Assembly (NCBI RefSeq): GCF_015453285.1
Contig: NZ_JADLZT010000009.1
Location: 1-64,000 of the forward strand
Origin: Lysobacter niastensis
GTDB lineage: Bacteria; Pseudomonadota; Gammaproteobacteria; Xanthomonadales; Xanthomonadaceae
DNA: 64,000 nucleotides
Reading direction: 5' to 3'
The translations under genes and the position numbers were made by a program. The notes below the pieces were generated by a model. It was not told the origin of the DNA and did not search any database. It saw nothing but the letters and a program-made list of their open reading frames with translations. Shown here piece by piece: positions 1 through 64,000 of the stretch (its first letter is position 1; each line of letters starts with the position of its first letter).

Positions 1-162
1 GAGGGGGGTGGGGGGAACAGGCGCAGGCGGGGTGGTCGGCGCATCCTGGCTGCACCCCGCGAGCGGGAACTGCAACGCAAGAGCGCTTAAGCCGCTGCTG
101 ACGAGCAGGGCCCGTCGCAGCTGGTCGACCTTTCCGTTGGGGGTGAGTGACGACGAGGTCAT
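1..162 (-). CDS. N-terminus of a putative lipoprotein (truncated by window edge)
   Basis: An open frame runs leftward from an ATG at 162 to the window edge without a stop, giving 54 residues. The start has the form of an export signal: a polar N-region with twin arginines (residues 16-17), a hydrophobic stretch, then a lipobox-like Leu-Ala-Gly-Cys at about residues 34-37, followed by a Pro/Thr-rich linker of the sort that tethers mature lipoproteins. The product is probably an exported, lipid-anchored protein with a Sec or Tat signal. Its function lies outside the window and cannot be named. The start choice rests on the signal-peptide shape only. Confidence 0.6.
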   Translation of the reverse strand, partial: MTSSSLTPNGKVDQLRRALLVSSGLSALALQFPLAGCSQDAPTTPPAPVPPTPL

Positions 163-462
163 GGTGAGCTCTAGACTGCGGAAACGTGGATGCGGGAGCA
201 CGAGGCTTCACGACTTGGGAGGGGGGGGTAGCCCGCCGATCGCCCAGCCATGCGCGAGATGGCTTTCGCGCTAGGCAACGCAGACACGTCGCAGACTTGA
301 TGTCCTTTCGGAAGCACGTGGCTTCGTTGCGATCGACGAACTAAGGGGGCGCCTCGGCGGGCAATAAGTCAATGCGATTCCAAGGCGGCGGGAACGCAGT
401 TCGCAACAGCAGGCAAGCCCGACGCAAGAGCGCGAAACTCGGCGGCAAACAGGGTGGAGTTC
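163..462. other. Intergenic region, no gene seen
   Basis: About 300 bases lie between the truncated lipoprotein gene and the stop of the tautomerase gene, both on the minus strand. Short frames here have no recognisable product. The promoter of the lipoprotein gene should lie here, but I cannot pick out a convincing box. Confidence 0.5.
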
Positions 463-768
463 TCAGCCCTTCGTCTTCGGTGGCATGAGGTCGGCGAACT
501 CCTGCCGCGTGATTGGGTGGCCGTTTATCATCTCGAACACCTGCTTCGAGCGACCTAAGGTATCCAGCAAGGACCGGGGGCCCTCGAATGGACGGCCACC
601 GATATGCCAACCATCGGTGTGCAGCTCTTCGATCAGAACCCACACCACCTCACGAAAGGCCTCAGAGCCTTCGCACTTCACCATCACGTCGGTGATCTGC
701 CTGGCCATGTCGTGCTTCTGCTCAGGCGAGAAGACTCCATCTACAAGTTTGATGTTGACGAACGGCAT
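463..768 (-). CDS. 4-oxalocrotonate tautomerase family protein
   Basis: The 101-residue product begins Met-Pro-Phe-Val-Asn-Ile, so removal of Met exposes the N-terminal proline that is the catalytic base of the 4-OT/MIF superfamily. It is longer than classical 62-residue 4-OT subunits and resembles the roughly 100-residue group (compare the Pro-1 start and the 'GRPFEGP' loop). An upstream in-frame Met exists, but the ATG at 768 is chosen because it places Pro at position 2 and has GGAG just upstream. It is expected to be a cytoplasmic keto-enol tautomerase of unknown substrate. It stands alone on the minus strand, divergent from the TehA-like gene. The family is well supported; the substrate is unknown. 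Confidence 0.8.
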   Translation of the reverse strand: MPFVNIKLVDGVFSPEQKHDMARQITDVMVKCEGSEAFREVVWVLIEELHTDGWHIGGRPFEGPRSLLDTLGRSKQVFEMINGHPITRQEFADLMPPKTKG

Positions 769-1031
769 GATCGGTACTCCGCAAGTGGGGGGCTGCATGT
801 CAAGTGGCCATGCGCCAAGCAAGCAGACGCGCGCCAGCGATGGCGGTCAATACGACTCGGGCCTCCGGCGGTCTAACCCCGCAATCTTGAAAAGGACCAG
901 CGCAACCATGCGCAACTGCGCGCCCAACGTCGCGCATAGACTCGGTAGCGAAAGATGAGACGCGTCGCGCACGACACGTGGAACATGCTCGATGCGCGCG
1001 ACCGCTCATCTCCGTAACTACGGAGGTCACC

Positions 1032-2015
1032 ATGCGCGCTATTGCACCGCCGGCCTCGCTCTTCGGTGCCGTACTCGGGATCGTTGGCTTGGGCGCGAGT
1101 TGGCGGGCAGCTGCCGTGCTGTGGAATGTGCCAACCACCATTGGCGAATCCATCATGGTTGCCGGCGCGATCGTATGGGCGATCCTGGCCATGAGTTATC
1201 TACTCAAGTGGCTGCTCCAGCGCGAAGAGGCGTTAGCCGAACTGCGTCATCCGATCCAGTGCTGTTACATCTCACTGGTGCCGGCTACGACCACGTTGAT
1301 GGGCCTTGTCCTCGCGCCCCATTACCGCGGTACTGCAGTCGTGCTCTGGATCGTAGGCACCGTCTGTCAGATCGGCTTCGCGGCATACCGCGCCGGCGGC
1401 CTGTGGCGCGGTGGCCTGAACATTGAAGCGGTGACTCCGATCCTCTTCCTGCCATCCGTGGCCGCAAACCTCATCAGCTCGATTGTCGCGGGCGTGCTTG
1501 GCTTGACCTCGTGGGGCTTGCTGTTCTTCGGGATGGGCTTCTTCAGCTGGATCGTTATCGAGTCCGCGATCGTGTTTAGGCTATGGACTGCAGCGCCGTT
1601 GCCGATGCCGTTGAGGCCGGCGTTAGGCATTCACATGGCCCCGCCAGTCGTTGCATCGGTGGCGTACTTGGTCAATACCGACGGACCGGCGGATCTGTTC
1701 GTTCAAGCCATGTGGGGCTACGGCTTGCTGCAATTGGTAATGCTCGCGCGACTGCTGCCTTGGGTCAGCGACCAGCCTTTCTCCGTTTCCTACTGGGGCT
1801 ACAGCTTTGGCGTCACCGCCATCTCGACAGGCGCGCTGCAGATGGCGTCACGCGGCGGAAGCGAGGCAATCAGCGTCTTGGCACCGCTGGTCTTTGTCAT
1901 CAGCAACGCCGCCATCGCGGCGCTGGGAGTTGGGACGTTGACTCGGATCGTACAGGGGCGATTGCTGCCGCCGCGTCTGACGGGCGAGCGGACCGTGAAG
2001 GAGGCGCCGCCGTGA
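1032..2015 (+). CDS. TehA/SLAC1-type anion channel or tellurite-resistance protein
   Basis: The 327-residue polytopic membrane protein is close in length to E. coli TehA (330) and carries about ten hydrophobic segments across its whole length, as expected for the TehA/SLAC1 family of inner-membrane anion channels and dicarboxylate-type carriers. The start at 1032 is preferred over an upstream in-frame ATG because GGAGG sits seven bases before it and the protein then begins shortly before the first membrane segment. It is monocistronic, between the divergent tautomerase and a convergent AraC gene. Substrate (tellurite, nitrate, chloride or organic acid) cannot be read from the sequence; family assignment is by overall composition and pattern. 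Confidence 0.75.
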   Translation: MRAIAPPASLFGAVLGIVGLGASWRAAAVLWNVPTTIGESIMVAGAIVWAILAMSYLLKWLLQREEALAELRHPIQCCYISLVPATTTLMGLVLAPHYRGTAVVLWIVGTVCQIGFAAYRAGGLWRGGLNIEAVTPILFLPSVAANLISSIVAGVLGLTSWGLLFFGMGFFSWIVIESAIVFRLWTAAPLPMPLRPALGIHMAPPVVASVAYLVNTDGPADLFVQAMWGYGLLQLVMLARLLPWVSDQPFSVSYWGYSFGVTAISTGALQMASRGGSEAISVLAPLVFVISNAAIAALGVGTLTRIVQGRLLPPRLTGERTVKEAPP

Positions 2016-2086
2016 CCCGGTACCACCGCGCAACAGCCAACAAGACTCCACAGGATCGTGGCATGGGCGCGCCGCGGAGGGCGGGC

Positions 2087-3010
2087 TCAGGCCGCCTCTT
2101 CGTGGTGCGTGCGACGAAACGCGCCAGGCGCCAGTCCCGTCTCGCGCTTGAAGACGCGGCTGAAAGCGGCGACCGACTCGTAGCCAACGCGTTCTGCCAC
2201 CTCGGAGATCGAAAAGTTGCGTTGCTGCAGCAAGCGCACCGCACGGTGCACGCGCCAAGCGGTCAGGTACTCGAGCGGGGCCTGACCCACAACCGACTTG
2301 AACCGGGACGCGAACGCCGAGCGGGACATCCCTGCAATGCGCGCCAAACTCTCGACAGTCCAGTCGCCCGCAAAGTTCGCGTGCATCGCTTCAAGGCTGA
2401 GCGCCAGTTGTCGGTCCGAAAGAGCGGCAAGCCAGCCTCGCGCCAGTTCGTGGGGCTGAGCCGAGTAGGCGCGGAGGGCGTGCACGAACAGCAGCTCGAA
2501 CAATCGGCTGACCACGGCTTCCGAGCCCAGCCCTGGACGCTCCGTCTCCAGAGCCAGCAGTTCAAGGACCGACTGGAAAGCAAGGCTGCGCGACTGATCG
2601 AGCTTCAAGTGGAGCAGCTTGGGAAGCACGCTCAGCAGCGGCCGTACTTCGTCGGTGTCAACGTCAAAGAAGCCGCTGACAAAGGTCGTGAGCGGGCCAC
2701 CACCTCCCACCTCGATCCGATTGCCCACGCGCAGCTTCTCGACCTCGACGCAATCGATCGTCTGCGAAGCCTCGTCATCGAACATCCGGTAGGGATCGGC
2801 GTCAAACATGATGAACACGTCGCCACCGCACAGCCGGATCGGTTCGGGATGCGAGGACGTTGTCAGCACGGCCGACCCGCGCACGACCAGCACGAACTTC
2901 ACCACCGGGTCGCCCCGCGAGGCCCAACCCCATGGCGCCGTGGCGTCCAGGCGCGTGAACTGCGCCCCGCGAATGTTCATTCCAGCGATTACGTCAGACA
3001 GAGGGTCCAT
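2087..3010 (-). CDS. AraC-family transcriptional regulator, cupin N-terminus
   Basis: The 307-residue protein has a cupin-like sensor region (about residues 1-130) and a C-terminal pair of helix-turn-helix motifs of AraC/XylS type (about 200-300), including 'LARIAGMSRSAFASRFK' and the second-helix signature 'VAERVGYESVAAFSRVFK'. The N-terminal start 'MDPLSDVI' is typical of the AraC regulators that control adjacent oxidoreductases. AAGGTGG sits before the ATG at 3010, favouring it over an upstream Met. It is divergent from the NTF2-like gene at 3105 with about 95 bases between starts, so it probably controls that gene and the oxidoreductase run downstream. The ligand is unknown. Confidence 0.88.
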   Translation of the reverse strand: MDPLSDVIAGMNIRGAQFTRLDATAPWGWASRGDPVVKFVLVVRGSAVLTTSSHPEPIRLCGGDVFIMFDADPYRMFDDEASQTIDCVEVEKLRVGNRIEVGGGGPLTTFVSGFFDVDTDEVRPLLSVLPKLLHLKLDQSRSLAFQSVLELLALETERPGLGSEAVVSRLFELLFVHALRAYSAQPHELARGWLAALSDRQLALSLEAMHANFAGDWTVESLARIAGMSRSAFASRFKSVVGQAPLEYLTAWRVHRAVRLLQQRNFSISEVAERVGYESVAAFSRVFKRETGLAPGAFRRTHHEEAA

Positions 3011-3104
3011 GCGCCACCTTGGACGATCAGGCAAAAGATTCGGACGCAAAGTTCTAGATCATCCACAAAACCAACCATAGCATGGACGACAACGAGGTGA
3101 GTCC

Positions 3105-3542
3105 ATGAATAGCGCAATCGAACAGGTAAGGCTGAACAAGGCGAGGTACTGCCGTTTCCTCGACACCAAGCAGTGGGAGGCGTTCGCCGCATTGTTCGTC
3201 GCAGACGCGAAGGCCTCGGTCTTCGATCCAGAGGGTGGGCTGATCGCCGAGTTCCAGATGGCAGGCGCATTCGTCAATGCCGCCCGGCAGTTCCTGGAGG
3301 GCGCCCGATCCATTCACCAAGTGCACAACGACGAACTCGAATTGGTCTCGGAAGACGAGATCAGCGCGATCTGGTCCATGGAGGACTACATCGTCTTCCC
3401 CTTTGCATCCAAGGGCGAACCCATAAGCGTGCACGGCTACGGCCACTACAACGAGCGCTGGGTCCGTAAGGACGGGGTGTGGCGGATTTCAAAGCTTGAA
3501 CTTCGACGCACCATTCTCGAGCTCACCCCCTCAATCGACTAA
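3105..3542 (+). CDS. SnoaL/NTF2-like domain protein
   Basis: The 145-residue protein fits the nuclear-transport-factor-2/SnoaL_4 fold: an N-terminal helical segment beginning 'IEQVRLNKARYCRFLD', then alternating strands ending in 'WRISKLELRR'. Such proteins are small cytoplasmic enzymes or binding proteins (cyclases, isomerases, dehydratases) with a cone-shaped pocket. A GAGGTG ribosome site precedes the ATG. It is the first gene of a plus-strand run: the Gfo/Idh oxidoreductase starts 12 bases after its stop. A shared small-molecule catabolic role, controlled by the divergent AraC protein, is inferred from position only. Confidence 0.8.
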   Translation: MNSAIEQVRLNKARYCRFLDTKQWEAFAALFVADAKASVFDPEGGLIAEFQMAGAFVNAARQFLEGARSIHQVHNDELELVSEDEISAIWSMEDYIVFPFASKGEPISVHGYGHYNERWVRKDGVWRISKLELRRTILELTPSID

Positions 3543-3554
3543 GAAGCAGTACCC

Positions 3555-4646
3555 ATGAACGACACCCCGATCCGCGTCGGCATCATCGGCGTCCACCCTG
3601 ATCAGGGGTGGGCAAGCACGGCGCACCTCCCTGCGCTGAAGGCGCTCCCGCAGTACCACGTGCAAGCGCTAAGTCACCACGACGCATCCATTGCAAAGAC
3701 CGCAGCGGAGAAGTTCGCGGTTCCTCTGCACTTCGATTCCAGCTTGGCCCTCGTCGAGCACCCCGAGGTTGACCTCGTAGTTGTCTCGGTCAAAGTCCCG
3801 CGCCACCGCGCGTTGATCATGCAAGCCCTCAACGCTGGCAAAGCGGTCTTCTCCGAGTGGCCACTCGGCGTCGACCTGGCCGAAGCGCAGATGCTGCACG
3901 AGGTCGCGACATCGAAAGGGCTGGCGTCGTCCATTGGCTTGCAGACGCGATCCGCTCCGGCGTTCGCGTATGTGCGCGACTTGATTGCGTCCGGCTACGT
4001 GGGCGAAGTGTTATCCGCCACCATGATCGGGTCGGGCATCATCTGGGGCGACGCCATGAGCGAGGGATATGCCTACACCCTGGATCCACTCAATGGCGCA
4101 GCGATGGTGAACGTGCCGTTCGCCCACTCGATCGATGGGCTGCTGCACGTCCTCAACGCACGTTTCGAGACCGTTAACGGCCTGCTAAGCAACGCCCGCC
4201 GGACAGTTCGGATGACCGAGACGGGCGTCGAGCGCCCGCTGTCCGTTCCCGACCAGATCCAGGTGGTGGGACGCTTGACCAACGGGGCGAACCTCACGGC
4301 GCACTTCCGCGGTGGCTTGTCGCGAGGGACCAATTTCCATGTCGAGATCAACGGTACTCAAGGCGATTTGGTCATCACCAGCCCGGTGGGCTATGTCGGC
4401 ATCGGGGGCACCCGTCTGATGGGCGCGCGCCTGGACGAGGCGCTGCACGAGCTTGAGATCCCGGATAACTACGACCTCTACCGCGAAGTCGGCATGCCGG
4501 CGCAGAGCATTGCCATCGGCTACGCGCGGCTGGCTACGGATTTGCGCAAGGGCACCCGCCTCAGCCCGACCTTTGCAGATGCCGTTGAGTTGCACCGGCT
4601 GATCACCGCGGTTGAACACAGCGAAGGTGCGCAACAGCGCCTCTAA
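3555..4646 (+). CDS. Gfo/Idh/MocA-family NAD(P)-dependent oxidoreductase
   Basis: The 363-residue protein starts with a Rossmann dinucleotide-binding pattern 'VGIIGVHPDQGW' and continues with the family's typical 'EHPEVDLVVVSVKVPRH' and 'KAVFSEWPLG' segments, followed by a C-terminal alpha/beta substrate domain. The Glu-Trp-Pro in place of the usual Glu-Lys-Pro near residue 103 is notable, because that Lys is catalytic in sugar dehydrogenases of the family; a Gal80-like binding or altered chemistry is possible. It lies 12 bases after the NTF2-like gene and is followed by two MDR reductases, suggesting one transcript. Substrate unknown. Confidence 0.86.
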   Translation: MNDTPIRVGIIGVHPDQGWASTAHLPALKALPQYHVQALSHHDASIAKTAAEKFAVPLHFDSSLALVEHPEVDLVVVSVKVPRHRALIMQALNAGKAVFSEWPLGVDLAEAQMLHEVATSKGLASSIGLQTRSAPAFAYVRDLIASGYVGEVLSATMIGSGIIWGDAMSEGYAYTLDPLNGAAMVNVPFAHSIDGLLHVLNARFETVNGLLSNARRTVRMTETGVERPLSVPDQIQVVGRLTNGANLTAHFRGGLSRGTNFHVEINGTQGDLVITSPVGYVGIGGTRLMGARLDEALHELEIPDNYDLYREVGMPAQSIAIGYARLATDLRKGTRLSPTFADAVELHRLITAVEHSEGAQQRL

Positions 4647-4684
4647 CTTGCGTTGGCGCACTACAAACTTACCGAGCTCTGAAT

Positions 4685-5680
4685 ATGAAAGCCATTGCGA
4701 TGTCATCCCCCGGCGGCATTGAAGTGCTGACCCTGATCGACGCTGCGGAACCGCGAGCCGGCATGGGGCAAGTCCTCGTGGAAGTCGCGGCCGCGGGCGT
4801 GAACTTCATGGACACCGGTGTGCGACGCGGCCAGTTTTGGACCGAGATGCCCAACCCCAAAGTCCTGGGGGTCGAAGGCGCGGGGCGAATCCTGGAGGTC
4901 GGTCCCGGCGTCGACGACCTGCAGCCCGGCCAGCGGGTCGCATGGGTATACGCCCCCGGAAGCTACGCCGAACGCTTGGTCATCCCAGCGAGCGCAGTCG
5001 TCCCGATTCCCGATGGCATCGATGATCGCACGGCCGCGTCATTGATGATGCAAGGCATCACCGCCAGCCACTTCGCAACCGAGTTTTACCCGATACAGCC
5101 CGGCGACATCGCGCTCGTGCATGCCGCTGCTGGCGGCGTCGGCCTGTTGTTGACCCAGATCATCAAACTGCGTGGTGGTCGCGTAATCGGCCGGGTGTCG
5201 CACCGGGACAAGGTCGCAACGGCTCAAGCCGCCGGCGCGGATCACGTGATCGTGGACGTTGAAGGCTGTTTCGCCGAAGAGGTGATGCGATTGACTCAGG
5301 GCGAAGGCGTGAACGTTGTCTACGACGGCTCAGGGCCAACCACCTTCGAGGGCTCGCTCGCGTCATTGCGCCGCAATGGCACGTTCTGCTGGTTTGGCCC
5401 AGTATTAGGTCCGCCAGCGGATTTCGATCTCACGAGCCTGCCACGCAGCATCAAGATCGGCTACGCCGTATTCTTCGATCACGTGCCAACGCCAGGGCTA
5501 CTTCGCGCGCGTGCGGCGCAACTGTTCGACTGGGTCTTGGACGGGAAGTTGCGGGTATATGTCGGTGCTACGTATCCCCTCGCCGCAGCGGCGCAGGCCC
5601 ACCTCGATATCGAGGGTCGCCGCACCACCGGAAAGTCGCTCTTGATGCCCGCAACGGGCCGCTCGGACGCGCCTGCCTGA
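4685..5680 (+). CDS. Zinc-less MDR quinone oxidoreductase (Qor-like)
   Basis: The 331-residue protein has the layout of NADPH:quinone reductase: an N-terminal GroES-like domain containing 'VAAAGVNFMDTGVRRG' and a central Rossmann segment 'HAAAGGVGLLLTQIIKLRGG' beginning near residue 144. The structural zinc cysteines of alcohol dehydrogenases are missing, which places it in the zinc-independent branch. It probably reduces quinones or activated enones with NADPH in the cytoplasm. It follows the Gfo/Idh gene by 38 bases and is followed 82 bases later by a second MDR member, which is only distantly similar. No ribosome site stands out before the ATG. Confidence 0.87.
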   Translation: MKAIAMSSPGGIEVLTLIDAAEPRAGMGQVLVEVAAAGVNFMDTGVRRGQFWTEMPNPKVLGVEGAGRILEVGPGVDDLQPGQRVAWVYAPGSYAERLVIPASAVVPIPDGIDDRTAASLMMQGITASHFATEFYPIQPGDIALVHAAAGGVGLLLTQIIKLRGGRVIGRVSHRDKVATAQAAGADHVIVDVEGCFAEEVMRLTQGEGVNVVYDGSGPTTFEGSLASLRRNGTFCWFGPVLGPPADFDLTSLPRSIKIGYAVFFDHVPTPGLLRARAAQLFDWVLDGKLRVYVGATYPLAAAAQAHLDIEGRRTTGKSLLMPATGRSDAPA

Positions 5681-5762
5681 TCGGAGCGACACGTGTCTTG
5701 GGCGCGCCCCGCCGTACACGGCCCGGTTCGCCGATTCCAAACCCTCTACGTAGGAGATTGTC

Positions 5763-6770
5763 ATGAACACCATCATTCCTTCTTCCATGCTCGCATCCGT
5801 GCAGGACGTCGAAGGCGAGGCGCTGCAGGTGCGCCTTGTCGCTGCCCCGACCTTGGAGGCGGGCCAGGTACTGGTGCGGGTGCAGGCCGTCGGGCTTAAT
5901 CCCCTCGATACCAAAATCCGTGCTGGCAAAGCCGCGCATGCGCAACATCCGCTGCCGGCCATCCTCGGCATCGATATGGCGGGCGTAGTCGTAGCCGTCG
6001 GCCCAGGCGTAGAGGGGTTCGCGGCTGACGACGAGGTCTTTGGCATGACCGGCGGCGTAGGCGGCGTGCAAGGTGCACTCGCTCAGTTTGCAGTCGTCGA
6101 TCCGGCCTTGCTCGCGCATCGCCCCAAGTCCCTCACCGCGCGCGAGGCGGCGGCGCTCCCCCTCGTGTTCATCACTGCTTGGGAAGGGTTGGTGGACCGC
6201 GCCCGGGTCGCACCGGGAAAGACCGTCCTCATTCACGGCGGTGCGGGCGGCATCGGGCACGTGGCGGTCCAGATCGCCAAGGCCCACGGTGCGACTGTGT
6301 TTGCGACAGCGAACGCCGCGCAGCGGGCTTACGTCGAAAGCCTGGGCGCCACGTTTATCGACTACCAGCAAGAGTCGGTGGAGGAATACGTTGCGCGGTA
6401 CACCGACGGCGAAGGCTTCGACATCATCTTCGATACTGTGGGTGGCGCGATCCTGGACAACTCCTTCAAGGCGGCACGCCGCTACCACGGTCACGTCGTC
6501 AGCGCGCTGGGGTGGGGTACGCACTCCATCGCGCCGCTGTCCTTTCGTGGTGCGACGTACTCCGGCGTCTTTACCTTGATGCCATTGTTGAGCGGTCGCG
6601 ATCGGGCGCATCACGGAGACATCATGCGCGAGGCGTCGCGCCTGGCAGACGCCGGACAGCTGCGTCCTCGTGTGGACCCCAATCGCTTCAGCCTGAATAC
6701 TGCCGAAGAGGCTTACCAGTACGTCGAATCCGGCGACACGGCCGGCAAAGTGGTGGTCGAGGTGGAATAG
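5763..6770 (+). CDS. Second zinc-less MDR oxidoreductase
   Basis: This 335-residue medium-chain reductase shows the MDR plan: GroES-like part with 'VQAVGLNPLDTKIRAG', then the nucleotide-binding motif 'HGGAGGIGHVAVQIAKAHGA' near residue 157. It has no zinc-binding cysteine set, so quinone or enone reduction is more likely than alcohol oxidation. AGGAG lies seven bases before the ATG. It is not a recent duplicate of the preceding gene; identity is limited to the family motifs. Together with the upstream Gfo/Idh, NTF2-like and Qor-like genes it completes a four-gene plus-strand run whose substrate is unknown. Confidence 0.87.
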   Translation: MNTIIPSSMLASVQDVEGEALQVRLVAAPTLEAGQVLVRVQAVGLNPLDTKIRAGKAAHAQHPLPAILGIDMAGVVVAVGPGVEGFAADDEVFGMTGGVGGVQGALAQFAVVDPALLAHRPKSLTAREAAALPLVFITAWEGLVDRARVAPGKTVLIHGGAGGIGHVAVQIAKAHGATVFATANAAQRAYVESLGATFIDYQQESVEEYVARYTDGEGFDIIFDTVGGAILDNSFKAARRYHGHVVSALGWGTHSIAPLSFRGATYSGVFTLMPLLSGRDRAHHGDIMREASRLADAGQLRPRVDPNRFSLNTAEEAYQYVESGDTAGKVVVEVE

Positions 6771-6863
6771 CGGTCGTTGGCACACCGAATGTCAAGTCGC
6801 ACCCGTAAAGCGATCTGGATGCATGGTGGCAACCGGCGTGGTCGCCACCATGCCCCACGCGGC

Positions 6864-7298
6864 TTACGACTCGGAGATCATGACGAACCCTTGCTGGACG
6901 AGCTCCGTCGTTCTCGCCATCGCATCAGTATTGATCTGGACGCCTTTCAGCGTGTCCGCATTCGTCCAGCCGTGTGCCTGCGCCGTGGCACCACACAACT
7001 CAATTCGCGCGCCGCGATCTATCAGGTTTACCAGTAAGCCCTTATAGGGATTCCCGGTATCGATATTGCGATCGCTGTTGTATGACTGGTCGTGCAGGGT
7101 CACGTGACCTGCGTTCGTGTGGAAGACGGCGACCACCTGCGCAGAAGCATTCCATGCGCCAACATCGTCCATGAGCAACTTGAGATGGAACAGCGCCGCG
7201 GGCAAATCCCCCTCGAAAGACAGAGACGCGATGCTGAAGACGTTCTTTACCCGCGCCAGCTTGACGGGGACATCAATGCGAAGTTCGTTGGTTTCCAT
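6864..7298 (-). CDS. DsrE-family protein
   Basis: The 144-residue protein has the DsrE/DsrF-like outline: an early 'ALFHLKLLMDDVGAWN' helix, a 'VVAVFHTNAGHVTLH' strand, a 'LIDRGARIELCGATAQAHGW' segment containing one Cys at the position often used for sulfur handling in this fold, and a C-terminal 'GFVMI' strand. Such proteins are small cytoplasmic sulfur-relay or binding proteins. The ATG at 7298 has GGAGCC upstream; an extension to an earlier in-frame start would be non-homologous. It is monocistronic and convergent to the MDR gene. A role in sulfur transfer is family knowledge, not shown here. Confidence 0.75.
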   Translation of the reverse strand: METNELRIDVPVKLARVKNVFSIASLSFEGDLPAALFHLKLLMDDVGAWNASAQVVAVFHTNAGHVTLHDQSYNSDRNIDTGNPYKGLLVNLIDRGARIELCGATAQAHGWTNADTLKGVQINTDAMARTTELVQQGFVMISES

Positions 7299-7587
7299 GG
7301 TCAGGCTCCGGGAGATGGTGAACCCAGCGGCCGTGCCACGTGACGCAGAAGGCAACACGGAGTGGGTTTGTGCAGGAAGCGCCTGCCATCAAGACGAGTC
7401 AATGCCGCAACATGGTTTCGGTGCTTCGGTCAGCAATTACAAGAAAGCACTGCGCAATGCTGCGAAACCTTGTTTGAGCTGGTGCTACATCATTGACCTG
7501 CCCTGATGCGACGATGAAGTGGCGCCAAGTCCGGAACCAAATAGTGCGAGAAAGCTGCATTAGTTGTACGTTAGAGAGGCCATCAAG

Positions 7588-8505
7588 ATGTTCACGACTC
7601 CATTTGGTTTTCAGTCCACCGCCGCACAGGTTCTGGAAGGCGTCGACCTTGCAGGCAAGCGTGCCATCGTCACCGGCGCGTCGTCCGGTATTGGCGTAGA
7701 GACGGCGAGGGCACTCGCCCGCGCGGGTGCCGAGGTCACGTTGGCGGTGCGCGACGTCGAGTCAGGACACCGTGTCGTGGCGCAGATACGCCAGGCCATA
7801 GGCGACGGGCAGCTTCAAGTGCGTCCGCTGGACCTGTCCGATCTCAACACTGTTCGTGAGTTCACCGACAGTTGGATGGGGCCACTGCACATCCTGGTGA
7901 ACAACGCCGGCATCATGGCCACGCCGACGCTAGTACGCGGTGCCGACGGTTGGGAGGGGCAAATGGCGACCAACTTCCTTGGCCACTTTGCCCTGACGAT
8001 GGGCTTGAAGGATTCCTTGGCTGACGCAGGCAATGCGCGCGTTGTGTGCCTAAGTTCTAGCGCGCATCTGCTGGCACCCGTGATCTTCGACGATCCACAC
8101 TTCAACTTCGTTCAGTACGACCCGCTCGTCGCCTATGGGCAATCAAAGACCGCATGCGCGTTGCTGGCCGTCGGAATCACGCATCTGTGGCGCGGCAAAT
8201 ACGGGATCAACGCCAACGCCGTGAACCCGGGAGCGATCGCGACCAATCTGCAGAAGCACACGGGTGGACTGAAGACACCGGAGAGCCGCCGAAAGACGGT
8301 TGAGCAGGGCGCCGCGACCACGACCCTCCTGGCGGGATCTCCGTTGCTCAGTGAGACGAGTGGCCTCTACTTCGAGGACGGCAACGAGGCTCCACCCGTT
8401 CTGGCGAGGCCAGATGACTTCCGCGGCGTGGCCCCTTACGCACTTGATGCCGGAAACGCCGAAAGACTGTGGCGGCTGGGGTCGAGCGTGGTGTCGGGAG
8501 GATGA
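7588..8505 (+). CDS. Short-chain dehydrogenase/reductase
   Basis: The 305-residue SDR contains the glycine-rich cofactor site 'TGASSGIG' near residue 30, the structural 'NNAGIM', a catalytic Ser in 'CLSSSAH' and the Tyr-x3-Lys pair in 'YGQSKTA'. Length and the C-terminal layout match the retinol-dehydrogenase/WW-domain-oxidoreductase-like SDRs that are often annotated as generic oxidoreductases. The ATG at 7588 has GAGAGG upstream and removes eight poorly conserved residues. It is monocistronic, and a strong palindromic terminator follows its stop. Substrate unknown. Confidence 0.9.
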   Translation: MFTTPFGFQSTAAQVLEGVDLAGKRAIVTGASSGIGVETARALARAGAEVTLAVRDVESGHRVVAQIRQAIGDGQLQVRPLDLSDLNTVREFTDSWMGPLHILVNNAGIMATPTLVRGADGWEGQMATNFLGHFALTMGLKDSLADAGNARVVCLSSSAHLLAPVIFDDPHFNFVQYDPLVAYGQSKTACALLAVGITHLWRGKYGINANAVNPGAIATNLQKHTGGLKTPESRRKTVEQGAATTTLLAGSPLLSETSGLYFEDGNEAPPVLARPDDFRGVAPYALDAGNAERLWRLGSSVVSGG

Positions 8506-8517
8506 CAACGCCTAGGC

Positions 8518-8547
8518 AGAACCCGGCCGAGGCCTCGGCCGGGTTCT
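8518..8547 (+). terminator. Perfect 30-base palindrome, likely terminator of the SDR gene
   Basis: The arms AGAACCCGGCCGAGG and CCTCGGCCGGGTTCT are perfect reverse complements and begin 13 bases after the SDR stop. The stem is very GC-rich; the downstream T-tract is short (CTCTT). Confidence 0.7.
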
Positions 8548-8918
8548 CTTGGCGAGTCGGTGCGAGACGTGGCTCGTCGTTGGGCAATCGCAAGCGCGGC
8601 AGCCCACTTTCTTTCTAGTGAGGCTTGTTAGCGTCGATAACCGGGCCTTATCGGCAGTGGCCATCCCGCTAGGCCAACTGTTCGGTCCAAGTCTTTCGAT
8701 ATTGGCGTGCGTTCGCCCTTGGTCGAATAGCCCACCCTGGCTAAGGGTGAGTTGGTATACCTATGGGTACAGTAATTAAAAAGTGGGTTTCTGAGGACTA
8801 CGCACGCCGAAAATCGGGCGGTGTCGGCGCCCCCGCAGACGCCACCCCTTTAGGAAGGACCCAAGACCAGGGGGCGGACCGATCGGCTATCGTCTGCAAC
8901 ACCAACCAGGGGACTTCG
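8548..8918. other. Gene-free stretch at left side of the integrative module
   Basis: No convincing gene is present. The stretch contains a locally A/T-rich patch around 8755-8785 (a possible promoter for the PLD-like gene) inside otherwise GC-rich sequence. I looked here for a copy of the tRNA-Glu 3' end and found none. A possible in-frame N-terminal extension of the PLD-like gene from 8763 has no ribosome site and unlikely composition. Confidence 0.5.
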
Positions 8919-9644
8919 ATGGGAATTCCGGCCGACCAATGCGTAGCGCTACTGCGTGACGCTCTTAGCAATAGACCGACCGACCCCTGGTCGGACGAGG
9001 CAGCAGCGTGGTTTGCCGAGGTGGCTGGCATCATCAACGCCCACGACGGTGTTCTCGGCATGCCGTTTCAGATGCTGATCCCGCGCGTAACAAACCGACA
9101 CTCGGGTGGGCCGACCGCCGCTAACCTCACATTGAACGCACAGACGGAGTTCGTCACTAGGGCAAAGAGCGCGCTAACGCAGCTTCAGCTCGTAACCAAC
9201 ACGTTCACAACACGCCAACTTGGAGCGGGTGCGGTACATGACTACTTCGAAGAAGTCCGCCAGTTGATTGCGGGAGCGACGCGCGAAGTGCTGTTCATCG
9301 ACCCCTATATCGATACCACCTTCGTTACGCGTTACCTGCCACAGATTCCGTCAGGTATTAGAGTTCGGCTGCTTACAGCAGAGCGACAAGCCGCCGCCCT
9401 TCGCGAATCTCTGAACCTGTATCAGCAACAGCATGGCACCGCTGTCGAGCTGCGTGTGATGCCCGATCGGTCATTGCATGACCGACACCTGGTCGTCGAT
9501 GCCCGCGACGTGTACCAGTCCGGTGCGTCATTCAAGGACGGCGCGAGGAACGCCGCGACATCCATCAATCAGATTGTCGATGTAGCCGCAGACCTCATCC
9601 GCGCCCATGATGCGAATTGGACGGCCGCCACCGTAGTCGCCTAG
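8919..9644 (+). CDS. PLD-like (HKD-type) protein, probable element cargo
   Basis: The 241-residue protein carries one phospholipase-D-like half-site in its C-terminal part. 'VLFIDPYID' forms the early strand (about 125), and 'HDRHLVVD' near residue 187 matches the H-x-K-x4-D pattern with Arg in place of Lys, followed by a Gly-Ala-Ser loop. The first 110 residues match nothing I recognise. ATG 8919 has AGGGGA upstream. It is the only plus-strand gene in the integrative module, convergent with the primase-helicase, a typical cargo position. Single-site PLD-like proteins occur as nucleases and in anti-phage systems, so a defence role is possible but inferred. Lys-to-Arg leaves catalysis uncertain. 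Confidence 0.7.
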   Translation: MGIPADQCVALLRDALSNRPTDPWSDEAAAWFAEVAGIINAHDGVLGMPFQMLIPRVTNRHSGGPTAANLTLNAQTEFVTRAKSALTQLQLVTNTFTTRQLGAGAVHDYFEEVRQLIAGATREVLFIDPYIDTTFVTRYLPQIPSGIRVRLLTAERQAAALRESLNLYQQQHGTAVELRVMPDRSLHDRHLVVDARDVYQSGASFKDGARNAATSINQIVDVAADLIRAHDANWTAATVVA

Positions 9645-9652
9645 CCAGGCCT

Positions 9653-9706
9653 GTCCGTTTTGTGTCCGTCGTCCGGTTGCCTATAGGCAAACCGGACAAA
9701 ACGGAC
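9653..9706. terminator. Long imperfect hairpin between convergent genes
   Basis: GTCCGTTTTGT (9653-9663) pairs exactly with ACAAAACGGAC (9696-9706); inside it CCGGT (9673-9677) pairs with ACCGG (9691-9695) around a TATA-containing tip. Lying between the PLD-like and primase-helicase stops, it could end transcription from both sides. The same bases also form part of an iteron-like repeat set. Confidence 0.5.
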
Positions 9707-9764
9707 GCGGCAAATCGGGCAAACAGGACGCAAAGCGGGAACAAACCGGACGCAAACCGGACGC
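9688..9764. repeat. Iteron-like repeats beside the replication gene (candidate origin)
   Basis: Two perfect tandem copies of AAACCGGACGC occupy 9743-9753 and 9754-9764. Single-mismatch copies lie at 9721-9731 and 9698-9708, a shorter core at 9689-9697, and inverted copies of the same core at 9653-9677. Short repeats next to the 3' end of a replication initiator gene resemble the iterons of satellite and plasmid origins. Origin function is inference. Confidence 0.5.
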
Positions 9765-9770
9765 TGGGTT

Positions 9771-11786
9771 TCACAGCGCGCGGACGTAATCTCCATATTC
9801 GATGGCAATCTTTCCAGCGGTTTGAAGCGTACTGCGCAGGTCGTAGAACCGCTTCCGGTCGATGTCCTCGCCTGCAAGCCTGGCGCGCCATTCGTCAAGC
9901 TTCACGCGAGCGCCGTTCGGATCGTGCCCGCTGCGCTCCAGTCGCTGGCGGCGCTCGGCTTCCAGTTCCGCCAAGATTTGCAAGGCGACTGTCTGATGGC
10001 GACCGCGGCCAGCCTTACCGGCCTTCGCTGCAGGAACATAGGAAACGCCACTAAGGGCAACGCTATGCAACGGCTGCCCGTCGTCATCCCGGATCGGAAG
10101 CTCTACGCGATCCATGCGAAACGCGACTGGCTCGGGTTGCTCAGCGTCCTTCATCTTCGTGGCCTCGATGCGGACAAGGCCGTTTTCGTCCTTTGTGACC
10201 GAATACTCGGCGTCCAGCGCGCCCTTCAGTGCGGTTGAACCACGCGCGCGGGTCTTGTCGGCATGGCCCGAGTGGTGAACGATCATGACGCACGCGCGAA
10301 ACCGCGTGCGGAGGTATTCGTCGAGGTTGGCAACGAATGCGCCCATGTCCTGCGCGCTGTTTTCATCGGCGCCGCCGAAATTGCGGGCCAAAGTGTCGAT
10401 TACAATGAGGGCCGGGGCTTGCCCACTCGTCTTAGCCAGTTCCTCGACAGCTTCGGAAACCGCTTTGGCCGCAGCCATATCGAACAGGCGAGCAGGTCGC
10501 AGGCTCACGAACAGCGGAGCGCCCTTCAAAGAAACCCCGTTGTGTACCTCCCAACCGGCGAAGCGCCGCGCCAATCCGTTGTGACCCTCACCGGCGATAT
10601 AGAACACGGGGCCCGGGGTCGTGCGGCGGCCATGCCAAGACGTACCCGTGGCGACGCAGCAGGCCAGATCGATGGCTGCGAATGACTTACCGCAGCCAGG
10701 GTCGCCGAACATCAACGCCAGGGAATCGGTTTCAACGTAGTCGCGCACCAGCCAGGTAATGGGCTTGATGTTCTCTCCGATCAAGTCGCCGACGCGACAA
10801 AAGGCGAAGGATCGCGCCCCAGCAGCGTCATGAGCGGCAGTGATCTGTTGTTCGTTCCGGAGCAACTCCCGTACAACTTCGATCCCATCACGGATGTACA
10901 GGTCGTTCACGTCTGCGCCGTCGGGCAGGTCACTGGGCAGCTCAATCCACGTGCAGCCCAAGCGTTCGGCATCCGCTTCGCGGGCCGACTCCTTTCCGCG
11001 GTCGGCCACCAGCACGAGACGCGACGCACGGGAGCGCACTGCGGCGGCAACGCGTGACGTGTTTCCCGACCCAAACGTCACCACGGCCGGGGCGCCAGTC
11101 GCTTCGTGAACTGTCCATGCGGCTCCGATGCCCTCTACGATATAGGCAGGTGAATCAGTGTTCAGATCGCCCACGACGTAGAGCGTGCCTGCCATAGTCG
11201 CGCCCGACAGGTTCAGTTTTTTGCCCGGTGTCGGAGGGATGAATTGAATGCTCTGCAACAGCCCATCGGTTGTACGCGCTGGGATCATCAGCCAACCGTC
11301 GATCGCCTCCCCAGCAATCCGCAGTCGGCCGCGATACACCCGCAGCCCACCAGGGTCGCCACTTTTGCGGACGATGTAGCCATGTTCGGCCGTTGCGGGC
11401 TCGGCAGCGTCCCACAGTCGGAACGGATCAGGCGTAGGCGTGCGGGCCACCTTCCTCGCTGATTCCTGGTGTGATTGCGGCGGAGTAGACGCCAGCGGTG
11501 CCGAGCGCTCATCCCATCCATTTTCCCGCGCCAGGTGGAAGAGGGTGGCGGGTTTGATGCCGCCGCCCCTGCGCCAACTCTCCCACCGGGTGCGGGTGTC
11601 GCGCTCGCCCTTGTAACGATCGCCGCCGTGGCTACTCCATGAATTGAATGCTTCGAAATCTACCCCCGCCGCTTTTGCGGCCATACCGGCTTTCAGCCAG
11701 ACCTCTCCGCTGCAGTCCGGTGGTATTGCGTGCAGGGCCGACAGCGCCCGAGCACATTCCATGTTGTCGCGAAGCACGGCGCTCAT
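9771..11786 (-). CDS. Primase-helicase (PriCT-2, Toprim, RepA-type AAA)
   Basis: The 671-residue protein combines three parts. The N-terminus (1-85) resembles PriCT-2, with 'WLKAGMAAKAAG' and 'WESWRRGGG'. A central Toprim-like region follows (about 140-330), with 'YIVEGIGAAWTVHEATG'. Then comes a RepA-type ATPase with Walker A 'GDPGCGKS' near 361-368, Walker B 'LIVIDTLARNFGGADEN', and 'IVHHSGH'. This layout is common in phage-satellite and integrative-element replication proteins that prime and unwind their own origin. The start overlaps the stop of the upstream small gene by ATGA. An iteron-like cluster lies just beyond its stop. It should permit autonomous replication of the excised element. 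Confidence 0.88.
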   Translation of the reverse strand: MSAVLRDNMECARALSALHAIPPDCSGEVWLKAGMAAKAAGVDFEAFNSWSSHGGDRYKGERDTRTRWESWRRGGGIKPATLFHLARENGWDERSAPLASTPPQSHQESARKVARTPTPDPFRLWDAAEPATAEHGYIVRKSGDPGGLRVYRGRLRIAGEAIDGWLMIPARTTDGLLQSIQFIPPTPGKKLNLSGATMAGTLYVVGDLNTDSPAYIVEGIGAAWTVHEATGAPAVVTFGSGNTSRVAAAVRSRASRLVLVADRGKESAREADAERLGCTWIELPSDLPDGADVNDLYIRDGIEVVRELLRNEQQITAAHDAAGARSFAFCRVGDLIGENIKPITWLVRDYVETDSLALMFGDPGCGKSFAAIDLACCVATGTSWHGRRTTPGPVFYIAGEGHNGLARRFAGWEVHNGVSLKGAPLFVSLRPARLFDMAAAKAVSEAVEELAKTSGQAPALIVIDTLARNFGGADENSAQDMGAFVANLDEYLRTRFRACVMIVHHSGHADKTRARGSTALKGALDAEYSVTKDENGLVRIEATKMKDAEQPEPVAFRMDRVELPIRDDDGQPLHSVALSGVSYVPAAKAGKAGRGRHQTVALQILAELEAERRQRLERSGHDPNGARVKLDEWRARLAGEDIDRKRFYDLRSTLQTAGKIAIEYGDYVRAL

Positions 11787-12226
11787 GCGGTCCTCTTCCT
11801 CTCAAGGGCGCGCATGTCGGCGAGCATCATCGCAGCGTCCAGTTCATCGAAGTCGAACTGCGAGTAAGGGTAACGGCGAGCCTCTTGCGCCAATGACCTT
11901 GCGGCAGCCTCCGGATCGAGGTGATTCCGTATTGCGGCCACAATCACACGCTGTGCTGCAAGGAGGCGCTGCCCGTTCAATGCACCCAGGGTCGGAAAAT
12001 CAAATTCATCCTCCGGGAGCATGAATTCGAGGAAACGCAAGAACTCGCGTCCCGGATTCATCCTGTGCCGACGCGGAATGCAAGTCACACGCGGCTTTCG
12101 AGCCCAGCAAGGCGGATGGTCGATCACGATTGAGCTAGGGTGTTCGTCGTGCTCGGTGGCAAAAGAGGTGAAACTTTCTGTCACATTCCCGTCAAGGCAT
12201 GGGGTATGGGTGGTATTGGAAGTCAT
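11783..12226 (-). CDS. Unknown protein between AlpA and primase genes
   Basis: This 147-residue protein is not recognised. Its C-terminal half (about 60-145) is helical and charged, with 'LRFLEFMLPEDEFDFP' and 'LAQEARRYPYSQFDFDELDAAMM', while the N-terminal 50 residues are polar and low in order. It is coupled on both sides: its ATG overlaps the AlpA stop (ATGA) and its stop overlaps the primase start. Such small genes in this position of integrative elements are often replication accessory or regulatory factors; that is inference. An internal Met at about residue 56 could be the true start of the folded part. Confidence 0.65.
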   Translation of the reverse strand: MTSNTTHTPCLDGNVTESFTSFATEHDEHPSSIVIDHPPCWARKPRVTCIPRRHRMNPGREFLRFLEFMLPEDEFDFPTLGALNGQRLLAAQRVIVAAIRNHLDPEAAARSLAQEARRYPYSQFDFDELDAAMMLADMRALERKRTA

Positions 12227-12432
12227 GCAACACGCATCCTCAGGCGCGACTCGGCGATGCGCGATTGGATCCAGGCCTCTACATCGGCAGAAACCCAGCC
12301 CGCGGCGCGGGGGCCAATCTTTACCTGCTTTGGGAATGTCCCCTTCGCCATGTGATCGTAGATCGTGGCGCGGGGAAGGCCGGTCATTTCTGACACGACC
12401 GGCAAGCGAATAATCTTGATCTGTTCTGACAC
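12223..12432 (-). CDS. AlpA-family helix-turn-helix regulator
   Basis: The 69-residue protein is a MerR-like winged-helix of the AlpA/phage-excisionase group: 'RLPVVSEMTGLPRATIYDHMAKGTFPKQVKIG' supplies the helix-turn-helix and wing, ending with 'VEAWIQSRIAE'. In P4-like elements AlpA activates excision and the replication operon. It is the first gene of the three-gene replication run and overlaps the next by four bases. The promoter should lie in 12433-12557, between it and the integrase stop. Confidence 0.9.
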   Translation of the reverse strand: MSEQIKIIRLPVVSEMTGLPRATIYDHMAKGTFPKQVKIGPRAAGWVSADVEAWIQSRIAESRLRMRVA

Positions 12433-12557
12433 GCTGACACCCTGTTTCTAGTGGATGGGGCCAGTGTGGAAGGGCGTCTAACTGAAATCCTCTCGCGGGA
12501 TTTCCGCGCGACTTGGAGGGCGGCGGGGGCTAATGACCGCCTGTAAGTCTTTGATTT

Positions 12558-13826
12558 TCAGAAGCCGAGTGCAGGAAGCTTAGCGATTCCGGCCTTAACT
12601 TCAGAGGGCAGGAGAGAGGCGTAGTGCTTGCGCGTAATGCGACTGTCGCTGTGCCCAAGAGCCTTCGCTACGAGCTCGATGTCCTTCGTGGCCACCAGCA
12701 GAAGCTTGCCGTAGGTCGCGCGCGTGGTCTTGAAGGTGACTTCTTCGAGCTGCGCTGCTCGCACTGCCGTGGCCATCGGCTTAGCCGCATCGGACCGCGC
12801 CCAGATAGCGCCACTCTCCCTGACAAATATCGGATCATTTTTTTGGCGGCCAGCCGTCAAAGCGTCAAACAGAGCGACGCCCTCTGGCGTGAGGGGCTGA
12901 GTCAGCGTCTTATAGGTCTTGGACTGCCGAATGGTTACGGTTCCATGGGCAGCGTCGAAATCCCGCACGCGCATCGTGCAAAGTTCGCCGTAACGGGCAC
13001 CAGTCATGAGTGCTCCCTGCAGCAGGGTTCGCAGGTCAGCCGGGGCAGCGCCCAACAGTCGCGTTATCTCGTCCTTGTCGAGCATCCGCGGTACTGGATC
13101 ATCGCCCAGGGCGAAGGGGGACACATTTCGCCACCAATCCGCCATATCGTCGGGCAACCCGTCGTGCTGGCGTGCCCATGTGAGGGCGGCCTTCGCCATC
13201 GTGAGAATACGGTTCGCGGTCGCACGCCGGCTGCGGACCTGTTCGGGATCGGTTGTGTCGAACTCTTGGATCCGGCCGCGTACGGTCGGAGCCAAAGTCG
13301 CCATGCCTGCATGCCACTTCCGCATTGCCTTGGCATCCAGGGCGGTTACCAGCCTGGCGCCAATGTCCTTGCGTGCGTGACGCTCCCAAACTTGCTTTGA
13401 CATTTGGGCGGTGGACGAGGGCATCACACGGTTGAAGCGTCCGCCAGGCGTAACCTGGCGCTGCTCTATGTAGACGTCGAAAACTTGATTCAGCGTTAGC
13501 CCATCGGAGTAATGGCGGGGAAGGGGTTTGCGATCCTCCAATTGCATGGTCGTCGCCAGCTTCACAGCCTGAGCGTAGGACAGCACGATGGTTCCGTCGG
13601 CCTTGATCCCGTCGTCGGGGGTTCCGATTCGCTGCTTTCGATAGGCGCCTGCCACCCGTTGGCGCACGAACCATGAAACGTCCCGAGCACCTTTGGCGTA
13701 GCCGATGGCCGTGCCCGGAACCAATTCGACCCAGTAGGGCTCGCGGCGCACATGAAGTCGATTGCGAGCCTCTGCGCTCGATATCCGCACGCCGCTCTGG
13801 CGGCTACTTACGGGCTTTCTAGCCAT
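12558..13826 (-). CDS. Tyrosine recombinase/integrase
   Basis: The 422-residue integrase has an N-terminal arm-binding domain, a core-binding helical domain (about 135-230) and a C-terminal catalytic domain. The catalytic Arg lies in 'TGARYGEL' near 278, the second box reads 'TFKTTRATYG' near 363 (Lys where many relatives have His, Arg retained), and the nucleophile Tyr is in 'RITRKHYASL' near 402. The ATG at 13826 has GGGGGA upstream; an earlier in-frame start is unlikely. The gene's 5' end faces the tRNA-Glu fragment about 190 bases away, matching a tRNA-targeting integrase next to its attachment site. All the expected catalytic residues except the His are visible, so it is probably active. 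Confidence 0.92.
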   Translation of the reverse strand: MARKPVSSRQSGVRISSAEARNRLHVRREPYWVELVPGTAIGYAKGARDVSWFVRQRVAGAYRKQRIGTPDDGIKADGTIVLSYAQAVKLATTMQLEDRKPLPRHYSDGLTLNQVFDVYIEQRQVTPGGRFNRVMPSSTAQMSKQVWERHARKDIGARLVTALDAKAMRKWHAGMATLAPTVRGRIQEFDTTDPEQVRSRRATANRILTMAKAALTWARQHDGLPDDMADWWRNVSPFALGDDPVPRMLDKDEITRLLGAAPADLRTLLQGALMTGARYGELCTMRVRDFDAAHGTVTIRQSKTYKTLTQPLTPEGVALFDALTAGRQKNDPIFVRESGAIWARSDAAKPMATAVRAAQLEEVTFKTTRATYGKLLLVATKDIELVAKALGHSDSRITRKHYASLLPSEVKAGIAKLPALGF

Positions 13827-13971
13827 TGGTGAATCCCCCGATCTTGCGGCCGCCGCCACCGGGGCGGCGTTCCCACTACTGCGGTAAAGTGCGGTAACTT
13901 ACCGACCTAGATGCCATTGGACGCTACCGTACAATAAGTAGGACAAAAATCAATAGCATCAAATGGTTAGG

Positions 13972-13989
13972 TATTCACGGGTGTGAATA
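13972..13989. promoter_or_regulatory. Inverted repeat upstream of integrase
   Basis: TATTCAC and GTGAATA form a 7-base inverted repeat with a 4-base spacer, between the integrase start and the att scar. It could be an arm-type integrase/AlpA site; this is position-based inference. Confidence 0.4.
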
Positions 13990-14014
13990 TTCTGACGCAA
14001 TTGAACAGCTAATG

Positions 14015-14063
14015 ACACCCTTTCACGGTAGCGACCGGGGTTCGAATCCCCGTGGGGACGCCA
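14015..14063 (+). tRNA. 3' fragment of tRNA-Glu(UUC), attR-like scar
   Basis: The sequence matches the 3' two-fifths of a tRNA-Glu: anticodon loop CTTTCAC (anticodon TTC) flanked by short complementary ACC/GGT, a complete T arm (CGGGG-TTCGAAT-CCCCG), the acceptor 3' strand TGGGGAC, discriminator G and CCA at 14061-14063. The 5' half, with its acceptor strand GTCCCCA and D arm, is absent. This is the pattern left when an integrase recombines inside a tRNA gene. The fragment is not a functional tRNA. A downstream tRNA-type terminator shows that the chromosomal side begins here. Confidence 0.85.
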
Positions 14064-14071
14064 ATTAGATC

Positions 14072-14111
14072 AAACACTTAGGGCTGCCGAGAGGCGGCCC
14101 TAAGTGTTTTT
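14072..14111 (+). terminator. Strong rho-independent terminator after tRNA-Glu fragment
   Basis: AAACACTTAGGGC (14072-14084) pairs over 13 bases with GCCCTAAGTGTTT (14097-14109), with a 12-base loop that itself has a small GCC/GGC stem, and ends in a T-run. It is the likely native terminator of the disrupted tRNA-Glu transcript. Confidence 0.9.
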
Positions 14112-14577
14112 CGAAGTCGTAATTGATCGCCCGATAGGCAACCGGTAGGCAAGTTTCTCGCCCGAGGCGGCCGCGAGGATCGGCTTGCCGCATGAACGAC
14201 CTCGGCATAACCCAGTCGTTCTTCGAGATACACACGTGATTGGTGCGGCGACACAGGAACGCATACAGGTCAGTCATCTTCAGCGCGGCCGCAATGAGGA
14301 TGGTCGCGAAAGCCAGCACTCCGCATCAGTGCGGTACCACATGGGCGAGTCGGCGACGTTGCCATGACGTGCGCATCGAACTCGCTGCTGTTCCAGGGCG
14401 CCACGTGCAGATAATCCCGACTCATCGCCGCTAGGGTTACGGTTGAGGGCCTGTTCTGCATCGCTCAGCGCCGACTTGTCGACACCACGCGTTTCGCCAG
14501 GGCCGTGACGAATGCATCCAATTGCGCCTTCGACCTGCCGCTCGGATAAGAAGGCGTTTCGATGAAGCGTACAGTGC
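14112..14577. other. Gene-free stretch, possibly decayed
   Basis: Between the tRNA terminator and the stop of the porin gene I find only short frames. Several minus-strand pieces look coding-like but are interrupted, and none is recognisable. It may be pseudogene debris at the island border. Confidence 0.4.
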
Positions 14578-16014
14578 CTACCAGGCGAAACTGACCTCGA
14601 AGCCTGCATAGTTGCTGTCGCTGCCGCCGGCATTGCGCAGCACTTCGGCAACGGCGTAGTGAACCAGCTCGGCTGCAATCGAGACGTTGCGGCTCAACGT
14701 CCATTCGGCCTTGAGCTGCGCATAGGTGCCTGTCCTGCGCTTGGGTTGTCCGGCGGTCGCGGCGACTGGGACATTCGGTTGCAGATAAACCGCGTCAGAC
14801 GTGCGCTGGCGCCAGAGCATGCCGAACGCCGCCGTGGTCTCCAGGCCAACGAAAGGCTCAATTGTGATCGACGGCTTGAGCTGAATCAGGTTGACATACC
14901 CGGTATAGCCGGCGAGCGAGAAGGAGTAGGAACCGTTCGGGAACAGGGGATTGAACGTCTCGATGCGGCCATCACCGCTGCGCCGGTCGCCGGAAGCTGA
15001 GTCGGCCTGGATGCCCAGGCGCGGCGACCAGGGTTGCTGCGTGAACGTGTAGCCAGCGCGGCCCGCCAGCGCCCACGCCTGGACCTCCGCGTCACCCACA
15101 GAGCCCTGCTGGAGCATGCCTTCGACATCCCAGTCCCATGACGCGGCAGACCCCGCGAAGCGCACATCGATCACGTCCCGGCGTTCGCGTCCCGACCCGT
15201 CCGGGTAGTCGGCACCGTCGGCGGCGTACCTCGCATAGAAGGAGCTGAGGGAGCGGTCCTCAAGACCATGGTGCTCGGCCCGTAGGAGGTCGAAGCGTAG
15301 GTGGCGATTGGATTGATCATCGAACGATTCGTCCGCACGGTACTGGACCGGCTGGCTGATGAACCCGCTCACCTCCCAGTCGTCCCGCTCATAGCGCAGC
15401 AACGCCGCATCGAAGGACTGGCGGACGTTGGGGCCATCGCGAAGACTGAGAAAGCGCTGCTGTTCGAAGGCGAAATCCTGGCGCCCCAGACGGGCCATCA
15501 ACGTGCCGCCGCCCAGCGCAACTTTGTATGCGACGAAAGCATTGCGGAGGTCCAGTGGATTGCGGTCGGTTGGCGAAGGATCGGCCTTGCTGATCGACCT
15601 GACATCCTCGACCTGCACGAAAAGCCGCCAATGCGCGTTGAAGTTGACGTCGGCGTGCATCTGCAGGCGCTGCAGAAGATAGGAATCTGGCATGGCGCGC
15701 GTGCCGAATCCTGGCGCGTCGTTGCTCTCCAGACGCTCACGCCCATTTGCGCCCAGCGATACAAAGCTGCGCGGATCATCGGCGATCAACGGCAGGTACT
15801 TGAGCCGATCCAGGGGGCGCGTACGCAATGCCGGATCCGAGAGCGCCGACCAGTCCTCCTGCCATCGGTTGCTGCGAAGCTCGGGGCGCTCTGGCGGATG
15901 GACGGTCTGTGCAGCCGTCCCATCGTCGGTGTGCGCCCGGGCAGTGACCAGCAGCATCGCGACAACGACGCCACAAGCGAATGGTCGGGCGCGTCCAACG
16001 GGGGCGCGTATCAC
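14578..16014 (-). CDS. Alginate-export-family outer-membrane porin
   Basis: The 478-residue protein has an N-terminal signal segment ('GVVVAMLLVTARAHT'), a polar linker and then a long run of alternating beta strands ending in a terminal aromatic ('FEVSFAW'), the outer-membrane insertion mark. Motifs such as 'NAFVAYKVALGGGTLMARLGRQDF' match the alginate_exp (AlgE-like) barrel family, which in most bacteria serves uptake or export of small organic anions rather than alginate. The GTG at 16014 is chosen because it lies four bases after the MFS stop and just before the signal peptide. It is the last gene of the six-gene operon starting at 21145; no alginate genes are nearby. Confidence 0.8.
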   Translation of the reverse strand: MIRAPVGRARPFACGVVVAMLLVTARAHTDDGTAAQTVHPPERPELRSNRWQEDWSALSDPALRTRPLDRLKYLPLIADDPRSFVSLGANGRERLESNDAPGFGTRAMPDSYLLQRLQMHADVNFNAHWRLFVQVEDVRSISKADPSPTDRNPLDLRNAFVAYKVALGGGTLMARLGRQDFAFEQQRFLSLRDGPNVRQSFDAALLRYERDDWEVSGFISQPVQYRADESFDDQSNRHLRFDLLRAEHHGLEDRSLSSFYARYAADGADYPDGSGRERRDVIDVRFAGSAASWDWDVEGMLQQGSVGDAEVQAWALAGRAGYTFTQQPWSPRLGIQADSASGDRRSGDGRIETFNPLFPNGSYSFSLAGYTGYVNLIQLKPSITIEPFVGLETTAAFGMLWRQRTSDAVYLQPNVPVAATAGQPKRRTGTYAQLKAEWTLSRNVSIAAELVHYAVAEVLRNAGGSDSNYAGFEVSFAW

Positions 16015-16018
16015 TATC

Positions 16019-17644
16019 TTACCCAGGTGGCGAAGACACGCCCGGTTGCGCTGCGAGCAGATGCCGCACGACGGGCGGGGACGACCCGCGGTGATACGCA
16101 ATCGCCTCCCGCTGCAGGTCAGCATCGGCCTTCGAGACACGATGATGCTGACGCATATGCTCGGCCCATGATTCGACCAGGAACCACTCGACAATCTGCT
16201 CCGGGTTGGCGGCGTCCTCGGTAACGCCCCAAAGATAGGCCCCGTCGCGGCGACGCCCCTCCGACAACCTGCGTAGCACCTGCAAGAATGCCGCCTGCTG
16301 CTCCACGGGCACCTGGTACTCGATCTGCACCATCACCGGGCCACGGTCGTTGGCCACAGGGGTGGCAAGTAGGGGTTGGGGCCAATGGTTCGAGGGCTCC
16401 AGGTCGGCCTCGCCGCTGGGCAAGCGGACGCGGTGGAACGCGACTCCGGTGATCGCAAGGCCGACGCCACCAATCAACAGTGCTTGCGGTACGCCGACGG
16501 TCTGGGCAACCAAGCCCCAACCGAAACTGCCTGCGGCCATGGCGCCGTTGAACACCATCAGATAGATCGCCAACCCGCGGCCGCGCACCCAGTTCGGCAG
16601 TACCGACTGTGCCACGCCGCTCAATGTCGTCAGCGCCGTGATCCAACCGGTGCCGAGTACGAGCAGCAGCGCCACCGCGGCCCACCTCGGTGGCGCGAGC
16701 GCCAGGCAGCCAATGACGATTGCGGCGCACAGGGAGGCGGCGAGCAGCAACCGATCCGAATCTAGGCGCTGCCGCAACGCGGGTAACAGGAACGCACCGG
16801 CAATCGCGCCGGCGCCCACGGCGCCAAGGAGCACGCCGTAGAAGCCCGCGGAGCCTTCCAGCATCTGCCGGGCAACGAGCGGCAGTAGCGCCCATACGCA
16901 ACTGGCGAACAGGAAGAACACCGCCGCACGCAGGAGGACGACGTGCAACTGCCGGCTGGTCCGCGCGTAACGCAGTCCGGCGCGAAAGGCACTGAGGAAC
17001 TGCTCGTCTAGATCGCTCGCTGGCGCCTGCGGACGACGCCACCACAGCAGTGCGGCGATGACGAGGAGATAGCTGGCAACGTCCGCGCCGTAAGCCGCCG
17101 CCGCGCCGAACCCGGCCAGGAGCAGGCCGCCGACGGCTGGGCCAATGGCCCGCGCGATGTTCACGCCCAGCGAGTTCAGCGTGACGGCGCTGCGCAGCGA
17201 CTCGCGCGGTACGAGTTCGGGCACGATCGCTTGCCAAGCCGGCATTGCCAGCGCGGTGCCGACGCCTCCAAGGAACGTCAGTGCCACCAGGTAGCTGATC
17301 GTCATTGACTTCGTCGCGGCCAGCAGAAGCAACGAGCCGCTGACCAGGAGCAGCAATATCTGGGCGGAGATCAGGAAGCGGCGGCGATCGAGGATGTCGG
17401 TGAGTACGCCCGCCGGGATCGCCAACAGGAAGATCGGCAGCGTCGCCGCAGTCTGGATCAGCGCGACCATCGCAGGGCTGGGCGAAAGGTCGGTGACCAG
17501 CCATGAGCTGGCGACATCGCGCATGAAAGAGCCGGTGTTGCCCACCACCGTTGCGGTCCATAGCACAGCGAAGGTGGCGTGGCGAAGCGGCGCGAAGGCG
17601 CCCCCGGAATTGGCTCGGCCAGCGTCGGACGGTGTGGAGGGCAC
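16019..17644 (-). CDS. MFS transporter with C-terminal monooxygenase-like domain
   Basis: The 541-residue protein has twelve hydrophobic segments (about 20-410), with the MFS loop 'GVLTDILDRRRFL', and a soluble C-terminal part (about 435-525) resembling the antibiotic-biosynthesis-monooxygenase fold ('VMVQIEYQVP'). This combination is known in the MFS_3/EntS-like family of drug or siderophore exporters. The GTG at 17644 follows AAGGA by seven bases and lies 11 bases after the DoxX stop; an upstream ATG would overlap DoxX and read non-homologous residues. As part of a hydrolase operon it may export a substrate or product of the pathway. Confidence 0.83.
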   Translation of the reverse strand: MPSTPSDAGRANSGGAFAPLRHATFAVLWTATVVGNTGSFMRDVASSWLVTDLSPSPAMVALIQTAATLPIFLLAIPAGVLTDILDRRRFLISAQILLLLVSGSLLLLAATKSMTISYLVALTFLGGVGTALAMPAWQAIVPELVPRESLRSAVTLNSLGVNIARAIGPAVGGLLLAGFGAAAAYGADVASYLLVIAALLWWRRPQAPASDLDEQFLSAFRAGLRYARTSRQLHVVLLRAAVFFLFASCVWALLPLVARQMLEGSAGFYGVLLGAVGAGAIAGAFLLPALRQRLDSDRLLLAASLCAAIVIGCLALAPPRWAAVALLLVLGTGWITALTTLSGVAQSVLPNWVRGRGLAIYLMVFNGAMAAGSFGWGLVAQTVGVPQALLIGGVGLAITGVAFHRVRLPSGEADLEPSNHWPQPLLATPVANDRGPVMVQIEYQVPVEQQAAFLQVLRRLSEGRRRDGAYLWGVTEDAANPEQIVEWFLVESWAEHMRQHHRVSKADADLQREAIAYHRGSSPPVVRHLLAAQPGVSSPPG

Positions 17645-17655
17645 GGCTGCGTCCT

Positions 17656-18090
17656 TTATGCCGCTGCCGGCGCACGCAGGTCGTGCCAAGCGATCAGCAC
17701 GAACGCGCCGACGAGGCCCAGATGCTCGAAGAACGCATTCATTACCATCATCTGCTCCGGTGGCTGCATCTCCCAGAACCGATTCGCCACAAACGTGGCG
17801 CCGATCGTGAAAGCGGCGAGTATCAGCGCGCCCAGCCACCGCCACCAGCCGATGAGGATCATCAGCCCCGCGCCCAGCTCGACGGCTATCGTCATGATCG
17901 CCAGCGGTGTCGCCGGCGCGAGCCCGAAGTGCTGCATCTCGGCAATCGCGCCTGGGAAGTTGAGCAGCTTGACCAGTCCGCCCTGCAGGTAGGCAGAGCA
18001 GATAGCCAGCAGGGCCACCCAGTGCAGCCATCGTGCAGCGAACAGGTTCACGAACCAACGGGGAGCTCGGCTACTGGCAGGCGCATTCAT
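17656..18090 (-). CDS. DoxX-family membrane protein
   Basis: The 144-residue protein has four hydrophobic helices and the DoxX-type features 'GLVKLLNFPGAIAEMQHFG' early and 'IAVELGAGLMILIGWWRWLGAL' in the middle. DoxX proteins are small inner-membrane subunits linked to quinone or thiol redox chemistry and to many detoxification operons. GGAGTC precedes the ATG. It lies 21 bases after the amidohydrolase stop and 11 before the MFS start, within one operon. The specific partner is not known. Confidence 0.87.
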   Translation of the reverse strand: MNAPASSRAPRWFVNLFAARWLHWVALLAICSAYLQGGLVKLLNFPGAIAEMQHFGLAPATPLAIMTIAVELGAGLMILIGWWRWLGALILAAFTIGATFVANRFWEMQPPEQMMVMNAFFEHLGLVGAFVLIAWHDLRAPAAA

Positions 18091-18111
18091 CGTCGGTGAC
18101 TCCGGGTCTGA

Positions 18112-20088
18112 TCAAACAGCCCAGCACGCGCATCCCAGCGCGCCCCAGAAGCTCTTTGGATCTGCTACCGGGACGCTGTTTGCCCACGCCATGGCATGCC
18201 CGTGGCCGTGCACCTGGCAACGTTTGGAACATCCGCACGAGGCCACCGACTCCTGAAGCGCTGTACGTGACGCGGTCGCCTTGCCCCACGCCGCGTAGCC
18301 GCCGTAGGTGCGTACCGGCGACCAGTCGGGCATCGCCGGCGGCGGTGGTGTGTCGTGGGCGACGAAGGGTCCGGCCGCGTAGACGATGCGGCCACCGGTA
18401 ACCGTCAGCAGCGAGGTGATCTGCGTGATCTCATCCTCCGGGCAACTGTAGAAGTCGCGATCCGGCACCATGAGATCGGCGAGCTGGCCCGCCTGGATGC
18501 GTCCCTTCTTGCCCTCTTCGTTGGAAAACCAGGTGACGTTCTCGGTCCACATTCGCAGAGCGTCATCACGGCTGAGGCAGTTGCGCCGCGGATAGAGCGA
18601 CATGCCGGCGACGGTACGCCCCGTAGTCAGCCAGGCCAGCGATACCCAGGGGTTGTACGACGCCACCCGGGTTGCGTCGGTGCCAGCCGAGACCCTTACG
18701 CCGGAGGCGAGGATGCGCGCCACAGGCGGCGTGGCTTCTGCCGCTGCCTTCCCGTAGCGCTCGACGAAGAACTCGCCCTGGTAGGCCATGCGGTGCTGCA
18801 CGGCGATGCCGCCGCCGAGCGCAGCAACGCGTTCGATCGACTTGTCCGAGATGGTCTCGGCATGGTCGAAGAACCAGTGGAGGTCGCCGAAGGGGATCTC
18901 CTTGTTGACTCGTTCGAAGACGTCGAGCGCGCGACTGATCGTCTCGTCGTAGGTCGCATGCATGCGCCAGGGCCAGCGGTTCTGCACAAGGATCCGCACC
19001 ACCGATTCCAGGTCGTCCTCCATCGTGTCAGGCAGGTCCGGGCGTGGCTCGCGAAAGTCCTCGAAGTCGGCGGCCGAGAACACCAGCATCTCGCCGGCAC
19101 CGTTATGGCGGAAGTAGTCGTCTCCCTGCTGGTACTTCGAAGTGGCCGTCCACTTGAGGAAGTCGTCTTTCTCCTGCTTCGGCTTCTGTGTGAACAAGTT
19201 GTAGGCCAGACGGATGGTCAGCTGGTCTTTCTCGGCTAGCTGACGGATCACTTCGTAGTCTTCCGGATAGTTCTGGAATCCGCCGCCGGCGTCGATGACG
19301 CTGGTCACGCCCAGGCGGTTGAGTTCGCGCATGAAGTGGCGCGTCGAATTGAGCTGGTACTCGATCGGAAGCTTGGGCCCCTTGGCCAGCGTGGCGTAGA
19401 GGATGTTGGCATTCGGCTTGGCCAAGAGCAGACCGGTTGGGTTCCCACTGGCGTCGCGCGTGATCTGGCCACCCGGGGGTTCCGGAGTGTCGCGGGTGTA
19501 TCCGACCGCCCGCAATGCTGCGGCGTTGAGCAATGCGCGGTCATACAAGTGCAGGATGAAAACAGGCGTGTCCGGCGCGATCGCGTTGAGTTCTGCAATC
19601 GTCGGCAGGCGCCTTTCTGCGAACTGCTGCTCAGTGAAGCCTCCTACCACACGCACCCACTGCGGCGGTGGCGTCACCGCCACTTGTTGCTTCAGCATGG
19701 CCATGGCGTCGGCGAGGCTACGTACGCCGTCCCAGCGCAACTCCAGGTTGAAGTTGAGCCCGCCCCGAATGACATGCGTGTGGTTGTCACACAGGCCTGG
19801 CAACGCTTGGCGGCCGTGGAGATCGATCACCTTCGTGCCTGGTCCGACCAGAGCGAGGATCTCGCGGTCATCTCCAACATGGGTAAATCGCCCATCCTTG
19901 ATCGCCACAGCGGTCACGTTTGGCCTGGCGCGATTTAGCGTGGTGAACTTCCCGCCGTGGAGGATCAGATCAGGCATCGCTGGAGCTCCTGACGCAGGTA
20001 GTGCCAATAGGGAGGTCGCGGCGACAGCGGTACCCAAGAAGGCGCGGCGACCCTTGTCCACATCGCTTCCTGACCGACCGGAGCTCAT
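18112..20088 (-). CDS. Tat-exported YtcJ-type amidohydrolase with Cys/His-rich tail
   Basis: The 658-residue protein begins with a twin-arginine export signal ('KGRRAFLGTAVAATSLL') and continues as an Amidohydrolase_3/YtcJ-like metal-dependent hydrolase: 'LPGLCDNHTHV' gives the His-x-His metal pair, 'HWFFDHAE' a downstream metal His, and 'VSAGTDA' the terminal metal Asp. It is therefore probably periplasmic. The last 45 residues contain about six cysteines and three histidines, outside the normal barrel. The ATG at 20088 overlaps the XapX stop (ATGA), so translation is coupled. Substrate unknown; likely hydrolysis of an amide, imide or similar bond in the pathway of this operon. Confidence 0.86.
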   Translation of the reverse strand: MSSGRSGSDVDKGRRAFLGTAVAATSLLALPASGAPAMPDLILHGGKFTTLNRARPNVTAVAIKDGRFTHVGDDREILALVGPGTKVIDLHGRQALPGLCDNHTHVIRGGLNFNLELRWDGVRSLADAMAMLKQQVAVTPPPQWVRVVGGFTEQQFAERRLPTIAELNAIAPDTPVFILHLYDRALLNAAALRAVGYTRDTPEPPGGQITRDASGNPTGLLLAKPNANILYATLAKGPKLPIEYQLNSTRHFMRELNRLGVTSVIDAGGGFQNYPEDYEVIRQLAEKDQLTIRLAYNLFTQKPKQEKDDFLKWTATSKYQQGDDYFRHNGAGEMLVFSAADFEDFREPRPDLPDTMEDDLESVVRILVQNRWPWRMHATYDETISRALDVFERVNKEIPFGDLHWFFDHAETISDKSIERVAALGGGIAVQHRMAYQGEFFVERYGKAAAEATPPVARILASGVRVSAGTDATRVASYNPWVSLAWLTTGRTVAGMSLYPRRNCLSRDDALRMWTENVTWFSNEEGKKGRIQAGQLADLMVPDRDFYSCPEDEITQITSLLTVTGGRIVYAAGPFVAHDTPPPPAMPDWSPVRTYGGYAAWGKATASRTALQESVASCGCSKRCQVHGHGHAMAWANSVPVADPKSFWGALGCACWAV

Positions 20089-20360
20089 GACAGCGGTGGA
20101 TCCTTCCGCGGCTCGTCCGACTGTTTGCACTTGGGCAGTTCACCAAACATGTGCGGCTTCACCTGATCCTGCACCCATGCCGCCGACCGGGTCTCCGGCT
20201 TCAGGAAATTCTTGACCAGCGGCGGTATCTGCTCGCCGACCAGGATGCCTAGCAGTCCGACCAGCGCGATCACCGGCGGCGCCGGCGAGCGCACGTTGAG
20301 AAGTGCATAGATGATGCCCACCAGCAGTCCGGCGGCGAGCGAGAGTAGATAGGGCTTCAT
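20085..20360 (-). CDS. XapX-domain small membrane protein
   Basis: The 91-residue protein opens with two hydrophobic helices separated by 'LNVRSPAPPVIALVGLLG', the hallmark of XapX (DUF1427), followed by a cytoplasmic tail with 'EQIPPLVKNFL'. XapX proteins are typical companions of amidohydrolase and isochorismatase-like genes, as here. A GGAGGTACC ribosome site is present before the ATG. Its role is unknown, perhaps a membrane anchor or transport accessory. Confidence 0.9.
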   Translation of the reverse strand: MKPYLLSLAAGLLVGIIYALLNVRSPAPPVIALVGLLGILVGEQIPPLVKNFLKPETRSAAWVQDQVKPHMFGELPKCKQSDEPRKDPPLS

Positions 20361-20488
20361 CGGGTACCTCCGCTGATGGGAAGGGCGGCGGCACGTCGCG
20401 GGGGTAACGATCGTGCGGCCGCCTCAGGAAGCGCCTGGGACGATTCGCTACGCCTGAATGAACGTCAGCACGCCTGGGAGGAGGCCGG

Positions 20489-21145
20489 TCAGTGCCCGCC
20501 CTCCTGGCCGCCGAACATCGTCTTCGCGTACTGAATGCCTATGCCGTAGCCGCCGGCCAGCTCGCGGGCGATACCGGTCGTCAGTGCATAGGTCTCTCCA
20601 CGGGCCCAGTCGCGTTGCAGTTCGAGCATGTATTGAAGACTGGTCATCGGACGCGCACCGGCTTGGATCATCCGCGCCACGGCACGCTCATGCGCTTCGT
20701 CCGAGACGTCGCCACAGGCGTCGGTGATGACATACGTCTCGAAACCTTGATCGATCGCCGAGAGCACGGGTCCGACAATGCACACACTGGTCCATAGGCC
20801 AGCGAAGACCAGCCGGGCCTTGCCGATCTCGTTGACCCGATTGGTGATCTGGGAGTCTTCCCAGGCATTCATGCTGGTGCGGTCGTACACCGGCCCACTA
20901 CTGAATGTCTCGGTAATCTCCGGAAACAGTGGTCCCGAGAAGCTTTTCTCGGCGACGGTCGTGACGATGCTGGAAACGCCGAAGCCAACGGCCGCCTTGG
21001 ATACCAGGGCGGTATTGGTGCGCAGGGAGCCAATGTCGATGGACCGGACGGCGAACGCCATCTGCGACTGGTGATCGATCAGGATCAGGGTGTGATCCTT
21101 GGGAGTGAGCAGAGTCTTGCCGGGGGTGGGAGAGGCCTTAGTCAT
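20489..21145 (-). CDS. Isochorismatase-like (YcaC-type) hydrolase
   Basis: The 218-residue cysteine hydrolase shows the three-part site of the family: Asp in 'LILIDHQ' near 24, Lys in 'VAEKSFSGP' near 67, and the nucleophilic Cys in 'WTSVCIVGP' near 121. Length and the 'GETYALTTGIARELAGGYGIGIQYAKTMF' tail fit the YcaC-like group rather than nicotinamidase. It heads the six-gene minus-strand operon. Hydrolysis of an amide, carbamate or hydantoin-type substrate is likely; the exact one cannot be read. Confidence 0.88.
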   Translation of the reverse strand: MTKASPTPGKTLLTPKDHTLILIDHQSQMAFAVRSIDIGSLRTNTALVSKAAVGFGVSSIVTTVAEKSFSGPLFPEITETFSSGPVYDRTSMNAWEDSQITNRVNEIGKARLVFAGLWTSVCIVGPVLSAIDQGFETYVITDACGDVSDEAHERAVARMIQAGARPMTSLQYMLELQRDWARGETYALTTGIARELAGGYGIGIQYAKTMFGGQEGGH

Positions 21146-21311
21146 GGCATTGCTCCAGAAGAAGAGGGGATTTCGGCTACATCGTCATGTCACTGCGCGC
21201 AGGGTCTGCATCTGCTGAACCAATGGTCGCCCTTAATTTTGCGGCTACCAAAGAGTGAGGGTGTGAAGGGCAGGGAGTGCCTAAGCAACCCGCTACTACG
21301 AGCGCGCCAGA

Positions 21312-21545
21312 TCAATCTTTGAGCTGACGCATGATGGTTGCGAGATCGGCCACTTCCCAGTGCTCGCCAAGCAAACCAGCCCCAACTCGGTAGAGCTGGA
21401 AGGCCATGGCATCGATCCGGTTTCCAGTTGCATTGAGGCCCAACGCGGCGTAGTCGCCATGCTCCGGTGCGGCGCAAAAGTCAGCTGATCCGGCAGCGCA
21501 CGACGGCATATGCGCGGAGGCCGACGTGTAATAGAGGCCCGACAA
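21312..21545 (-). pseudogene. Remnant of a SnoaL-like ester cyclase (C-terminal part)
   Basis: The C-terminal part of this 77-codon frame reads 'ALGLNATGNRIDAMAFQLYRV' followed by 'EHWEVADLATIMRQL', the typical end of SnoaL-like polyketide-cyclase/ester-cyclase proteins. The first 25-30 codons do not match the family, only a TTG is available as a start, and a stop lies in frame at 21570-21572, so the N-terminal two-thirds are missing. It is a decayed gene fragment between the operon and the hydrolase at 21624. Confidence 0.65.
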
Positions 21546-21623
21546 ACTGTCGAGCCTCCGGAGACCGCGCTACAGAGCGTAGTCCTTTCGCATTGTGCGC
21601 TGCGCCTGAGCCTGCCTTACAAG

Positions 21624-22448
21624 TCAATGCGAAGCGCGCTTTGTCTTTTCCGCTTGCGTTACCTTCTTGGCTGCGGCATCGATGACGTCCGCAACCACTC
21701 GTGGCTGCGTCATATAGACGGCGTGGCTGGCTGGCGTGTACGTGATCTTTGCGCCGATGCGGGTGGCCATGTGCACCAGCATCGCCTGGTCGAAGGCTTT
21801 ATCTTCGGTCGCGATCACTGCCCAACTGGGCTTGGTGCGCCATGCCGCGTGCGTTAGCGGCGTCCCGAAGACCGACATGTTGATCGGCACCTGCGAGTCG
21901 CGCATGAACGCCGCGTCTGCGTCGCTGGCATCGTGAGCAAAGCCGGCTTTGAACTTCTGCAAGTCCAAATAGCCAAAGCCGTCCTTGTGAGTGTCGATCA
22001 CGAACTCTGGCGTCGCGGCAAATCCCTGGTACTGCTGAGCAGTTGTTTCTCCGGCATCCGGCGCCAGCGCTGAAACATAGACCAGGCCCGCGGCCTTGGG
22101 ATGGACGCCCGCCTCAGTGATGACAGTACCGCCCCACGAGTGACCCACCAGAATCGCGGGTCCATCCTGGCGATCGAGGACGCGTGTCGTGGCGGCGACG
22201 TCGTCCGCGAGCGAGGTCAGCGGGTTCTGCACCATGGTCACGTGATAGCCGCGTCGAGTCAGATCGTCGTAGACGCCACGCCAGCCTGAGCCATCGGCAA
22301 AGGCACCATGGACCAGCACTACATTCTTTACCGGGCTGGTGGCAGCTGGATCGGGCTTGGCCGCCTTAGATTCGGCAGCATGGGCAGCAACGGGTAGGGC
22401 AACCGCGACCAGCAGGGTGGTCAGTGAGCGGGCGAGCAACGAGTTCAT
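21624..22448 (-). CDS. Secreted alpha/beta hydrolase
   Basis: The 274-residue protein has a clear Sec signal (about 1-23) and an alpha/beta-hydrolase fold: oxyanion region 'VVLVHGAFADGSGW', nucleophile elbow 'GHSWGG' (Ser near 108), and a late His in 'TPASHAVYMTQP'. It belongs to the short hydrolase family often induced by MarR-type regulators. It is divergent from an OhrR-like gene, with three related palindromes in the shared intergenic region, so it is very probably repressed by that protein. The ATG at 22448 follows GGAGATAACGCC; a longer in-frame start upstream would overlap the operator. It shares its start-of-domain sequence with the truncated gene at 63867. Confidence 0.87.
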   Translation of the reverse strand: MNSLLARSLTTLLVAVALPVAAHAAESKAAKPDPAATSPVKNVVLVHGAFADGSGWRGVYDDLTRRGYHVTMVQNPLTSLADDVAATTRVLDRQDGPAILVGHSWGGTVITEAGVHPKAAGLVYVSALAPDAGETTAQQYQGFAATPEFVIDTHKDGFGYLDLQKFKAGFAHDASDADAAFMRDSQVPINMSVFGTPLTHAAWRTKPSWAVIATEDKAFDQAMLVHMATRIGAKITYTPASHAVYMTQPRVVADVIDAAAKKVTQAEKTKRASH

Positions 22449-22476
22449 GGCGTTATCTCCGGGGAGGGGTGGCGTG

Positions 22477-22554
22477 TCGCGATAATCGTTATCGCGATAA
22501 TTACAAGCTAGGCCGGCCCGGGGTTGGTTGTCAAGATATTCTTTATCGTGATAA
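22477..22554. promoter_or_regulatory. MarR/OhrR-type operators in divergent promoter
   Basis: TCGCGATAA (22477-22485) and TTATCGCGA (22489-22497) form a perfect 9-base inverted repeat. The second arm extends to the 12-base palindrome TTATCGCGATAA (22489-22500), and a close copy, TTATCGTGATAA, lies at 22543-22554. They sit between the divergent hydrolase and MarR starts, where autoregulation and hydrolase control are expected. Confidence 0.75.
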
Positions 22555-22600
22555 CTTTTAACGACTCGATCTACCAAGGACTAGGGTCCAGGAGCAGGCC

Positions 22601-23050
22601 ATGGCATCGAAAGCACCCTTTCCGTTGGACGAACAGCTGTGCTTCTCCTTGTACGGGGCCAGCATTGCGATTACCCGTGCTTACAAGCCGCTGCTGGATG
22701 AGCTCGGCCTGACCTATCCGCAGTACCTCGCCCTCAGCGCGCTGTGGGAAGCCGACGGCCTGACGGTGAGTGGCATTGGCGCGCGTTTGGCGCTCGAGCC
22801 AAGCACTATCACGCCGCTGGTCAAGCGGCTGGAGACCGCCGGACTGGTGGAGCGCCAGCGCAGCGCCCACGACGAACGCCAAGTGCACGTGCAGCTGACT
22901 CAGTCCGGTCGCGAACTGCGCTCACGCACACGATGCTTGGCGGAACTGCTCGCGGACCGCTCGGGCATGGCGTCGAAAGAACTGATCGAACTGAACCGAC
23001 AGGTCCAGCGACTGCGCGACGCGATGTCGGTTCCTCAAGAACAGGAGTAA
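22601..23050 (+). CDS. MarR-family regulator, OhrR-like
   Basis: The 149-residue protein has the winged helix of MarR ('GIGARLALEPSTITPLVKRLETAGLVERQRS') and an N-terminal 'LDEQLCFSLYGASIAITR'. Cys-14 corresponds by position to the peroxide-sensing cysteine of OhrR, and 'LTYPQYLALSALWE' is also OhrR-like. It probably senses organic hydroperoxide or another electrophile and represses itself and the divergent hydrolase through the palindromes at 22477-22554. AGGAG precedes the ATG. It is convergent with the PPOX gene, whose stop lies five bases beyond. Confidence 0.87.
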   Translation: MASKAPFPLDEQLCFSLYGASIAITRAYKPLLDELGLTYPQYLALSALWEADGLTVSGIGARLALEPSTITPLVKRLETAGLVERQRSAHDERQVHVQLTQSGRELRSRTRCLAELLADRSGMASKELIELNRQVQRLRDAMSVPQEQE

Positions 23051-23055
23051 GGCTC

Positions 23056-24030
23056 TCAGGCACGCTGGTGGGTATGCGGGACGGGCCCCCACAACCCGGT
23101 CATCAGGCTGTTGGGCGAGTACTCCTTGAACATCAGTCGCCTGCGCAATGCGCCACGGCGACGAATCGCGTGCTCGACGCGCACACTCCACAAGCGTTCC
23201 GCGCCCTGCAACGCGTTGATGCGGTCGGAATCGAAGTCGATGCTGGCGGCGCCCGTCACCTGCAGGACGTCGCCGCGACGGAAGTCGATGAACAACAGGC
23301 CGGCGCGGCCGGTGGCGAGTATGTTGCCGAGCGTGTTGAAGAACCGATTACCGGAGAAGTCGGGAATCGTCAGGAGATTGCCCTCGACGCGCACGAAGCC
23401 GGCGCGGCCGCCGCGGTGCGACATGTCGACCTGGCGACCCAATGCGTCGGGATCGGCGTAGGTCGCGACGAAGAATGTATCAGCCGCTGCGATCAGCGCG
23501 GCCGCTTCCGCGTCCAGCACATCGAGCGCCTCCACCGCGCCGGCGGGCGTAGGTTCGCGCAAGGACGATACCGCCTCGCGCGTCTGGATGTACTGGGGAC
23601 AATTACCGTACGACTGTTCGACCTCGACTGAAAACCCGGTGCGGTCGACTGCCACGACGTGGCCGTTCATACGGTTCCTGCGCCGCGTATGGAACTCCAG
23701 GCCGAGCATCCCGATCGGCGTGCCTGCTACCAGCAACGTGCCCATCGGATCGCCGATATCGGGCAGGCCGCCGACGGCCAGGTGCGCGGCATCCGGCGAA
23801 CGAATGAAGCCAGGTTCGCCTTCGACGATGCTCGCCCACGGCTGCCCATCTCCATCGACTGCACCCACGAAGATGTCCGGAAGTTTGGTGAACAGCTCAC
23901 GGTGCTGGTCCGGCATGAAGTCGCGGATGACCTTGGGCCCGATCACCTCCATGCGTTCGCTTACGCCGAGGCGGTCGTGTATCTCGCGTTCGCCGCGGTG
24001 CCACGGCGAGGGTGGGTGTTCGGTCGGCAT
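23056..24030 (-). CDS. Pyridoxamine-5'-phosphate-oxidase-like flavoprotein
   Basis: The 324-residue protein matches the PPOX/flavin-nucleotide-binding family found with MarR or oxidative-stress genes: 'LFTKLPDIFVGAVDGDGQPWASIVEG' and 'GTPIGMLGLEFHTRRRNRMNGHV' in an N-terminal half, a second barrel later with 'TFFVATYAD', and 'RAGLLFIDFRRGDVLQVTG'. It thus looks like two split-barrel repeats in one chain. It probably binds FMN or a related cofactor and reduces a small molecule; substrate unknown. GAGGTCATC precedes the ATG. It is monocistronic and converges on the MarR gene. Confidence 0.8.
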   Translation of the reverse strand: MPTEHPPSPWHRGEREIHDRLGVSERMEVIGPKVIRDFMPDQHRELFTKLPDIFVGAVDGDGQPWASIVEGEPGFIRSPDAAHLAVGGLPDIGDPMGTLLVAGTPIGMLGLEFHTRRRNRMNGHVVAVDRTGFSVEVEQSYGNCPQYIQTREAVSSLREPTPAGAVEALDVLDAEAAALIAAADTFFVATYADPDALGRQVDMSHRGGRAGFVRVEGNLLTIPDFSGNRFFNTLGNILATGRAGLLFIDFRRGDVLQVTGAASIDFDSDRINALQGAERLWSVRVEHAIRRRGALRRRLMFKEYSPNSLMTGLWGPVPHTHQRA

Positions 24031-24276
24031 GATGACCTCGCGGCGACGGCGTGATGCCCTTTGACCCGAGACTAGGCCTTTACGCGCGATGGCGCCATGA
24101 CACTTCGGGCAATGCTGCGTTGCAGGAACTGAATCCGTCGAGTCCGCTATCTGGCCGATAGCAGAGGTGCCCTATCGTTGGATCACGCGGTCAACTGATT
24201 CTCGTAGTAAGGACGGAACTGCCGAAAGGCGGCCCTTCCTGCTTTTGCGCGCCACGTCCGGTCGGGGTCGGGAACG

Positions 24277-24300
24277 CGGCGAGCCCTCCCTGGCTCGCCG
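24277..24300 (-). terminator. Hairpin downstream of copB
   Basis: CGGCGAGCC and GGCTCGCCG form a 9-base perfect stem with a six-base loop, 18 bases beyond the copB stop. No T-tract follows. Confidence 0.55.
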
Positions 24301-24317
24301 GTTTCATGAAGGGCCGT

Positions 24318-25295
24318 TCAGAACCAGACGCGCACGCCGGCCACTACCCGGGTGTCGCGCGCGTCCTCACCTTCCTCACGACGGAAGTCCGCGGTGTCGC
24401 CGAAACTGCGCTCGTGCACGATGCCGATGTATGGCGCGAAGCGTCGCGTGACCTCGTAACGGAGCCGTAGTCCGGCTTCGACGCTCGCCAGTCCGGAACC
24501 AATCCCGCGTTGCGGGTCGTCCTTCCCGTAGAAGTCGGCTTCGATCAGCGGCTGCAGGATGAGGCGACTGGTGAGCAGCAGCTCGTATTCCGCTTCCAGA
24601 TTCAACGCCGAGTGCCCTGACTCGCCGAGATAGGCGGTTGCCTGTACCTCGAACTTGTACGGCGCGAGTCCTTGCACACCCACCGCGAGCCAGTCGCGCG
24701 ATGCGCCCGGCTTGAAGTCGTGGCGGACACCGGCGACAACATCCCACCAGGGCGACACGCTTCGCCCGTAGAAAGCCTCGAGATTCGCCGCTTCGGTGTG
24801 GCTGTCGACGCGTTCGCCTTCCGAACGCAACCACAGGCGATTGAGGTCCGAGCCAATCCAGCCCTGGGCCTCCCAGGCCTGGCCGCTGCCATGATCGGCG
24901 TCCCAGGCTTCGAGGCGGTTGAAAGCCACGTAGGTGTTGAGCTCCTTCGCGTGCTGCATGTGGTGCTGCAGCGGCGGAAAGGCAGCCGCACGGTCGGCAT
25001 CCGTGACGGGAGGTACGGGCGTCTTCGGTTCGGCCGGCGACGGCATGTCATGGCCCATCGCGGAATGGTCCATCGCGCCGTGATCCATCGAGCCATGATC
25101 GATTGGCTTGGGCGCCTCCGCGTCGTTGCTTTCCTCGGCGCCTTGCTGCTGGTGCGACGAATGCTGATCTTCCTGTTGCGCAGGAGGCTGTGTCGCACCG
25201 TGATGCGAGTGGTCCTGCGCGTGCGCGTTGCCAGTCAGCGAGAGGATGATCGCGAACGCGAGTCCGCCGAACGGAGTGGAGTGACGGCCTGTCAT
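24318..25295 (-). CDS. copB: Copper resistance outer-membrane protein CopB
   Basis: The 325-residue protein has a signal peptide, a His/Met-rich segment (about 25-95) with repeated 'DHGSMDHGAMDHSAMGHDM'-type copper ligands, and a C-terminal beta-barrel of the CopB family from 'PLQHHMQHAKELNTYVAFNRLEAW' to the final 'VRVWF'. CopB sequesters or exports copper at the outer membrane. Its ATG overlaps the copA stop by four bases (ATGA), so the two are translationally coupled. The order copL-copA-copB is the one known from Xanthomonas and Stenotrophomonas. Confidence 0.93.
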   Translation of the reverse strand: MTGRHSTPFGGLAFAIILSLTGNAHAQDHSHHGATQPPAQQEDQHSSHQQQGAEESNDAEAPKPIDHGSMDHGAMDHSAMGHDMPSPAEPKTPVPPVTDADRAAAFPPLQHHMQHAKELNTYVAFNRLEAWDADHGSGQAWEAQGWIGSDLNRLWLRSEGERVDSHTEAANLEAFYGRSVSPWWDVVAGVRHDFKPGASRDWLAVGVQGLAPYKFEVQATAYLGESGHSALNLEAEYELLLTSRLILQPLIEADFYGKDDPQRGIGSGLASVEAGLRLRYEVTRRFAPYIGIVHERSFGDTADFRREEGEDARDTRVVAGVRVWF

Positions 25296-27091
25296 TCTTC
25301 GACCCTCACTTCCCGCATCATGCCCGCTTCCATGTGGTAGAGCAGATGGCAGTGGTAAGCCCAACGTCCCAGCGCATCGGCTCGGACGCGGTAGCTGCGA
25401 CGCGTGCCAGGCGGCATGTCGACGGTGTGCTTGCGCAGGTGGAAATTGCCGTGCTCGTCCTCGAGGTCGCTCCACAGGCCATGCAGGTGGATCGGGTGCG
25501 TCATCATCGTGTCGTTGACCAGCACGATGCGCATGCGCTCGCCGTAGTTGAGACGAACCGGTTCCGCGTCCATGAACTTCTGGCCGTTGAACGACCAGGC
25601 GAACTTTTCCATGTGTCCGGTGAGGTGCAATTCGATCTCGCGGCTCGGCTCGCGGCCGTCCGGATCGTCGAACAGGCTCTTCATCGCGCTGTAGGTGAGC
25701 ACGGTGCGGCCGTTGCCCCGCAGGCCGATGCCGGGGTCGTCCAGCTTCGGGCTGACGGCGCTCGACTGCATGTCGACCAGCGGGTTGTTGGTTTCGCTGG
25801 CTGGATGGTTCGGCATCGCGCCACCGCCATGATCCATCTGGCCCATGTTGGCGCCGCACCCGCCCTCCATGCCTTTCATGCCCATGCTGGCACCGCAGCC
25901 GCCTTCCATCCCCTTCATTCCGCCGCTGCCATGGTCCATGCCGCCGTGGCCCATGTCGTCCATCGTCAGGATCGGCCGCGGATCCGGCGCGGGAAGCGGT
26001 GCTTCGAGCCCCTGGCGAACGGCCAGCGTGCCGCGGGCATGGCCGGTGCGCCCCATGTCCTGGGCGAAGATCGTGTAGGCGTCCTGGCCGCTGGGCTCGA
26101 CGATCACGTCGAAGGTTTCCGCCACTGCGATGCGGAACTCGTCCACGGTCACCGGATGGATGTATTGCCCATCGGCCGCCACCACCGTCATCTTCAGGCC
26201 GGGAATGCGCACGTCGAAATACGTCATTGCCGAGCCGTTGATGAAGCGGAGCAGGACTTTCTCGCCGCTGCGGAACAAGCCGGTCCAGTTGCCCGCGGGT
26301 GCCGTGCCATTGAGCAGGTAGGTGTAGGTGTGGGCGTTGATGTCTGAAATGTCGGTCGGCGTCATCCGCATGCGCCCCCACATGCCGCGGTCCTGCAGCG
26401 TGGCCGACAGCCCGTCGCGGTTCGCGTCGCGCACGAAATCGCCGACGGTGCGTTTGTAGAAGTTGTCGTGCTCCGACATCTTCTTCATGCGCCGGAACAG
26501 CGCCGCCGGATCCAGATCTGTCCAGTCCGACAGCAGCACGACGTGCTCGCGGTCGTAACGGTACGGAGGCGGTTGGCTCGGATCAATCACGATCGCGCCG
26601 TACAGGCCCGCCTGTTCCTGGAACATCGAATGGCTGTGGTACCAGTACGTGCCGGACTGGCGGATGTCGAAGCGGTAGGTGAAGGTCTCGCCGGGGTGGA
26701 TGCCGTCGAAACTCAGGCCCGGCACGCCGTCCATGTTGGCGGGCAGCAGGAGGCCATGCCAATGGATGGAACTTGGCAGACCCAGGCGGTTGGCCACGCG
26801 CAGCGTCACCGCGTCGCCTTCGCGCCAGCGCAGCACGGGGCCGGGAATCGATCCGTTGACGGTGATGGCGGGACGCGTGCTTCCGGTGAAATTGACCGGT
26901 GCCGCACCGATCGAAAGATCGAACTGGGTACCGGTCAGCGTCTGCGGTGAAACGGCCAGTCCGGCCGTGGCGAAAGCGGGCTGGCGCCACAGGCCGGCAC
27001 CGGCGGCAATCCCGCCGACTGCCAGGCCGGTGACGAAGCGGCGTCGCGATGGCTGGAAGCCGTTCGCTCGCCGCAGGAAATCAGAAGACAT
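25292..27091 (-). CDS. copA: Multicopper oxidase CopA
   Basis: The 599-residue periplasmic oxidase begins with a Tat signal (Arg-16 to Phe-19 'RRRF') and has all four copper motifs: 'IHWHGLLLP', 'WYHSHSM', 'HPIHLHGLW' and the C-terminal 'HCHLLYHMEAGM'. Between them is a Met/Gly/His-rich copper-loading stretch near residues 385-430 with an internal duplicated block containing cysteine. CopA oxidises Cu(I) and binds several copper ions. GGAG precedes the ATG at 27091. It is the central gene of the copper operon, after copL and before copB. Confidence 0.95.
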   Translation of the reverse strand: MSSDFLRRANGFQPSRRRFVTGLAVGGIAAGAGLWRQPAFATAGLAVSPQTLTGTQFDLSIGAAPVNFTGSTRPAITVNGSIPGPVLRWREGDAVTLRVANRLGLPSSIHWHGLLLPANMDGVPGLSFDGIHPGETFTYRFDIRQSGTYWYHSHSMFQEQAGLYGAIVIDPSQPPPYRYDREHVVLLSDWTDLDPAALFRRMKKMSEHDNFYKRTVGDFVRDANRDGLSATLQDRGMWGRMRMTPTDISDINAHTYTYLLNGTAPAGNWTGLFRSGEKVLLRFINGSAMTYFDVRIPGLKMTVVAADGQYIHPVTVDEFRIAVAETFDVIVEPSGQDAYTIFAQDMGRTGHARGTLAVRQGLEAPLPAPDPRPILTMDDMGHGGMDHGSGGMKGMEGGCGASMGMKGMEGGCGANMGQMDHGGGAMPNHPASETNNPLVDMQSSAVSPKLDDPGIGLRGNGRTVLTYSAMKSLFDDPDGREPSREIELHLTGHMEKFAWSFNGQKFMDAEPVRLNYGERMRIVLVNDTMMTHPIHLHGLWSDLEDEHGNFHLRKHTVDMPPGTRRSYRVRADALGRWAYHCHLLYHMEAGMMREVRVEE

Positions 27092-27181
27092 GCATGACTC
27101 CGTAGTGCGCGAATAAGCACGGAGAACGGTGCCGGGCGGCAGCCGATGCTCCTCGGATGAAGCGTCGCCTGGGCGACGGGA

Positions 27182-27601
27182 TCAACCGATCGGAGGCCTG
27201 ATCAGGTCCGCCAGCGCGGGCGCCGAATGTCCGGCGGCGACGCGGCTTGCCTGCACGGCATGCAGTTCGACAGAAACGTCGGCCAAGGCCTCCGGCATCG
27301 CCAGCGAGGCGTGCTGCAGGCAATCGCAGGCACACAGCGAAGCCTCGCAACAGTCGGGGCCACCATGCTTGGCGGGTGCGGCATGCGGAGAGGCCTCCTG
27401 CGCCACATGCATGGACGCAAGGCCACCTTGCTCCATGGAATGGCATGGCGGTGCAGCCGGGTGCGCGGCCGCGCTGGCCGCTTGCACGGCCGTGGCCATA
27501 TGCGATACCTGCATTTCCGTGGACGCAAACGCGTAACCCCAGCCATTGAGCATCAGGCTGAAGCACAGCAGCAATCGCAGCAGGAAGGCGGGAAAGCGCA
27601 T
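27182..27601 (-). CDS. copL: CopL-family copper-responsive regulator
   Basis: The 139-residue protein has an N-terminal hydrophobic segment ('LLLRLLLCFSLMLNGWGYAFA', about 5-27, read as signal or anchor), an Ala/His-rich linker and a Cys-rich core 'CCEASLCACDCLQH' with further 'CHSMEQ'. This matches the CopL family, which precedes copA in xanthomonads and is needed for copper induction. A GTG codon three bases upstream is an alternative start. The copper-responsive action of CopL is family knowledge; a leader-peptide mode has also been proposed for related genes. Confidence 0.87.
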   Translation of the reverse strand: MRFPAFLLRLLLCFSLMLNGWGYAFASTEMQVSHMATAVQAASAAAHPAAPPCHSMEQGGLASMHVAQEASPHAAPAKHGGPDCCEASLCACDCLQHASLAMPEALADVSVELHAVQASRVAAGHSAPALADLIRPPIG

Positions 27602-27657
27602 CACGCTACTTTACCGCGCCCTCGTGCAGGCACGCGAGGCGTGCCGTGAACCCCGGT

Positions 27658-28068
27658 TCATCCGGCCAGCGAGGACGCGATGCGGATCTCGCCGGTAAGC
27701 GCCTTGTGCATCGGGCAGGCATTGGCGATCTGCAGCAGCCGCTGGCGCTGGGTGTCGTCAAGTTCACCGCGCAGGTGGATCTGGCGGGTGATGTCGGTAC
27801 CCCCGTTCACGGGCTCGCCCTCGGGGTTGAAGCGAAGCTCGACCTCGACACCGGTCAGCGGCCAGTGCTTGCGTGCGGCGTACATCTGCAGCGTGATGAC
27901 GGTGCACGCGCCCAGGCTCGACAGCAACAGTTGTGAGGGGGTGGGGCCGGTATCGCCGCCACCCAGTTCGGCGGGTTCGTCCGCAGGCCACCGGTGACCA
28001 TGGTCGTCAGTAAGGGCAACGGAGTAGGGAGCAGTGCCGCTGATGGCGCGGACAGTGGGGATGTCCAT
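27658..28068 (-). CDS. OsmC-family protein
   Basis: The 136-residue protein has the OsmC/Ohr outline: '[29 protein letters not shown]' places the first redox Cys (about 59) on the conserved helix, and '[11 protein letters not shown]' supplies the second (about 119). It is therefore probably a cytoplasmic peroxidase or thiol-dependent hydroperoxide reductase. The ATG at 28068 begins the folded domain. It lies 56 bases upstream of copL on the same strand and diverges from the histidine kinase. A second OsmC-type gene is at 56818. Confidence 0.86.
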
Positions 28069-28242
28069 CGGGTTCCTTGTAGCTCGGAAGAGCCGCCAGT
28101 GTAAGGGTCGCGGCTCGCTGCCCGCAGGGCAGGGAGGGCCAGGGTATGCGGCCAGCCGTGCAGATCTTCCGACGAGCCGTTGCGGGCCTGGACAGGCGTT
28201 GGCGTAGCATCCCGGTATCTGCGTCGTTCCGACTGACTGCCC

Positions 28243-29328
28243 ATGGCCATTGCCGCATCGCATCCGCTGGACCTGCCGCGCCAGCACCTGTTCTGGGTGC
28301 TGCATCTGAGCGGCTGGATGGCCTATTTCGGGCTGGGCTACCTGTCGGCGATGGCACACGGCAAGCCATCGGGCTACTGGATAGTTCCACTCACCGCGGC
28401 CTGCACCGGTGCCGTGGTAACGCTCGGGCTGCGCTTCCTGCTCCGCGCCTGCTGGGGCCTGACGCCGAAGAAGTTGATGGCGGTCATGGTGCTGCCGATC
28501 CTGGCCAGTTCGGCGCTGATGGACCTGACCACGCGTGCCGTGCTGATCGAGTTCTGCGACACCTGCGTGCCGGGCAACCGGGCCGCGTTCGTGGCTTACG
28601 CTTTGAGCTACATCTACGTGGTGTTGGCCTGGGTCGGTCTGTACCTGGGCATCAAGTATTACCGGCAGTTCCAGGACGAAACCCGACGGGCGCTCGCGGC
28701 CCGCACGATGGCGCACCAGGCGCAGCTGAAGATGCTGCGCTACCAGCTGAATCCGCATTTCCTGTTCAACACCCTCAATGCCATTTCGACGCTGATCCTC
28801 GATCGCGACAACGCCACCGCCAACCGCATGGTGCAGGGGCTGTCGGCATTCCTTCGGCATTCGCTCGACAACGATCCGATGCAGCGCGTCACCCTTCGCC
28901 AGGAGTTGGACGCGCTGACGCTCTATCTCGACATCGAGAAGATTCGCTTCGCCGAGCGCCTGCGCATCGAGACCAGCATCGACGAGGACTGCTGGCGTGC
29001 GCTGCTGCCGAGCCTGCTGCTGCAGCCGCTGGTGGAGAATGCGATCAAGTACGCCGTCGCCAAGCAGGTGGCCGGCGGCCTGCTGCGCATCGAAGCGCAG
29101 CGGGAAGGCGGTCAGCTGGTACTGCGCGTGATCGACGACGGTCCGGGTTGCCAGTGCCTGGAAGGCGACCAGATGCCCGCCGGCAAGGGCGTGGGCCTGC
29201 GCAACACGCGCGAGCGCCTGCATGTGCTGTATGGCGAGGCCAGCGGGTTCTCGGTGCGCAATCGCGAGCGAGGCATCGCGGTCACGCTGCGGCTGCCGTT
29301 CGAAACCTCGCAGACCGTCGGAGAATGA
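28243..29328 (+). CDS. LytS/YehU-type sensor histidine kinase
   Basis: The 361-residue kinase has four or five hydrophobic helices in the first 145 residues, then a His_kinase/PF06580 core: '[21 protein letters not shown]' with the phosphoacceptor His near 171, '[10 protein letters not shown]' (N box) and 'DDGPG', '[11 protein letters not shown]' (G boxes). It is a membrane sensor that phosphorylates the adjacent LytTR regulator. The stop overlaps the regulator start (ATGA). The ribosome site is weak. Signal unknown. Confidence 0.9.
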
Positions 29329-30185
29329 CCATGGACAAGGCGGTGACGGGCGAAACGGGACATGCCATTCGCTCCGGAGTCGTACGGCTGCGCGCGTTGG
29401 TGGTCGACGACGAGCCGCTGGCGCGGCGAGGCCTGGAGATCCGCCTGGGTGAACATCCGGACATCGAGATCGTCGGCCAGTATGGCGATGGCGCATCGGC
29501 CATCGCGGGCCTGCGCGAACACCGCCCGGACCTGATGTTCCTCGACGTGCAGATGCCAGGCATGGATGGGTTCGAGACACTGCGCCACATCCCTGCCGAC
29601 GAGATGCCACTGGTCGTGTTTGTCACCGCATACGACCATTACGCGATCCGCGCGTTCGAGGCATCGGCGACCGACTACCTGCTCAAGCCAGTCGACGAGA
29701 CCCGGCTGCACCAGGCGCTCGCCCGCGTGCGCCTGGCCCATTCGCAGCGTGAGGCCAGCGGGCATTGCGCGCATCTGCTCGGCCTCCTCGGCGAATTGAG
29801 CGGGAAGCCCTTGCTCGAACTGGACGAGGCACTGCGCCCAGATGCCATCGAACAACTGCGCCGTGACGAGAAGCTCGCCGTGCGCGATGGTGGGCGCACG
29901 GTGCGCGTGGATCTGGCCAGCATCCGCTGGATCGACGCGGCGGGCGACTACATGTGCATCCACACCGACCAGGAAACGCTGGTGCTGCGCGCCACCATGC
30001 GCGACCTGGAGAAACAACTCGACCCGCAACGCTTTCCGCGTATCCACCGCTCCACGATCGTGAATGCGCGTCGCGTGGTGGAACTGCGTCCGCACACCAA
30101 TGGTGAGGGCTACCTGCGGCTCGACTGCGGGCAGGAGCTCAAGCTCTCGCGCAGCCATCGCGACAAACTGGCGTTGATGCTGTAG
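29325..30185 (+). CDS. LytTR-type response regulator
   Basis: The 286-residue regulator has a receiver domain (about 22-140) with acidic '[11 protein letters not shown]', phosphoacceptor Asp in '[14 protein letters not shown]' near 74 and the conserved Lys of 'YLLKPVDE', and a C-terminal LytTR DNA-binding domain ('[15 protein letters not shown] ... [13 protein letters not shown]'). The start at 29325 overlaps the kinase stop. The pair could control the RND pump that begins 144 bases later; that is inferred from position. Confidence 0.9.
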
Positions 30186-30329
30186 CCGCGTGATCGCGGC
30201 GTGACGACAACGGTTCGTCGCGCTGCCTGCACCATTGGCCGCAACCCGGCCGGCGAGGTGACTTCCGGGCCATATCGGTGATCGCCGCCAGGCGCATCGT
30301 GCGCTCCGCCCCCAAGCGCGGAACGCCCA

Positions 30330-33300
30330 ATGAAGCTCACCGAAGCCTCGCTTCGCAACCCTGCCGCCATCGCCGTGGTCGTGGCCATGGCCTGTGCGTT
30401 TGGCCTGATGAGCCTGCTCAAGCTGCCATTGCAGCTGTTCCCCGACATTGAGCGGCCGCAGATGTCGATCCAGACCGGATGGCGCGCCGCATCGCCGCAG
30501 GAAATGGAGTCGGAGATCGTCGAACCCATCGAGGCGGTGATGCAGGGCCTGCCAGGCCTGGAGGAGATCGCTTCCAACGTCAACGCCGGCAACAGCTGGA
30601 TCAACCTGACGTTCGCCGTCGGCAGCGACATGGACGCGATGCTGGTCGAAGTGCTGTCGCGCATGAACCGCCTGCAGCCATTGCCCCGCGATGCCACACC
30701 ACCCGTGGTGCAGGCAGGTGCCGACAATGCCAACAACTCGCTGACCTATTTCTTCGTGCAGAAACTGCCCGGCACGCGCGGCGACATCCTCGACTACCGG
30801 CAGATGATCGAGGACCGCATCGTGCCGCGCCTTTCGGCGGTGGACGGCGTCGCCGGCGTGGAAGTCAACGGAGGCGCGCCGGAAGAACTGACCATCACGC
30901 TGAACCTGGAACGCGCGGCCGCGCTCGGAATCCAGATTCCGGACGTGGCGGCGGTGGCTGCGCGCGCGACCGACGTGTCTGGCGGCGTGGTCGAAACCGG
31001 CCGTCGCGAATACGTGCTGCGCTTCGCCGGACGTTATTCCCCCGAGGCGCTTGGCAACCTGATCCTGGCCTGGCGCGACGGCCGCCCGGTGCGTCTGGGC
31101 GATGTCGCGACAGTGGAAGTGAAACGGCCCGAGCAGCGATTCTTCGCCTACCAGAACGGCAACCCTGCCATCGGCCTGCGCATCCTGCGCGAGAGCGGCG
31201 CCAACGTGCTGGACACGCTGGAGGAAGTGAAGCAGGTCGTCGCCGACGTGCGCGAGAAGGAGCTGCGTCCGCGCGGTCTCGACATCGCGCAGAGCTTCGA
31301 CGCCTCGGTGTTCATCAATCGCGCCATCGGCCTGCTGTCGGGCAGCCTGTTCGCCGGCGTGTTGCTGGCGGTGGGTTGCCTGTGGTGGTTCCTGCGCGAC
31401 GTGCGGGCGACCGCGCTGATCGCCTGTGCAATCCCGATCTCGCTGCTCGCCACATTCATCGTGCTGCAGCTGACGGGCCGCAGCCTCAACGTCATTTCGC
31501 TGGCAGGCCTGGCCTTCGCGGTCGGCATGGTGATGGACGCCGCCGTCGTGGTGGCCGAGAACATCGTGCGGCTGCGGGAAGAGGGCATGCCGGCACACCA
31601 GGCGGCGCTGGAAGGCACGCGCCAGGTGGGCGGTGCGCTTGTCGCTTCGACGATCACGACCGTGGCGGTGTTCCTGCCGGTGATCTTCATGGACGACGTC
31701 GAAGGACAGCTGTTCGCCGACCTCGCACTGACCATTTCGATCGCGGTCGGCATCTCGTTGCTGGTGGCCGTGACCGTGCTTCCAGCCGCCGCCGGCAGCT
31801 GGCTGCGTGGTCGCCGGGATTCTCAGGAGAAGCACCGGTACTGGTCGCACATCAGCGACTGGGCGCTGCGCACGACGACGGGACGCAAGCGCCAGTGGGC
31901 GTGGGTGATGGCGCTGGTCGTCGCACCGGCGCTGCTGGCGCTGCTGCTGATGCCCAAGATCGACTACCTGCCGCCCGTGAAGCGCGCCGCAGTCGATGCC
32001 GTCTTCAACTTTCCGCCGGGCATGAGCCCGGAGCGCGTCAACCACGAGATCGTGCCGACGATCCTGCAGCGCATGCGCCCCTACATGGACGGCGAGAAGG
32101 CGCCGCAGCTGAGCAACTGGTACGTCAACATCTGGCCGGGCGGCGGCACGATCGGTGCGCGCGTGGTGAACCCCGATGACATCGGTGAACTCGAGCGCAT
32201 CGTTCGCGACGAGATCGTCGTGGGATTCCCGGACACCCGGGCGTTCGCCAGCGAAGGCGAGCTGTTCGGAAGCTTCGGCGGATCCGCCCGCGCCATCGCC
32301 ATCCACCTGCAGCACTCCGACGGCGAGGCATTGGCACGCGCCGCCGAAGCCGGACGCAAACTGCTGGCCGAGCGCTTCCCCGGCGCAAACGTGCAGGCCT
32401 GGCCCAATACCGATGCGGGGACGCCGGAACTGCGCGTCAATCCCGATGATCGCCGCCTCGCCGAAGTCGGCTGGCGCCGTCCTGATCTCGGCACCGTGGT
32501 GCGCACGCTTGGCGACGGCCAATGGCTGGGCGAGCACTTCGATGGCGATCGCCGTCTCGCGATCATCCTGCGCAGCAATCGCGAGGACGGATTCGAACGT
32601 CTTGGCGCCGCGCCGCTGGCCACGCCTCAGGGCGGCGTGCTGAGCCTGGGAGAACTGGCGCAGGTGGACACCGTGCTCGCCCCGAACCAGTTGCGTCGCA
32701 TCGACCGGCGCCGCACCGTGACGCTGACCGTCGATCCACCCGCTGCCATGTCGCTGGAAGAAGCGCTGGGCATCGTCGATAACGATGTGGTGCCCGCCCT
32801 GCGCCAGGGGCTTCCGGCCGATGCCGATGTGCGTGTCTCCGGCAGTGCCGACCGGCTGGGCGAAGTCGTCGGCAGCATGGGGCTGAATTTCGCGATGGCG
32901 CTGGTCGTGCTGTTCATGCTGATGGCGGCGATGTTCCGCTCGCTGCGCGACAGTGCCTTCGTCATGGCGTCGCTGCCGATGGCAGTGCTCGGTGGCGTGT
33001 TGGGCCTGCGAGCGCTCGATCTGGCGGTCGGGCAGACGCTCGACCTGTTGTCGATGATCGGTTTCATCATGCTTCTTGGCATGGTGATCAACAACGCCAT
33101 CCTGCTGGTCGCGCAGACGCGCGAAGTGCAGGCCGCGGGCGCCAGCCTCGACGATGCGTTGAAGCAGGCGCTCGACCAGCGGCTGCGTCCCATCCTGATC
33201 GCGGCGCTGACAGGCGTGCTCGGCGCGCTGCCGATGGCAATCAACCCCGGTCCCGGCGCGGTGATCTACCGCGGTCTGGCAGCCGTGTCGGTGGGTGGCG

Positions 33301-33446
33301 TCGCGCTCAGCCTGCTGTTCACCGTGGTGCTGGTCCCGGCGCTGTTGCGCCTGGCCGAGTCGCGCCGCCGCGCAGCGCCTGCTGCCGAAGCGCCTGCTGC
33401 TGAAGTGGATCCCGCGACTCCACTCGTTGCCGCCATTTCTTCCTGA
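30330..33446 (+). CDS. RND-family efflux permease
   Basis: The 1038-residue protein has the full RND layout: TM1 near residue 12-30, a large periplasmic loop, a second TM block (about 335-500) with 'GLAFAVGMVMDAAVVVAENIVRLREEG', a second loop and a final TM block (about 850-1020) with 'GMVINNAILLVAQTREV'. The conserved proton-relay aspartates in TM4 appear as Met-Asp rather than Asp-Asp, closer to the FUSC/CzcA-divergent members. It is an inner-membrane proton-driven exporter. The adaptor gene follows 25 bases later; no outer-membrane factor is in the operon, so a shared TolC-like channel is expected. Substrate unknown. Confidence 0.92.
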   Translation: MKLTEASLRNPAAIAVVVAMACAFGLMSLLKLPLQLFPDIERPQMSIQTGWRAASPQEMESEIVEPIEAVMQGLPGLEEIASNVNAGNSWINLTFAVGSDMDAMLVEVLSRMNRLQPLPRDATPPVVQAGADNANNSLTYFFVQKLPGTRGDILDYRQMIEDRIVPRLSAVDGVAGVEVNGGAPEELTITLNLERAAALGIQIPDVAAVAARATDVSGGVVETGRREYVLRFAGRYSPEALGNLILAWRDGRPVRLGDVATVEVKRPEQRFFAYQNGNPAIGLRILRESGANVLDTLEEVKQVVADVREKELRPRGLDIAQSFDASVFINRAIGLLSGSLFAGVLLAVGCLWWFLRDVRATALIACAIPISLLATFIVLQLTGRSLNVISLAGLAFAVGMVMDAAVVVAENIVRLREEGMPAHQAALEGTRQVGGALVASTITTVAVFLPVIFMDDVEGQLFADLALTISIAVGISLLVAVTVLPAAAGSWLRGRRDSQEKHRYWSHISDWALRTTTGRKRQWAWVMALVVAPALLALLLMPKIDYLPPVKRAAVDAVFNFPPGMSPERVNHEIVPTILQRMRPYMDGEKAPQLSNWYVNIWPGGGTIGARVVNPDDIGELERIVRDEIVVGFPDTRAFASEGELFGSFGGSARAIAIHLQHSDGEALARAAEAGRKLLAERFPGANVQAWPNTDAGTPELRVNPDDRRLAEVGWRRPDLGTVVRTLGDGQWLGEHFDGDRRLAIILRSNREDGFERLGAAPLATPQGGVLSLGELAQVDTVLAPNQLRRIDRRRTVTLTVDPPAAMSLEEALGIVDNDVVPALRQGLPADADVRVSGSADRLGEVVGSMGLNFAMALVVLFMLMAAMFRSLRDSAFVMASLPMAVLGGVLGLRALDLAVGQTLDLLSMIGFIMLLGMVINNAILLVAQTREVQAAGASLDDALKQALDQRLRPILIAALTGVLGALPMAINPGPGAVIYRGLAAVSVGGVALSLLFTVVLVPALLRLAESRRRAAPAAEAPAAEVDPATPLVAAISS

Positions 33447-33471
33447 TTCGTTCCTCCCCCCGGAGATAGCC

Positions 33472-34569
33472 ATGCGCACCTTGCACAAGACCCTGCTGGC
33501 GACGGCCTTGGCCGTCATCGCTGCCGTACCCTTCATCGATCTCGATGCCGATGCCAGTGCGCCGGACAAGCCCGAGATGCCGCCGGCCGTGGTCAGCGTC
33601 GCGCAGGCGGTTCGCACCGAACTTGCACCGCGGCACTGGGCGCCGGGCAGCGTGATCAGCCGCCAGGACGCGCACGTGGCGAGCGAGCAGGGCGGTCGCG
33701 TGGTTCGCGTGGCTGAGGTGGGGCAGAAGGTGAGGGCAGGCGACGCGTTGGCCGTGCTGGACGACACCACGTTGCGGCTGCGCGAGCAGGAAGCGCAGGC
33801 GGACATCGGCCGAATCCAGGCGCAGTTGGAACTGGCGACGCGCCAGGAGCAGCGCTACGCACAACTTGCCGCGCAGCAGAACATCGCCCGCGCCCAGTAC
33901 GAGCAGCTGCGTGCCGACCGCGACACGCTGGTGCAGGATCGTGCACGCGCGCAGGCGCTGTTGGCCCAGACGCGGCATCAGCGCTCGCAGATGACGGTGC
34001 GTGCGCCGTTCGATGGCGTCGTGGCCGAGCGCGAAGTGCAACTGGGTGAATACCTCACCGTCGGCGATCCCGTCGCGCGTGTGGTCGATACCGCCTCGCA
34101 GGAGGTGCGTGTGCGCGCACCGGTGGATCTCGGGCGTCACCTCGCCGTGGGCACGCCGGTCGTGGTCCGCACCGGTGGCAGCGAGCAGCCGCATCCGGTC
34201 AGTGCCCTGGTGCCGGTTGGCGACGAAGCCTCGCGTCAGCTGGAACTCCGGATTGCCATGTCCGCCAACGAGCTTCCGGTCGGCAGCGCAGTGGACGTGG
34301 GCATGCCGAGCGGGGCGGCGCGCAACGTGGTCGCGGTACCGCGCGACGCGGTGGTGATTCGTCCGGAAGGCGATTTCGTTTGGCGTGTCGACGGCCAGGG
34401 CAGGGCAGAGCGGCTGGCCGTCGACACGGGGGCCGAGGTCGGCGAACTGGTCGAAGTCACCGGCGGCGTGCGTGCCGGTGATCGTCTGATCGTGCGCGGC
34501 GGTGAACGCGTCGAAGCAGGGCAGCCCGTCGTCGTGCAGGACCCTGCGCGCGCGACCGCTGCGCGGTGA
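33472..34569 (+). CDS. RND periplasmic adaptor (membrane fusion protein)
   Basis: The 365-residue protein has an N-terminal signal or anchor (about 1-22), the first half of the lipoyl domain near 'VASEQGGRVVRVAEVGQKVRAGDALAVLDD', a coiled-coil helical hairpin (about 100-170) and the returning lipoyl half 'VRAPFDGVVAEREVQLGEYL', then a beta-barrel and membrane-proximal domain. This is the HlyD/AcrA family that joins the pump to an outer-membrane channel. GGAGATAGCC precedes the ATG. It is second in the operon, after its pump gene. Confidence 0.91.
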   Translation: MRTLHKTLLATALAVIAAVPFIDLDADASAPDKPEMPPAVVSVAQAVRTELAPRHWAPGSVISRQDAHVASEQGGRVVRVAEVGQKVRAGDALAVLDDTTLRLREQEAQADIGRIQAQLELATRQEQRYAQLAAQQNIARAQYEQLRADRDTLVQDRARAQALLAQTRHQRSQMTVRAPFDGVVAEREVQLGEYLTVGDPVARVVDTASQEVRVRAPVDLGRHLAVGTPVVVRTGGSEQPHPVSALVPVGDEASRQLELRIAMSANELPVGSAVDVGMPSGAARNVVAVPRDAVVIRPEGDFVWRVDGQGRAERLAVDTGAEVGELVEVTGGVRAGDRLIVRGGERVEAGQPVVVQDPARATAAR

Positions 34570-34585
34570 GTCAAGGAGTCCCGGT

Positions 34586-34948
34586 ATGAAAGCGTGGATG
34601 TTGTGTGCGCTGTTCGTGGCCGCTGTCGGCGGCACGCAGGCCGTGGCCGCGCCCCGGGCGGACCGGGGGCAGGCCCTGGGGTACGCCGCGAAGCTGCGCA
34701 GCTTCGTGGAAGGCGACTGGATGGCGCGGCGTTACCGGCTGGTCGCGACGATGTCGGTCGGCAGCCAATGCTTCACTGTCTCAGCGGAGGGCCAAGCCCG
34801 GACACTGGTCGATGCGTTGGATGTCCGCTGGTGCACAGGGCGCACAGATACATTGAACGGCAAGGCGTCGCAGCCGCCGCATCTCGCGAGCCTGCAGGTC
34901 AGCACCCGCTTGTTGCCGCAGGCCGCCACGCAGCGGTCAACGTGCTGA
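34586..34948 (+). CDS. Small exported protein of unknown function
   Basis: The 120-residue product has a clear Sec signal (about 1-22, ending 'AVAA'), then a polar region with three further Cys. No family is recognised. It follows the adaptor gene by 16 bases with AAGGAGTC before the ATG, so it is probably co-transcribed with the RND pump as a periplasmic accessory; function cannot be stated. Confidence 0.6.
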   Translation: MKAWMLCALFVAAVGGTQAVAAPRADRGQALGYAAKLRSFVEGDWMARRYRLVATMSVGSQCFTVSAEGQARTLVDALDVRWCTGRTDTLNGKASQPPHLASLQVSTRLLPQAATQRSTC

Positions 34949-34973
34949 GCCGGGGGTGCTGATCGTCGAACGA

Positions 34974-35002
34974 CATCGGCCCCGCATCACGCGGGGCCGA
35001 TG
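34974..35002. terminator. Bidirectional terminator between convergent genes
   Basis: CATCGGCCCCGC and GCGGGGCCGATG form a perfect 12-base stem with a five-base loop between the RND-operon end and the hydrolase stop. There is no long T-run on either side. Confidence 0.75.
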
Positions 35003-35026
35003 AGTCGTGAAACCGATAGCCAGCGT

Positions 35027-35977
35027 TTACTTGCGCAGGAACGTCAGCAGGTCCTGGTTGAGGCGATCCTTGTGCGTGTCGGTCAGGCCGTGCGGCGCGC
35101 CCGGATAGACGATCAACTGCGCACCCTTGATCAGCTTCGCCGAGGAGCGGCCGGCGGCGTCGATCGGCACCACCTGGTCGTCGTCGCCATGGATCACCAG
35201 CGTCGGCACGTCGAACTTCTTCAGGTCCTCGCGGAAGTCGGTGGCGGAGAACGCCGCGATTGAGTCGTAGGTGTTCTTGTGGCCGCCCTGCATGCCCTGC
35301 GCCCAGAACGACTGGATCAGGCCCTGCGAAGGCTTGGCGCCCGGACGGTTGAAGCCGTAGAACGGGCCCGAGGCGATGTCGAGGTACAGCTGCGAGCGGT
35401 TCTCGATCGACGCCTTGCGCAGGCCGTCGAACACCTCGATCGGCAGGCCGCCCGGATTGCTTGCGGTCTTCAGCATCAGCGGCGGAACCGCGGAGACCAG
35501 CACCGCCTTCTTGACCCGGCTCGTGCCGTGGCGGCCGATGTAGCGCGCCACTTCGCCGCCACCGGTGGAGAAGCCGACCAGCGTGACGTCCTTGAGGTCG
35601 AGCGTCTCGATCACCGCCGCGAGGTCGTCGGCATAGTGGTCCATGTCGTTGCCGTCCCACGGCTGGCTGGAGCGGCCATGGCCGCGACGGTCGTGGGCGA
35701 CGACGCGGTAGCCCTGCGATGCGAGGAACAGCATCTGGGATTCCCAGCTGTCCGAGCTCAGCGGCCAGCCGTGGCTGAAGGTGACGACCGGGCCGTTACG
35801 CGGGCCCCAGTCCTTGTAGTAGAGCTGCACGCCGTCCCGGGTGGTGATGTAGCTGGAGGTCTGTTGGATGCCGACGTTGGAGGCGGCAGCCGGCGCCTGC
35901 GACGGGGCGGCGTTGGCGTTGAACGACAGGGCGAGGGCGAGGGCGCTCAGGGCCAGCGTGCGGGTCAGAACGTTCAT
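35027..35977 (-). CDS. Secreted alpha/beta hydrolase, chloroperoxidase-like
   Basis: The 316-residue protein has a Sec signal (about 1-23, ending 'ANA') and a full alpha/beta-hydrolase triad: nucleophile Ser in 'GFSTGGGE' (near 134), Asp in '[11 protein letters not shown]' and His in 'PGAPHGL'. The sequence '[18 protein letters not shown]' matches the cofactor-free haloperoxidase/esterase group. It is divergent from the AraC regulator at 36102 with about 125 bases between starts. Physiological substrate unknown; the haloperoxidase name describes fold, not proven chemistry. Confidence 0.89.
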
Positions 35978-36101
35978 GGGATGCTCCGGATTCCTGTGGG
36001 GGTTGGGTTGGGGAGGTGCGCTCCCCGCAGGAACTACTTTGCGCGCTCGCCCAATACGGTTGGTGGCGTATAGTTCTGAAAACATGATCAGGAGTATCGA
36101 G

Positions 36102-36950
36102 ATGGCTGACCGCCTCGAATCCCTGCTGGCCCGATTCTCGATCCGCGCGCAGATGTTCCATTCCGGAAACCTATGCGGAATCAATGACATGGCGCCAGAT
36201 GGCGACAGCGGCCAGCTGCACCTGATCAAGCAGGGCACGGTGGACGTCAGCCACGGCGGCAAGGTCGAGCTGCGGATCGCCACGCCCAGCCTGCTGATGT
36301 ATCCCCGGCCGCTGCCGCACCGTTTCCTGATGGACAGCGACACCGGTGCCGACCTGACCTGCGCCCACCTGCGCTTCGAGGGCGGAAGTGCCAGTCCGAT
36401 CGCCGCGACGTTGCCAGCGTTCGTGTGCCTGCCGCTCGAACAGGTGCCGGGCCTCGACAGCGTGCTGTCGCTGCTGTTCGCCGAAGCCTTCTCGCAGAAC
36501 TGCGGACGCGCCGCGTTGCTGGATCGGTTGTTCGAGGTCGTCCTGATCCAGGTCCTGCGCCACCTGATGGACAGCGGCCAGACCCAGGTCGGCATGCTCG
36601 CAGGCCTGGCGGACCCGAGGTTGCGGCGCGCGATTGTCGCCATGCACGAACAGCCCGCGGAGGAATGGAGCCTGGAAGCGTTAGCTGCCCGTGCGGGCAT
36701 GTCGCGCAGCGTCTTCGCAAATTCATTCCGCGACACTGTGGGCTGCACGCCGGGCGTCTACCTGCAGCGCTGGCGCGTGTCGCTCGTGCAGCAATCGTTG
36801 CGCCAGGGCCGCGCACTCAAGCTGATCGCCGACGACGTCGGCTACGGCAGCGAAGCCGCGTTGTCGCGTGCCTTCAAGGCACACACGGGGAGTTCGCCGC
36901 GGGAGTGGAAGAGGCTGCAGCTGCTGCACGAAACGCAAGCCGCAACATGA
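36102..36950 (+). CDS. AraC-family transcriptional regulator
   Basis: The 282-residue regulator has a cupin-like N-terminal sensor ('[14 protein letters not shown]', '[11 protein letters not shown]') and a C-terminal AraC double helix-turn-helix ('[21 protein letters not shown]' and '[22 protein letters not shown]'). It belongs to the AraC group with the '[16 protein letters not shown]' linker that controls adjacent alpha/beta hydrolases and reductases. AGGAG lies seven bases before ATG 36102. It probably regulates the divergent hydrolase at 35027. Ligand unknown. Confidence 0.89.
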
Positions 36951-37282
36951 AGGCGAGGGCATGCAGGCAGCGATGAAGGTCCTGCCGTCGATTCATCATC
37001 GATCGCGAGTGAATACCAAAGCGGCACTGCCGCACATTCATATGTGACATTTCACATGACTGCGCCTCGCCGCAAGCAGCGCCGGCCTCGTTCTCGCGCG
37101 CAGCGATAAATGTGACTCACTTTCCCGGGGGAGGCTGCCGATACCCACACTGAGCGATCGGCAGGCGTGCCCGCGCCCACGCGGCGACACCCAGCGATCA
37201 CCGGTTCTGCACGGACAGCGCGCTCACTCATCGCAAGGATCAAGCGCGATTTCGCCTCCTGCACGAAACCGAAGGAAACACA
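36951..37282. other. Gene-free leader of the chemoreceptor gene
   Basis: No gene is seen. The region holds ATGTGA/TCACAT as an inverted repeat around a 4-base spacer at 37042-37057, a near-CRP-like element although the spacer is shorter than the CRP consensus. A second ATGTGA lies near 37109. They may regulate the chemoreceptor. Confidence 0.4.
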
Positions 37283-39493
37283 ATGAAAGCGTTGATTGAT
37301 CTGTATCAGAACATGAGCCTGCGAAAGCGCCTGATGCTGGGGTTTCTCGTGCCGGTGGCGCTGCTGGTTGTCATTGGTCAGTCGAGCGTCATCGCGCTGC
37401 GGCACGCGCGACGCGGACTTGAGACCGTCTATCTCGACCGCGTGGTGCCGCTACGCGGCTTGAAGGCCATCGCGGATGGATATGCGGTCGACGTGATCGA
37501 CGTCGTCAACAAGTGCAACGGCGGGCTGACCGACGCGGCAGATTCGCGTCATCGCCTGACGGACGCACGGCAGCGCATCCATGAGCAGTGGTCCTTGTTC
37601 CTGGCCACCGAACTCACCTCGGAAGAAGTGCGGCTGTCGAAGGAAGCCGAGTCCCGGTTCACGGCGGCCAACGCCGACGTCGACAAAGTCGTGGCATATC
37701 TCGGAACCGTCGAAGGGCCATGCGCTGGGAAGCTGGCACAGTTCGACGGAGCGCTGTACCGGACGGTCGACCCTATCGGCGAAACCATAGCCAAACTGAT
37801 CGACCTGCAACTGCGGGAAGCCAAGCGCGAATACGACGTCGCAGGCCAACGCTACTGGACGATGCTGTGGTGGATCGTGTCGCTTGCAGCGCTGTCGGCG
37901 TTGGGTGCCGGCATCACGGGGTGGTTCATTGCACGCGGTTTGATCGGTCAGCTCGGCGGGGAGCCTTCCTATGCCATCAGGATGGTGCGGCGCATTGCCC
38001 AGGGAGACCTCAGCCAAGACATCGACGTGGCCTCGCAGAAGCCTTCGCTGCTGGGTGACATGCGCAGCATGCAGGACCAACTGCGCGCATTTATCGATGC
38101 GCAGACCGCCATGTCGGTGCAGCACAAACGTGGCGAAGTGGACACCCGGATGGACGCCCAACGATTCCCCGGGACGTTTGGCGAGATGGCAGCGTCGTTG
38201 AACAGCCTCGTGGACGTGCACACGCAGGTGAGCGCACGCGTGGTGGATCTGATGGGGCAGTACGCGGTAGGGGACCTCAGTCGGGACATGGACGCGTTGC
38301 CGGGAAAGCTGTCTGCCATCAGCGACGCAATGGCCACCGCCAAGGCGAACCTGGTCGCGGTCAACCGCGATATCGAGCGCCTGGTGAATGCCGCCGCGTG
38401 CGGGGACTTCACCGCCCGCGGCGACGCCGACGACTATCAGTTTGCTTTCCGCGCGATGGTGGAAGGACTCAACCGGCTGATGCATGCGGCCGATTCGGGG
38501 CTTCGCGACGTGGGCGGCGTGCTCGAGGCGTTGGCCGCCGGCGACCTGTCTCGCCAGCTCGACGGCCAGTATCAAGGCGCGTTCGGCAGCCTGGCGGCCA
38601 GCGTCAACGCTACCGCGCGGCAACTGGGCGCTATCGTCACCGGCATCCAGGCCGCAACCGGCGCAATACACGCAGCATCCAGCGAGATTGCAGCCGGCAA
38701 TGACGACCTGTCTGCACGCACGGAGCAGCAGGCGGCGTCGCTGGAAGAGACGGCAGCATCGATGGAAGAGTTGACCTCGACGGTGCGGCAGAACGCGGAG
38801 AACGCCCGTCAGGCTAGCCGGGCCGCGGAAAGCGCCTCGGAAGTCGCGACGAAGGCGGGCAGCGCGATGACGAACGTGGTGTCGACCATGAACGACATCC
38901 ATGCCGCCTCGCGCACGGTCGTCGACATCATCACGGTGATCGACGGGATCGCATTCCAGACCAATATCCTCGCCCTCAATGCGGCTGTCGAAGCGGCGCG
39001 AGCCGGAACCCAGGGCCGCGGGTTCGCCGTGGTCGCCACGGAAGTCCGGGAACTCGCGAAACGGTCGGCCGCAGCTGCCAAGCAGATCAAGGAACTGATC
39101 GAGGCGTCTGCGGAAAAGGTGTCGACCGGAGCCAGGCTGGTCAACGAAACCGGCAGCACCATGGCCCAGGTGGTCGATGCGGTGCGGCGCGTGTCCGACC
39201 TGGTGGCAGACATTTCATCCGCGTCCGCGGAGCAAAGCGTGGGCATCGAACAGGTGACACAGGCCATCACGCACATGGATCAGAACACGCAGCAGAACGC
39301 GGCCCTGATCGAGGAAGCCACGTCGGCGGCGCGATCGCTCGAGGAGCAAGCCAATGGGCTGAGCAAGGCCGTCAGCACTTTCAAACTGGCTCGCGACGAT
39401 GCCAATGATCGCGGTGCGCAGCGTGGCGTAACGTTGCTGGCGGATCACGATGCCGGGACGCGTAAGCATCGCTTGGTACCGGTTGGGGTATAG
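37283..39493 (+). CDS. Methyl-accepting chemotaxis protein with multiple HAMP-like units
   Basis: The 736-residue receptor has TM1 (about 17-38), a four-helix-like periplasmic domain (about 40-190), TM2 (about 195-218), one HAMP domain and then at least two more HAMP-like repeats ('[19 protein letters not shown]', '[14 protein letters not shown]', '[13 protein letters not shown]') before the signalling coiled coil. The kinase-binding tip reads '[29 protein letters not shown]' near residues 565-595. There is no CheR-tethering pentapeptide at the C-terminus. It signals to CheA/CheW; ligand unknown. No che genes are adjacent, so it is an orphan receptor. Confidence 0.93.
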
Positions 39494-39516
39494 GGCTACA
39501 ACATGGCCGTCGTTTG

Positions 39517-39541
39517 GCCGTCATCCGATCCGGATGGCGGC
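39517..39541 (+). terminator. Hairpin after chemoreceptor gene
   Basis: GCCGTCATCCG and CGGATGGCGGC form an 11-base stem with one G-T wobble and a three-base loop. A second GC-rich hairpin lies at about 39560-39592. Together they probably end the chemoreceptor transcript. Confidence 0.55.
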
Positions 39542-39762
39542 TTCCGTCCGAACCAGCTAGGGGCGGAGGCCATTGCGATGGCCGCCCCGTAACACTCGGG
39601 GTATTACATAATATGCATTATGCGAAGTTACATCTTGGCCCTTGGGGGGCGTCACCCTCGCGGCTTGCCTCCTGCTTCGGGCTCTTTCCCGCCTAAAGGA
39701 ACGACCCGATGGAACGCCCCCCGTGCTGGTCAGAGGCTTCCGGCATCACCTTGGCTTGTGAT

Positions 39763-40506
39763 TCAGGCGCAGGCGCCGAGTGCGCTACTCGCCTGCGGCT
39801 GCGTTGCATCGCGCTCGCCCAACGCCCAGTCCGCAGCCCGCAACGCTTGCAACTGCATGGTGTCGAACAACGGAACGTCGACGTCGGAAGGCGACACCAG
39901 CATCGAGATCTCGGTGCACCCCAGCACGACAGCCTCCGCCCCCTGGTCCGCCAGCCGCGCGATCACCTGTTGATATCGTTCGCGAGACTCCGGGACGATC
40001 CGACCGACGCACAGCTCATCAAAAATGATCCGGTGCACCGCCTTGCGGTCATCCTCGCCGGGCGTGAGGACTTTCAGTCCATGGTGGCGTTCCAGTCGCT
40101 CGCGATAGAAGTCCTGCTCCATCGTGAAGCGAGTGCCGAGAAGGCCCACCGTGGAATGGCCCGCATCCTTGACCGCGGCTGCGGTGGCATCGGCTATGTG
40201 CAGTAGCGGAATGGCGATTGCCGATTCGATCTCGTCCGCCACAACGTGCATCGTGTTGGTGCAGACAACGACACAATCCGCGCCCGCGGATTCCAGTGTC
40301 CTGGCGGATCGGGCCAACATCGTCCCGGCGGCGGCCCAATCTCCTGCGCGTTGCAATCGGGCGATCTGCTCGAAATCCACGCTGTACAGAAGCAGCCTGG
40401 CTGAATGCAGGCCACCGAGTCGATCCCGCACAGCTTCATTGATGAGGCGGTAGTACGAAGCGGTGGACTCCCAACTCATCCCACCCAACAGTCCGACGGT
40501 TTTCAT
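39763..40506 (-). CDS. Aspartate/glutamate racemase-family enzyme
   Basis: The 247-residue protein has the two catalytic cysteines of the cofactor-independent racemase fold: 'ADCVVVCTNTMHVV' near 84 and 'AVVLGCTEISML' near 197. The beginning 'MKTVGLLGGMSWESTASYYRLINEAV' is typical of the YgeA-like amino-acid racemase group. Broad-specificity racemisation of amino acids is the family activity. It is a monocistronic minus-strand gene. Confidence 0.88.
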   Translation of the reverse strand: MKTVGLLGGMSWESTASYYRLINEAVRDRLGGLHSARLLLYSVDFEQIARLQRAGDWAAAGTMLARSARTLESAGADCVVVCTNTMHVVADEIESAIAIPLLHIADATAAAVKDAGHSTVGLLGTRFTMEQDFYRERLERHHGLKVLTPGEDDRKAVHRIIFDELCVGRIVPESRERYQQVIARLADQGAEAVVLGCTEISMLVSPSDVDVPLFDTMQLQALRAADWALGERDATQPQASSALGACA

Positions 40507-40768
40507 CAGGCCCCATGTTCACGAAGATACCCGCGATCCATAGTGCTGGAGCCATTGCAGCTCGTCCTTGAGCTGGATCAATTCGGCCGCAGGTAAGGGT
40601 TGTAGGCGGGGCCATACCTGGCGAACTTCATGCAGGTGGCCGTCTCCATCGTGTGTAGCGTCCCCTGCTCCGTCATGCAGTGCACCCTTCCCTGCCCTCC
40701 AAACCGGATGACATGCAGGCACGTAGCCGACGTAGTCGCTTGAGGCCCGGGTTCCATTCGGTCAGTGG
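40507..40768. other. Gene-free spacer, possible decayed gene
   Basis: A minus-strand frame at 40519-40722 ends with a coding-like 'PLPAAELIQLKDELQWLQHY', but its start is not natural, and no product is recognised. I treat it as unresolved. Confidence 0.35.
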
Positions 40769-41308
40769 CTAACCGGCACCGCCTGCGCCAGCCATCCCCA
40801 GCTTCTTCTCAAGAAGCACGGCGTCAAGCACGCCACGGTAGTAGCCAGGCACGCGGCCACGAACCCTATAGCCTTGTCGCTGATAGAAGCCGATGGCACC
40901 TGGATTGTCGGCCCTGGCCTCGATGCTGATTCTCTCGAGCCCGGCCGTCAGAGCGCACTGCTCGAGCCACGAGAGGACATGTCTGCCCAATCCCCTGCGG
41001 CGTTGGTGTGGCTGCACCCCAAGAAGGACAAGGTGTGCGGCCGTATCTCCATAGTCCATGATTCCGAATCCAAGCAGGCATCCGCTTTCATGGACTACAG
41101 CCACGTTCGTGGTCCTGGACCGGATAGCCTTTTGGATCCTGCTTGGCGGGTAGCTCCAGCCAAGTCCGAGTTCGATGGAGTCGCGCGATAGTTCGGCGAT
41201 GGCACGAGCATCGCTTAGGGTCGCGAGCCGAACTGGCGGTATTGCCAACACAGTTCGGTCATCGTACACCGACGACAGGCTGAAGCCGCGACACTCGATA
41301 CGCGCCAA
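40769..41308 (-). CDS. GNAT-family N-acetyltransferase
   Basis: The 179-residue protein has the acetyl-CoA-binding core 'LLGVQPHQRRRGLGRHVLSWLEQCA' (motif A, about 95-120) and 'RADNPGAIGFYQRQGYRVRGRVP' (motif B, about 132-156), as in RimI-like acetyltransferases. The first 25 residues look poorly conserved, so a downstream start near 'VLAIPPVRLA' may be real. Substrate unknown. It lies between the racemase and the divergent acyltransferase gene. Confidence 0.84.
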   Translation of the reverse strand: MARIECRGFSLSSVYDDRTVLAIPPVRLATLSDARAIAELSRDSIELGLGWSYPPSRIQKAIRSRTTNVAVVHESGCLLGFGIMDYGDTAAHLVLLGVQPHQRRRGLGRHVLSWLEQCALTAGLERISIEARADNPGAIGFYQRQGYRVRGRVPGYYRGVLDAVLLEKKLGMAGAGGAG

Positions 41309-41378
41309 GACTTGGCCCGTGCCGACCGGCGGTCATCCAATCCATGTGGGGTGACGCAGCCCGGGTTTTCTCGGGACA

Positions 41379-42287
41379 ATGGGCATCCTCCTGATGCTCC
41401 GTGCTTCCATGCTCCCATTGCGCCTGGCACTGATATCCCTGCTGATCGCGGCCAACACCGTGCTGCATGTGGTGCCACTGCTGTCGATAGCGGTGGTGAA
41501 GGCCCTACTGCCGTCCAATCGGCTGCGGCTTGCCAGCAATCCGCTGCTCACCGGTCTGGCGGAAAGCTGGATCGGGGTGAACAACTGGATGATGGACCGC
41601 TTCACCCGCACCCGCGTCAGCCTGCAGGAAGATGCACCGCTGCAGGCCGACGGCCACTATCTGGTGCTGGCCAATCACCAGAGTTGGGTCGACATCCTGG
41701 TGTTGCAGAAGGTGTTCAATCGGCGCATTCCGCTTCTGCGCTTCTTCCTGAAACGGCAGTTGTTCTGGGTGCCACTACTGGGGCTGGCGTGGTGGGCGTT
41801 GGATTTTCCGTTCATGGGCCGATACACGCGCAAGCAAATCGCGCGCCACCCCGAGTTGGCCATGCGCGACATCGAAGCCACACGCCGAGCCTGTGAAAAG
41901 TTCCGCGCGATCCCGGTCGCGATCATGAACTTCGTGGAGGGAACACGCTTCACGCCCGCGAAGCACGCGACCCAGGGCGCGCCGTACCGGTACCTGCTCA
42001 AGCCGAAGTCCGGCGGCGTAGCGTTTGTGTTGGACGCGATGGGCAAGGGCTTGCACGCGCTCCTGGACGTGACTATCGCCTATCCCGGCGGCAGACCCTC
42101 GATGATGGACTTGCTGGCCGACCGCATTCCCGAGGTCCGGGTGCATGTGCGCCAGCGCCCGATCCCCGAAGAGTTGCTGCATGGCGACTACCAGGACGAC
42201 CGCGCGTTTCGGGCGCGTTTCCAGCAATGGATGAACGGCCTGTGGTGGGAGAAGGACGAGGACATGACACGCCTGCTGCCGGACTAA
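41379..42287 (+). CDS. PlsC-like acyltransferase (YihG type)
   Basis: The 302-residue membrane-associated enzyme has a hydrophobic N-terminus (about 10-45), the acyltransferase H-x4-D site 'ANHQSWVDI' near 98, and the glycerophosphate-binding 'FVEGTRFTPAKH' near 189. The 'DFPFMGRYTR' and 'YRYLLKPKSGG' segments match the YihG/LpxL-unrelated AGPAT group. It probably transfers acyl chains to lysophosphatidic acid or a related lipid. It is convergent with fabR and beside the desaturase locus, so a lipid-remodelling neighbourhood is plausible. Start could also be at a later Met. Confidence 0.87.
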   Translation: MGILLMLRASMLPLRLALISLLIAANTVLHVVPLLSIAVVKALLPSNRLRLASNPLLTGLAESWIGVNNWMMDRFTRTRVSLQEDAPLQADGHYLVLANHQSWVDILVLQKVFNRRIPLLRFFLKRQLFWVPLLGLAWWALDFPFMGRYTRKQIARHPELAMRDIEATRRACEKFRAIPVAIMNFVEGTRFTPAKHATQGAPYRYLLKPKSGGVAFVLDAMGKGLHALLDVTIAYPGGRPSMMDLLADRIPEVRVHVRQRPIPEELLHGDYQDDRAFRARFQQWMNGLWWEKDEDMTRLLPD

Positions 42288-42373
42288 GGGCTGAGGCATG
42301 AGGCCCGTGCTCAGCGTGCGAGGCGCGTGCCCCCGGATTGGTTGCGTCCAGCCACCAACAGCCGGTCGACCGG

Positions 42374-43021
42374 TTACTTCGCGGCGACGACCCGTGCGCC
42401 CGCCAGGATCATGCGGACCATGTGCGTCAGCTGTTCGATGAGTTCGGCGTCCTTTTCCGGCGGCGAGTCCATGGCCGTGGCGCCCATCGCGAACACCAGG
42501 CGGGTGATCGCCTTGGCGACCAGTGCCGGTTCGTGCAGCGTCACGTGGCCGGCGGCGTACAGGCGCACCAGGTCGATGCGCAACTCTTCCTCGAAGAACG
42601 TCAGTTCGCGATCCACTGCACGCTTGAACGCGTCCGAACCCACGGTGCCTTCGCGCAACAGGACATGCAGCAACTTGTCGTCGGCGCGCACCTGCTCCAC
42701 GAACGCTTCGACCGAGCCGCGAACGATGCTGTGGTCGGTTGCCGCGCGGTGGCGCGCCGCGCCGACGATCCTGCGCAACGATTGTCCTGCCAGATCGATC
42801 AGCGCCACGGCGAGTTCGTCGATGTCGCGGAACTGGCGATAGAAACTGTTGGGGGCGATCCCGGCTTCGCGCGCGACCTCGCGCAGGCTGAGGCTGGAGA
42901 CACTGCGGTGCGGCCCGATCAGTCTCAGGGCTGCCGCCAGGAGGTCGTCCCGGGAAATCGAGGCCTTGCGCCCTGAGGCGGTGTCGGCGGAGGCAGGGGG
43001 CTGAGTCACGGCGATCGTCAT
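42374..43021 (-). CDS. fabR: Unsaturated-fatty-acid regulator FabR (TetR family)
   Basis: The 215-residue repressor has a TetR helix-turn-helix ('SLSLREVAREAGIAPNSFYRQFRDIDELAVALID', about 43-76), nearly identical in pattern to E. coli FabR and Pseudomonas DesT, and a helical C-terminal domain with 'DAFKRAVDRELTFFEEELRIDL'. FabR senses the saturated/unsaturated acyl balance. It is divergent from the ferredoxin-reductase/desaturase pair, and TACACGTGTA-type palindromes lie between them, so it very likely represses that pair. Confidence 0.9.
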   Translation of the reverse strand: MTIAVTQPPASADTASGRKASISRDDLLAAALRLIGPHRSVSSLSLREVAREAGIAPNSFYRQFRDIDELAVALIDLAGQSLRRIVGAARHRAATDHSIVRGSVEAFVEQVRADDKLLHVLLREGTVGSDAFKRAVDRELTFFEEELRIDLVRLYAAGHVTLHEPALVAKAITRLVFAMGATAMDSPPEKDAELIEQLTHMVRMILAGARVVAAK

Positions 43022-43064
43022 GGGGTGGAAGACCCGGGCGCTGAATCATATCGGCCAGCATTAA

Positions 43065-43100
43065 TATACACGTGTATACACGTATGTATTCTCGTGTGTA
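43065..43100. promoter_or_regulatory. Probable FabR operators
   Basis: TATACACGTGTATA (43065-43078) is a perfect 14-base palindrome, overlapped by TATACACGTATGTA and followed by CTCGTGTGTATA. They lie between the divergent fabR and reductase starts and resemble known TACA-N2-TGTA sites of the FabR/DesT family. A TATAGT -10-like box sits at 43099-43104. Confidence 0.75.
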
Positions 43101-43110
43101 TAGTGCGGTC

Positions 43111-44214
43111 ATGAGCGCCGCCCCCACTCCTTCGCTCCGCCCGCCGGGCCGGCTGAAGCGCATGCTTCGGCCGCTGGTGAGTCCGGAAGTCTTTGATTTC
43201 TGGGCCTCCAAGGTCGATCCGGCCTGGTCCTGGGACCGCCCGCTGGCCCGGATCGTGGCACGCCGGGTCGAGTCCATCGATGCAGTCACCCTGCTGTTGC
43301 AACCCAACCGTCACTGGGGCGGCATCCGGCCTGGCCAGCACATCAACCTCAGTGCCGAGATCGAAGGCACCCGGGTTACGCGCAGTTACAGCCTGAGCGA
43401 CACCCGCCGGGCGGATGGCAGCATCGCGGTCACCGTGAAGGCGATCGAAGGCGGCAAGCTGAGCCAGCATCTGTGCCGCGAAGCAAAGGTCGGAGACGTA
43501 CTCGACCTGGGCCAGGCCTTCGGCGAGATGGTCCTGCCCGATGCCGTGGAAGGCGCCTGGCTGTTCCTCGCTGCCGGCAGTGGCATCACCCCGCTGATTG
43601 CCATGACCCGCGAACTGGCCGCACGCGGCATGCCGGCACCGCTGACACTGCTTTACTGGGCGCGCACCCGCGACGAACACTGCTTCGTCGACGAACTGCG
43701 CGACCTGGCCGCCCAGCACCCCGATTTCCGCGTGCACTTCATCCTGACACGCGACACCGCGACAGCCGCGGACGAATGCGAAGGCCGAATCAGCGATTCG
43801 CAACTTTCGGCGCTGGTGCCGGACCTGCCGACGCGCCGAATCCATGCCTGCGGCCCGGGCGGCTTCGTCGACGGCGCGCGCACGCTGGTGGCGTCGCGCG
43901 CGCAGTCCTTCCAGGCAGAAGCGTTCACGCCGCTGCCGCGCGTGATCGAGGACAGCGGCACCGTGCAGGTGACGCTGGCGGCGAGCCGCCGGACGCTCAC
44001 GCTGCCGCGCGGCCAGTCGTTGCTGAAGGCCCTGGAAGCCGAGGGGCTCAAGCCCGCCTCCGGTTGCCGCATGGGCATCTGCAATACCTGCGCCTGTGGC
44101 AAGCGCTCCGGCACGACCCGGCACCTCCATACCGGCGACGTGCAACACGAGCCAGTGTCCGCCCTTCGGCTGTGCGTCAACAGCGCGACCAGCGATCTCG
44201 TACTTGAACTGTGA
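43111..44214 (+). CDS. Ferredoxin reductase for acyl desaturation (DesC-like)
   Basis: The 367-residue protein joins an FNR-type flavin reductase (FAD-binding 'VTRSYSLSD' near 92; NAD site 'LAAGSGITPLIAMTREL') to a C-terminal plant-type [2Fe-2S] ferredoxin: 'SGCRMGICNTCACGK' with three ligands and the fourth Cys in 'LCVNSA'. It should pass electrons from NAD(P)H to the desaturase, whose start lies seven bases after its stop. The ATG at 43111 follows the operator block; an earlier ATG would read through the operators. This equals the DesC partner of DesB in Pseudomonas. Confidence 0.9.
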   Translation: MSAAPTPSLRPPGRLKRMLRPLVSPEVFDFWASKVDPAWSWDRPLARIVARRVESIDAVTLLLQPNRHWGGIRPGQHINLSAEIEGTRVTRSYSLSDTRRADGSIAVTVKAIEGGKLSQHLCREAKVGDVLDLGQAFGEMVLPDAVEGAWLFLAAGSGITPLIAMTRELAARGMPAPLTLLYWARTRDEHCFVDELRDLAAQHPDFRVHFILTRDTATAADECEGRISDSQLSALVPDLPTRRIHACGPGGFVDGARTLVASRAQSFQAEAFTPLPRVIEDSGTVQVTLAASRRTLTLPRGQSLLKALEAEGLKPASGCRMGICNTCACGKRSGTTRHLHTGDVQHEPVSALRLCVNSATSDLVLEL

Positions 44215-44221
44215 TCCCGAC

Positions 44222-45370
44222 ATGAGCCTGCCCAGGAAGAGTACGCCCCCCCGGAACCGCGCGCTGTCCGCAGACGAGCTCGACCGCTTTGCCGTCGAAC
44301 TCGATGGCGTGCGCGCACGCACCGTCGCCACCCTTGGCCAGCGCGATGCCGACTACATCCGCGCCATCGTCAAGGCGGTGCGCTACACCGGCTTCGCGGG
44401 GCGACTGTTGCTGATGGCCGGGGCGATCGGCGGCGCGTTCGTGCCGGCCGTGCTGGTGCCCGCGTGGATCGCAGGTGTGCTGCTGCTGGCGCTGTCCAAG
44501 ATCCTCGAGAACATGGAGCTTGGCCACAACGTCATGCACGGTCAGTACGACTGGATGCGCGATCCGCACCTGGACGGCAAGACCTACGAATGGGACATCG
44601 CCGGTACCGGCGACAACTGGCGCAAGACGCACAACTTCAAGCATCACACCTACACCAACGTGCGCGGCATGGACGATGACATCGGCTACGGCCTGCTGCG
44701 CATCTTCCCCGAGCAGCGCTGGAAGCCGTTCTATCTCCTCCAGCCGGTCATCGCGGTGATCTTCGCGCTGCTGTTCGAGTGGGGCGTGGCGATCCAGGAC
44801 CTGCGGCTGGGCCGCTGGTTGTTCGGCAAGACCAGCAACGCGCAGATGCGCAAGCTGTTCCGTCCGGTCGGCCGCAAGATGGCGCGACAGGTGCTGAAAG
44901 ACTATGTGCTGTTCCCGCTGCTGGCCGGCCCGTTCTTCCTGCCGGTGCTGCTGGGCAACGTGGTGGCCAACGTCCTGCGCAACCTGTGGACCTACACGAT
45001 CATCTTCTGCGGTCATTTCACCGCGGACGTGGAGACGTTCTCGAAGGACTCGATAAAAGGCGAGTCGCGCGGCCATTGGTACCTGCGCCAGCTCCGCGGT
45101 TCCTCGAACCTCACCGGCGGCAAGCTGATGGACCTGATGTCGGGCAACCTCAGCCACCAGATCGAGCACCATTTCTATCCCGATGTCCCGGCCAACCGCT
45201 ATGCCGCGATGGCCGTGGAGGTGCGCGAGATCTGCGAGCGCTACGGACAGCTCTACAACACCGGCTCGCTGCCGCGGCAGTTCGGGCAGGTGATCTGGCG
45301 CATCCTGCGCCACGCCTTGCCCAGCCGGCCGGTGGCGCGAAAGACGCGGTTGCTGCATTCGGCGTCCTGA
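44222..45370 (+). CDS. Acyl-CoA desaturase (DesB-like)
   Basis: The 382-residue integral membrane enzyme has the three histidine clusters of membrane desaturases: 'GHNVMHGQ' (about 101-106), 'HNFKHHTYTN' (about 138-143) and 'HQIEHHFYPD' (about 312-317), with four hydrophobic helices between them. It introduces a double bond in acyl chains of phospholipid or acyl-CoA using the reductase encoded immediately upstream. The start at 44222 gives a gap of seven bases from that gene. Regulation by FabR is expected from the operators upstream of the pair. Confidence 0.92.
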   Translation: MSLPRKSTPPRNRALSADELDRFAVELDGVRARTVATLGQRDADYIRAIVKAVRYTGFAGRLLLMAGAIGGAFVPAVLVPAWIAGVLLLALSKILENMELGHNVMHGQYDWMRDPHLDGKTYEWDIAGTGDNWRKTHNFKHHTYTNVRGMDDDIGYGLLRIFPEQRWKPFYLLQPVIAVIFALLFEWGVAIQDLRLGRWLFGKTSNAQMRKLFRPVGRKMARQVLKDYVLFPLLAGPFFLPVLLGNVVANVLRNLWTYTIIFCGHFTADVETFSKDSIKGESRGHWYLRQLRGSSNLTGGKLMDLMSGNLSHQIEHHFYPDVPANRYAAMAVEVREICERYGQLYNTGSLPRQFGQVIWRILRHALPSRPVARKTRLLHSAS

Positions 45371-45457
45371 GCGCTGCGAACAGCGAATCGGGCATCGACC
45401 CCGAATGCCTCGGGACGTCGATCTGTAAAAACGCGCGCCGCGCGCTTCGGGCGGGCG

Positions 45458-46237
45458 CTACGACTTGGCTTCCCTGTAGGCCTTGGCGAAGTATTCCAGG
45501 GCGGTACGCGTCTTGGTTTCCTGCGCGCCCTTAGGGTCCAGGCCGAGCTGCTTCAGGTGCTGGTCGAATTCCTCGTGGGCGCGGGGCGCCTCGTCCGGCG
45601 GCACCTTGATCGAGGCCTCGACCAGGTCATCGCCGTTGGGGAGCCGCCACTCCTCGATGGTCAGCTGATAGGGAAAGCCCTTGTGCTTCAGCTTCCAGCG
45701 CAGCACGCGGATGGGGCCCATGACGCGGAGCTCCTCGAAATCGAACTTCCCTTGGTAGAACTCGCCCAGGAAGCGTTCCTGGTCGCTGGAGAACAGCTTG
45801 GCGATGGCCCGCTCGCCCTTGGCGACCTCCTCGATCTCGTCGCGCTGCTGCACGACGGTGTGGGAGGCGGAGCACACCACGCGATTGCCGACGCAGTCTG
45901 CCTCCAGCTTGAAGCCTTCCGTTCGGCGCCACTCCTCGGCGATGGCGTCCGCCTTCACCGGTCGGAACTTCACGGTGGAATCGTCGTCATCGCCCTTGAC
46001 GAGCCGGGCACGCAGGGCGACGCCAGCCTTGAACAGGTCGAGACGCGGCGTGTCGTAGAAGTAGATGACGCGGACCTCCGCCGTGTCTTCGTCGACCTCC
46101 ATCGCGCGCGCCGCACGCAGCTCCTGGTCGGGTCGGATCGTTACTTTGACCTCGACGGCATCCATCTCTGCCAGCGGATGGGCACCCGTGCGCTGGGTCT
46201 TCGGGGTCGCGGGGGTTCTCGGGCTCGACCTGCTCAT
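45458..46237 (-). CDS. CYTH-like triphosphate-tunnel protein
   Basis: The 259-residue protein resembles the CYTH/triphosphate-tunnel family: near residues 24-32 'MDAVEVKVTI' occupies the place of the ExExK motif, and 'YFYDTPRLDLFKAGVALRARLV' matches the next conserved strands, followed by charged strands 'TVKFRPV' and 'TIEEWRLPNGD'. The first Glu of ExExK is not present, so phosphohydrolase activity is uncertain. AGGAGG precedes the ATG, a strong site. It lies between the desaturase and a membrane-protein gene; no partner is evident. Confidence 0.7.
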   Translation of the reverse strand: MSRSSPRTPATPKTQRTGAHPLAEMDAVEVKVTIRPDQELRAARAMEVDEDTAEVRVIYFYDTPRLDLFKAGVALRARLVKGDDDDSTVKFRPVKADAIAEEWRRTEGFKLEADCVGNRVVCSASHTVVQQRDEIEEVAKGERAIAKLFSSDQERFLGEFYQGKFDFEELRVMGPIRVLRWKLKHKGFPYQLTIEEWRLPNGDDLVEASIKVPPDEAPRAHEEFDQHLKQLGLDPKGAQETKTRTALEYFAKAYREAKS

Positions 46238-46377
46238 TACGACCTCCTTGCGGGATCGGCCAGGCTTTCCTCGTGGCGGGGTCCGTGCATACCTGCTGGA
46301 TCACGGCAGCGCCAGCCCGCGCCAGCATCCGGATTGTCCTACGGGGCGCGCCGCGCGCACCTGCCGGTTGTCCGAAA

Positions 46378-47070
46378 CTAATCCCGGTGCTCGTGCTCAG
46401 CATCGGCGGACAAGCCGAGTCCCATGCCGACACCGGCGGCCCCGCCCATGCCGGCCATGCCGGCCTTGTCGCCGCCCTGCTTCGCTTCAGCGCTAGCGCC
46501 GCCTTCGCCTTTATCTCTTGCGGGTGATGATGGGCGACTGGGACCTTGCGGCGGAATGAGGAGGTCGCCTGGCACCGGGTCCAGGTCGAGCACGCTGCGG
46601 ATGAAATTGCGCAATGAGACCACCAGTTCATGCGTGTACACGGGGCGGCCAGCCGCCAGCTCGGCGGCGGCATGCGCGGCCAGCCTGACCTGCTCGTCGG
46701 TCCCGAGCAGCAAGACGTCGGACAACGCACTCTCGACGGCGTGGCGCTTGCGCCGCGATCGCTCGGTGCGCGGCCATTCGGCAAGCCGCGACATCCCAGG
46801 CTCCACGCCACCAGGCTGGCTGCCGCGTTGCAGGTCGCTCAAAAGAATCGGATCGACCGCCAGGTTGCCGGTAAAGGAGCCTCCCAGGACCTTGTAGGCG
46901 GCGATGAGCGTGCGCAGGCGCTCGTTGATCTGCCGATTCTCGCGTTCGCGCCGGTGCTGGACGGTCTGCATCAGCGCCAACCGGATACCCACGCCGATCA
47001 GCGTGACCAACGCCAGCCCGATCATCGTGGACAGCAAAGTCTTCCAGGAATTGAAGTCAAGACCGCGCAT
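46378..47070 (-). CDS. Membrane-anchored protein with Gly/Met/Ala-rich tail, unknown function
   Basis: The 230-residue protein has one N-terminal TM helix (about 12-33), a helical cytoplasmic or periplasmic domain (about 40-160, 'RERENRQINERLRTLIAAYKVLGG') and a low-complexity tail from 'PPQGPSRPSSPARD' ending in 'GMGGAAGVGMGLGLSADAEHEHRD', rich in Gly, Ala, Met and acidic residues. No family is recognised. GGAGCC precedes the ATG. It is monocistronic on the minus strand, with a 140-base gap to the CYTH gene. Confidence 0.7.
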   Translation of the reverse strand: MRGLDFNSWKTLLSTMIGLALVTLIGVGIRLALMQTVQHRRERENRQINERLRTLIAAYKVLGGSFTGNLAVDPILLSDLQRGSQPGGVEPGMSRLAEWPRTERSRRKRHAVESALSDVLLLGTDEQVRLAAHAAAELAAGRPVYTHELVVSLRNFIRSVLDLDPVPGDLLIPPQGPSRPSSPARDKGEGGASAEAKQGGDKAGMAGMGGAAGVGMGLGLSADAEHEHRD

Positions 47071-47389
47071 GCAGGCTCCTGGGACGCCGACATCGACGTG
47101 ATGCGGTCAGGCGCCACAGCGAAACGTACTGCATCGACGCGCAGGACGATGTGCATGCCCAGCATTCGCACCGGACGGGTAAGGCCGAAGGCCGCACCCG
47201 GGACTGTCTCGCCGTAGACGACAGCCCCGGGTGCGCTTCGCTTACCCGGGCTACGTGGGCTTTACGTGCCGGCCTGCCCGGCCATCCAGCGTCCGCTTTG
47301 GATCGAAAGCGGACGCTCGCTGAAGGCTCTCCGCCTCGCTCCTTTGCACTCACTTGGCGTACCGCCGATAAGCCCAGGTTATCGCCGCG
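47071..47389. other. Gene-free stretch containing an intergenic palindromic repeat
   Basis: This spacer between the membrane-protein gene and the oxidase operon holds the nested repeat at 47176-47248 and nothing else recognisable. Confidence 0.6.
47176..47248. repeat. Nested intergenic palindrome (REP/BIME-like)
   Basis: CGGGTAAG (47176-47183) pairs with CTTACCCG (47241-47248), CGAAG (47186-47190) with CTTCG (47236-47240), and GCACCCGGG (47194-47202) with CCCGGGTGC (47226-47234). The same GGGTGCGCTTCGCTTACCCGGG wording occurs between genes in many gammaproteobacterial genomes, consistent with a REP-type family. Confidence 0.75.
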
Positions 47390-47977
47390 TCAGTAGCGAG
47401 AAGAGTTCATCACAGCCGGGGCTTCCCGGAAGGCCAGTGCCATCCACGCCAACACGGTCGCGATCGCGAGGGCCACGAGCCCCATGCCGGCCCAGGCTTG
47501 ATCGCCCAGGAGATAGGTGCTGCACAGACGCTCCGGCGCCTGCTGGTAGAGCGCGCCGGCCGCTCCGGTCATCCACGCCCAGTTCAAGACGAAGAACGAT
47601 TGGACGGCGGGGCGTGCTTCACGAAGCGAGATGCGGGTGAGCCAGCCGGCCGCCAGCAGCGAACAGACCTTCAGCCATCCCACGAATGGATTCAGCACGG
47701 CGGCATCGAGCGACAACGGCAGCATCCAGAATGCCGAGACCACCATGGACATCGTCAGACCCGTCAGGCCACTGGCGTTGACCTGGCGCAACCAGGACGG
47801 TCCTTTTCCCGTTCCCGGCGTGGCGGCCCACGCGCCGATCGCGAACAGCAGCGGCAGTTCGACGACCATGTGGGTCACCATCTTCTGCTCAAGCCAAGGC
47901 TGGAGCAGCGCGATCCCAGTCAGTGCCGCTCCAGGCGCGATGGCCTTCCCGACCGCATGCCAGCGCGAGCGCATCAT
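47390..47977 (-). CDS. Polytopic membrane protein of the oxidase operon
   Basis: The 195-residue product has about five hydrophobic helices ('MVTHMVVELPLLFAIGAWAA', 'LTGLTMSMVVSAFWMLPLSL' and others) and is the last gene of the cbb3-like oxidase operon, starting by ATGA overlap with the SCO gene. The pattern resembles parts of the caa3-type assembly factor CtaG, but it is shorter and I do not see its full signature, so I call it a membrane-assembly factor candidate only. Confidence 0.7.
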   Translation of the reverse strand: MMRSRWHAVGKAIAPGAALTGIALLQPWLEQKMVTHMVVELPLLFAIGAWAATPGTGKGPSWLRQVNASGLTGLTMSMVVSAFWMLPLSLDAAVLNPFVGWLKVCSLLAAGWLTRISLREARPAVQSFFVLNWAWMTGAAGALYQQAPERLCSTYLLGDQAWAGMGLVALAIATVLAWMALAFREAPAVMNSSRY

Positions 47978-48612
47978 GGCGACCGGACCCGTGCCGCAAT
48001 TCGAACGAACGCCAGGTCTGCGGCATCGGGGTCGAGCGCATCGAACAGACGCCCGCGCCTGTCGACAAGAAACAGCGCGCCGTTGTGCGTGTACCCGCCA
48101 GCGCCGTCGGGAAGGACGACTACTCCAAAGGCATTGAGGAGACTGGCGAGGTCGGACGAATCCGCCACGGTGGCGATAGTCCAATGCCCCGGGTCGGCCT
48201 TTACGCGACGCGCGTACTGCGCCAATTCGTCGGGTGTGTCCCGGGCCGGGTCGAAGCTGATGGTCAGCAGGCCGACCTGCCCCTCGATGTCCGCATCGCG
48301 CAGCTTGGCTTGCAGGTATGCCTCGCCTGACGCAGTCAGGAGGCACAGCGTTGTGCATTGTGTGTAGACCAGCGACACGACCGTGTACGGCCGCTTGGCG
48401 GCAATCTGCCTGAGGTCCACGTTCTGGCCATGGCTGTCGAGCAGTCGGATTGGGGGCAGATCACGCGGCGACTCCGCCAGTACGCGCTGCCGCGCCTGAT
48501 CGCTCGTGACGGCGTGGAATCCATGCGTGATGACATGGAGGCCGCATACCGTTGCGATCGCGACTGCGGCGACGGCCATCCAGGTGGGCAGCATCCGTCG
48601 TGTTCTGCTCAC
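47974..48612 (-). CDS. SCO1/SenC-type copper chaperone for oxidase assembly
   Basis: The 212-residue protein has an N-terminal TM anchor (about 8-32) and a thioredoxin-like periplasmic domain with the copper motif Cys-x3-Cys in 'YTQCTTLCLLT' (near 87-91) and the conserved His in 'GYTHNGALFLVD'. SCO proteins deliver copper to haem-copper oxidases, usually the CuA site. Here the oxidase is of cbb3 type without CuA, so it probably aids CuB or acts as thiol reductase. The GTG at 48612 overlaps the cytochrome stop (GTGA), preferred over an upstream ATG inside the previous gene. Confidence 0.87.
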   Translation of the reverse strand: MSRTRRMLPTWMAVAAVAIATVCGLHVITHGFHAVTSDQARQRVLAESPRDLPPIRLLDSHGQNVDLRQIAAKRPYTVVSLVYTQCTTLCLLTASGEAYLQAKLRDADIEGQVGLLTISFDPARDTPDELAQYARRVKADPGHWTIATVADSSDLASLLNAFGVVVLPDGAGGYTHNGALFLVDRRGRLFDALDPDAADLAFVRIAARVRSP

Positions 48613-49136
48613 TGCCCTGCCCCGCGTTCCGCCATCAGCTCTTTTGTGGTCCATGGCGGGCGACGATCGACCGTCCGGCTACGCACGGCAGCAACGTCCG
48701 CTTCGGTCACCGGCGGCGCGTCATTACCCCACGACCCGCGGACGTGGGTGAGTACGTCGGCCACTTCGCGGTCGCTCAGATGCGAGAAGCCTGGCATCAG
48801 TCCCGAGTAGCCGATGCCGTTCACGTCGACAGGGCCGCTCAGACCGTGCAGCGTGATGGCGATGAGGCGATCGGGATCGCCATTTGCCCACGGCGATCCG
48901 GCAAGCGGTGGAAAGACCGGAAACCGCCCTTCGCCCTGGCTCTGGTGGCAACTCGCACACGAGCTCGCGTACAACCGCGCCGGCGACCGTGTCGCATCGA
49001 CAACGGCAGCCCGTACGGGCGCAGACGCCTGAAGCCGGGTCAGATCCTTCGCCGGGTTTGTCCGCATCCACGGAAGAACCGCCCAGACAGCCAATCCGAG
49101 CGAAAGACTCCAAAGCGTCAAACGGTGGTCACGCAT
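48609..49136 (-). CDS. Mono-haem c-type cytochrome of the oxidase operon
   Basis: The 175-residue protein has an N-terminal hydrophobic anchor (about 5-25), the haem c site 'CASCHQSQGEG' near 58-62, and an axial Met in 'GLMPGF' near 112. It has one haem only, half of what CcoP carries. As fourth gene of the operon it may supply electrons to the catalytic subunit in place of CcoP. It starts 26 bases after the small subunit stop and its stop overlaps the SCO start. Confidence 0.88.
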   Translation of the reverse strand: MRDHRLTLWSLSLGLAVWAVLPWMRTNPAKDLTRLQASAPVRAAVVDATRSPARLYASSCASCHQSQGEGRFPVFPPLAGSPWANGDPDRLIAITLHGLSGPVDVNGIGYSGLMPGFSHLSDREVADVLTHVRGSWGNDAPPVTEADVAAVRSRTVDRRPPWTTKELMAERGAGQ

Positions 49137-49162
49137 GAAAAAGGTTGACCGAGGTCAGGCGG

Positions 49163-49378
49163 TCATCCGGCTCGCGCGGTCGGCGCAGCGGTGGACGACT
49201 GCTTCGCTTCGGGCGTGCTCGAACTTCCCAGTCCGGGCTTCTGTGAAGCGATGTAGTAGACCGCCCAGGTCAGCAAGAGCGCGACCAGCACGAGGAAGAT
49301 CTTCGGAATCGGTCGATGGAGCTCCTGCGGATCCGGGTGCTCCTGGTCGCGGCCAGCGGGTGGTTCATGGTTCTTCAT
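49163..49378 (-). CDS. Small single-helix membrane protein of the oxidase operon
   Basis: The 71-residue protein has a charged N-terminus ('HRPIPKI') and one TM helix ('FLVLVALLLTWAVYYIA', about 28-44), then a polar tail. In position it corresponds to CcoQ or to the N-terminal part of CcoP, but no haem site is present. Its ATG shares a base with the stop of the ccoO-like gene (TGATG). Confidence 0.7.
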   Translation of the reverse strand: MKNHEPPAGRDQEHPDPQELHRPIPKIFLVLVALLLTWAVYYIASQKPGLGSSSTPEAKQSSTAAPTARAG

Positions 49379-50031
49379 CAGTTCACTCCACTCCCCTCGC
49401 CTTCGCGGATGGCCATGGCCTGCTCCTTCGCTTGGGCGGCGTTGCCGGCTTCCACGACCTCGTACTTCCGGCGCATCGCTTTCAGGTAAGCGACCAGGTC
49501 TTCCGCGTCACGCGTTGGCACGATCTTGCGCCCGGGAGGCGTGGCCGTCTTCGGCAATGGCACCGTGTATTGCCCCGGCCGGACTTCGGCGTCGACGATC
49601 GATTCAAAAAGGAACGGATATGCCGGCATCACGCTCGCCGGCACATAGGCCCGCGGTTGGTACAGATGTCCGTAGTGCCAGTCCTGCGACGGGATGCGAT
49701 CGCCCACGTTGAACAGGTCGGGGCCTGTGCGCATGGTGCCGAGCAGTGTCGGCCGGTCGTAGAAATAGTCCGCAGCGACCGATGGACGTCCCCAACCGCG
49801 GGATGCATCGGCGCGACCGGCGCCGGTGGCGCTGGGCTGCTGCGTATGGCACGCCATACAGCCGTTGGAGATATAGATCTGGCGGCCGCGCAGCTCCTGG
49901 TCCGTATAGGGTTTGAGTCCCTTCGGCGGCGGCACGTCCTTGAGCTGCAGGAAGGGGGCCGCAATCATTGCTGCCGTGGCGAGCGCGAGGGTCAGCATCG
50001 CACCACCGACAAGTTTGACTTCGTTTTCCAT
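49378..50031 (-). CDS. cbb3-type oxidase mono-haem subunit II (CcoO-like)
   Basis: The 217-residue protein has an N-terminal TM helix (about 7-27), a haem c motif 'NGCMACHTQQP' near 57-62 and the CcoO-type segments 'SVAADYFYDRPTLLGTMRTGPDLFNVG' and 'HLYQPRAYVPASVMPAYPFLFE', including the Met that ligates the haem. It carries electrons to the CcoN-like subunit. It starts one base after the catalytic subunit gene ends. Confidence 0.9.
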   Translation of the reverse strand: MENEVKLVGGAMLTLALATAAMIAAPFLQLKDVPPPKGLKPYTDQELRGRQIYISNGCMACHTQQPSATGAGRADASRGWGRPSVAADYFYDRPTLLGTMRTGPDLFNVGDRIPSQDWHYGHLYQPRAYVPASVMPAYPFLFESIVDAEVRPGQYTVPLPKTATPPGRKIVPTRDAEDLVAYLKAMRRKYEVVEAGNAAQAKEQAMAIREGEGSGVN

Positions 50032-50032
50032 C

Positions 50033-51658
50033 TCAGTGCGTCGCGGTCAGAGGGGTCGGATCGTGCGAGGTACTGCGCGCTGCGGTGGCGACGACCTGAC
50101 GCTGCCTTTCGGCAGCCTTGAGTGCCAGAAAGAAGTGCACGGCGAACACGAAGTGCCCAAGCGTCATCAGCGAGCCGCCCACGCTGCGTCCGATCAGCCA
50201 GGGATGGGTCACTTTCACCGACTCGATGAAAGGCTTGGCTGCATCCAGCAAGGACAGTCCCTGCAGGACGCCGCCGATGCTGAGCATCACGATGTAGGTC
50301 GCGAAGCCGGCCACGACCAGCCAGAAATGGAGGGAGATCAACGCGGGCTTGGGCCACTTGACGTCAAGGACTCGCGGCACGGCGAAGTACATGCCGCCGA
50401 AGAGCACCATCGACACGAACCCGTACAGGCCGATGTGGGCATGGGCGACGGTGAAGTGCGTGAAATGGGTGATCGAGTTGAGCGAGCGCAGTGCTTCGAA
50501 GGACCCTTGCACCGAGGCAACCGTGTACATCATGGCACCGAACACGACGAAGCGAAGCGTGTGCGAGCGCTTGAGCGTGGCGAAGTATCCTTTCAGCGTC
50601 AGGTGCTGGTTGATCGAGAACGCCAGCACCGGGATCAGCATCATCACGCTCTGCACGATCGAAAGCGTGACCAGCCATTCGGGGATCGGTCCGCCGATCA
50701 GATGGTGGGCGCCGACCTGGCCATAGAAGAACGCAAGCGTCCAGAAGCCCAGCAGCGAAAGGTTGTATGACTGCACCGGACGGCCGATCACCTTGGGCAG
50801 GAAGTAGTAGACGCAGGCGAGCGACAACGGCGTGTAGAACAGACCGAGCACGTTGTGCCCGTACCACCAGTTCATCGTCGCCTGCTCCACGCCGAAGTGC
50901 AGGCCCGGGATGTTGGCCACGATGTACAGGATCGGGAACCAGAACAACGCGGCGCCCATGTACCAGACCGAGACATACAGGTGGTGCACCCGACGTTGGC
51001 GCAGCATGAACACCATCGGTAAGCCGATCATCATCCCGCCAATGGCGAACAGCGTGCCGATGTACCAGGGAATCTCGAGCCATTCCATGCCCGTGCTGAG
51101 TCCGTTGGCGAGGCCGACGATGCCGGTGACGAGGCCCGCGTTCCAGATGAGCGCACCGGTGATGATGAGGCGCGGAAACTGCAGCGGCGTGCGCAGAAGG
51201 CGCGGCAGCAGCCAGACGACCAGGCCCAGCAGGCCCATCGGCGCCCAGCCGTAAGCCACAACGTTCAGATGAATGGTGCGCAATCGCCCGAAGGTGAGCC
51301 ATGACTGGTCCACCAGCAGGTCGGGCACATGAAGTTTGATGGAGCTCAGCAATCCGGCCGCCGAGCCCACCAGCAACCACACCACCGCGAAGGTGAACAA
51401 CACGAACACTGGAACCGCCGTGGCCCGGTCCGCGGTTGCACGGTCGCGCAGTTCGGCCTGCTGTGCGGCGTCACGGGGCTCGAGGCGCGAGATGCCGTTT
51501 GCGGGGTCATCGAAGCGGCCGATCTCTTCCGGGGCGAAGATCACGCCGGCGCCGCTGGATTCCTGATCGAAGAGTCCCTTGCGCAGGGACCAGATGAAAG
51601 CGAACAGGCCGCCAATCGAAAGGAGGAACGTGGCGAGCAATAAAGCGGTGGGGTTCAT
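50033..51658 (-). CDS. cbb3-type (C-family) haem-copper oxidase catalytic subunit (CcoN-like)
   Basis: The 541-residue protein has about twelve TM helices and the C-family active-site histidines: 'FGRLRTIHLNVVAYGW' (haem b ligand), 'MNWWYGHNVLG' (CuB His), 'GQVGAHHLIGG' (CuB His pair), and 'THFTVAHAHIGLYGF' (haem b and b3 ligands). The pattern is CcoN-like rather than NorB-like. The ATG at 51658 trims ten residues lacking homology. It is the first gene of the operon; the promoter should lie in the 51659-52053 spacer. Reduction of O2 to water, with high oxygen affinity, is the expected role. Confidence 0.91.
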   Translation of the reverse strand: MNPTALLLATFLLSIGGLFAFIWSLRKGLFDQESSGAGVIFAPEEIGRFDDPANGISRLEPRDAAQQAELRDRATADRATAVPVFVLFTFAVVWLLVGSAAGLLSSIKLHVPDLLVDQSWLTFGRLRTIHLNVVAYGWAPMGLLGLVVWLLPRLLRTPLQFPRLIITGALIWNAGLVTGIVGLANGLSTGMEWLEIPWYIGTLFAIGGMMIGLPMVFMLRQRRVHHLYVSVWYMGAALFWFPILYIVANIPGLHFGVEQATMNWWYGHNVLGLFYTPLSLACVYYFLPKVIGRPVQSYNLSLLGFWTLAFFYGQVGAHHLIGGPIPEWLVTLSIVQSVMMLIPVLAFSINQHLTLKGYFATLKRSHTLRFVVFGAMMYTVASVQGSFEALRSLNSITHFTHFTVAHAHIGLYGFVSMVLFGGMYFAVPRVLDVKWPKPALISLHFWLVVAGFATYIVMLSIGGVLQGLSLLDAAKPFIESVKVTHPWLIGRSVGGSLMTLGHFVFAVHFFLALKAAERQRQVVATAARSTSHDPTPLTATH

Positions 51659-52053
51659 TTGGTTACTCGGTGTACCCGGACCTTTCAAGGCGCGGCGCAG
51701 CGTACGCCTGCGCTATCGGGTTAGTAAGGCGCAGATGACCTCGTCGAAAACCGGATCAGTTCGCCGATCAGAACGCACGCTCGGAGACGCCATCGGCGCC
51801 GGCACGCGCAGCGCGGGCGCCTCGCAGCAACATTTCGGAGCCTCATTCTTCCGTGGTGTGGAAGAAAGCATTTCGCCGTGCGCTCTTTCTGCGACTGATC
51901 GACGCGAGTAGCTTCGAATCGCAGGCCACTCGCCGAACGAGCGTGCTTGCCGACACTCTCCTGAGGAAGCTTCATGAACATCCCCCGCACTCACGTCCTG
52001 CGCGAAGCGCGCAGCCAAAGAAACCCGCCTGCAATCCGCATCGGGGGCTCGCC
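51659..52053. other. Divergent promoter region of the oxidase operon
   Basis: No gene is seen. I looked for an FNR/Anr box (TTGAT-N4-ATCAA) and saw none that is convincing; promoter positions are not assigned. Confidence 0.45.
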
Positions 52054-52773
52054 ATGAATGCTCTCCTGGCCAATGTCATCGATGCCCATGGCGGGCTGAC
52101 TCGCTGGAAGCGGCATGACGCCCTTTCCGCCACGATTGTTACAGGCGGCGGATTCTGGCCCCTCAAGGGACTCCTCCAGGATCCGACGCCCCGGACGGTC
52201 CGGGTATCACTCCATGAGGAGCGTGCTTCGGTCGCCCCGTTTGGAAGACCAGAGTGGAAAACCGCGTTCACGGCGGATCGCGTTGCCATCGAAACCGTCG
52301 ACGGCGAGGTGGTTCGGGAACGCCTGGACCCGAGAGGGGCGTTCGAAGGTCATGGCATGACCACGCCGTGGGATCCGCTTCACCGCGCCTACTTCAGTGG
52401 ATACGCGATGTGGACATATCTGTCCGCACCCTTCTCCTTGGCCATGCCGGGTTTCGAGGCCGAGGAGATCGACCCGTGGAAAGACGGCGATGAAACATGG
52501 CGCGGCCTGCGCATGAGCTTTCCAGGCCACATCGCCAGCCACAGTGCGCGGCAGGACTTCTACTTCGGCCCCGACTTCCTGCTGCGCAGGCATGACTACC
52601 AGGTCGACGTTGCCGGTGGCTTTGGCGCCGTGCAGTACGTCCACGATATCGTCGACGTGGATGGGCTGAAGTTTCCGAGCCGGCGCCGGGTGTATCTACG
52701 TGGACCCGATCTGCATCCGGTGCGTGATCTGCTGATGGTCTCGATCGATCTGAGTCGCTTCCGCCTGGAGTGA
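52054..52773 (+). CDS. Protein of unknown function with 'AHGG...W' N-terminus
   Basis: The 239-residue protein starts 'MNALLANVIDAHGGLTRWKRHDALSA', a pattern also seen at the start of some LolA-fold-like proteins, and continues with alternating strands ('GGFWPLKGLLQ', 'QDFYFGPDFLLRRHDYQV', 'LKFPSRRRVYLRGPD'). It is soluble, without a signal peptide. No family is assigned with confidence. It is divergent from the oxidase operon and convergent with an NTF2-like gene 35 bases away. Confidence 0.65.
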   Translation: MNALLANVIDAHGGLTRWKRHDALSATIVTGGGFWPLKGLLQDPTPRTVRVSLHEERASVAPFGRPEWKTAFTADRVAIETVDGEVVRERLDPRGAFEGHGMTTPWDPLHRAYFSGYAMWTYLSAPFSLAMPGFEAEEIDPWKDGDETWRGLRMSFPGHIASHSARQDFYFGPDFLLRRHDYQVDVAGGFGAVQYVHDIVDVDGLKFPSRRRVYLRGPDLHPVRDLLMVSIDLSRFRLE

Positions 52774-52808
52774 AAGGCGTCTCCCGCCGAGATCCGAGTC
52801 GAGCAGCC

Positions 52809-53177
52809 TTACGAGCCGTAGAAGAACTGCTCGTGCACGATCTTGCCGTCGCGAACGCGATACACGCAGATTTCGTTGATCTGTGAGCGACCCATGCCCT
52901 TGAAGGTCGCATCCACTGTCATCGCGACGCTGAACCAGTCACCCGCGATCACCGGGTCGCTGCAGCCGGCGCTGTGGACCTCCTCGACGCCCTCTGCGAA
53001 CTTGCGGCTCTTCTCGAATATGGCCGGAAGGCCCGTGGCATTGCCGAGCGATCCCGCCGGGGCCCACGGCGGTTCGATGCTGATGGCGTCTTGTGCATAC
53101 AGTTCGCGCTGCGCCTGTTCGTACTGCGCGGCGCGGCACAACTCGACCAGGCGCTTGGCTACAGATTCGATGTTCAT
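52809..53177 (-). CDS. NTF2/SnoaL-like protein
   Basis: The 122-residue protein has the NTF2 fold pattern: N-terminal helices 'VAKRLVELCRAAQYEQAQRELYAQDA', a strand-rich middle and the closing 'EICVYRVRDGKIVHEQFFY', which is the typical 'YRVRDGKI' end of SnoaL-like proteins. The start is uncertain; Met at 53177 is given, with 53189 as alternative. It is probably a small enzyme or ligand-binding protein. Unlike the decayed copy at 21312 it is intact. Confidence 0.82.
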   Translation of the reverse strand: MNIESVAKRLVELCRAAQYEQAQRELYAQDAISIEPPWAPAGSLGNATGLPAIFEKSRKFAEGVEEVHSAGCSDPVIAGDWFSVAMTVDATFKGMGRSQINEICVYRVRDGKIVHEQFFYGS

Positions 53178-53189
53178 TGTGATGGCCAT

Positions 53190-53525
53190 GACGGGATGGT
53201 TGGAAAGCATGCAACGGGCGATAGCAGTGGCACAAAGGCATCGACCGGTTCGTCGAACCGCCAGACAGTCTTGATTATCGTGCTGCGCCAATAGCTCCCG
53301 TGTTGCATCACCCGGGAGGGTGATCATCGGTGATGTCGCGCTCGCGAAAGATGCTTTAGCACTGCCCGACGGCCACATTTCTTCCAGAACACGAAAGACA
53401 GACCGCCGAACAGCGCGGATTTTCTTGTGTGCCCCGGGCTCCTAGATTGCCTGGGTCGGCGCCACTGGCCCGATCAGCACACGCCAAGCGAGTTTCCGCG
53501 CTCCATCCAGAACAGGTTCATCTCC
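53190..53525. other. Divergent spacer, no gene seen
   Basis: The region between the NTF2-like and tautomerase starts has no coding frame with convincing product and no clear operator. Confidence 0.45.
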
Positions 53526-54038
53526 ATGCCAATGATCGACGCATTCATCCCGGAACATGCCCTCACTCCTGACGCGGAAGCGCGCCTTCTCAAGGAGCTG
53601 ACCGATATCCTCATCAGAGCAGAAGGCTACGATCCGGGTAGTTCAAATGCACAACGGATCTCCGTGCTTCACCTGCATCGCCCCGCAGCAGTCTTCGTCG
53701 GAGGCGAGCCTTCAAAGTTGCCGCGCTACCGCATCATCCCGTTTGCGCCCGAAGGCCAGTACACCGACGAATCGCGTGCGACCGTTGTCAGGGAAATCAC
53801 CGAGGCGGTCGCTCGTGCCGAGAACACGCCTTTCGATGAGATCGCGCCCCGCGTATGGGTCTTTCCGACAGAAGTTCCCGACGGCCAATGGGGTGCTAAG
53901 GGAATCATTCTCCGGCTACCCGATATTCACGCCATGCTCGCCGGGGAAGACAGGCGGAGCGAAGGCGAGGAACGGCTCGCGCGACGGCGCAGCGAAAAGG
54001 CGCTGGGCCTGGGAATAGTTCGAGCGACCGACAAGTGA
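53526..54038 (+). CDS. Tautomerase-superfamily protein, probably two fused domains
   Basis: The 170-residue protein begins Met-Pro-Met-Ile-Asp-Ala, giving the catalytic Pro after Met removal. Its sequence splits into two beta-alpha-beta units of tautomerase form (about 1-75 and 80-145; the second begins 'YRIIPFAPEGQYTDESRATVVREITEAVARAE'), as in MIF- or CaaD-like double-unit proteins; the second unit has no Pro at its start. Start ATG 53526 was chosen for the Pro. Substrate unknown. Unrelated to the shorter tautomerase at 463 except by superfamily. Confidence 0.78.
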   Translation: MPMIDAFIPEHALTPDAEARLLKELTDILIRAEGYDPGSSNAQRISVLHLHRPAAVFVGGEPSKLPRYRIIPFAPEGQYTDESRATVVREITEAVARAENTPFDEIAPRVWVFPTEVPDGQWGAKGIILRLPDIHAMLAGEDRRSEGEERLARRRSEKALGLGIVRATDK

Positions 54039-54263
54039 GCGTGCGCGTCGATGGGCAGACGATATGCAACACGTCAGCGCCACATCGTCATCACAGCCCT
54101 CGACGGCAAACCTGATCTATCCTAGCCAGCGCCTCGTTACGCAGAGACTGCGCGCATTCTCTGGACTTCGCGATTCAGAGACTAAGAGAGAAGCTTGGCT
54201 GACCACGGTCAGAGGCTGTCTCGAGGGCAGGCCCCCAAGGAGCCCAACCCTCTGAGATGAGCT

Positions 54264-55175
54264 TCAGTAATCCCAGTCGCTCGGTACAAAACGAAACGCG
54301 TCACCGGCGACCGCCACCCGGCCCAGGGATGGGAACGGTAAGTGACAGGCCACCACCGGCTCACCGGTTGCCGCCAGTTCCTGCATGAGACGGACCCGGA
54401 CACGAACCGCCTCTTCGGGGTCGTGGTCGAAAGCGTTATGCCACTCTGGATGATCGAAGTGATCCGGAAACACGGAGTCCCCGAGGCACGTCAGCCGCTC
54501 GCCGCCGGACGCAAGGCGGACCACGCTGTGCCCGGGGGTGTGGCCTCCGGTGCGACGCACGACCACCCCCGGCGCCACCTCGTGCTCCGCCTCGAATGGA
54601 CGAAGCTGGCTGCGGTACTTTTCCACGAACCGCTCTTCGGCCGAGCGGAGCACGTCCGGAAACCCGCCGAAAGTGTTGCGGGAGAAATCGGGCGACGCCC
54701 AGAACTCGAGCTCGGCGGCCGCCACGTGGATCGGCACGCCAGGACGCAGCCGCCCCCCCAGTCCGTCGGCAAGCAGCCCTCCAACGTGGTCCACGTGCAG
54801 GTGGGTAATCACCACGTCGGTCACGGATGAGGGATCGATGCCGGCGGCGTCCAATCGCGAGGCCAACCGTCCAACTCCCGGGGAGTCAGGGAACTCCGCC
54901 CCTACCCCAGAGTCGATGAGTACGGTCCGCCCGCCGCTACGCACCACGACCACGTTCAGTGGCCACTTGTACGCGTCTGGAGACTGAAATCTGTCGCGCA
55001 GCCATGCCGCCAGATCCGACGGGGCGGCATTGGTGGCCAACGTCTCGGCTGGCAGTGAAAACACTCCATCGCTGATCACCAGCACTTCAATATCGCCGAC
55101 TCGCAGCGCGTAACGGGAAGGGACCAGATCATCGGGCCGGCTAACGGAACGCGCGGTGGTATTCACGAAAGACAT
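54264..55175 (-). CDS. MBL-fold metallo-hydrolase
   Basis: The 303-residue protein has the metallo-beta-lactamase metal site 'ITHLHVDHVGG' near 124-134, then 'GHTPGHSVVRL' near 211, 'LGDSVFPDHF' with the bridging Asp near 233, and a final His in 'VVACHLPFPSLG'. It is of the lactonase/AttM-like group, cytoplasmic, without a signal. Lactone or ester hydrolysis is plausible. It is divergent from the LysR gene, which may control it. Confidence 0.88.
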   Translation of the reverse strand: MSFVNTTARSVSRPDDLVPSRYALRVGDIEVLVISDGVFSLPAETLATNAAPSDLAAWLRDRFQSPDAYKWPLNVVVVRSGGRTVLIDSGVGAEFPDSPGVGRLASRLDAAGIDPSSVTDVVITHLHVDHVGGLLADGLGGRLRPGVPIHVAAAELEFWASPDFSRNTFGGFPDVLRSAEERFVEKYRSQLRPFEAEHEVAPGVVVRRTGGHTPGHSVVRLASGGERLTCLGDSVFPDHFDHPEWHNAFDHDPEEAVRVRVRLMQELAATGEPVVACHLPFPSLGRVAVAGDAFRFVPSDWDY

Positions 55176-55585
55176 GAGGAAATCTCCACGACTAGCGCCC
55201 GACCGGCCGGGCCAAACCAGTCGGACGCTGGCTGCTGTTTGCCGTTGAGCACCCAGGGTTGCCGGGTGCGCTTCACGGCAGAAGGCCCTATGGACCGAGC
55301 ATGGTTAGCTTCACCAGACGCATCAAGGCCTCCTGCCCTGTTCATTGATTCCTGGCGTGAACCACGGTGCGGTCAACACCGGTCCTACCGGAATGGCCTG
55401 ATCGAACAATACGCTGCGGGTGTGCTCGCTCGCCTTCTTAGTTAACGCATGACATACCCAATCGTAAGCCACGCAATCGAGTCACGTCCGCGAGATGCCG
55501 TGCCATTGATCGACGTGCGTGCTGGCATGCTCTCTGGATACACCGCTGGTGCTGCCTCGCCTAGAGAGCCGAACAAGGCACCACG
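55176..55585. other. Divergent promoter region between MBL and LysR genes
   Basis: No gene is seen. LysR-type operators are expected in this 410-base region, but I do not see an unambiguous T-N11-A motif. Confidence 0.45.
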
Positions 55586-56626
55586 ATGAATGCGATGACC
55601 CAGGTTCCGGTGGACCGCCTCAGTTCACTGCCATCGAGCTTCTCGGCCAGTTACTCGGGCGTCATGGCATTCATCGCAGTGGCACACGAAGGCAGCTTCG
55701 CGCGAGCGTCCGATCGCCTGGGGGTCGGCCGTTCGGCGGTAAGTCGAAGCATCCAGAAACTGGAGAGTCAACTGGGCACACGTCTGTTCTCACGAACCAC
55801 GCGTTCCACCACGCTCACCACCGAAGGCGAACGGTTCTTCGAGAACTGCCTGCCCGGTGTTGATCGCATCCTGCAGGCTCTGGAGGAAATGCGCGACTTG
55901 CGCGATGGCCCACCGCGCGGGCAACTTCGGATCAGTTCGCCGCACGGCTTCGGACGCAAGGTCCTGGCTCCACTGATGAACGAGTTCCGCAAGCTCTATC
56001 CGGAGATCGCCATCGAGCTGATGCTGGACGAACGGGTGGTCGACTTGACGGCCGACCGCGTCGACGTGGCCTTCCGCGACGGCCGGCTGAGCGACTGTCA
56101 GGTGATCGCCAAGCAGTTGATTCCCAGGCAGATGCTCGTCTGCGCGTCGCCCGCTTACGCACGCCGGTATGGGCTGCCCGCCACCATCGAAGACCTGAAG
56201 TCGCACACGTGCATCAACCGGAGGCTGCCTAACGGTCGGCTGTTGTGCTGGGATTTCAAGGTCAATGGCCTCGCACACCCCGTCACGCCGCAAGGCGATA
56301 TCGTGCTCAACGATGACGACCTGATGATGAGCGCCGTGCGGAACGGTCGCGGGCTGGCGCAGCTACCGGAGTTCCAGGTCTCCGAAGCGTTGCGAAAAGG
56401 TGAGTTGGTGACCTGTCTCTGCGAGTTCGCAGCCGACGATCAGGGACATTACCTGTGCTACTTGAGCCGGCGGCAACTGCCCAAGCGCATTCGTGTCTTC
56501 ATCGACTACATCACCACCCGCGTCCGCGCCTTGAATCTGGCTTGCGTGACGGAAATGGCCCGCTTCCACACAAGCCGGGCGCACGATGCGGATGCACCGA
56601 ACGCTAGCGATGGAATCACAGGCTGA
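55586..56626 (+). CDS. LysR-family transcriptional regulator
   Basis: The 346-residue regulator has a winged helix-turn-helix ('FIAVAHEGSFARASDRLGVGRSAVSRSIQKLESQLGTRLFSR', about 27-70) and a LysR substrate-binding domain (about 110-320) with 'GQLRISSPHGFGRKVLAPLM'. It is of the DsdC/CrgA-like set that regulates neighbouring reductases and hydrolases. It is divergent from the MBL gene and upstream of an OsmC gene on the same strand, either of which may be its target. Inducer unknown. Confidence 0.9.
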   Translation: MNAMTQVPVDRLSSLPSSFSASYSGVMAFIAVAHEGSFARASDRLGVGRSAVSRSIQKLESQLGTRLFSRTTRSTTLTTEGERFFENCLPGVDRILQALEEMRDLRDGPPRGQLRISSPHGFGRKVLAPLMNEFRKLYPEIAIELMLDERVVDLTADRVDVAFRDGRLSDCQVIAKQLIPRQMLVCASPAYARRYGLPATIEDLKSHTCINRRLPNGRLLCWDFKVNGLAHPVTPQGDIVLNDDDLMMSAVRNGRGLAQLPEFQVSEALRKGELVTCLCEFAADDQGHYLCYLSRRQLPKRIRVFIDYITTRVRALNLACVTEMARFHTSRAHDADAPNASDGITG

Positions 56627-56817
56627 AGCTCGTATCCGTGCATGGTTCGAATGTCGTGCATTCGGGCCAATGCCTAGGTGCAGGCGATGATCAGCTCCTG
56701 GCATCGCCAGAGTTAACGCAGACTCTGCGCGTAGCCCGAGCCTGCGGACCCCAGCCAGCCGCGCATCGCCTGAGCAGCGCGATACCTGACAACCTTGACC
56801 CACGATCCACGACACAT

Positions 56818-57351
56818 ATGAACACACTGCCCTCCTCCACGGACCTCCTGGACAAGTACTACGGCGATGAAGCGCAAGCGCTCTTCACCAGCCGCGTTCG
56901 CGTGACCTCGGGCGAGGCTGGGCACGGATGGTTCTCCGGTCTCGTCAGGTCGGATGACGGTGCGCTTGACCTGAACCTGCGCCTGCACAGCGCACTCGGT
57001 GGCCCGGGCGGCGGCACCAATCCGGAGCAACTGCTCGCGGCCAGCTATGCCGCCTGTTTCCACGGCGCCTTGTCGCTGCTGGCAAACCGCGCCGGCGTCG
57101 CGCTCACGGAATTGACCGTCGATGCCGCGGTGACGCTCGCCCGCGACCCGATTGATGGGCTCTACCTGCTGTCGGCCGACATTCGGGCAAACCTCCCCGG
57201 TCTTGATCGCGCGCTTGCCGCGCAACTGGTGCGCAACACTGAGCGCTTCTGCCCCTTCGCGAAGATGTTCCGACATGGCATCGATCACGTGGTGGCGGTC
57301 ACGACCGAATCGGAAGCGGGGTCGTCGCACTTCGGACAAGATCACGCCTAA
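56818..57351 (+). CDS. Ohr/OsmC-type peroxidase
   Basis: The 177-residue protein has the OsmC fold with both redox cysteines: 'AASYAACFHGALSLLANRAG' near 81 and 'NTERFCPFAKMFRHGI' near 145, and 'GGPGGGTNPEQLLA' before the first. It is of the Ohr group that reduces organic hydroperoxides. The ATG at 56818 removes an unlikely extension. It lies after LysR with about 190 bases between. Confidence 0.87.
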   Translation: MNTLPSSTDLLDKYYGDEAQALFTSRVRVTSGEAGHGWFSGLVRSDDGALDLNLRLHSALGGPGGGTNPEQLLAASYAACFHGALSLLANRAGVALTELTVDAAVTLARDPIDGLYLLSADIRANLPGLDRALAAQLVRNTERFCPFAKMFRHGIDHVVAVTTESEAGSSHFGQDHA

Positions 57352-57517
57352 CCTCGTCTCACCTATTTCAAGCCATCCACGCATACGGCATTCCGTCGTC
57401 GATGCATGAAGCGAGAGGACTGTTGCATCCCTCCCCGGGGCGGCTTACTCGCGTCGGCGTGGCTTAGGGGCACCACCGAGGCCGCAACCGAGGCGACCCC
57501 ACAGTTCGCCATCGCCT

Positions 57518-58573
57518 TCAGAACGCGTGACTGACGGTGAGGCTGCCAAAGACTGGCGTCTCCTGCTGCCCGTCGAACTCACGCGTGCCGTGGTATCGGG
57601 CTAGCGCGAACTTCCATCGGTGCCGCATTAGCACCACGCCGTATCCGAGGTTCGCGACAACGTGGCGCTTGTCGACGCTGGGACTGTCACGCCAGGTATT
57701 TCCGTCCAGGGTGATGTCCAGGAGTACCCAGCGCGTATCAAAAGTCACGAACAGATGCGCGCCGGGTACGTACTGACTCCGCGCATCGCGCGTCGGTGCC
57801 GTGTTTTCGCCGGCTGGACGCATCGGAGTGCTTCCGAAGTCGTCCGGAAGGTTCACGCCGAAGCGGAACTCCGCGCCGGTATTGAGGTAGGTCGCCAGGT
57901 TGCCAAAGCTACCGCCGTAGTGGGCGATGGTGTCCCATCCCCAGCCTCCTACGCCGTTATCGGTGGAGAAGCGGCGCATGCGTTCGTGGACGAGGCGGAA
58001 GACCAACTCGTTCTCCAGCTGGTTGCCCCAGCCCCGGAACTTGTCTGCACCAATGAGCTGATGCACGCCGTTCTGGGCTTGCTTGCCCATCGCCGCCGGC
58101 CCGACGATGCCGACCTGCAGCTGCGTGGTGCGCAGCTGGTCGCCTTCGCGTGCGTTGTAGCCAGATCCCATCACCAACACGCCGGCATACGGGCGGTCAT
58201 CTTCTATCAGTTCGCTGCGACTGAAGTCGGTCGGCGTGTAGATCCTATGCGTTAAGGTCGAGATCATGTTGAGCTGGTCGAACGATTTCGGATGCAACAC
58301 GCCCAGGTAGCGGTTCGCCAACTTGGCGAGGCGCGGGATGCAAGGATCGTCTGTGTAGTCGCGCAGGTTGGGCGATACCAGCGTCAGCTGCACGCCATTG
58401 GTATAGCCCTGGTCCTGCCCGCCGGCCATGTCATTGTCGACACGAAGGTTGATGATCGGACGAGGGCGACCGCTGGTGCACGCTTCGCGCCCTTGCGCCT
58501 GGGCAGGTAAGAAAAGACAAAGCGAGAGCGCAGCGGCTGTCTGCAGCCACTTGGCGACGGGATCAGAATGCAT
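57518..58573 (-). CDS. Lipid A 3'-O-deacylase LpxR family
   Basis: The 351-residue outer-membrane protein has a signal peptide (about 1-26), the LpxR start 'NLRVDNDMAGGQDQGYTNGV' with the Asn-Asp active-site pair, and a beta-barrel ending in 'GSLTVSHAF'. LpxR (DUF2219) removes the 3'-acyl chains of lipid A at the outer leaflet. The gene is monocistronic. A role in envelope remodelling is family knowledge. Confidence 0.9.
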   Translation of the reverse strand: MHSDPVAKWLQTAAALSLCLFLPAQAQGREACTSGRPRPIINLRVDNDMAGGQDQGYTNGVQLTLVSPNLRDYTDDPCIPRLAKLANRYLGVLHPKSFDQLNMISTLTHRIYTPTDFSRSELIEDDRPYAGVLVMGSGYNAREGDQLRTTQLQVGIVGPAAMGKQAQNGVHQLIGADKFRGWGNQLENELVFRLVHERMRRFSTDNGVGGWGWDTIAHYGGSFGNLATYLNTGAEFRFGVNLPDDFGSTPMRPAGENTAPTRDARSQYVPGAHLFVTFDTRWVLLDITLDGNTWRDSPSVDKRHVVANLGYGVVLMRHRWKFALARYHGTREFDGQQETPVFGSLTVSHAF

Positions 58574-59089
58574 ACGTTCCGACTATGAAGTCCCGGCTTG
58601 TTTGAGCTACGGCCGAAACCTGTCTTGGATAGGTGCTTCTTGCCCGCCGTATCGTCGAGGTGCTGATCGGTTAGGCGGAGGGGGACGCTGAGCCGACATA
58701 GGAGGCTGTGCACGACGGCAAGTGCACTCACTTACAGCTGCCTCGACGAACGACACCCGTCGGTACCTATTCCGGCGGACAAGAAGCATTGACGCTTTAC
58801 TCAGCCCTGATCACCCAGGTCAACATCGGAATCCAAGGCTCAAGGCTGAGAGGACAGGCGACAGGTTAGGTTTACCCTCGTGCCATGGGTAGCCCCAGTG
58901 CGGGATGCATTGTGTTGTCCGGCGCGCAATAGAAGAGACCGGCGTTTCGCTGATTGGTATCCCGTCGTTGCCATCGCGGGATCCACCCTCTGATGCATTT
59001 CAGTCAACAGCCTGCACACATCGTTGTGGCTACAGCCGCCACTCCCGACCTCCTAGGATCCGGGTCTGTCGAAACGGCTGAACAGAGCG
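58574..59089. other. Gene-free stretch of about 515 bases
   Basis: Between the LpxR and TetR starts no frame has a recognisable product. It should contain both promoters; no operator palindrome stands out. Confidence 0.5.
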
Positions 59090-59713
59090 ATGGCTACAGA
59101 CAACATCACGACAGCGCCGGAGCATGTGAGCAGGCGGAATGAGATCGTGCAAAACGTGGCAGACGCGCTTCGGGACAGCCACGGCGCAACAAGCATTGGT
59201 GCACTCCTTGCGAGCGCCTCTGTTTCACGGGAGGAAGTCGAACGCGAACTCGGAAGCAACGAGGCGCTCATATCCGCCGTCGCGGAGACCATCGCGCAGC
59301 GGCTCATGGTGCCCCTCACCGAGCCTCCGACCGAAGCGTCATTCATCCGTCAGCTTGTCGAATTCTCCCGACGCGCGACGCATGAATATTCTGGCCTGCG
59401 GGTGAAGCGTCTCTATCGGATCCTGGTGGCCGATACCACCCACGAGCCCGCGATCAAGGGTGCGGTCTACAGGCACGGACCGGAGCTGGTTCGCAGGGAA
59501 CTGGCCCGCTTTTTCGCATCAGCACAGTCGGCCGGCGTCAGGCTGGGAGTCGACAGCTCTCTGCTTGCCACCTACTTCATGGCGTTTCTGAGGAGCTATT
59601 GGGACCTCTCGGACATGTCAGGAGCGACAACTGGTGCCCCCAGCGATCACGAAATCGGCAAGCTCGTCGAGGTGTTCTTTTCAGGTGTTCAGGCGGAGAC
59701 GAAGGATGCTTAG
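59090..59713 (+). CDS. TetR-family transcriptional regulator
   Basis: The 207-residue protein has an N-terminal TetR helix-turn-helix region ('IVQNVADALRDSHGATSIGALLASASVSREEVERELGSNEALISAVAE', about 18-65), more divergent than usual, and a helical C-terminal domain. Its stop overlaps the start of the papain-like/TetR-C fusion gene by eight bases, so the two are expressed together. Ligand unknown. Confidence 0.8.
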   Translation: MATDNITTAPEHVSRRNEIVQNVADALRDSHGATSIGALLASASVSREEVERELGSNEALISAVAETIAQRLMVPLTEPPTEASFIRQLVEFSRRATHEYSGLRVKRLYRILVADTTHEPAIKGAVYRHGPELVRRELARFFASAQSAGVRLGVDSSLLATYFMAFLRSYWDLSDMSGATTGAPSDHEIGKLVEVFFSGVQAETKDA

Positions 59714-60956
59714 GTCCCTCGCCAGGACATTCGCCGACGATTCCGGTCTGTCCGCCATCGGCCGGCCATTCGTGCGCAAGACCGTTCCTATCGCCTGCAC
59801 ACCGAGGACAGAAACGATCGAAACAAACGCCAACGGCTCTCCATTGTCGATTCCACCCGCAACCTGGCTCATCTGTTTCGTGCCGGGATTGCGACATCAA
59901 TGGTGGCACCGGTTCGCCGATACCAGGCACAAACATGTGTTCGCCCTGAGACCGCTCGGCGATGGCACATGGCTATTGGTAGAACCCTGGTGGACGCGAA
60001 TGATGGTGAGCGTGCTGACACTGGACGAAGCCGTGAGATTCCTGCGATGGGGCGCCATGGGCGACATCCTGAGGGTGCGCGAGTCGATTCCGGGGCGCGG
60101 CAGCCAGTTCCGGGGTTGGGCGAACTGCAGCGTGCTCGTGTCGTTCCTGCTCGGTCGGTCCTATTGGACCTGGACACCCAACGGCCTATACCGGAAGCTG
60201 CTGGCAGAACCCGACGTCAAAGCGTTGGACTTGGCCTGCTTCCTGAAGACTCACCTCCTGGAGGAAGTGGGCAAGCACGAAAACGTTGCCCTGAAGGCGA
60301 TCCCGGCACGGCGCCATGAACAGCTCGAGGAAGTGCTGCTCGAGCTTGGGACGGCCCTCGTTACGGCAATGGTGTCCCCCCCTGCCGTCGGGCTGCACAA
60401 GGCCGCAATCTCCGAATGTGTCCGCTTCGATCGCGCTGTCGCTGCCTACTGGGCATCCGGTCCCGAGCGGGCCGCAGCGCGCATCCGGAAAATCTTGCTC
60501 GATGCAAGGCAACGAGGTGAGATCGGCTTCGACGATTGCAGGACCGCCGCGCGTCGGTTCCTGGCCATGCTGCAGGGCAACTTTCACATGGAGATTGTCT
60601 TTGGCCTTCGCGCTGCACCCTGCGCGAAGGAGGTCCGCGACCATGTCACGTTCGCCGTTGCCGTCTTTCTGCGCGGCGCGCATCCGCCAGGCGCGTCCAG
60701 GGAGAACACCACGCGTTGTCGATCGCTCACCGATGGCAACGCAGCACCCGTCGCTCAAGGGCTGATCCGCGAAGTCGGCGAGTCGATTCGTGAGATCGTG
60801 CGCGGCGACGACTGGGAATCGGTGGCGGACTGGGCCGAGACGGTGTGGAGTGACTATGTAGCCTGCACGGGACTCACCTGGGAGCAGGCCTCGGGACGCA
60901 TCCGTCGGGCATGGGAGTCCTGTAGCGCAGCGAGTTCTTGCTCCTCCCCGGGATGA
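59706..60956 (+). CDS. Papain-like domain fused to a TetR C-terminal ligand domain
   Basis: The 416-residue protein has two unrelated parts. Residues about 55-175 ('WLICFVPGLRHQWWHRF', 'RHKHVFALRPLGDGTWLLVEPWW', 'RGWANCSVLVSFLLGR') have a conserved His (about 77) before a Cys (about 140), the order of circularly permuted NlpC/P60-like cysteine hydrolases. Residues about 213-330 ('LGTALVTAMVSPPAVGLHKAAISECVRF', 'GFDDCRTAARRFLAMLQGNF') match the AefR/TetR_C_7 ligand-binding domain, but the helix-turn-helix that should precede it is missing. A further 75-residue helical tail follows. The ATG at 59706 overlaps the upstream TetR stop. A sensor-controlled hydrolase or dominant partner of the upstream TetR is possible; function is inference. 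Confidence 0.7.
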   Translation: MLRSLARTFADDSGLSAIGRPFVRKTVPIACTPRTETIETNANGSPLSIPPATWLICFVPGLRHQWWHRFADTRHKHVFALRPLGDGTWLLVEPWWTRMMVSVLTLDEAVRFLRWGAMGDILRVRESIPGRGSQFRGWANCSVLVSFLLGRSYWTWTPNGLYRKLLAEPDVKALDLACFLKTHLLEEVGKHENVALKAIPARRHEQLEEVLLELGTALVTAMVSPPAVGLHKAAISECVRFDRAVAAYWASGPERAAARIRKILLDARQRGEIGFDDCRTAARRFLAMLQGNFHMEIVFGLRAAPCAKEVRDHVTFAVAVFLRGAHPPGASRENTTRCRSLTDGNAAPVAQGLIREVGESIREIVRGDDWESVADWAETVWSDYVACTGLTWEQASGRIRRAWESCSAASSCSSPG

Positions 60957-60963
60957 TCCCGCT

Positions 60964-60996
60964 TCGCAAGCTGCCGCCCATCACGGCAGCTTGCGA
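60964..60996 (+). terminator. Terminator-like hairpin after fusion gene
   Basis: TCGCAAGCTGCCG and CGGCAGCTTGCGA form a perfect 13-base stem with a 7-base loop, eight bases after the stop. No T-run. Confidence 0.65.
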
Positions 60997-61075
60997 GCGG
61001 CCCATCACCGCGCCAAGCCTCCGGGGCTGAGAGCGATGCGATGAGCGCACCACGTTCCTTCGCTGGGTGGGGACC

Positions 61076-61255
61076 ATGGATGGCCACAAGTTCGAGAGCT
61101 TGGAGGTGATCGTGGACGACGAGCAGGGCCTGATTGTGGAGCGTACTATTGCTCTACGACCGTATCCGGCTCTGAAGCTGTTCCGCGACGCCATGTATGA
61201 ACGCCTCAAGGACAAGCTGCCGCCCGATGTTTGGGACTATCCGGCCGAGGCTTGA
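61076..61255 (+). CDS. Small protein of unknown function
   Basis: The 59-residue frame reads 'MDGHKFESLEVIVDDEQGLIVERT' followed by 'FRDAMYERLKDKLPPDVWDYP', a balanced composition that looks like a real cytoplasmic protein. A GGGTGGGGA ribosome site is present before the ATG. No family is recognised. It lies in the same direction 45 bases before the MgtC gene. Confidence 0.55.
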   Translation: MDGHKFESLEVIVDDEQGLIVERTIALRPYPALKLFRDAMYERLKDKLPPDVWDYPAEA

Positions 61256-61300
61256 GCTCCCGGTGTTGCGGTACTGCAGCAGCATCTCTTGAGGATGCCG

Positions 61301-62041
61301 ATGATGTTGTCCCAATCCTTGCAGCACTACTGGAGCGGCGAGTTTCTCGTCGCCAATGGCCTCATCGGCCTGAACCTGCTCGGCGCGCTGTTGCTGGGCA
61401 TGCTCGTGGGCTACGAACGTTCCTACCAAGGCCGGGCAGCCGGCATGCGCACCTATGGCCTGGTATGCATGGCATCCACCGCCCTGATCGTGTTCTTGGG
61501 ATATGCACCGTTGTGGTATGGGGGTTCGGGTGCTCCGGCCTCCGTCGACCCTACGCGCGTAGTGCAGGGCATCGTCACCGGAATAGGTTTTCTCTGCGCA
61601 GGCGTGATCATGAAGGATGGCCTGAGTATCCGGGGCCTGACTACAGCGGCTTCCATCTGGGCAGTTTCTGCCGTAGGCATACTGCTCGGTGTCGGCTTCT
61701 ATGCCGCCGCCCTTCTACTCGCCCTGCTGTGCGCGCTCTCCATGTCGCTGCTGCACCGCCTTGAAGCACGCCTGCCGGGACGCGCCACGCTGGACATCAC
61801 GGTGACCTTCCGCCAAGACTTCAAGCCCGATCTGGAGGCAGTGGCAAAGCTTGCCCACGCGCGGGGCTACCAGGTCCTGCGCGACAGTCTGTCCATCACG
61901 TTCGCCGACAACCAGCCCGTGTGGCGCTTTGCTGCCGTAGCCATAGAAAGATCCAGGGCCCTGTCCCCTGCGATGCTCGCCCAAGAACTTTCTGTTTCCG
62001 TGGGCATCGCCAGATTCAGCATCACGCCCGTTCGTAGCTGA
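61301..62041 (+). CDS. MgtC/SapB-family membrane protein
   Basis: The 246-residue protein has an MgtC/SapB domain of four or five helices (about 15-150) with 'LLGMLVGYERSYQGRAAGMRTYGLVCMASTAL' and 'QGIVTGIGFLCAGVIMKDGLSIRGLTTAASIW', the conserved family core, and a C-terminal ACT-like soluble part. MgtC proteins act in growth at low Mg2+ and in acid stress. TGAGG lies six bases before ATG 61301; 61304 and 61295 are alternatives. Confidence 0.87.
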   Translation: MMLSQSLQHYWSGEFLVANGLIGLNLLGALLLGMLVGYERSYQGRAAGMRTYGLVCMASTALIVFLGYAPLWYGGSGAPASVDPTRVVQGIVTGIGFLCAGVIMKDGLSIRGLTTAASIWAVSAVGILLGVGFYAAALLLALLCALSMSLLHRLEARLPGRATLDITVTFRQDFKPDLEAVAKLAHARGYQVLRDSLSITFADNQPVWRFAAVAIERSRALSPAMLAQELSVSVGIARFSITPVRS

Positions 62042-62221
62042 GGACAGAACCTACGGAGCTTGATTTGCGCTGGCTCGCTGATCGATTCCCGGCCATGCCC
62101 ATGGCAGTCACACCAGCAGGCAGTTCGTTGTAGACGCGACCAACGCCTTCGAGGTTTCTTCGTTTAGGCCACTCGCCATCGCGTGCTCCCAGAATCGCCG
62201 CTTCGATCGCATGAAAGCTTG

Positions 62222-63694
62222 TTACAGCAGTCCCAGCTGAGTGGCTTTCAGCGTCGCGGCGGCACGGGTTGAGCAGTCCAGCTTGCGGAATACGCTCTCA
62301 ACATGTGTGCGCACGGTGCTGGGACTGATGGACAGCTTCTGCGCGACTTGCTTGTTGCTCGCGCCCAAGCTGATCCAGCGCAGGATCTCGCGCTCGCGTT
62401 CCGAGAGCAGACCGGCCGATGGTGTGGCCGACGACTTGGCAGTCGTCGACCGCGGCTTGTCGACCAGGGCGCGAACGGCGTCGAGGTCGTAGCGTCCCGC
62501 GGCGGCCTCAGCCTTGAGCATGTCGCCTGCGGCAGCCTCAGAGTACGCCTCGCGCCAAGGGCGCGCGGCTCGCAGCGCTACAAGCGCCGCTGCCGCGGCG
62601 AGGATGCGCCCCTCCACGGGGAAGTTGGCGTCCTTCGCTTCGCGGAAGTAGCCGGAGCCATCTGGCCGCTCGTACGCGTACGACGCGACTTCCGCCTCGC
62701 CGGCGAGCGAGCCGATCTGCCGCGCCGCCCGGCCAGTCCAGTACGGCGCCAAGCGAACGCGCTCCCACGACGATTCTGCGAGGCGGCCCGGTGTGTCCCA
62801 GACCATGTTGGGCACTGACGCTCGCCCCATGCCGTGTATTAGCGCAGCGCGATACAGCCGCTGCTGACGCATTTCGTCCAGGCCGAGCTGACGCGCTGCA
62901 TTGCGCGCCAGTTGGGCAACCTGTCGTGAGTATCCGGTCATCCAGGGCAACTTGAGATCGATCACGTCTGCCAGTATCTCCAGCGACGTCGTGCGGTCGG
63001 CAAAGTTCGCGTCCAGTGAGCAAGCGCCACTCAGCGTCGGATCGTTGTCGAGCGCCGCGAGCCATTGCCGGGCGTGCGCCAGCACTACATCGGCGAGTTC
63101 GCGCGGATACAGCACCTCGGCACGCTCGCCGATGAGACGGCACGCCTGATCGAAGCCATAGAGCCGGTTGAAGATGTCGAGGTCGCCGGCCAACGAGGCC
63201 ATGTAGACGGCCATCGGAACCTGGTCGCCGCGCAGGCCATCCGGCGCGCCCGTTCCGTCTTGGCTTTCGAACAGATGACGCAACGCAAACTCGGTGTCGT
63301 CGTCGAGGCCCAGCTGCCCCGCGATGTCGCCCGATACTTCGCAGTGGATGCGCGACAGCGAAAGGAACGCCGATCCCTTGTTACGGGTGCCGGAACGAAA
63401 GCTGCTCCCGGAGGACTGCATGGCAAGCAGTGCCTTGCGTCCACTCACGTCATCTCCGAACAACTGGGCGAACTCCGGCGCGTTCGCCGTGCAGCCGGAC
63501 CAGCGCAACAGCGCGACCGCCATGGCGCGTGAGCACGCCGCCTTGCTTGCACCCGATTCATGGGCAAGCTGCCCGGTAATCCAGGCGGCGCGTGGCGAGT
63601 GATCGGTGGGCTGCCCCATGGCGAGATCACCGACGAATGCCAGCGACCGGATCACGTCCAGCAAGGGGACGGAGGAATCGTCCACGGCCTTCAT
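62222..63694 (-). CDS. Degenerate tandem HD-GYP protein with LuxR DNA-binding domain
   Basis: The 490-residue protein has a C-terminal LuxR helix-turn-helix ('LLSEREREILRWISLGASNKQVAQKLSISPSTVRTHVESVFRKL', about 428-472) and two HD-like regions. Each keeps part of the HD-GYP motif: 'DGTGAPDGLRGDQVPMAVYMASLAGDLDIF' (about 146) in the first and 'LIHGMGRASVPN' plus 'ERPDGSGYF' (about 288 and 344) in the second. His-Asp has become His-Gly in the second region and the HHE is absent, so c-di-GMP hydrolysis is unlikely; it may bind a signal instead. A LuxR regulator whose sensor is a pair of decayed HD domains is the best reading. Confidence 0.8.
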   Translation of the reverse strand: MKAVDDSSVPLLDVIRSLAFVGDLAMGQPTDHSPRAAWITGQLAHESGASKAACSRAMAVALLRWSGCTANAPEFAQLFGDDVSGRKALLAMQSSGSSFRSGTRNKGSAFLSLSRIHCEVSGDIAGQLGLDDDTEFALRHLFESQDGTGAPDGLRGDQVPMAVYMASLAGDLDIFNRLYGFDQACRLIGERAEVLYPRELADVVLAHARQWLAALDNDPTLSGACSLDANFADRTTSLEILADVIDLKLPWMTGYSRQVAQLARNAARQLGLDEMRQQRLYRAALIHGMGRASVPNMVWDTPGRLAESSWERVRLAPYWTGRAARQIGSLAGEAEVASYAYERPDGSGYFREAKDANFPVEGRILAAAAALVALRAARPWREAYSEAAAGDMLKAEAAAGRYDLDAVRALVDKPRSTTAKSSATPSAGLLSEREREILRWISLGASNKQVAQKLSISPSTVRTHVESVFRKLDCSTRAAATLKATQLGLL

Positions 63695-63866
63695 TACCTC
63701 TGCACGGGGTGGAGGGGAAGTCTATCCCCGCCCTTCCCGCTCGGGCCTCGGTCATTCAACCGATGGTGCGCGCGAGGGCCCGACGGCAATCTGCGCCACA
63801 AGGCTGGATCGCCAGCCCTCCGCCGAAAGACCGACCCGCCCACTACCCGCTCCTCTGGAGAATCCC

Positions 63867-64000
63867 ATGAAACTGAAGTCGCTAGCGCTCGCTGCGGTTG
63901 CTGCCCTGTCCCTGGCCTCCACCGCTTATGCCGCCAAGCCCACCCAGGCCTCGAAGCCCGTCAAGAACGTCGTGCTCGTCCACGGCGGTTTCGTCGACGG
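63867..64000 (+). CDS. N-terminus of a secreted alpha/beta hydrolase (truncated by window edge)
   Basis: The 44 visible residues have a Sec signal (about 1-22, ending 'AYA') and then 'PVKNVVLVHGGFVDG', the oxyanion strand of the alpha/beta-hydrolase family. It matches the start of the hydrolase at 21624 almost residue for residue in this part, so the two are paralogues. CTGGAG precedes the ATG. The rest is outside the window. Confidence 0.8.
   Translation, partial: MKLKSLALAAVAALSLASTAYAAKPTQASKPVKNVVLVHGGFVD

Follow-up and report, generated by a model that had tools for sequence, protein, structure and literature searches.

The window, by which we mean the whole 64 kb stretch of DNA analyzed here, carries on its plus strand two overlapping genes that both encode relatives of TetR proteins. 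The first, TETup (59090..59713, plus strand; 207 aa), has a TetR_C_7 domain without TetR_N. The second (59706..60956, plus strand; 416 aa, ATG start) shares 8 bases with it and encodes a predicted papain-like N-terminal domain, a TetR_C_7 domain and a small C-terminal domain, and is referred to below as the fusion. Upstream of the pair lies a gene for an LpxR-family outer membrane protein (57518-58573, minus strand; Pfam, 1e-96), at a position where several congeners have pump genes.

Architecture of the fusion protein

TetR domains are ligand switches for transcription. A preliminary description of this DNA had claimed that one of them is here joined to another domain without a helix-turn-helix (HTH), and the open reading frame confirms this. 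The TetR_C_7 domain, an AefR-like ligand-binding and dimer domain, occupies residues 209-323 (60330..60674, plus strand) and scored 77.5 bits in Pfam against a cut-off of 22 (E 1e-21), in agreement with the AefR/TetR_C_7 type named earlier; the related TetR_C_11 matched weakly, and no TetR_N was found up to E 10. Residues 1-165 gave no Pfam match up to E 10, and the whole protein gave no match in NCBIfam and one chance-level match in PHROGs. Comparison with phmmer relates the second half of the protein to MexL (8wrf), FrrA (6g87, 6g8h) and CmeR chains. An AlphaFold2 model of residues 30-332, built from a 37-row alignment, reached a pLDDT of 87.5 and a pTM of 0.80; an earlier model from 7 rows was poor (pLDDT 56.7) and was set aside. 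The model superposes on the TetR fold of MexL (VIA Z 19.3, 167 residues, rmsd 3.2), MexL, FrrA, CmeR and NalC are among its best structural matches, and TetR chains fill the matches listed in a PDB fold search with the whole model. The fusion protein therefore has a TetR-type C-terminal ligand and dimer domain, and is without the TetR helix-turn-helix. The small domain that follows (about 60 residues, ~348-408; 60747..60929, plus strand) gives no Pfam match of note. Within the genus it also recurs as stand-alone open reading frames of 73-142 aa, up to several per genome (L019-L027).

The N-terminal domain (residues 38-184; 59817..60257, plus strand) is permuted papain-like according to the model. 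Its mean column identity across 7 congeners is 86%, and its identity to the congeneric proteins (73-84%) is the highest of the fusion's parts. The alignment of this domain holds 31 bacterial rows and six rows from phages or prophages. His77 (codon 59934..59936, plus strand), which begins the second strand in the model, and Cys141 (60126..60128, plus strand), the first residue of a helix, are invariant in all 37 rows. Glu93 (59982..59984, plus strand), on the third strand, is invariant in the 31 bacterial rows and is replaced by Asp in the phage relatives; Cys57 and His68 are likewise invariant across the bacterial rows. His thus precedes Cys with an acidic residue between them, an order that suggests a catalytic role. 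The same order is seen in BcPPNE (3kw0), whose triad is given as His49/Glu64/Cys154, with the Cys opening a helix (PMC3142127); the spacing from His to Glu is 15 residues there and 16 in the fusion.

The domain looks like a permuted papain-like enzyme and probably works like one, but it is not placed in a named family. The permuted NlpC/P60 enzymes (YiiX/C92, LRAT, PPPDE and BcPPNE) have a conserved Tyr, whereas the fusion domain, which is joined to TetR_C, has no Tyr among its invariant columns. Its common Gly-Asp pair, at 119-120, lies away from the position of the GD motif of permuted enzymes, near the first strand. Searches of Pfam and a profile comparison with YiiX of E. coli found nothing to place the domain in C92 by sequence, although remote homologues can escape such searches. 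Because of the lack of a Tyr among the invariant columns and of a Pfam or YiiX match, the domain was not assigned to a family. The earlier proposal of a permuted NlpC/P60-like domain holds in part: the order of His77 and Cys141 and the predicted structure fit a permuted papain-like fold, but NlpC/P60 proper is unsupported by sequence. As had also been supposed, no named family with the architecture of the fusion was found. Among the matches listed from the open-licence PMC literature, the portions available describe neither such an enzyme-TetR fusion nor a TetR-MFS fusion.

Distribution, selection and phage relatives

Full-length homologues are found well beyond the window. A complete fusion is present in 7/12 genomes of the genus, with identities of 56-66% over the alignment; in one of them the small last domain is interrupted by an in-frame stop. 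The N-terminal domain was detected in 9/395 genomes sampled from the family, and in a phylum sample in 8/398 genomes at E 0.01, close in only 2 (E < 1e-74); these sparse matches indicate that it is rare and patchy. A contig search found 32 loci, spread over Lysobacter, Variovorax, Frateuria, Rhodanobacter, Steroidobacter, Bradyrhizobium, an Acidobacteriales MAG and others. The fusion is present at many of these, and at some the N-terminal domain stands by itself or is followed by a CxxC-rich tail. The fusion itself spans about ten genera, including Variovorax, Frateuria, Steroidobacter, Bradyrhizobium, Microvirga and Sphingobium. It is also borne on plasmids in Microvirga, Sphingobium (pCHQ1) and Sphingopyxis, where the annotation reads 'TetR/AcrR family transcriptional regulator C-terminal domain-containing protein'. 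Recurrence in 7/12 congeners and in other genera rules out an assembly join or frameshift between the two halves.

Rates of substitution were compared in four genome pairs. The N-terminal domain shows dN/dS values of 0.097-0.153, TetR_C of 0.151-0.252, the C-terminal domain of 0.093-0.177 and TETup of 0.249-0.448, all of them rough because dS is about 1 or above in most comparisons. In 3/4 pairs, the N-terminal domain has the lowest value of the fusion's three domains. Judged by these ratios, all three domains of the fusion are under purifying selection; values so far under 1 rule out a chance open reading frame.

Some other arrangements were observed in the course of these searches. At L068, L069, G856, G819 and L015, the fusion or its last domain is broken, which points either to a gene that some strains can do without or to sequencing errors. 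The stand-alone papain-like domains of L061, L063, L064 and L066 carry, by eye, a zinc-ribbon-like CxxC...CxxCGR tail, and TetR_C is absent from them. In L066 (3771-5585), from a Verrucomicrobia MAG, an open frame of 604 aa, perhaps a single gene, joins a stretch that by eye resembles alcohol dehydrogenase to the papain-like domain and the CxxC-rich tail.

The N-terminal domain is also related to phage proteins (hhalign probability 86.6, E 4.5e-6, with the His and Cys columns aligned), which were reached through a profile search and an intermediate sequence. When phages were searched by tblastn with the full protein, the matches were chance or TetR ones, apart from two Vibrio phages at E 10 that later proved to be relatives. 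In both Vibrio phages examined, the gene of the relative comes directly after the terminase gene and is separated from the head-tail connector gene by one gene. The phage and prophage relatives differ from the fusion in that they are stand-alone proteins of about 150 aa among head genes, with no TetR domain and with Asp in place of Glu93. Structural matches of the fusion model in BFVD reach a TMt of 0.81, in rows that give no aligned range; they presumably cover the N-terminal domain, to judge by length, since one of them has 152 aa, like the CKB-S2 phage gene. Viral contigs searched with the full fusion protein and with two alignments yielded no relative, and the idea that the fusion is viral cargo was rejected.

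The upstream gene and its link with efflux pumps

The overlap of 8 bases with a complete upstream gene, which had been read as a TetR gene, was confirmed, but its HTH region (residues 16-72; 59135..59305, plus strand) has decayed, as judged by a TetR_N search and comparison of residues. The 27 aligned TETup sequences represent all 30 fusion loci except L056, L060 and L069. They were compared with 12 control TetRs: nine from fusion stretches and one each from a plasmid with a similar pump, the vicinity of L062 and another part of the window's genome. All 27 orthologues match TetR_C_7 and none matches TetR_N (E 1), whereas the full TetR controls match both (12/12). The recognition-helix Tyr that is invariant in the 12 controls is lost in 27/27 TETup sequences, the control-invariant Lys following it in 26/27, the control-invariant Arg preceding it in 25/27, and the Lys before that Arg in 20/27. 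Furthermore, an acidic residue stands beside the lost positions in 23/27, and the mean net charge of that stretch is -1.4 in TETup compared with +2.7 in the controls. With TetR_N absent, the recognition residues lost and the charge reversed, TETup is probably no longer a DNA-binding repressor. The view of it as an ordinary TetR partner had to be given up on these observations and on its fusion to a transporter of the MFS type in part of Bradyrhizobium.

TETup lies directly upstream of the fusion in 30/30 fusion loci, and next to the N-terminal domain alone in 0 of 9 informative loci. The 30 loci include two broken fusion open reading frames (L068, L069) and a locus that shows only the end of TETup (L060), and one genome contributes two of them (L056 and L060); the duplicates L038, L040, L041, L043 and L075 were excluded. 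When mapped on the N-terminal-domain tree, the association of fusion and TETup corresponds to 4 changes on the best tree and 1 on well-supported branches, and a sign test of it was not significant; the TETup labels were assigned by hand, and L063, which is without upstream DNA, was omitted. The tree of TetR_C places the fusion, TETup and full TetRs in separate lineages, bar a few rows. In this tree, the placement of OTHER_L009 (branch 3.84) is untrustworthy, and 3 OTHER rows fall within the unresolved fusion group.

Genes for efflux pumps (HlyD, MFS, outer-membrane-factor or DUF2955/FUSC) were found in 25/30 fusion stretches, with annotated plasmid proteins and the DUF2955 protein of one congener as references. 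Two of these stretches, L049 and L072, are counted on an outer-membrane-factor gene only, which in L072 is about 9 kb away; at L045, the genes form a single run OMF-MFS-HlyD-TETup-fusion. The same search found pump genes at one (L062) of the 9 informative loci where the N-terminal domain stands alone. The stretches without a pump match are L050, L052, the short L037 and L060, and the window, all 64 kb of which gave no match to the reference pump proteins. The window's genome has an HlyD-MFS pair with an ordinary full TetR on another contig and lacks the DUF2955 pump found in congeners; 2/12 congeners have the DUF2955 pump without the fusion. The fusion shares both a TetR_C_7 domain and nearby pumps with TetR repressors of efflux pumps of the AefR/NalC/MexL/FrrA type. 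It differs from them in that an enzyme-like domain replaces the HTH and in that the window's genus adds the small C-terminal domain.

In Bradyrhizobium, the MFS pump and TETup can be encoded by a single open frame of about 754 aa (Pfam MFS_1, TetR_C_7), with TETup attached to the C-terminal end of the pump. This in-frame joining of an MFS protein to an HTH-less TetR was seen at L054 (2623-4887) and at six further Bradyrhizobium loci. Among 195 Bradyrhizobium genomes, this MFS is present in 22 (E 1e-100) and TETup is fused to it in 10, one of them cut by a contig end; in 2 further genomes TETup is a separate open reading frame overlapping the MFS gene. The enzyme-TetR fusion accompanies TETup in or beside the MFS gene in 11/12 genomes, one with a stop, and is found in 0/10 genomes that have the MFS but no TETup there (E 1e-60), counts that are not independent events because the genomes are related. 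G820 has MFS-TETup without the enzyme fusion, and G819 has a broken enzyme fusion and lacks this MFS. The pattern in Bradyrhizobium nevertheless shows TETup to be physically connected with the pump, and the enzyme fusion to be tied to TETup.

Among the full TetRs, the two that were tested show resemblance to NalC, FrrA (flavonoid-responsive) and MexL. In Bradyrhizobium, genistein induces the BjG30 efflux/PHB locus, which is reported to contain HlyD, TetR, acetoacetate decarboxylase and hydroxybutyrate dehydrogenase (PMC4070704). Acetoacetate decarboxylase, patatin and 3-hydroxybutyrate dehydrogenase genes lie near the Microvirga locus, and a reference search found neighbour genes like those of BjG30 near several Bradyrhizobium loci. 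The link is suggestive only, because the BjG30 pump is of another type, RND; the portions of that study available mention no such fusion (PMC4070704).

Possible roles in efflux

The reading that we favour, tentatively and at somewhat short of even chances, is that the fusion and TETup are accessories to efflux, with a TetR ligand and dimer domain that would hold in place, or gate, a cysteine hydrolase or acyltransferase. The overlapping, conserved pair would serve the efflux of toxic compounds, probably plant- or soil-derived aromatics. TETup itself would be a relative of TetR, probably no longer able to bind DNA, that is joined to the MFS pump in part of Bradyrhizobium. The TetR domain of the fusion would bind the pump substrate, pair with TETup, or both, and this binding or pairing may position or gate the His77-Glu93-Cys141 cysteine domain. 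That domain, in turn, would most likely act on the substrate of the pump or on a membrane lipid close by, either hydrolysing it or transferring acyl groups to or from it.

Different models can be proposed in which the pair acts on a repressor. In one, which we consider unlikely, TetR_C of the fusion pairs with a neighbouring full TetR or with TETup, and ligand binding causes the papain-like domain to cleave the repressor and so turn the pump on, like repressor-cleaving protease pairs. Papain-like folds include many peptidases (PMC10318531), and full TetRs with a good HTH occur in 9/30 fusion stretches. In addition, TetR_C of the fusion is nearer to that of full TetRs (mean identities of 27% and 36% for two halves, 10 loci, the window's own full TetR being taken from another contig) than to that of TETup (17% and 24%). 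However, in 21 of the 30 stretches, among them the window, the pair has no full TetR of the control set beside it. A known cleavage site is lacking, and kinship of TetR_C sequences is no proof of pairing.

A second model, held to be just as improbable, needs no catalysis: both HTH-less TetR relatives would bind ligand, or form dead heterodimers with a full repressor, and the papain-like domain would be structural only. The absence or decay of the HTH in both proteins is consistent with this, as is the good preservation of TetR_C and its modelled TetR fold, with MexL among its best matches. A spacer, however, would not require that the N-terminal domain be the part with the highest identity among congeners, or that its His, Glu and Cys be invariant.

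Very unlikely, finally, is an envelope enzyme, a phospholipid or lipid-amide acyl-hydrolase or acyltransferase with a secondary pump link: permuted NlpC/P60 enzymes are lipid-linked or fatty-acid-binding (PMC3142127; PMC7387801), and patatin phospholipases accompany the domain in Rhodanobacter fulvus (on both sides), Frateuria (downstream) and the Microvirga cluster, but these patatins were met incidentally in few loci and the phage relatives are grouped with head genes. The patatin open reading frames flanking or just after the papain-like domain gene were located at L051 (1975-3201 and 5868-7112) and L048 (5885-7204).

Returning to the role as an efflux accessory, two sister proteins have retained a ligand and dimer domain and apparently lost DNA binding, one of them attached to an enzyme-like domain and the other, in some bacteria, to a pump. 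It is conceivable, if rather doubtful, that they represent a new class of chemically gated enzyme with TetR domains used outside transcription, one on a papain-like enzyme and its HTH-dead sister on a transporter, in a complex that senses, modifies and exports toxic compounds at the post-translational level. If so, the same fold that senses drugs for the control of pumps would also act at the pump or on its substrate, and database entries named only as TetR C-terminal-domain proteins would not be the usual regulators. The fusion also offers a bacterial setting in which to study a phage family of papain-like proteins.
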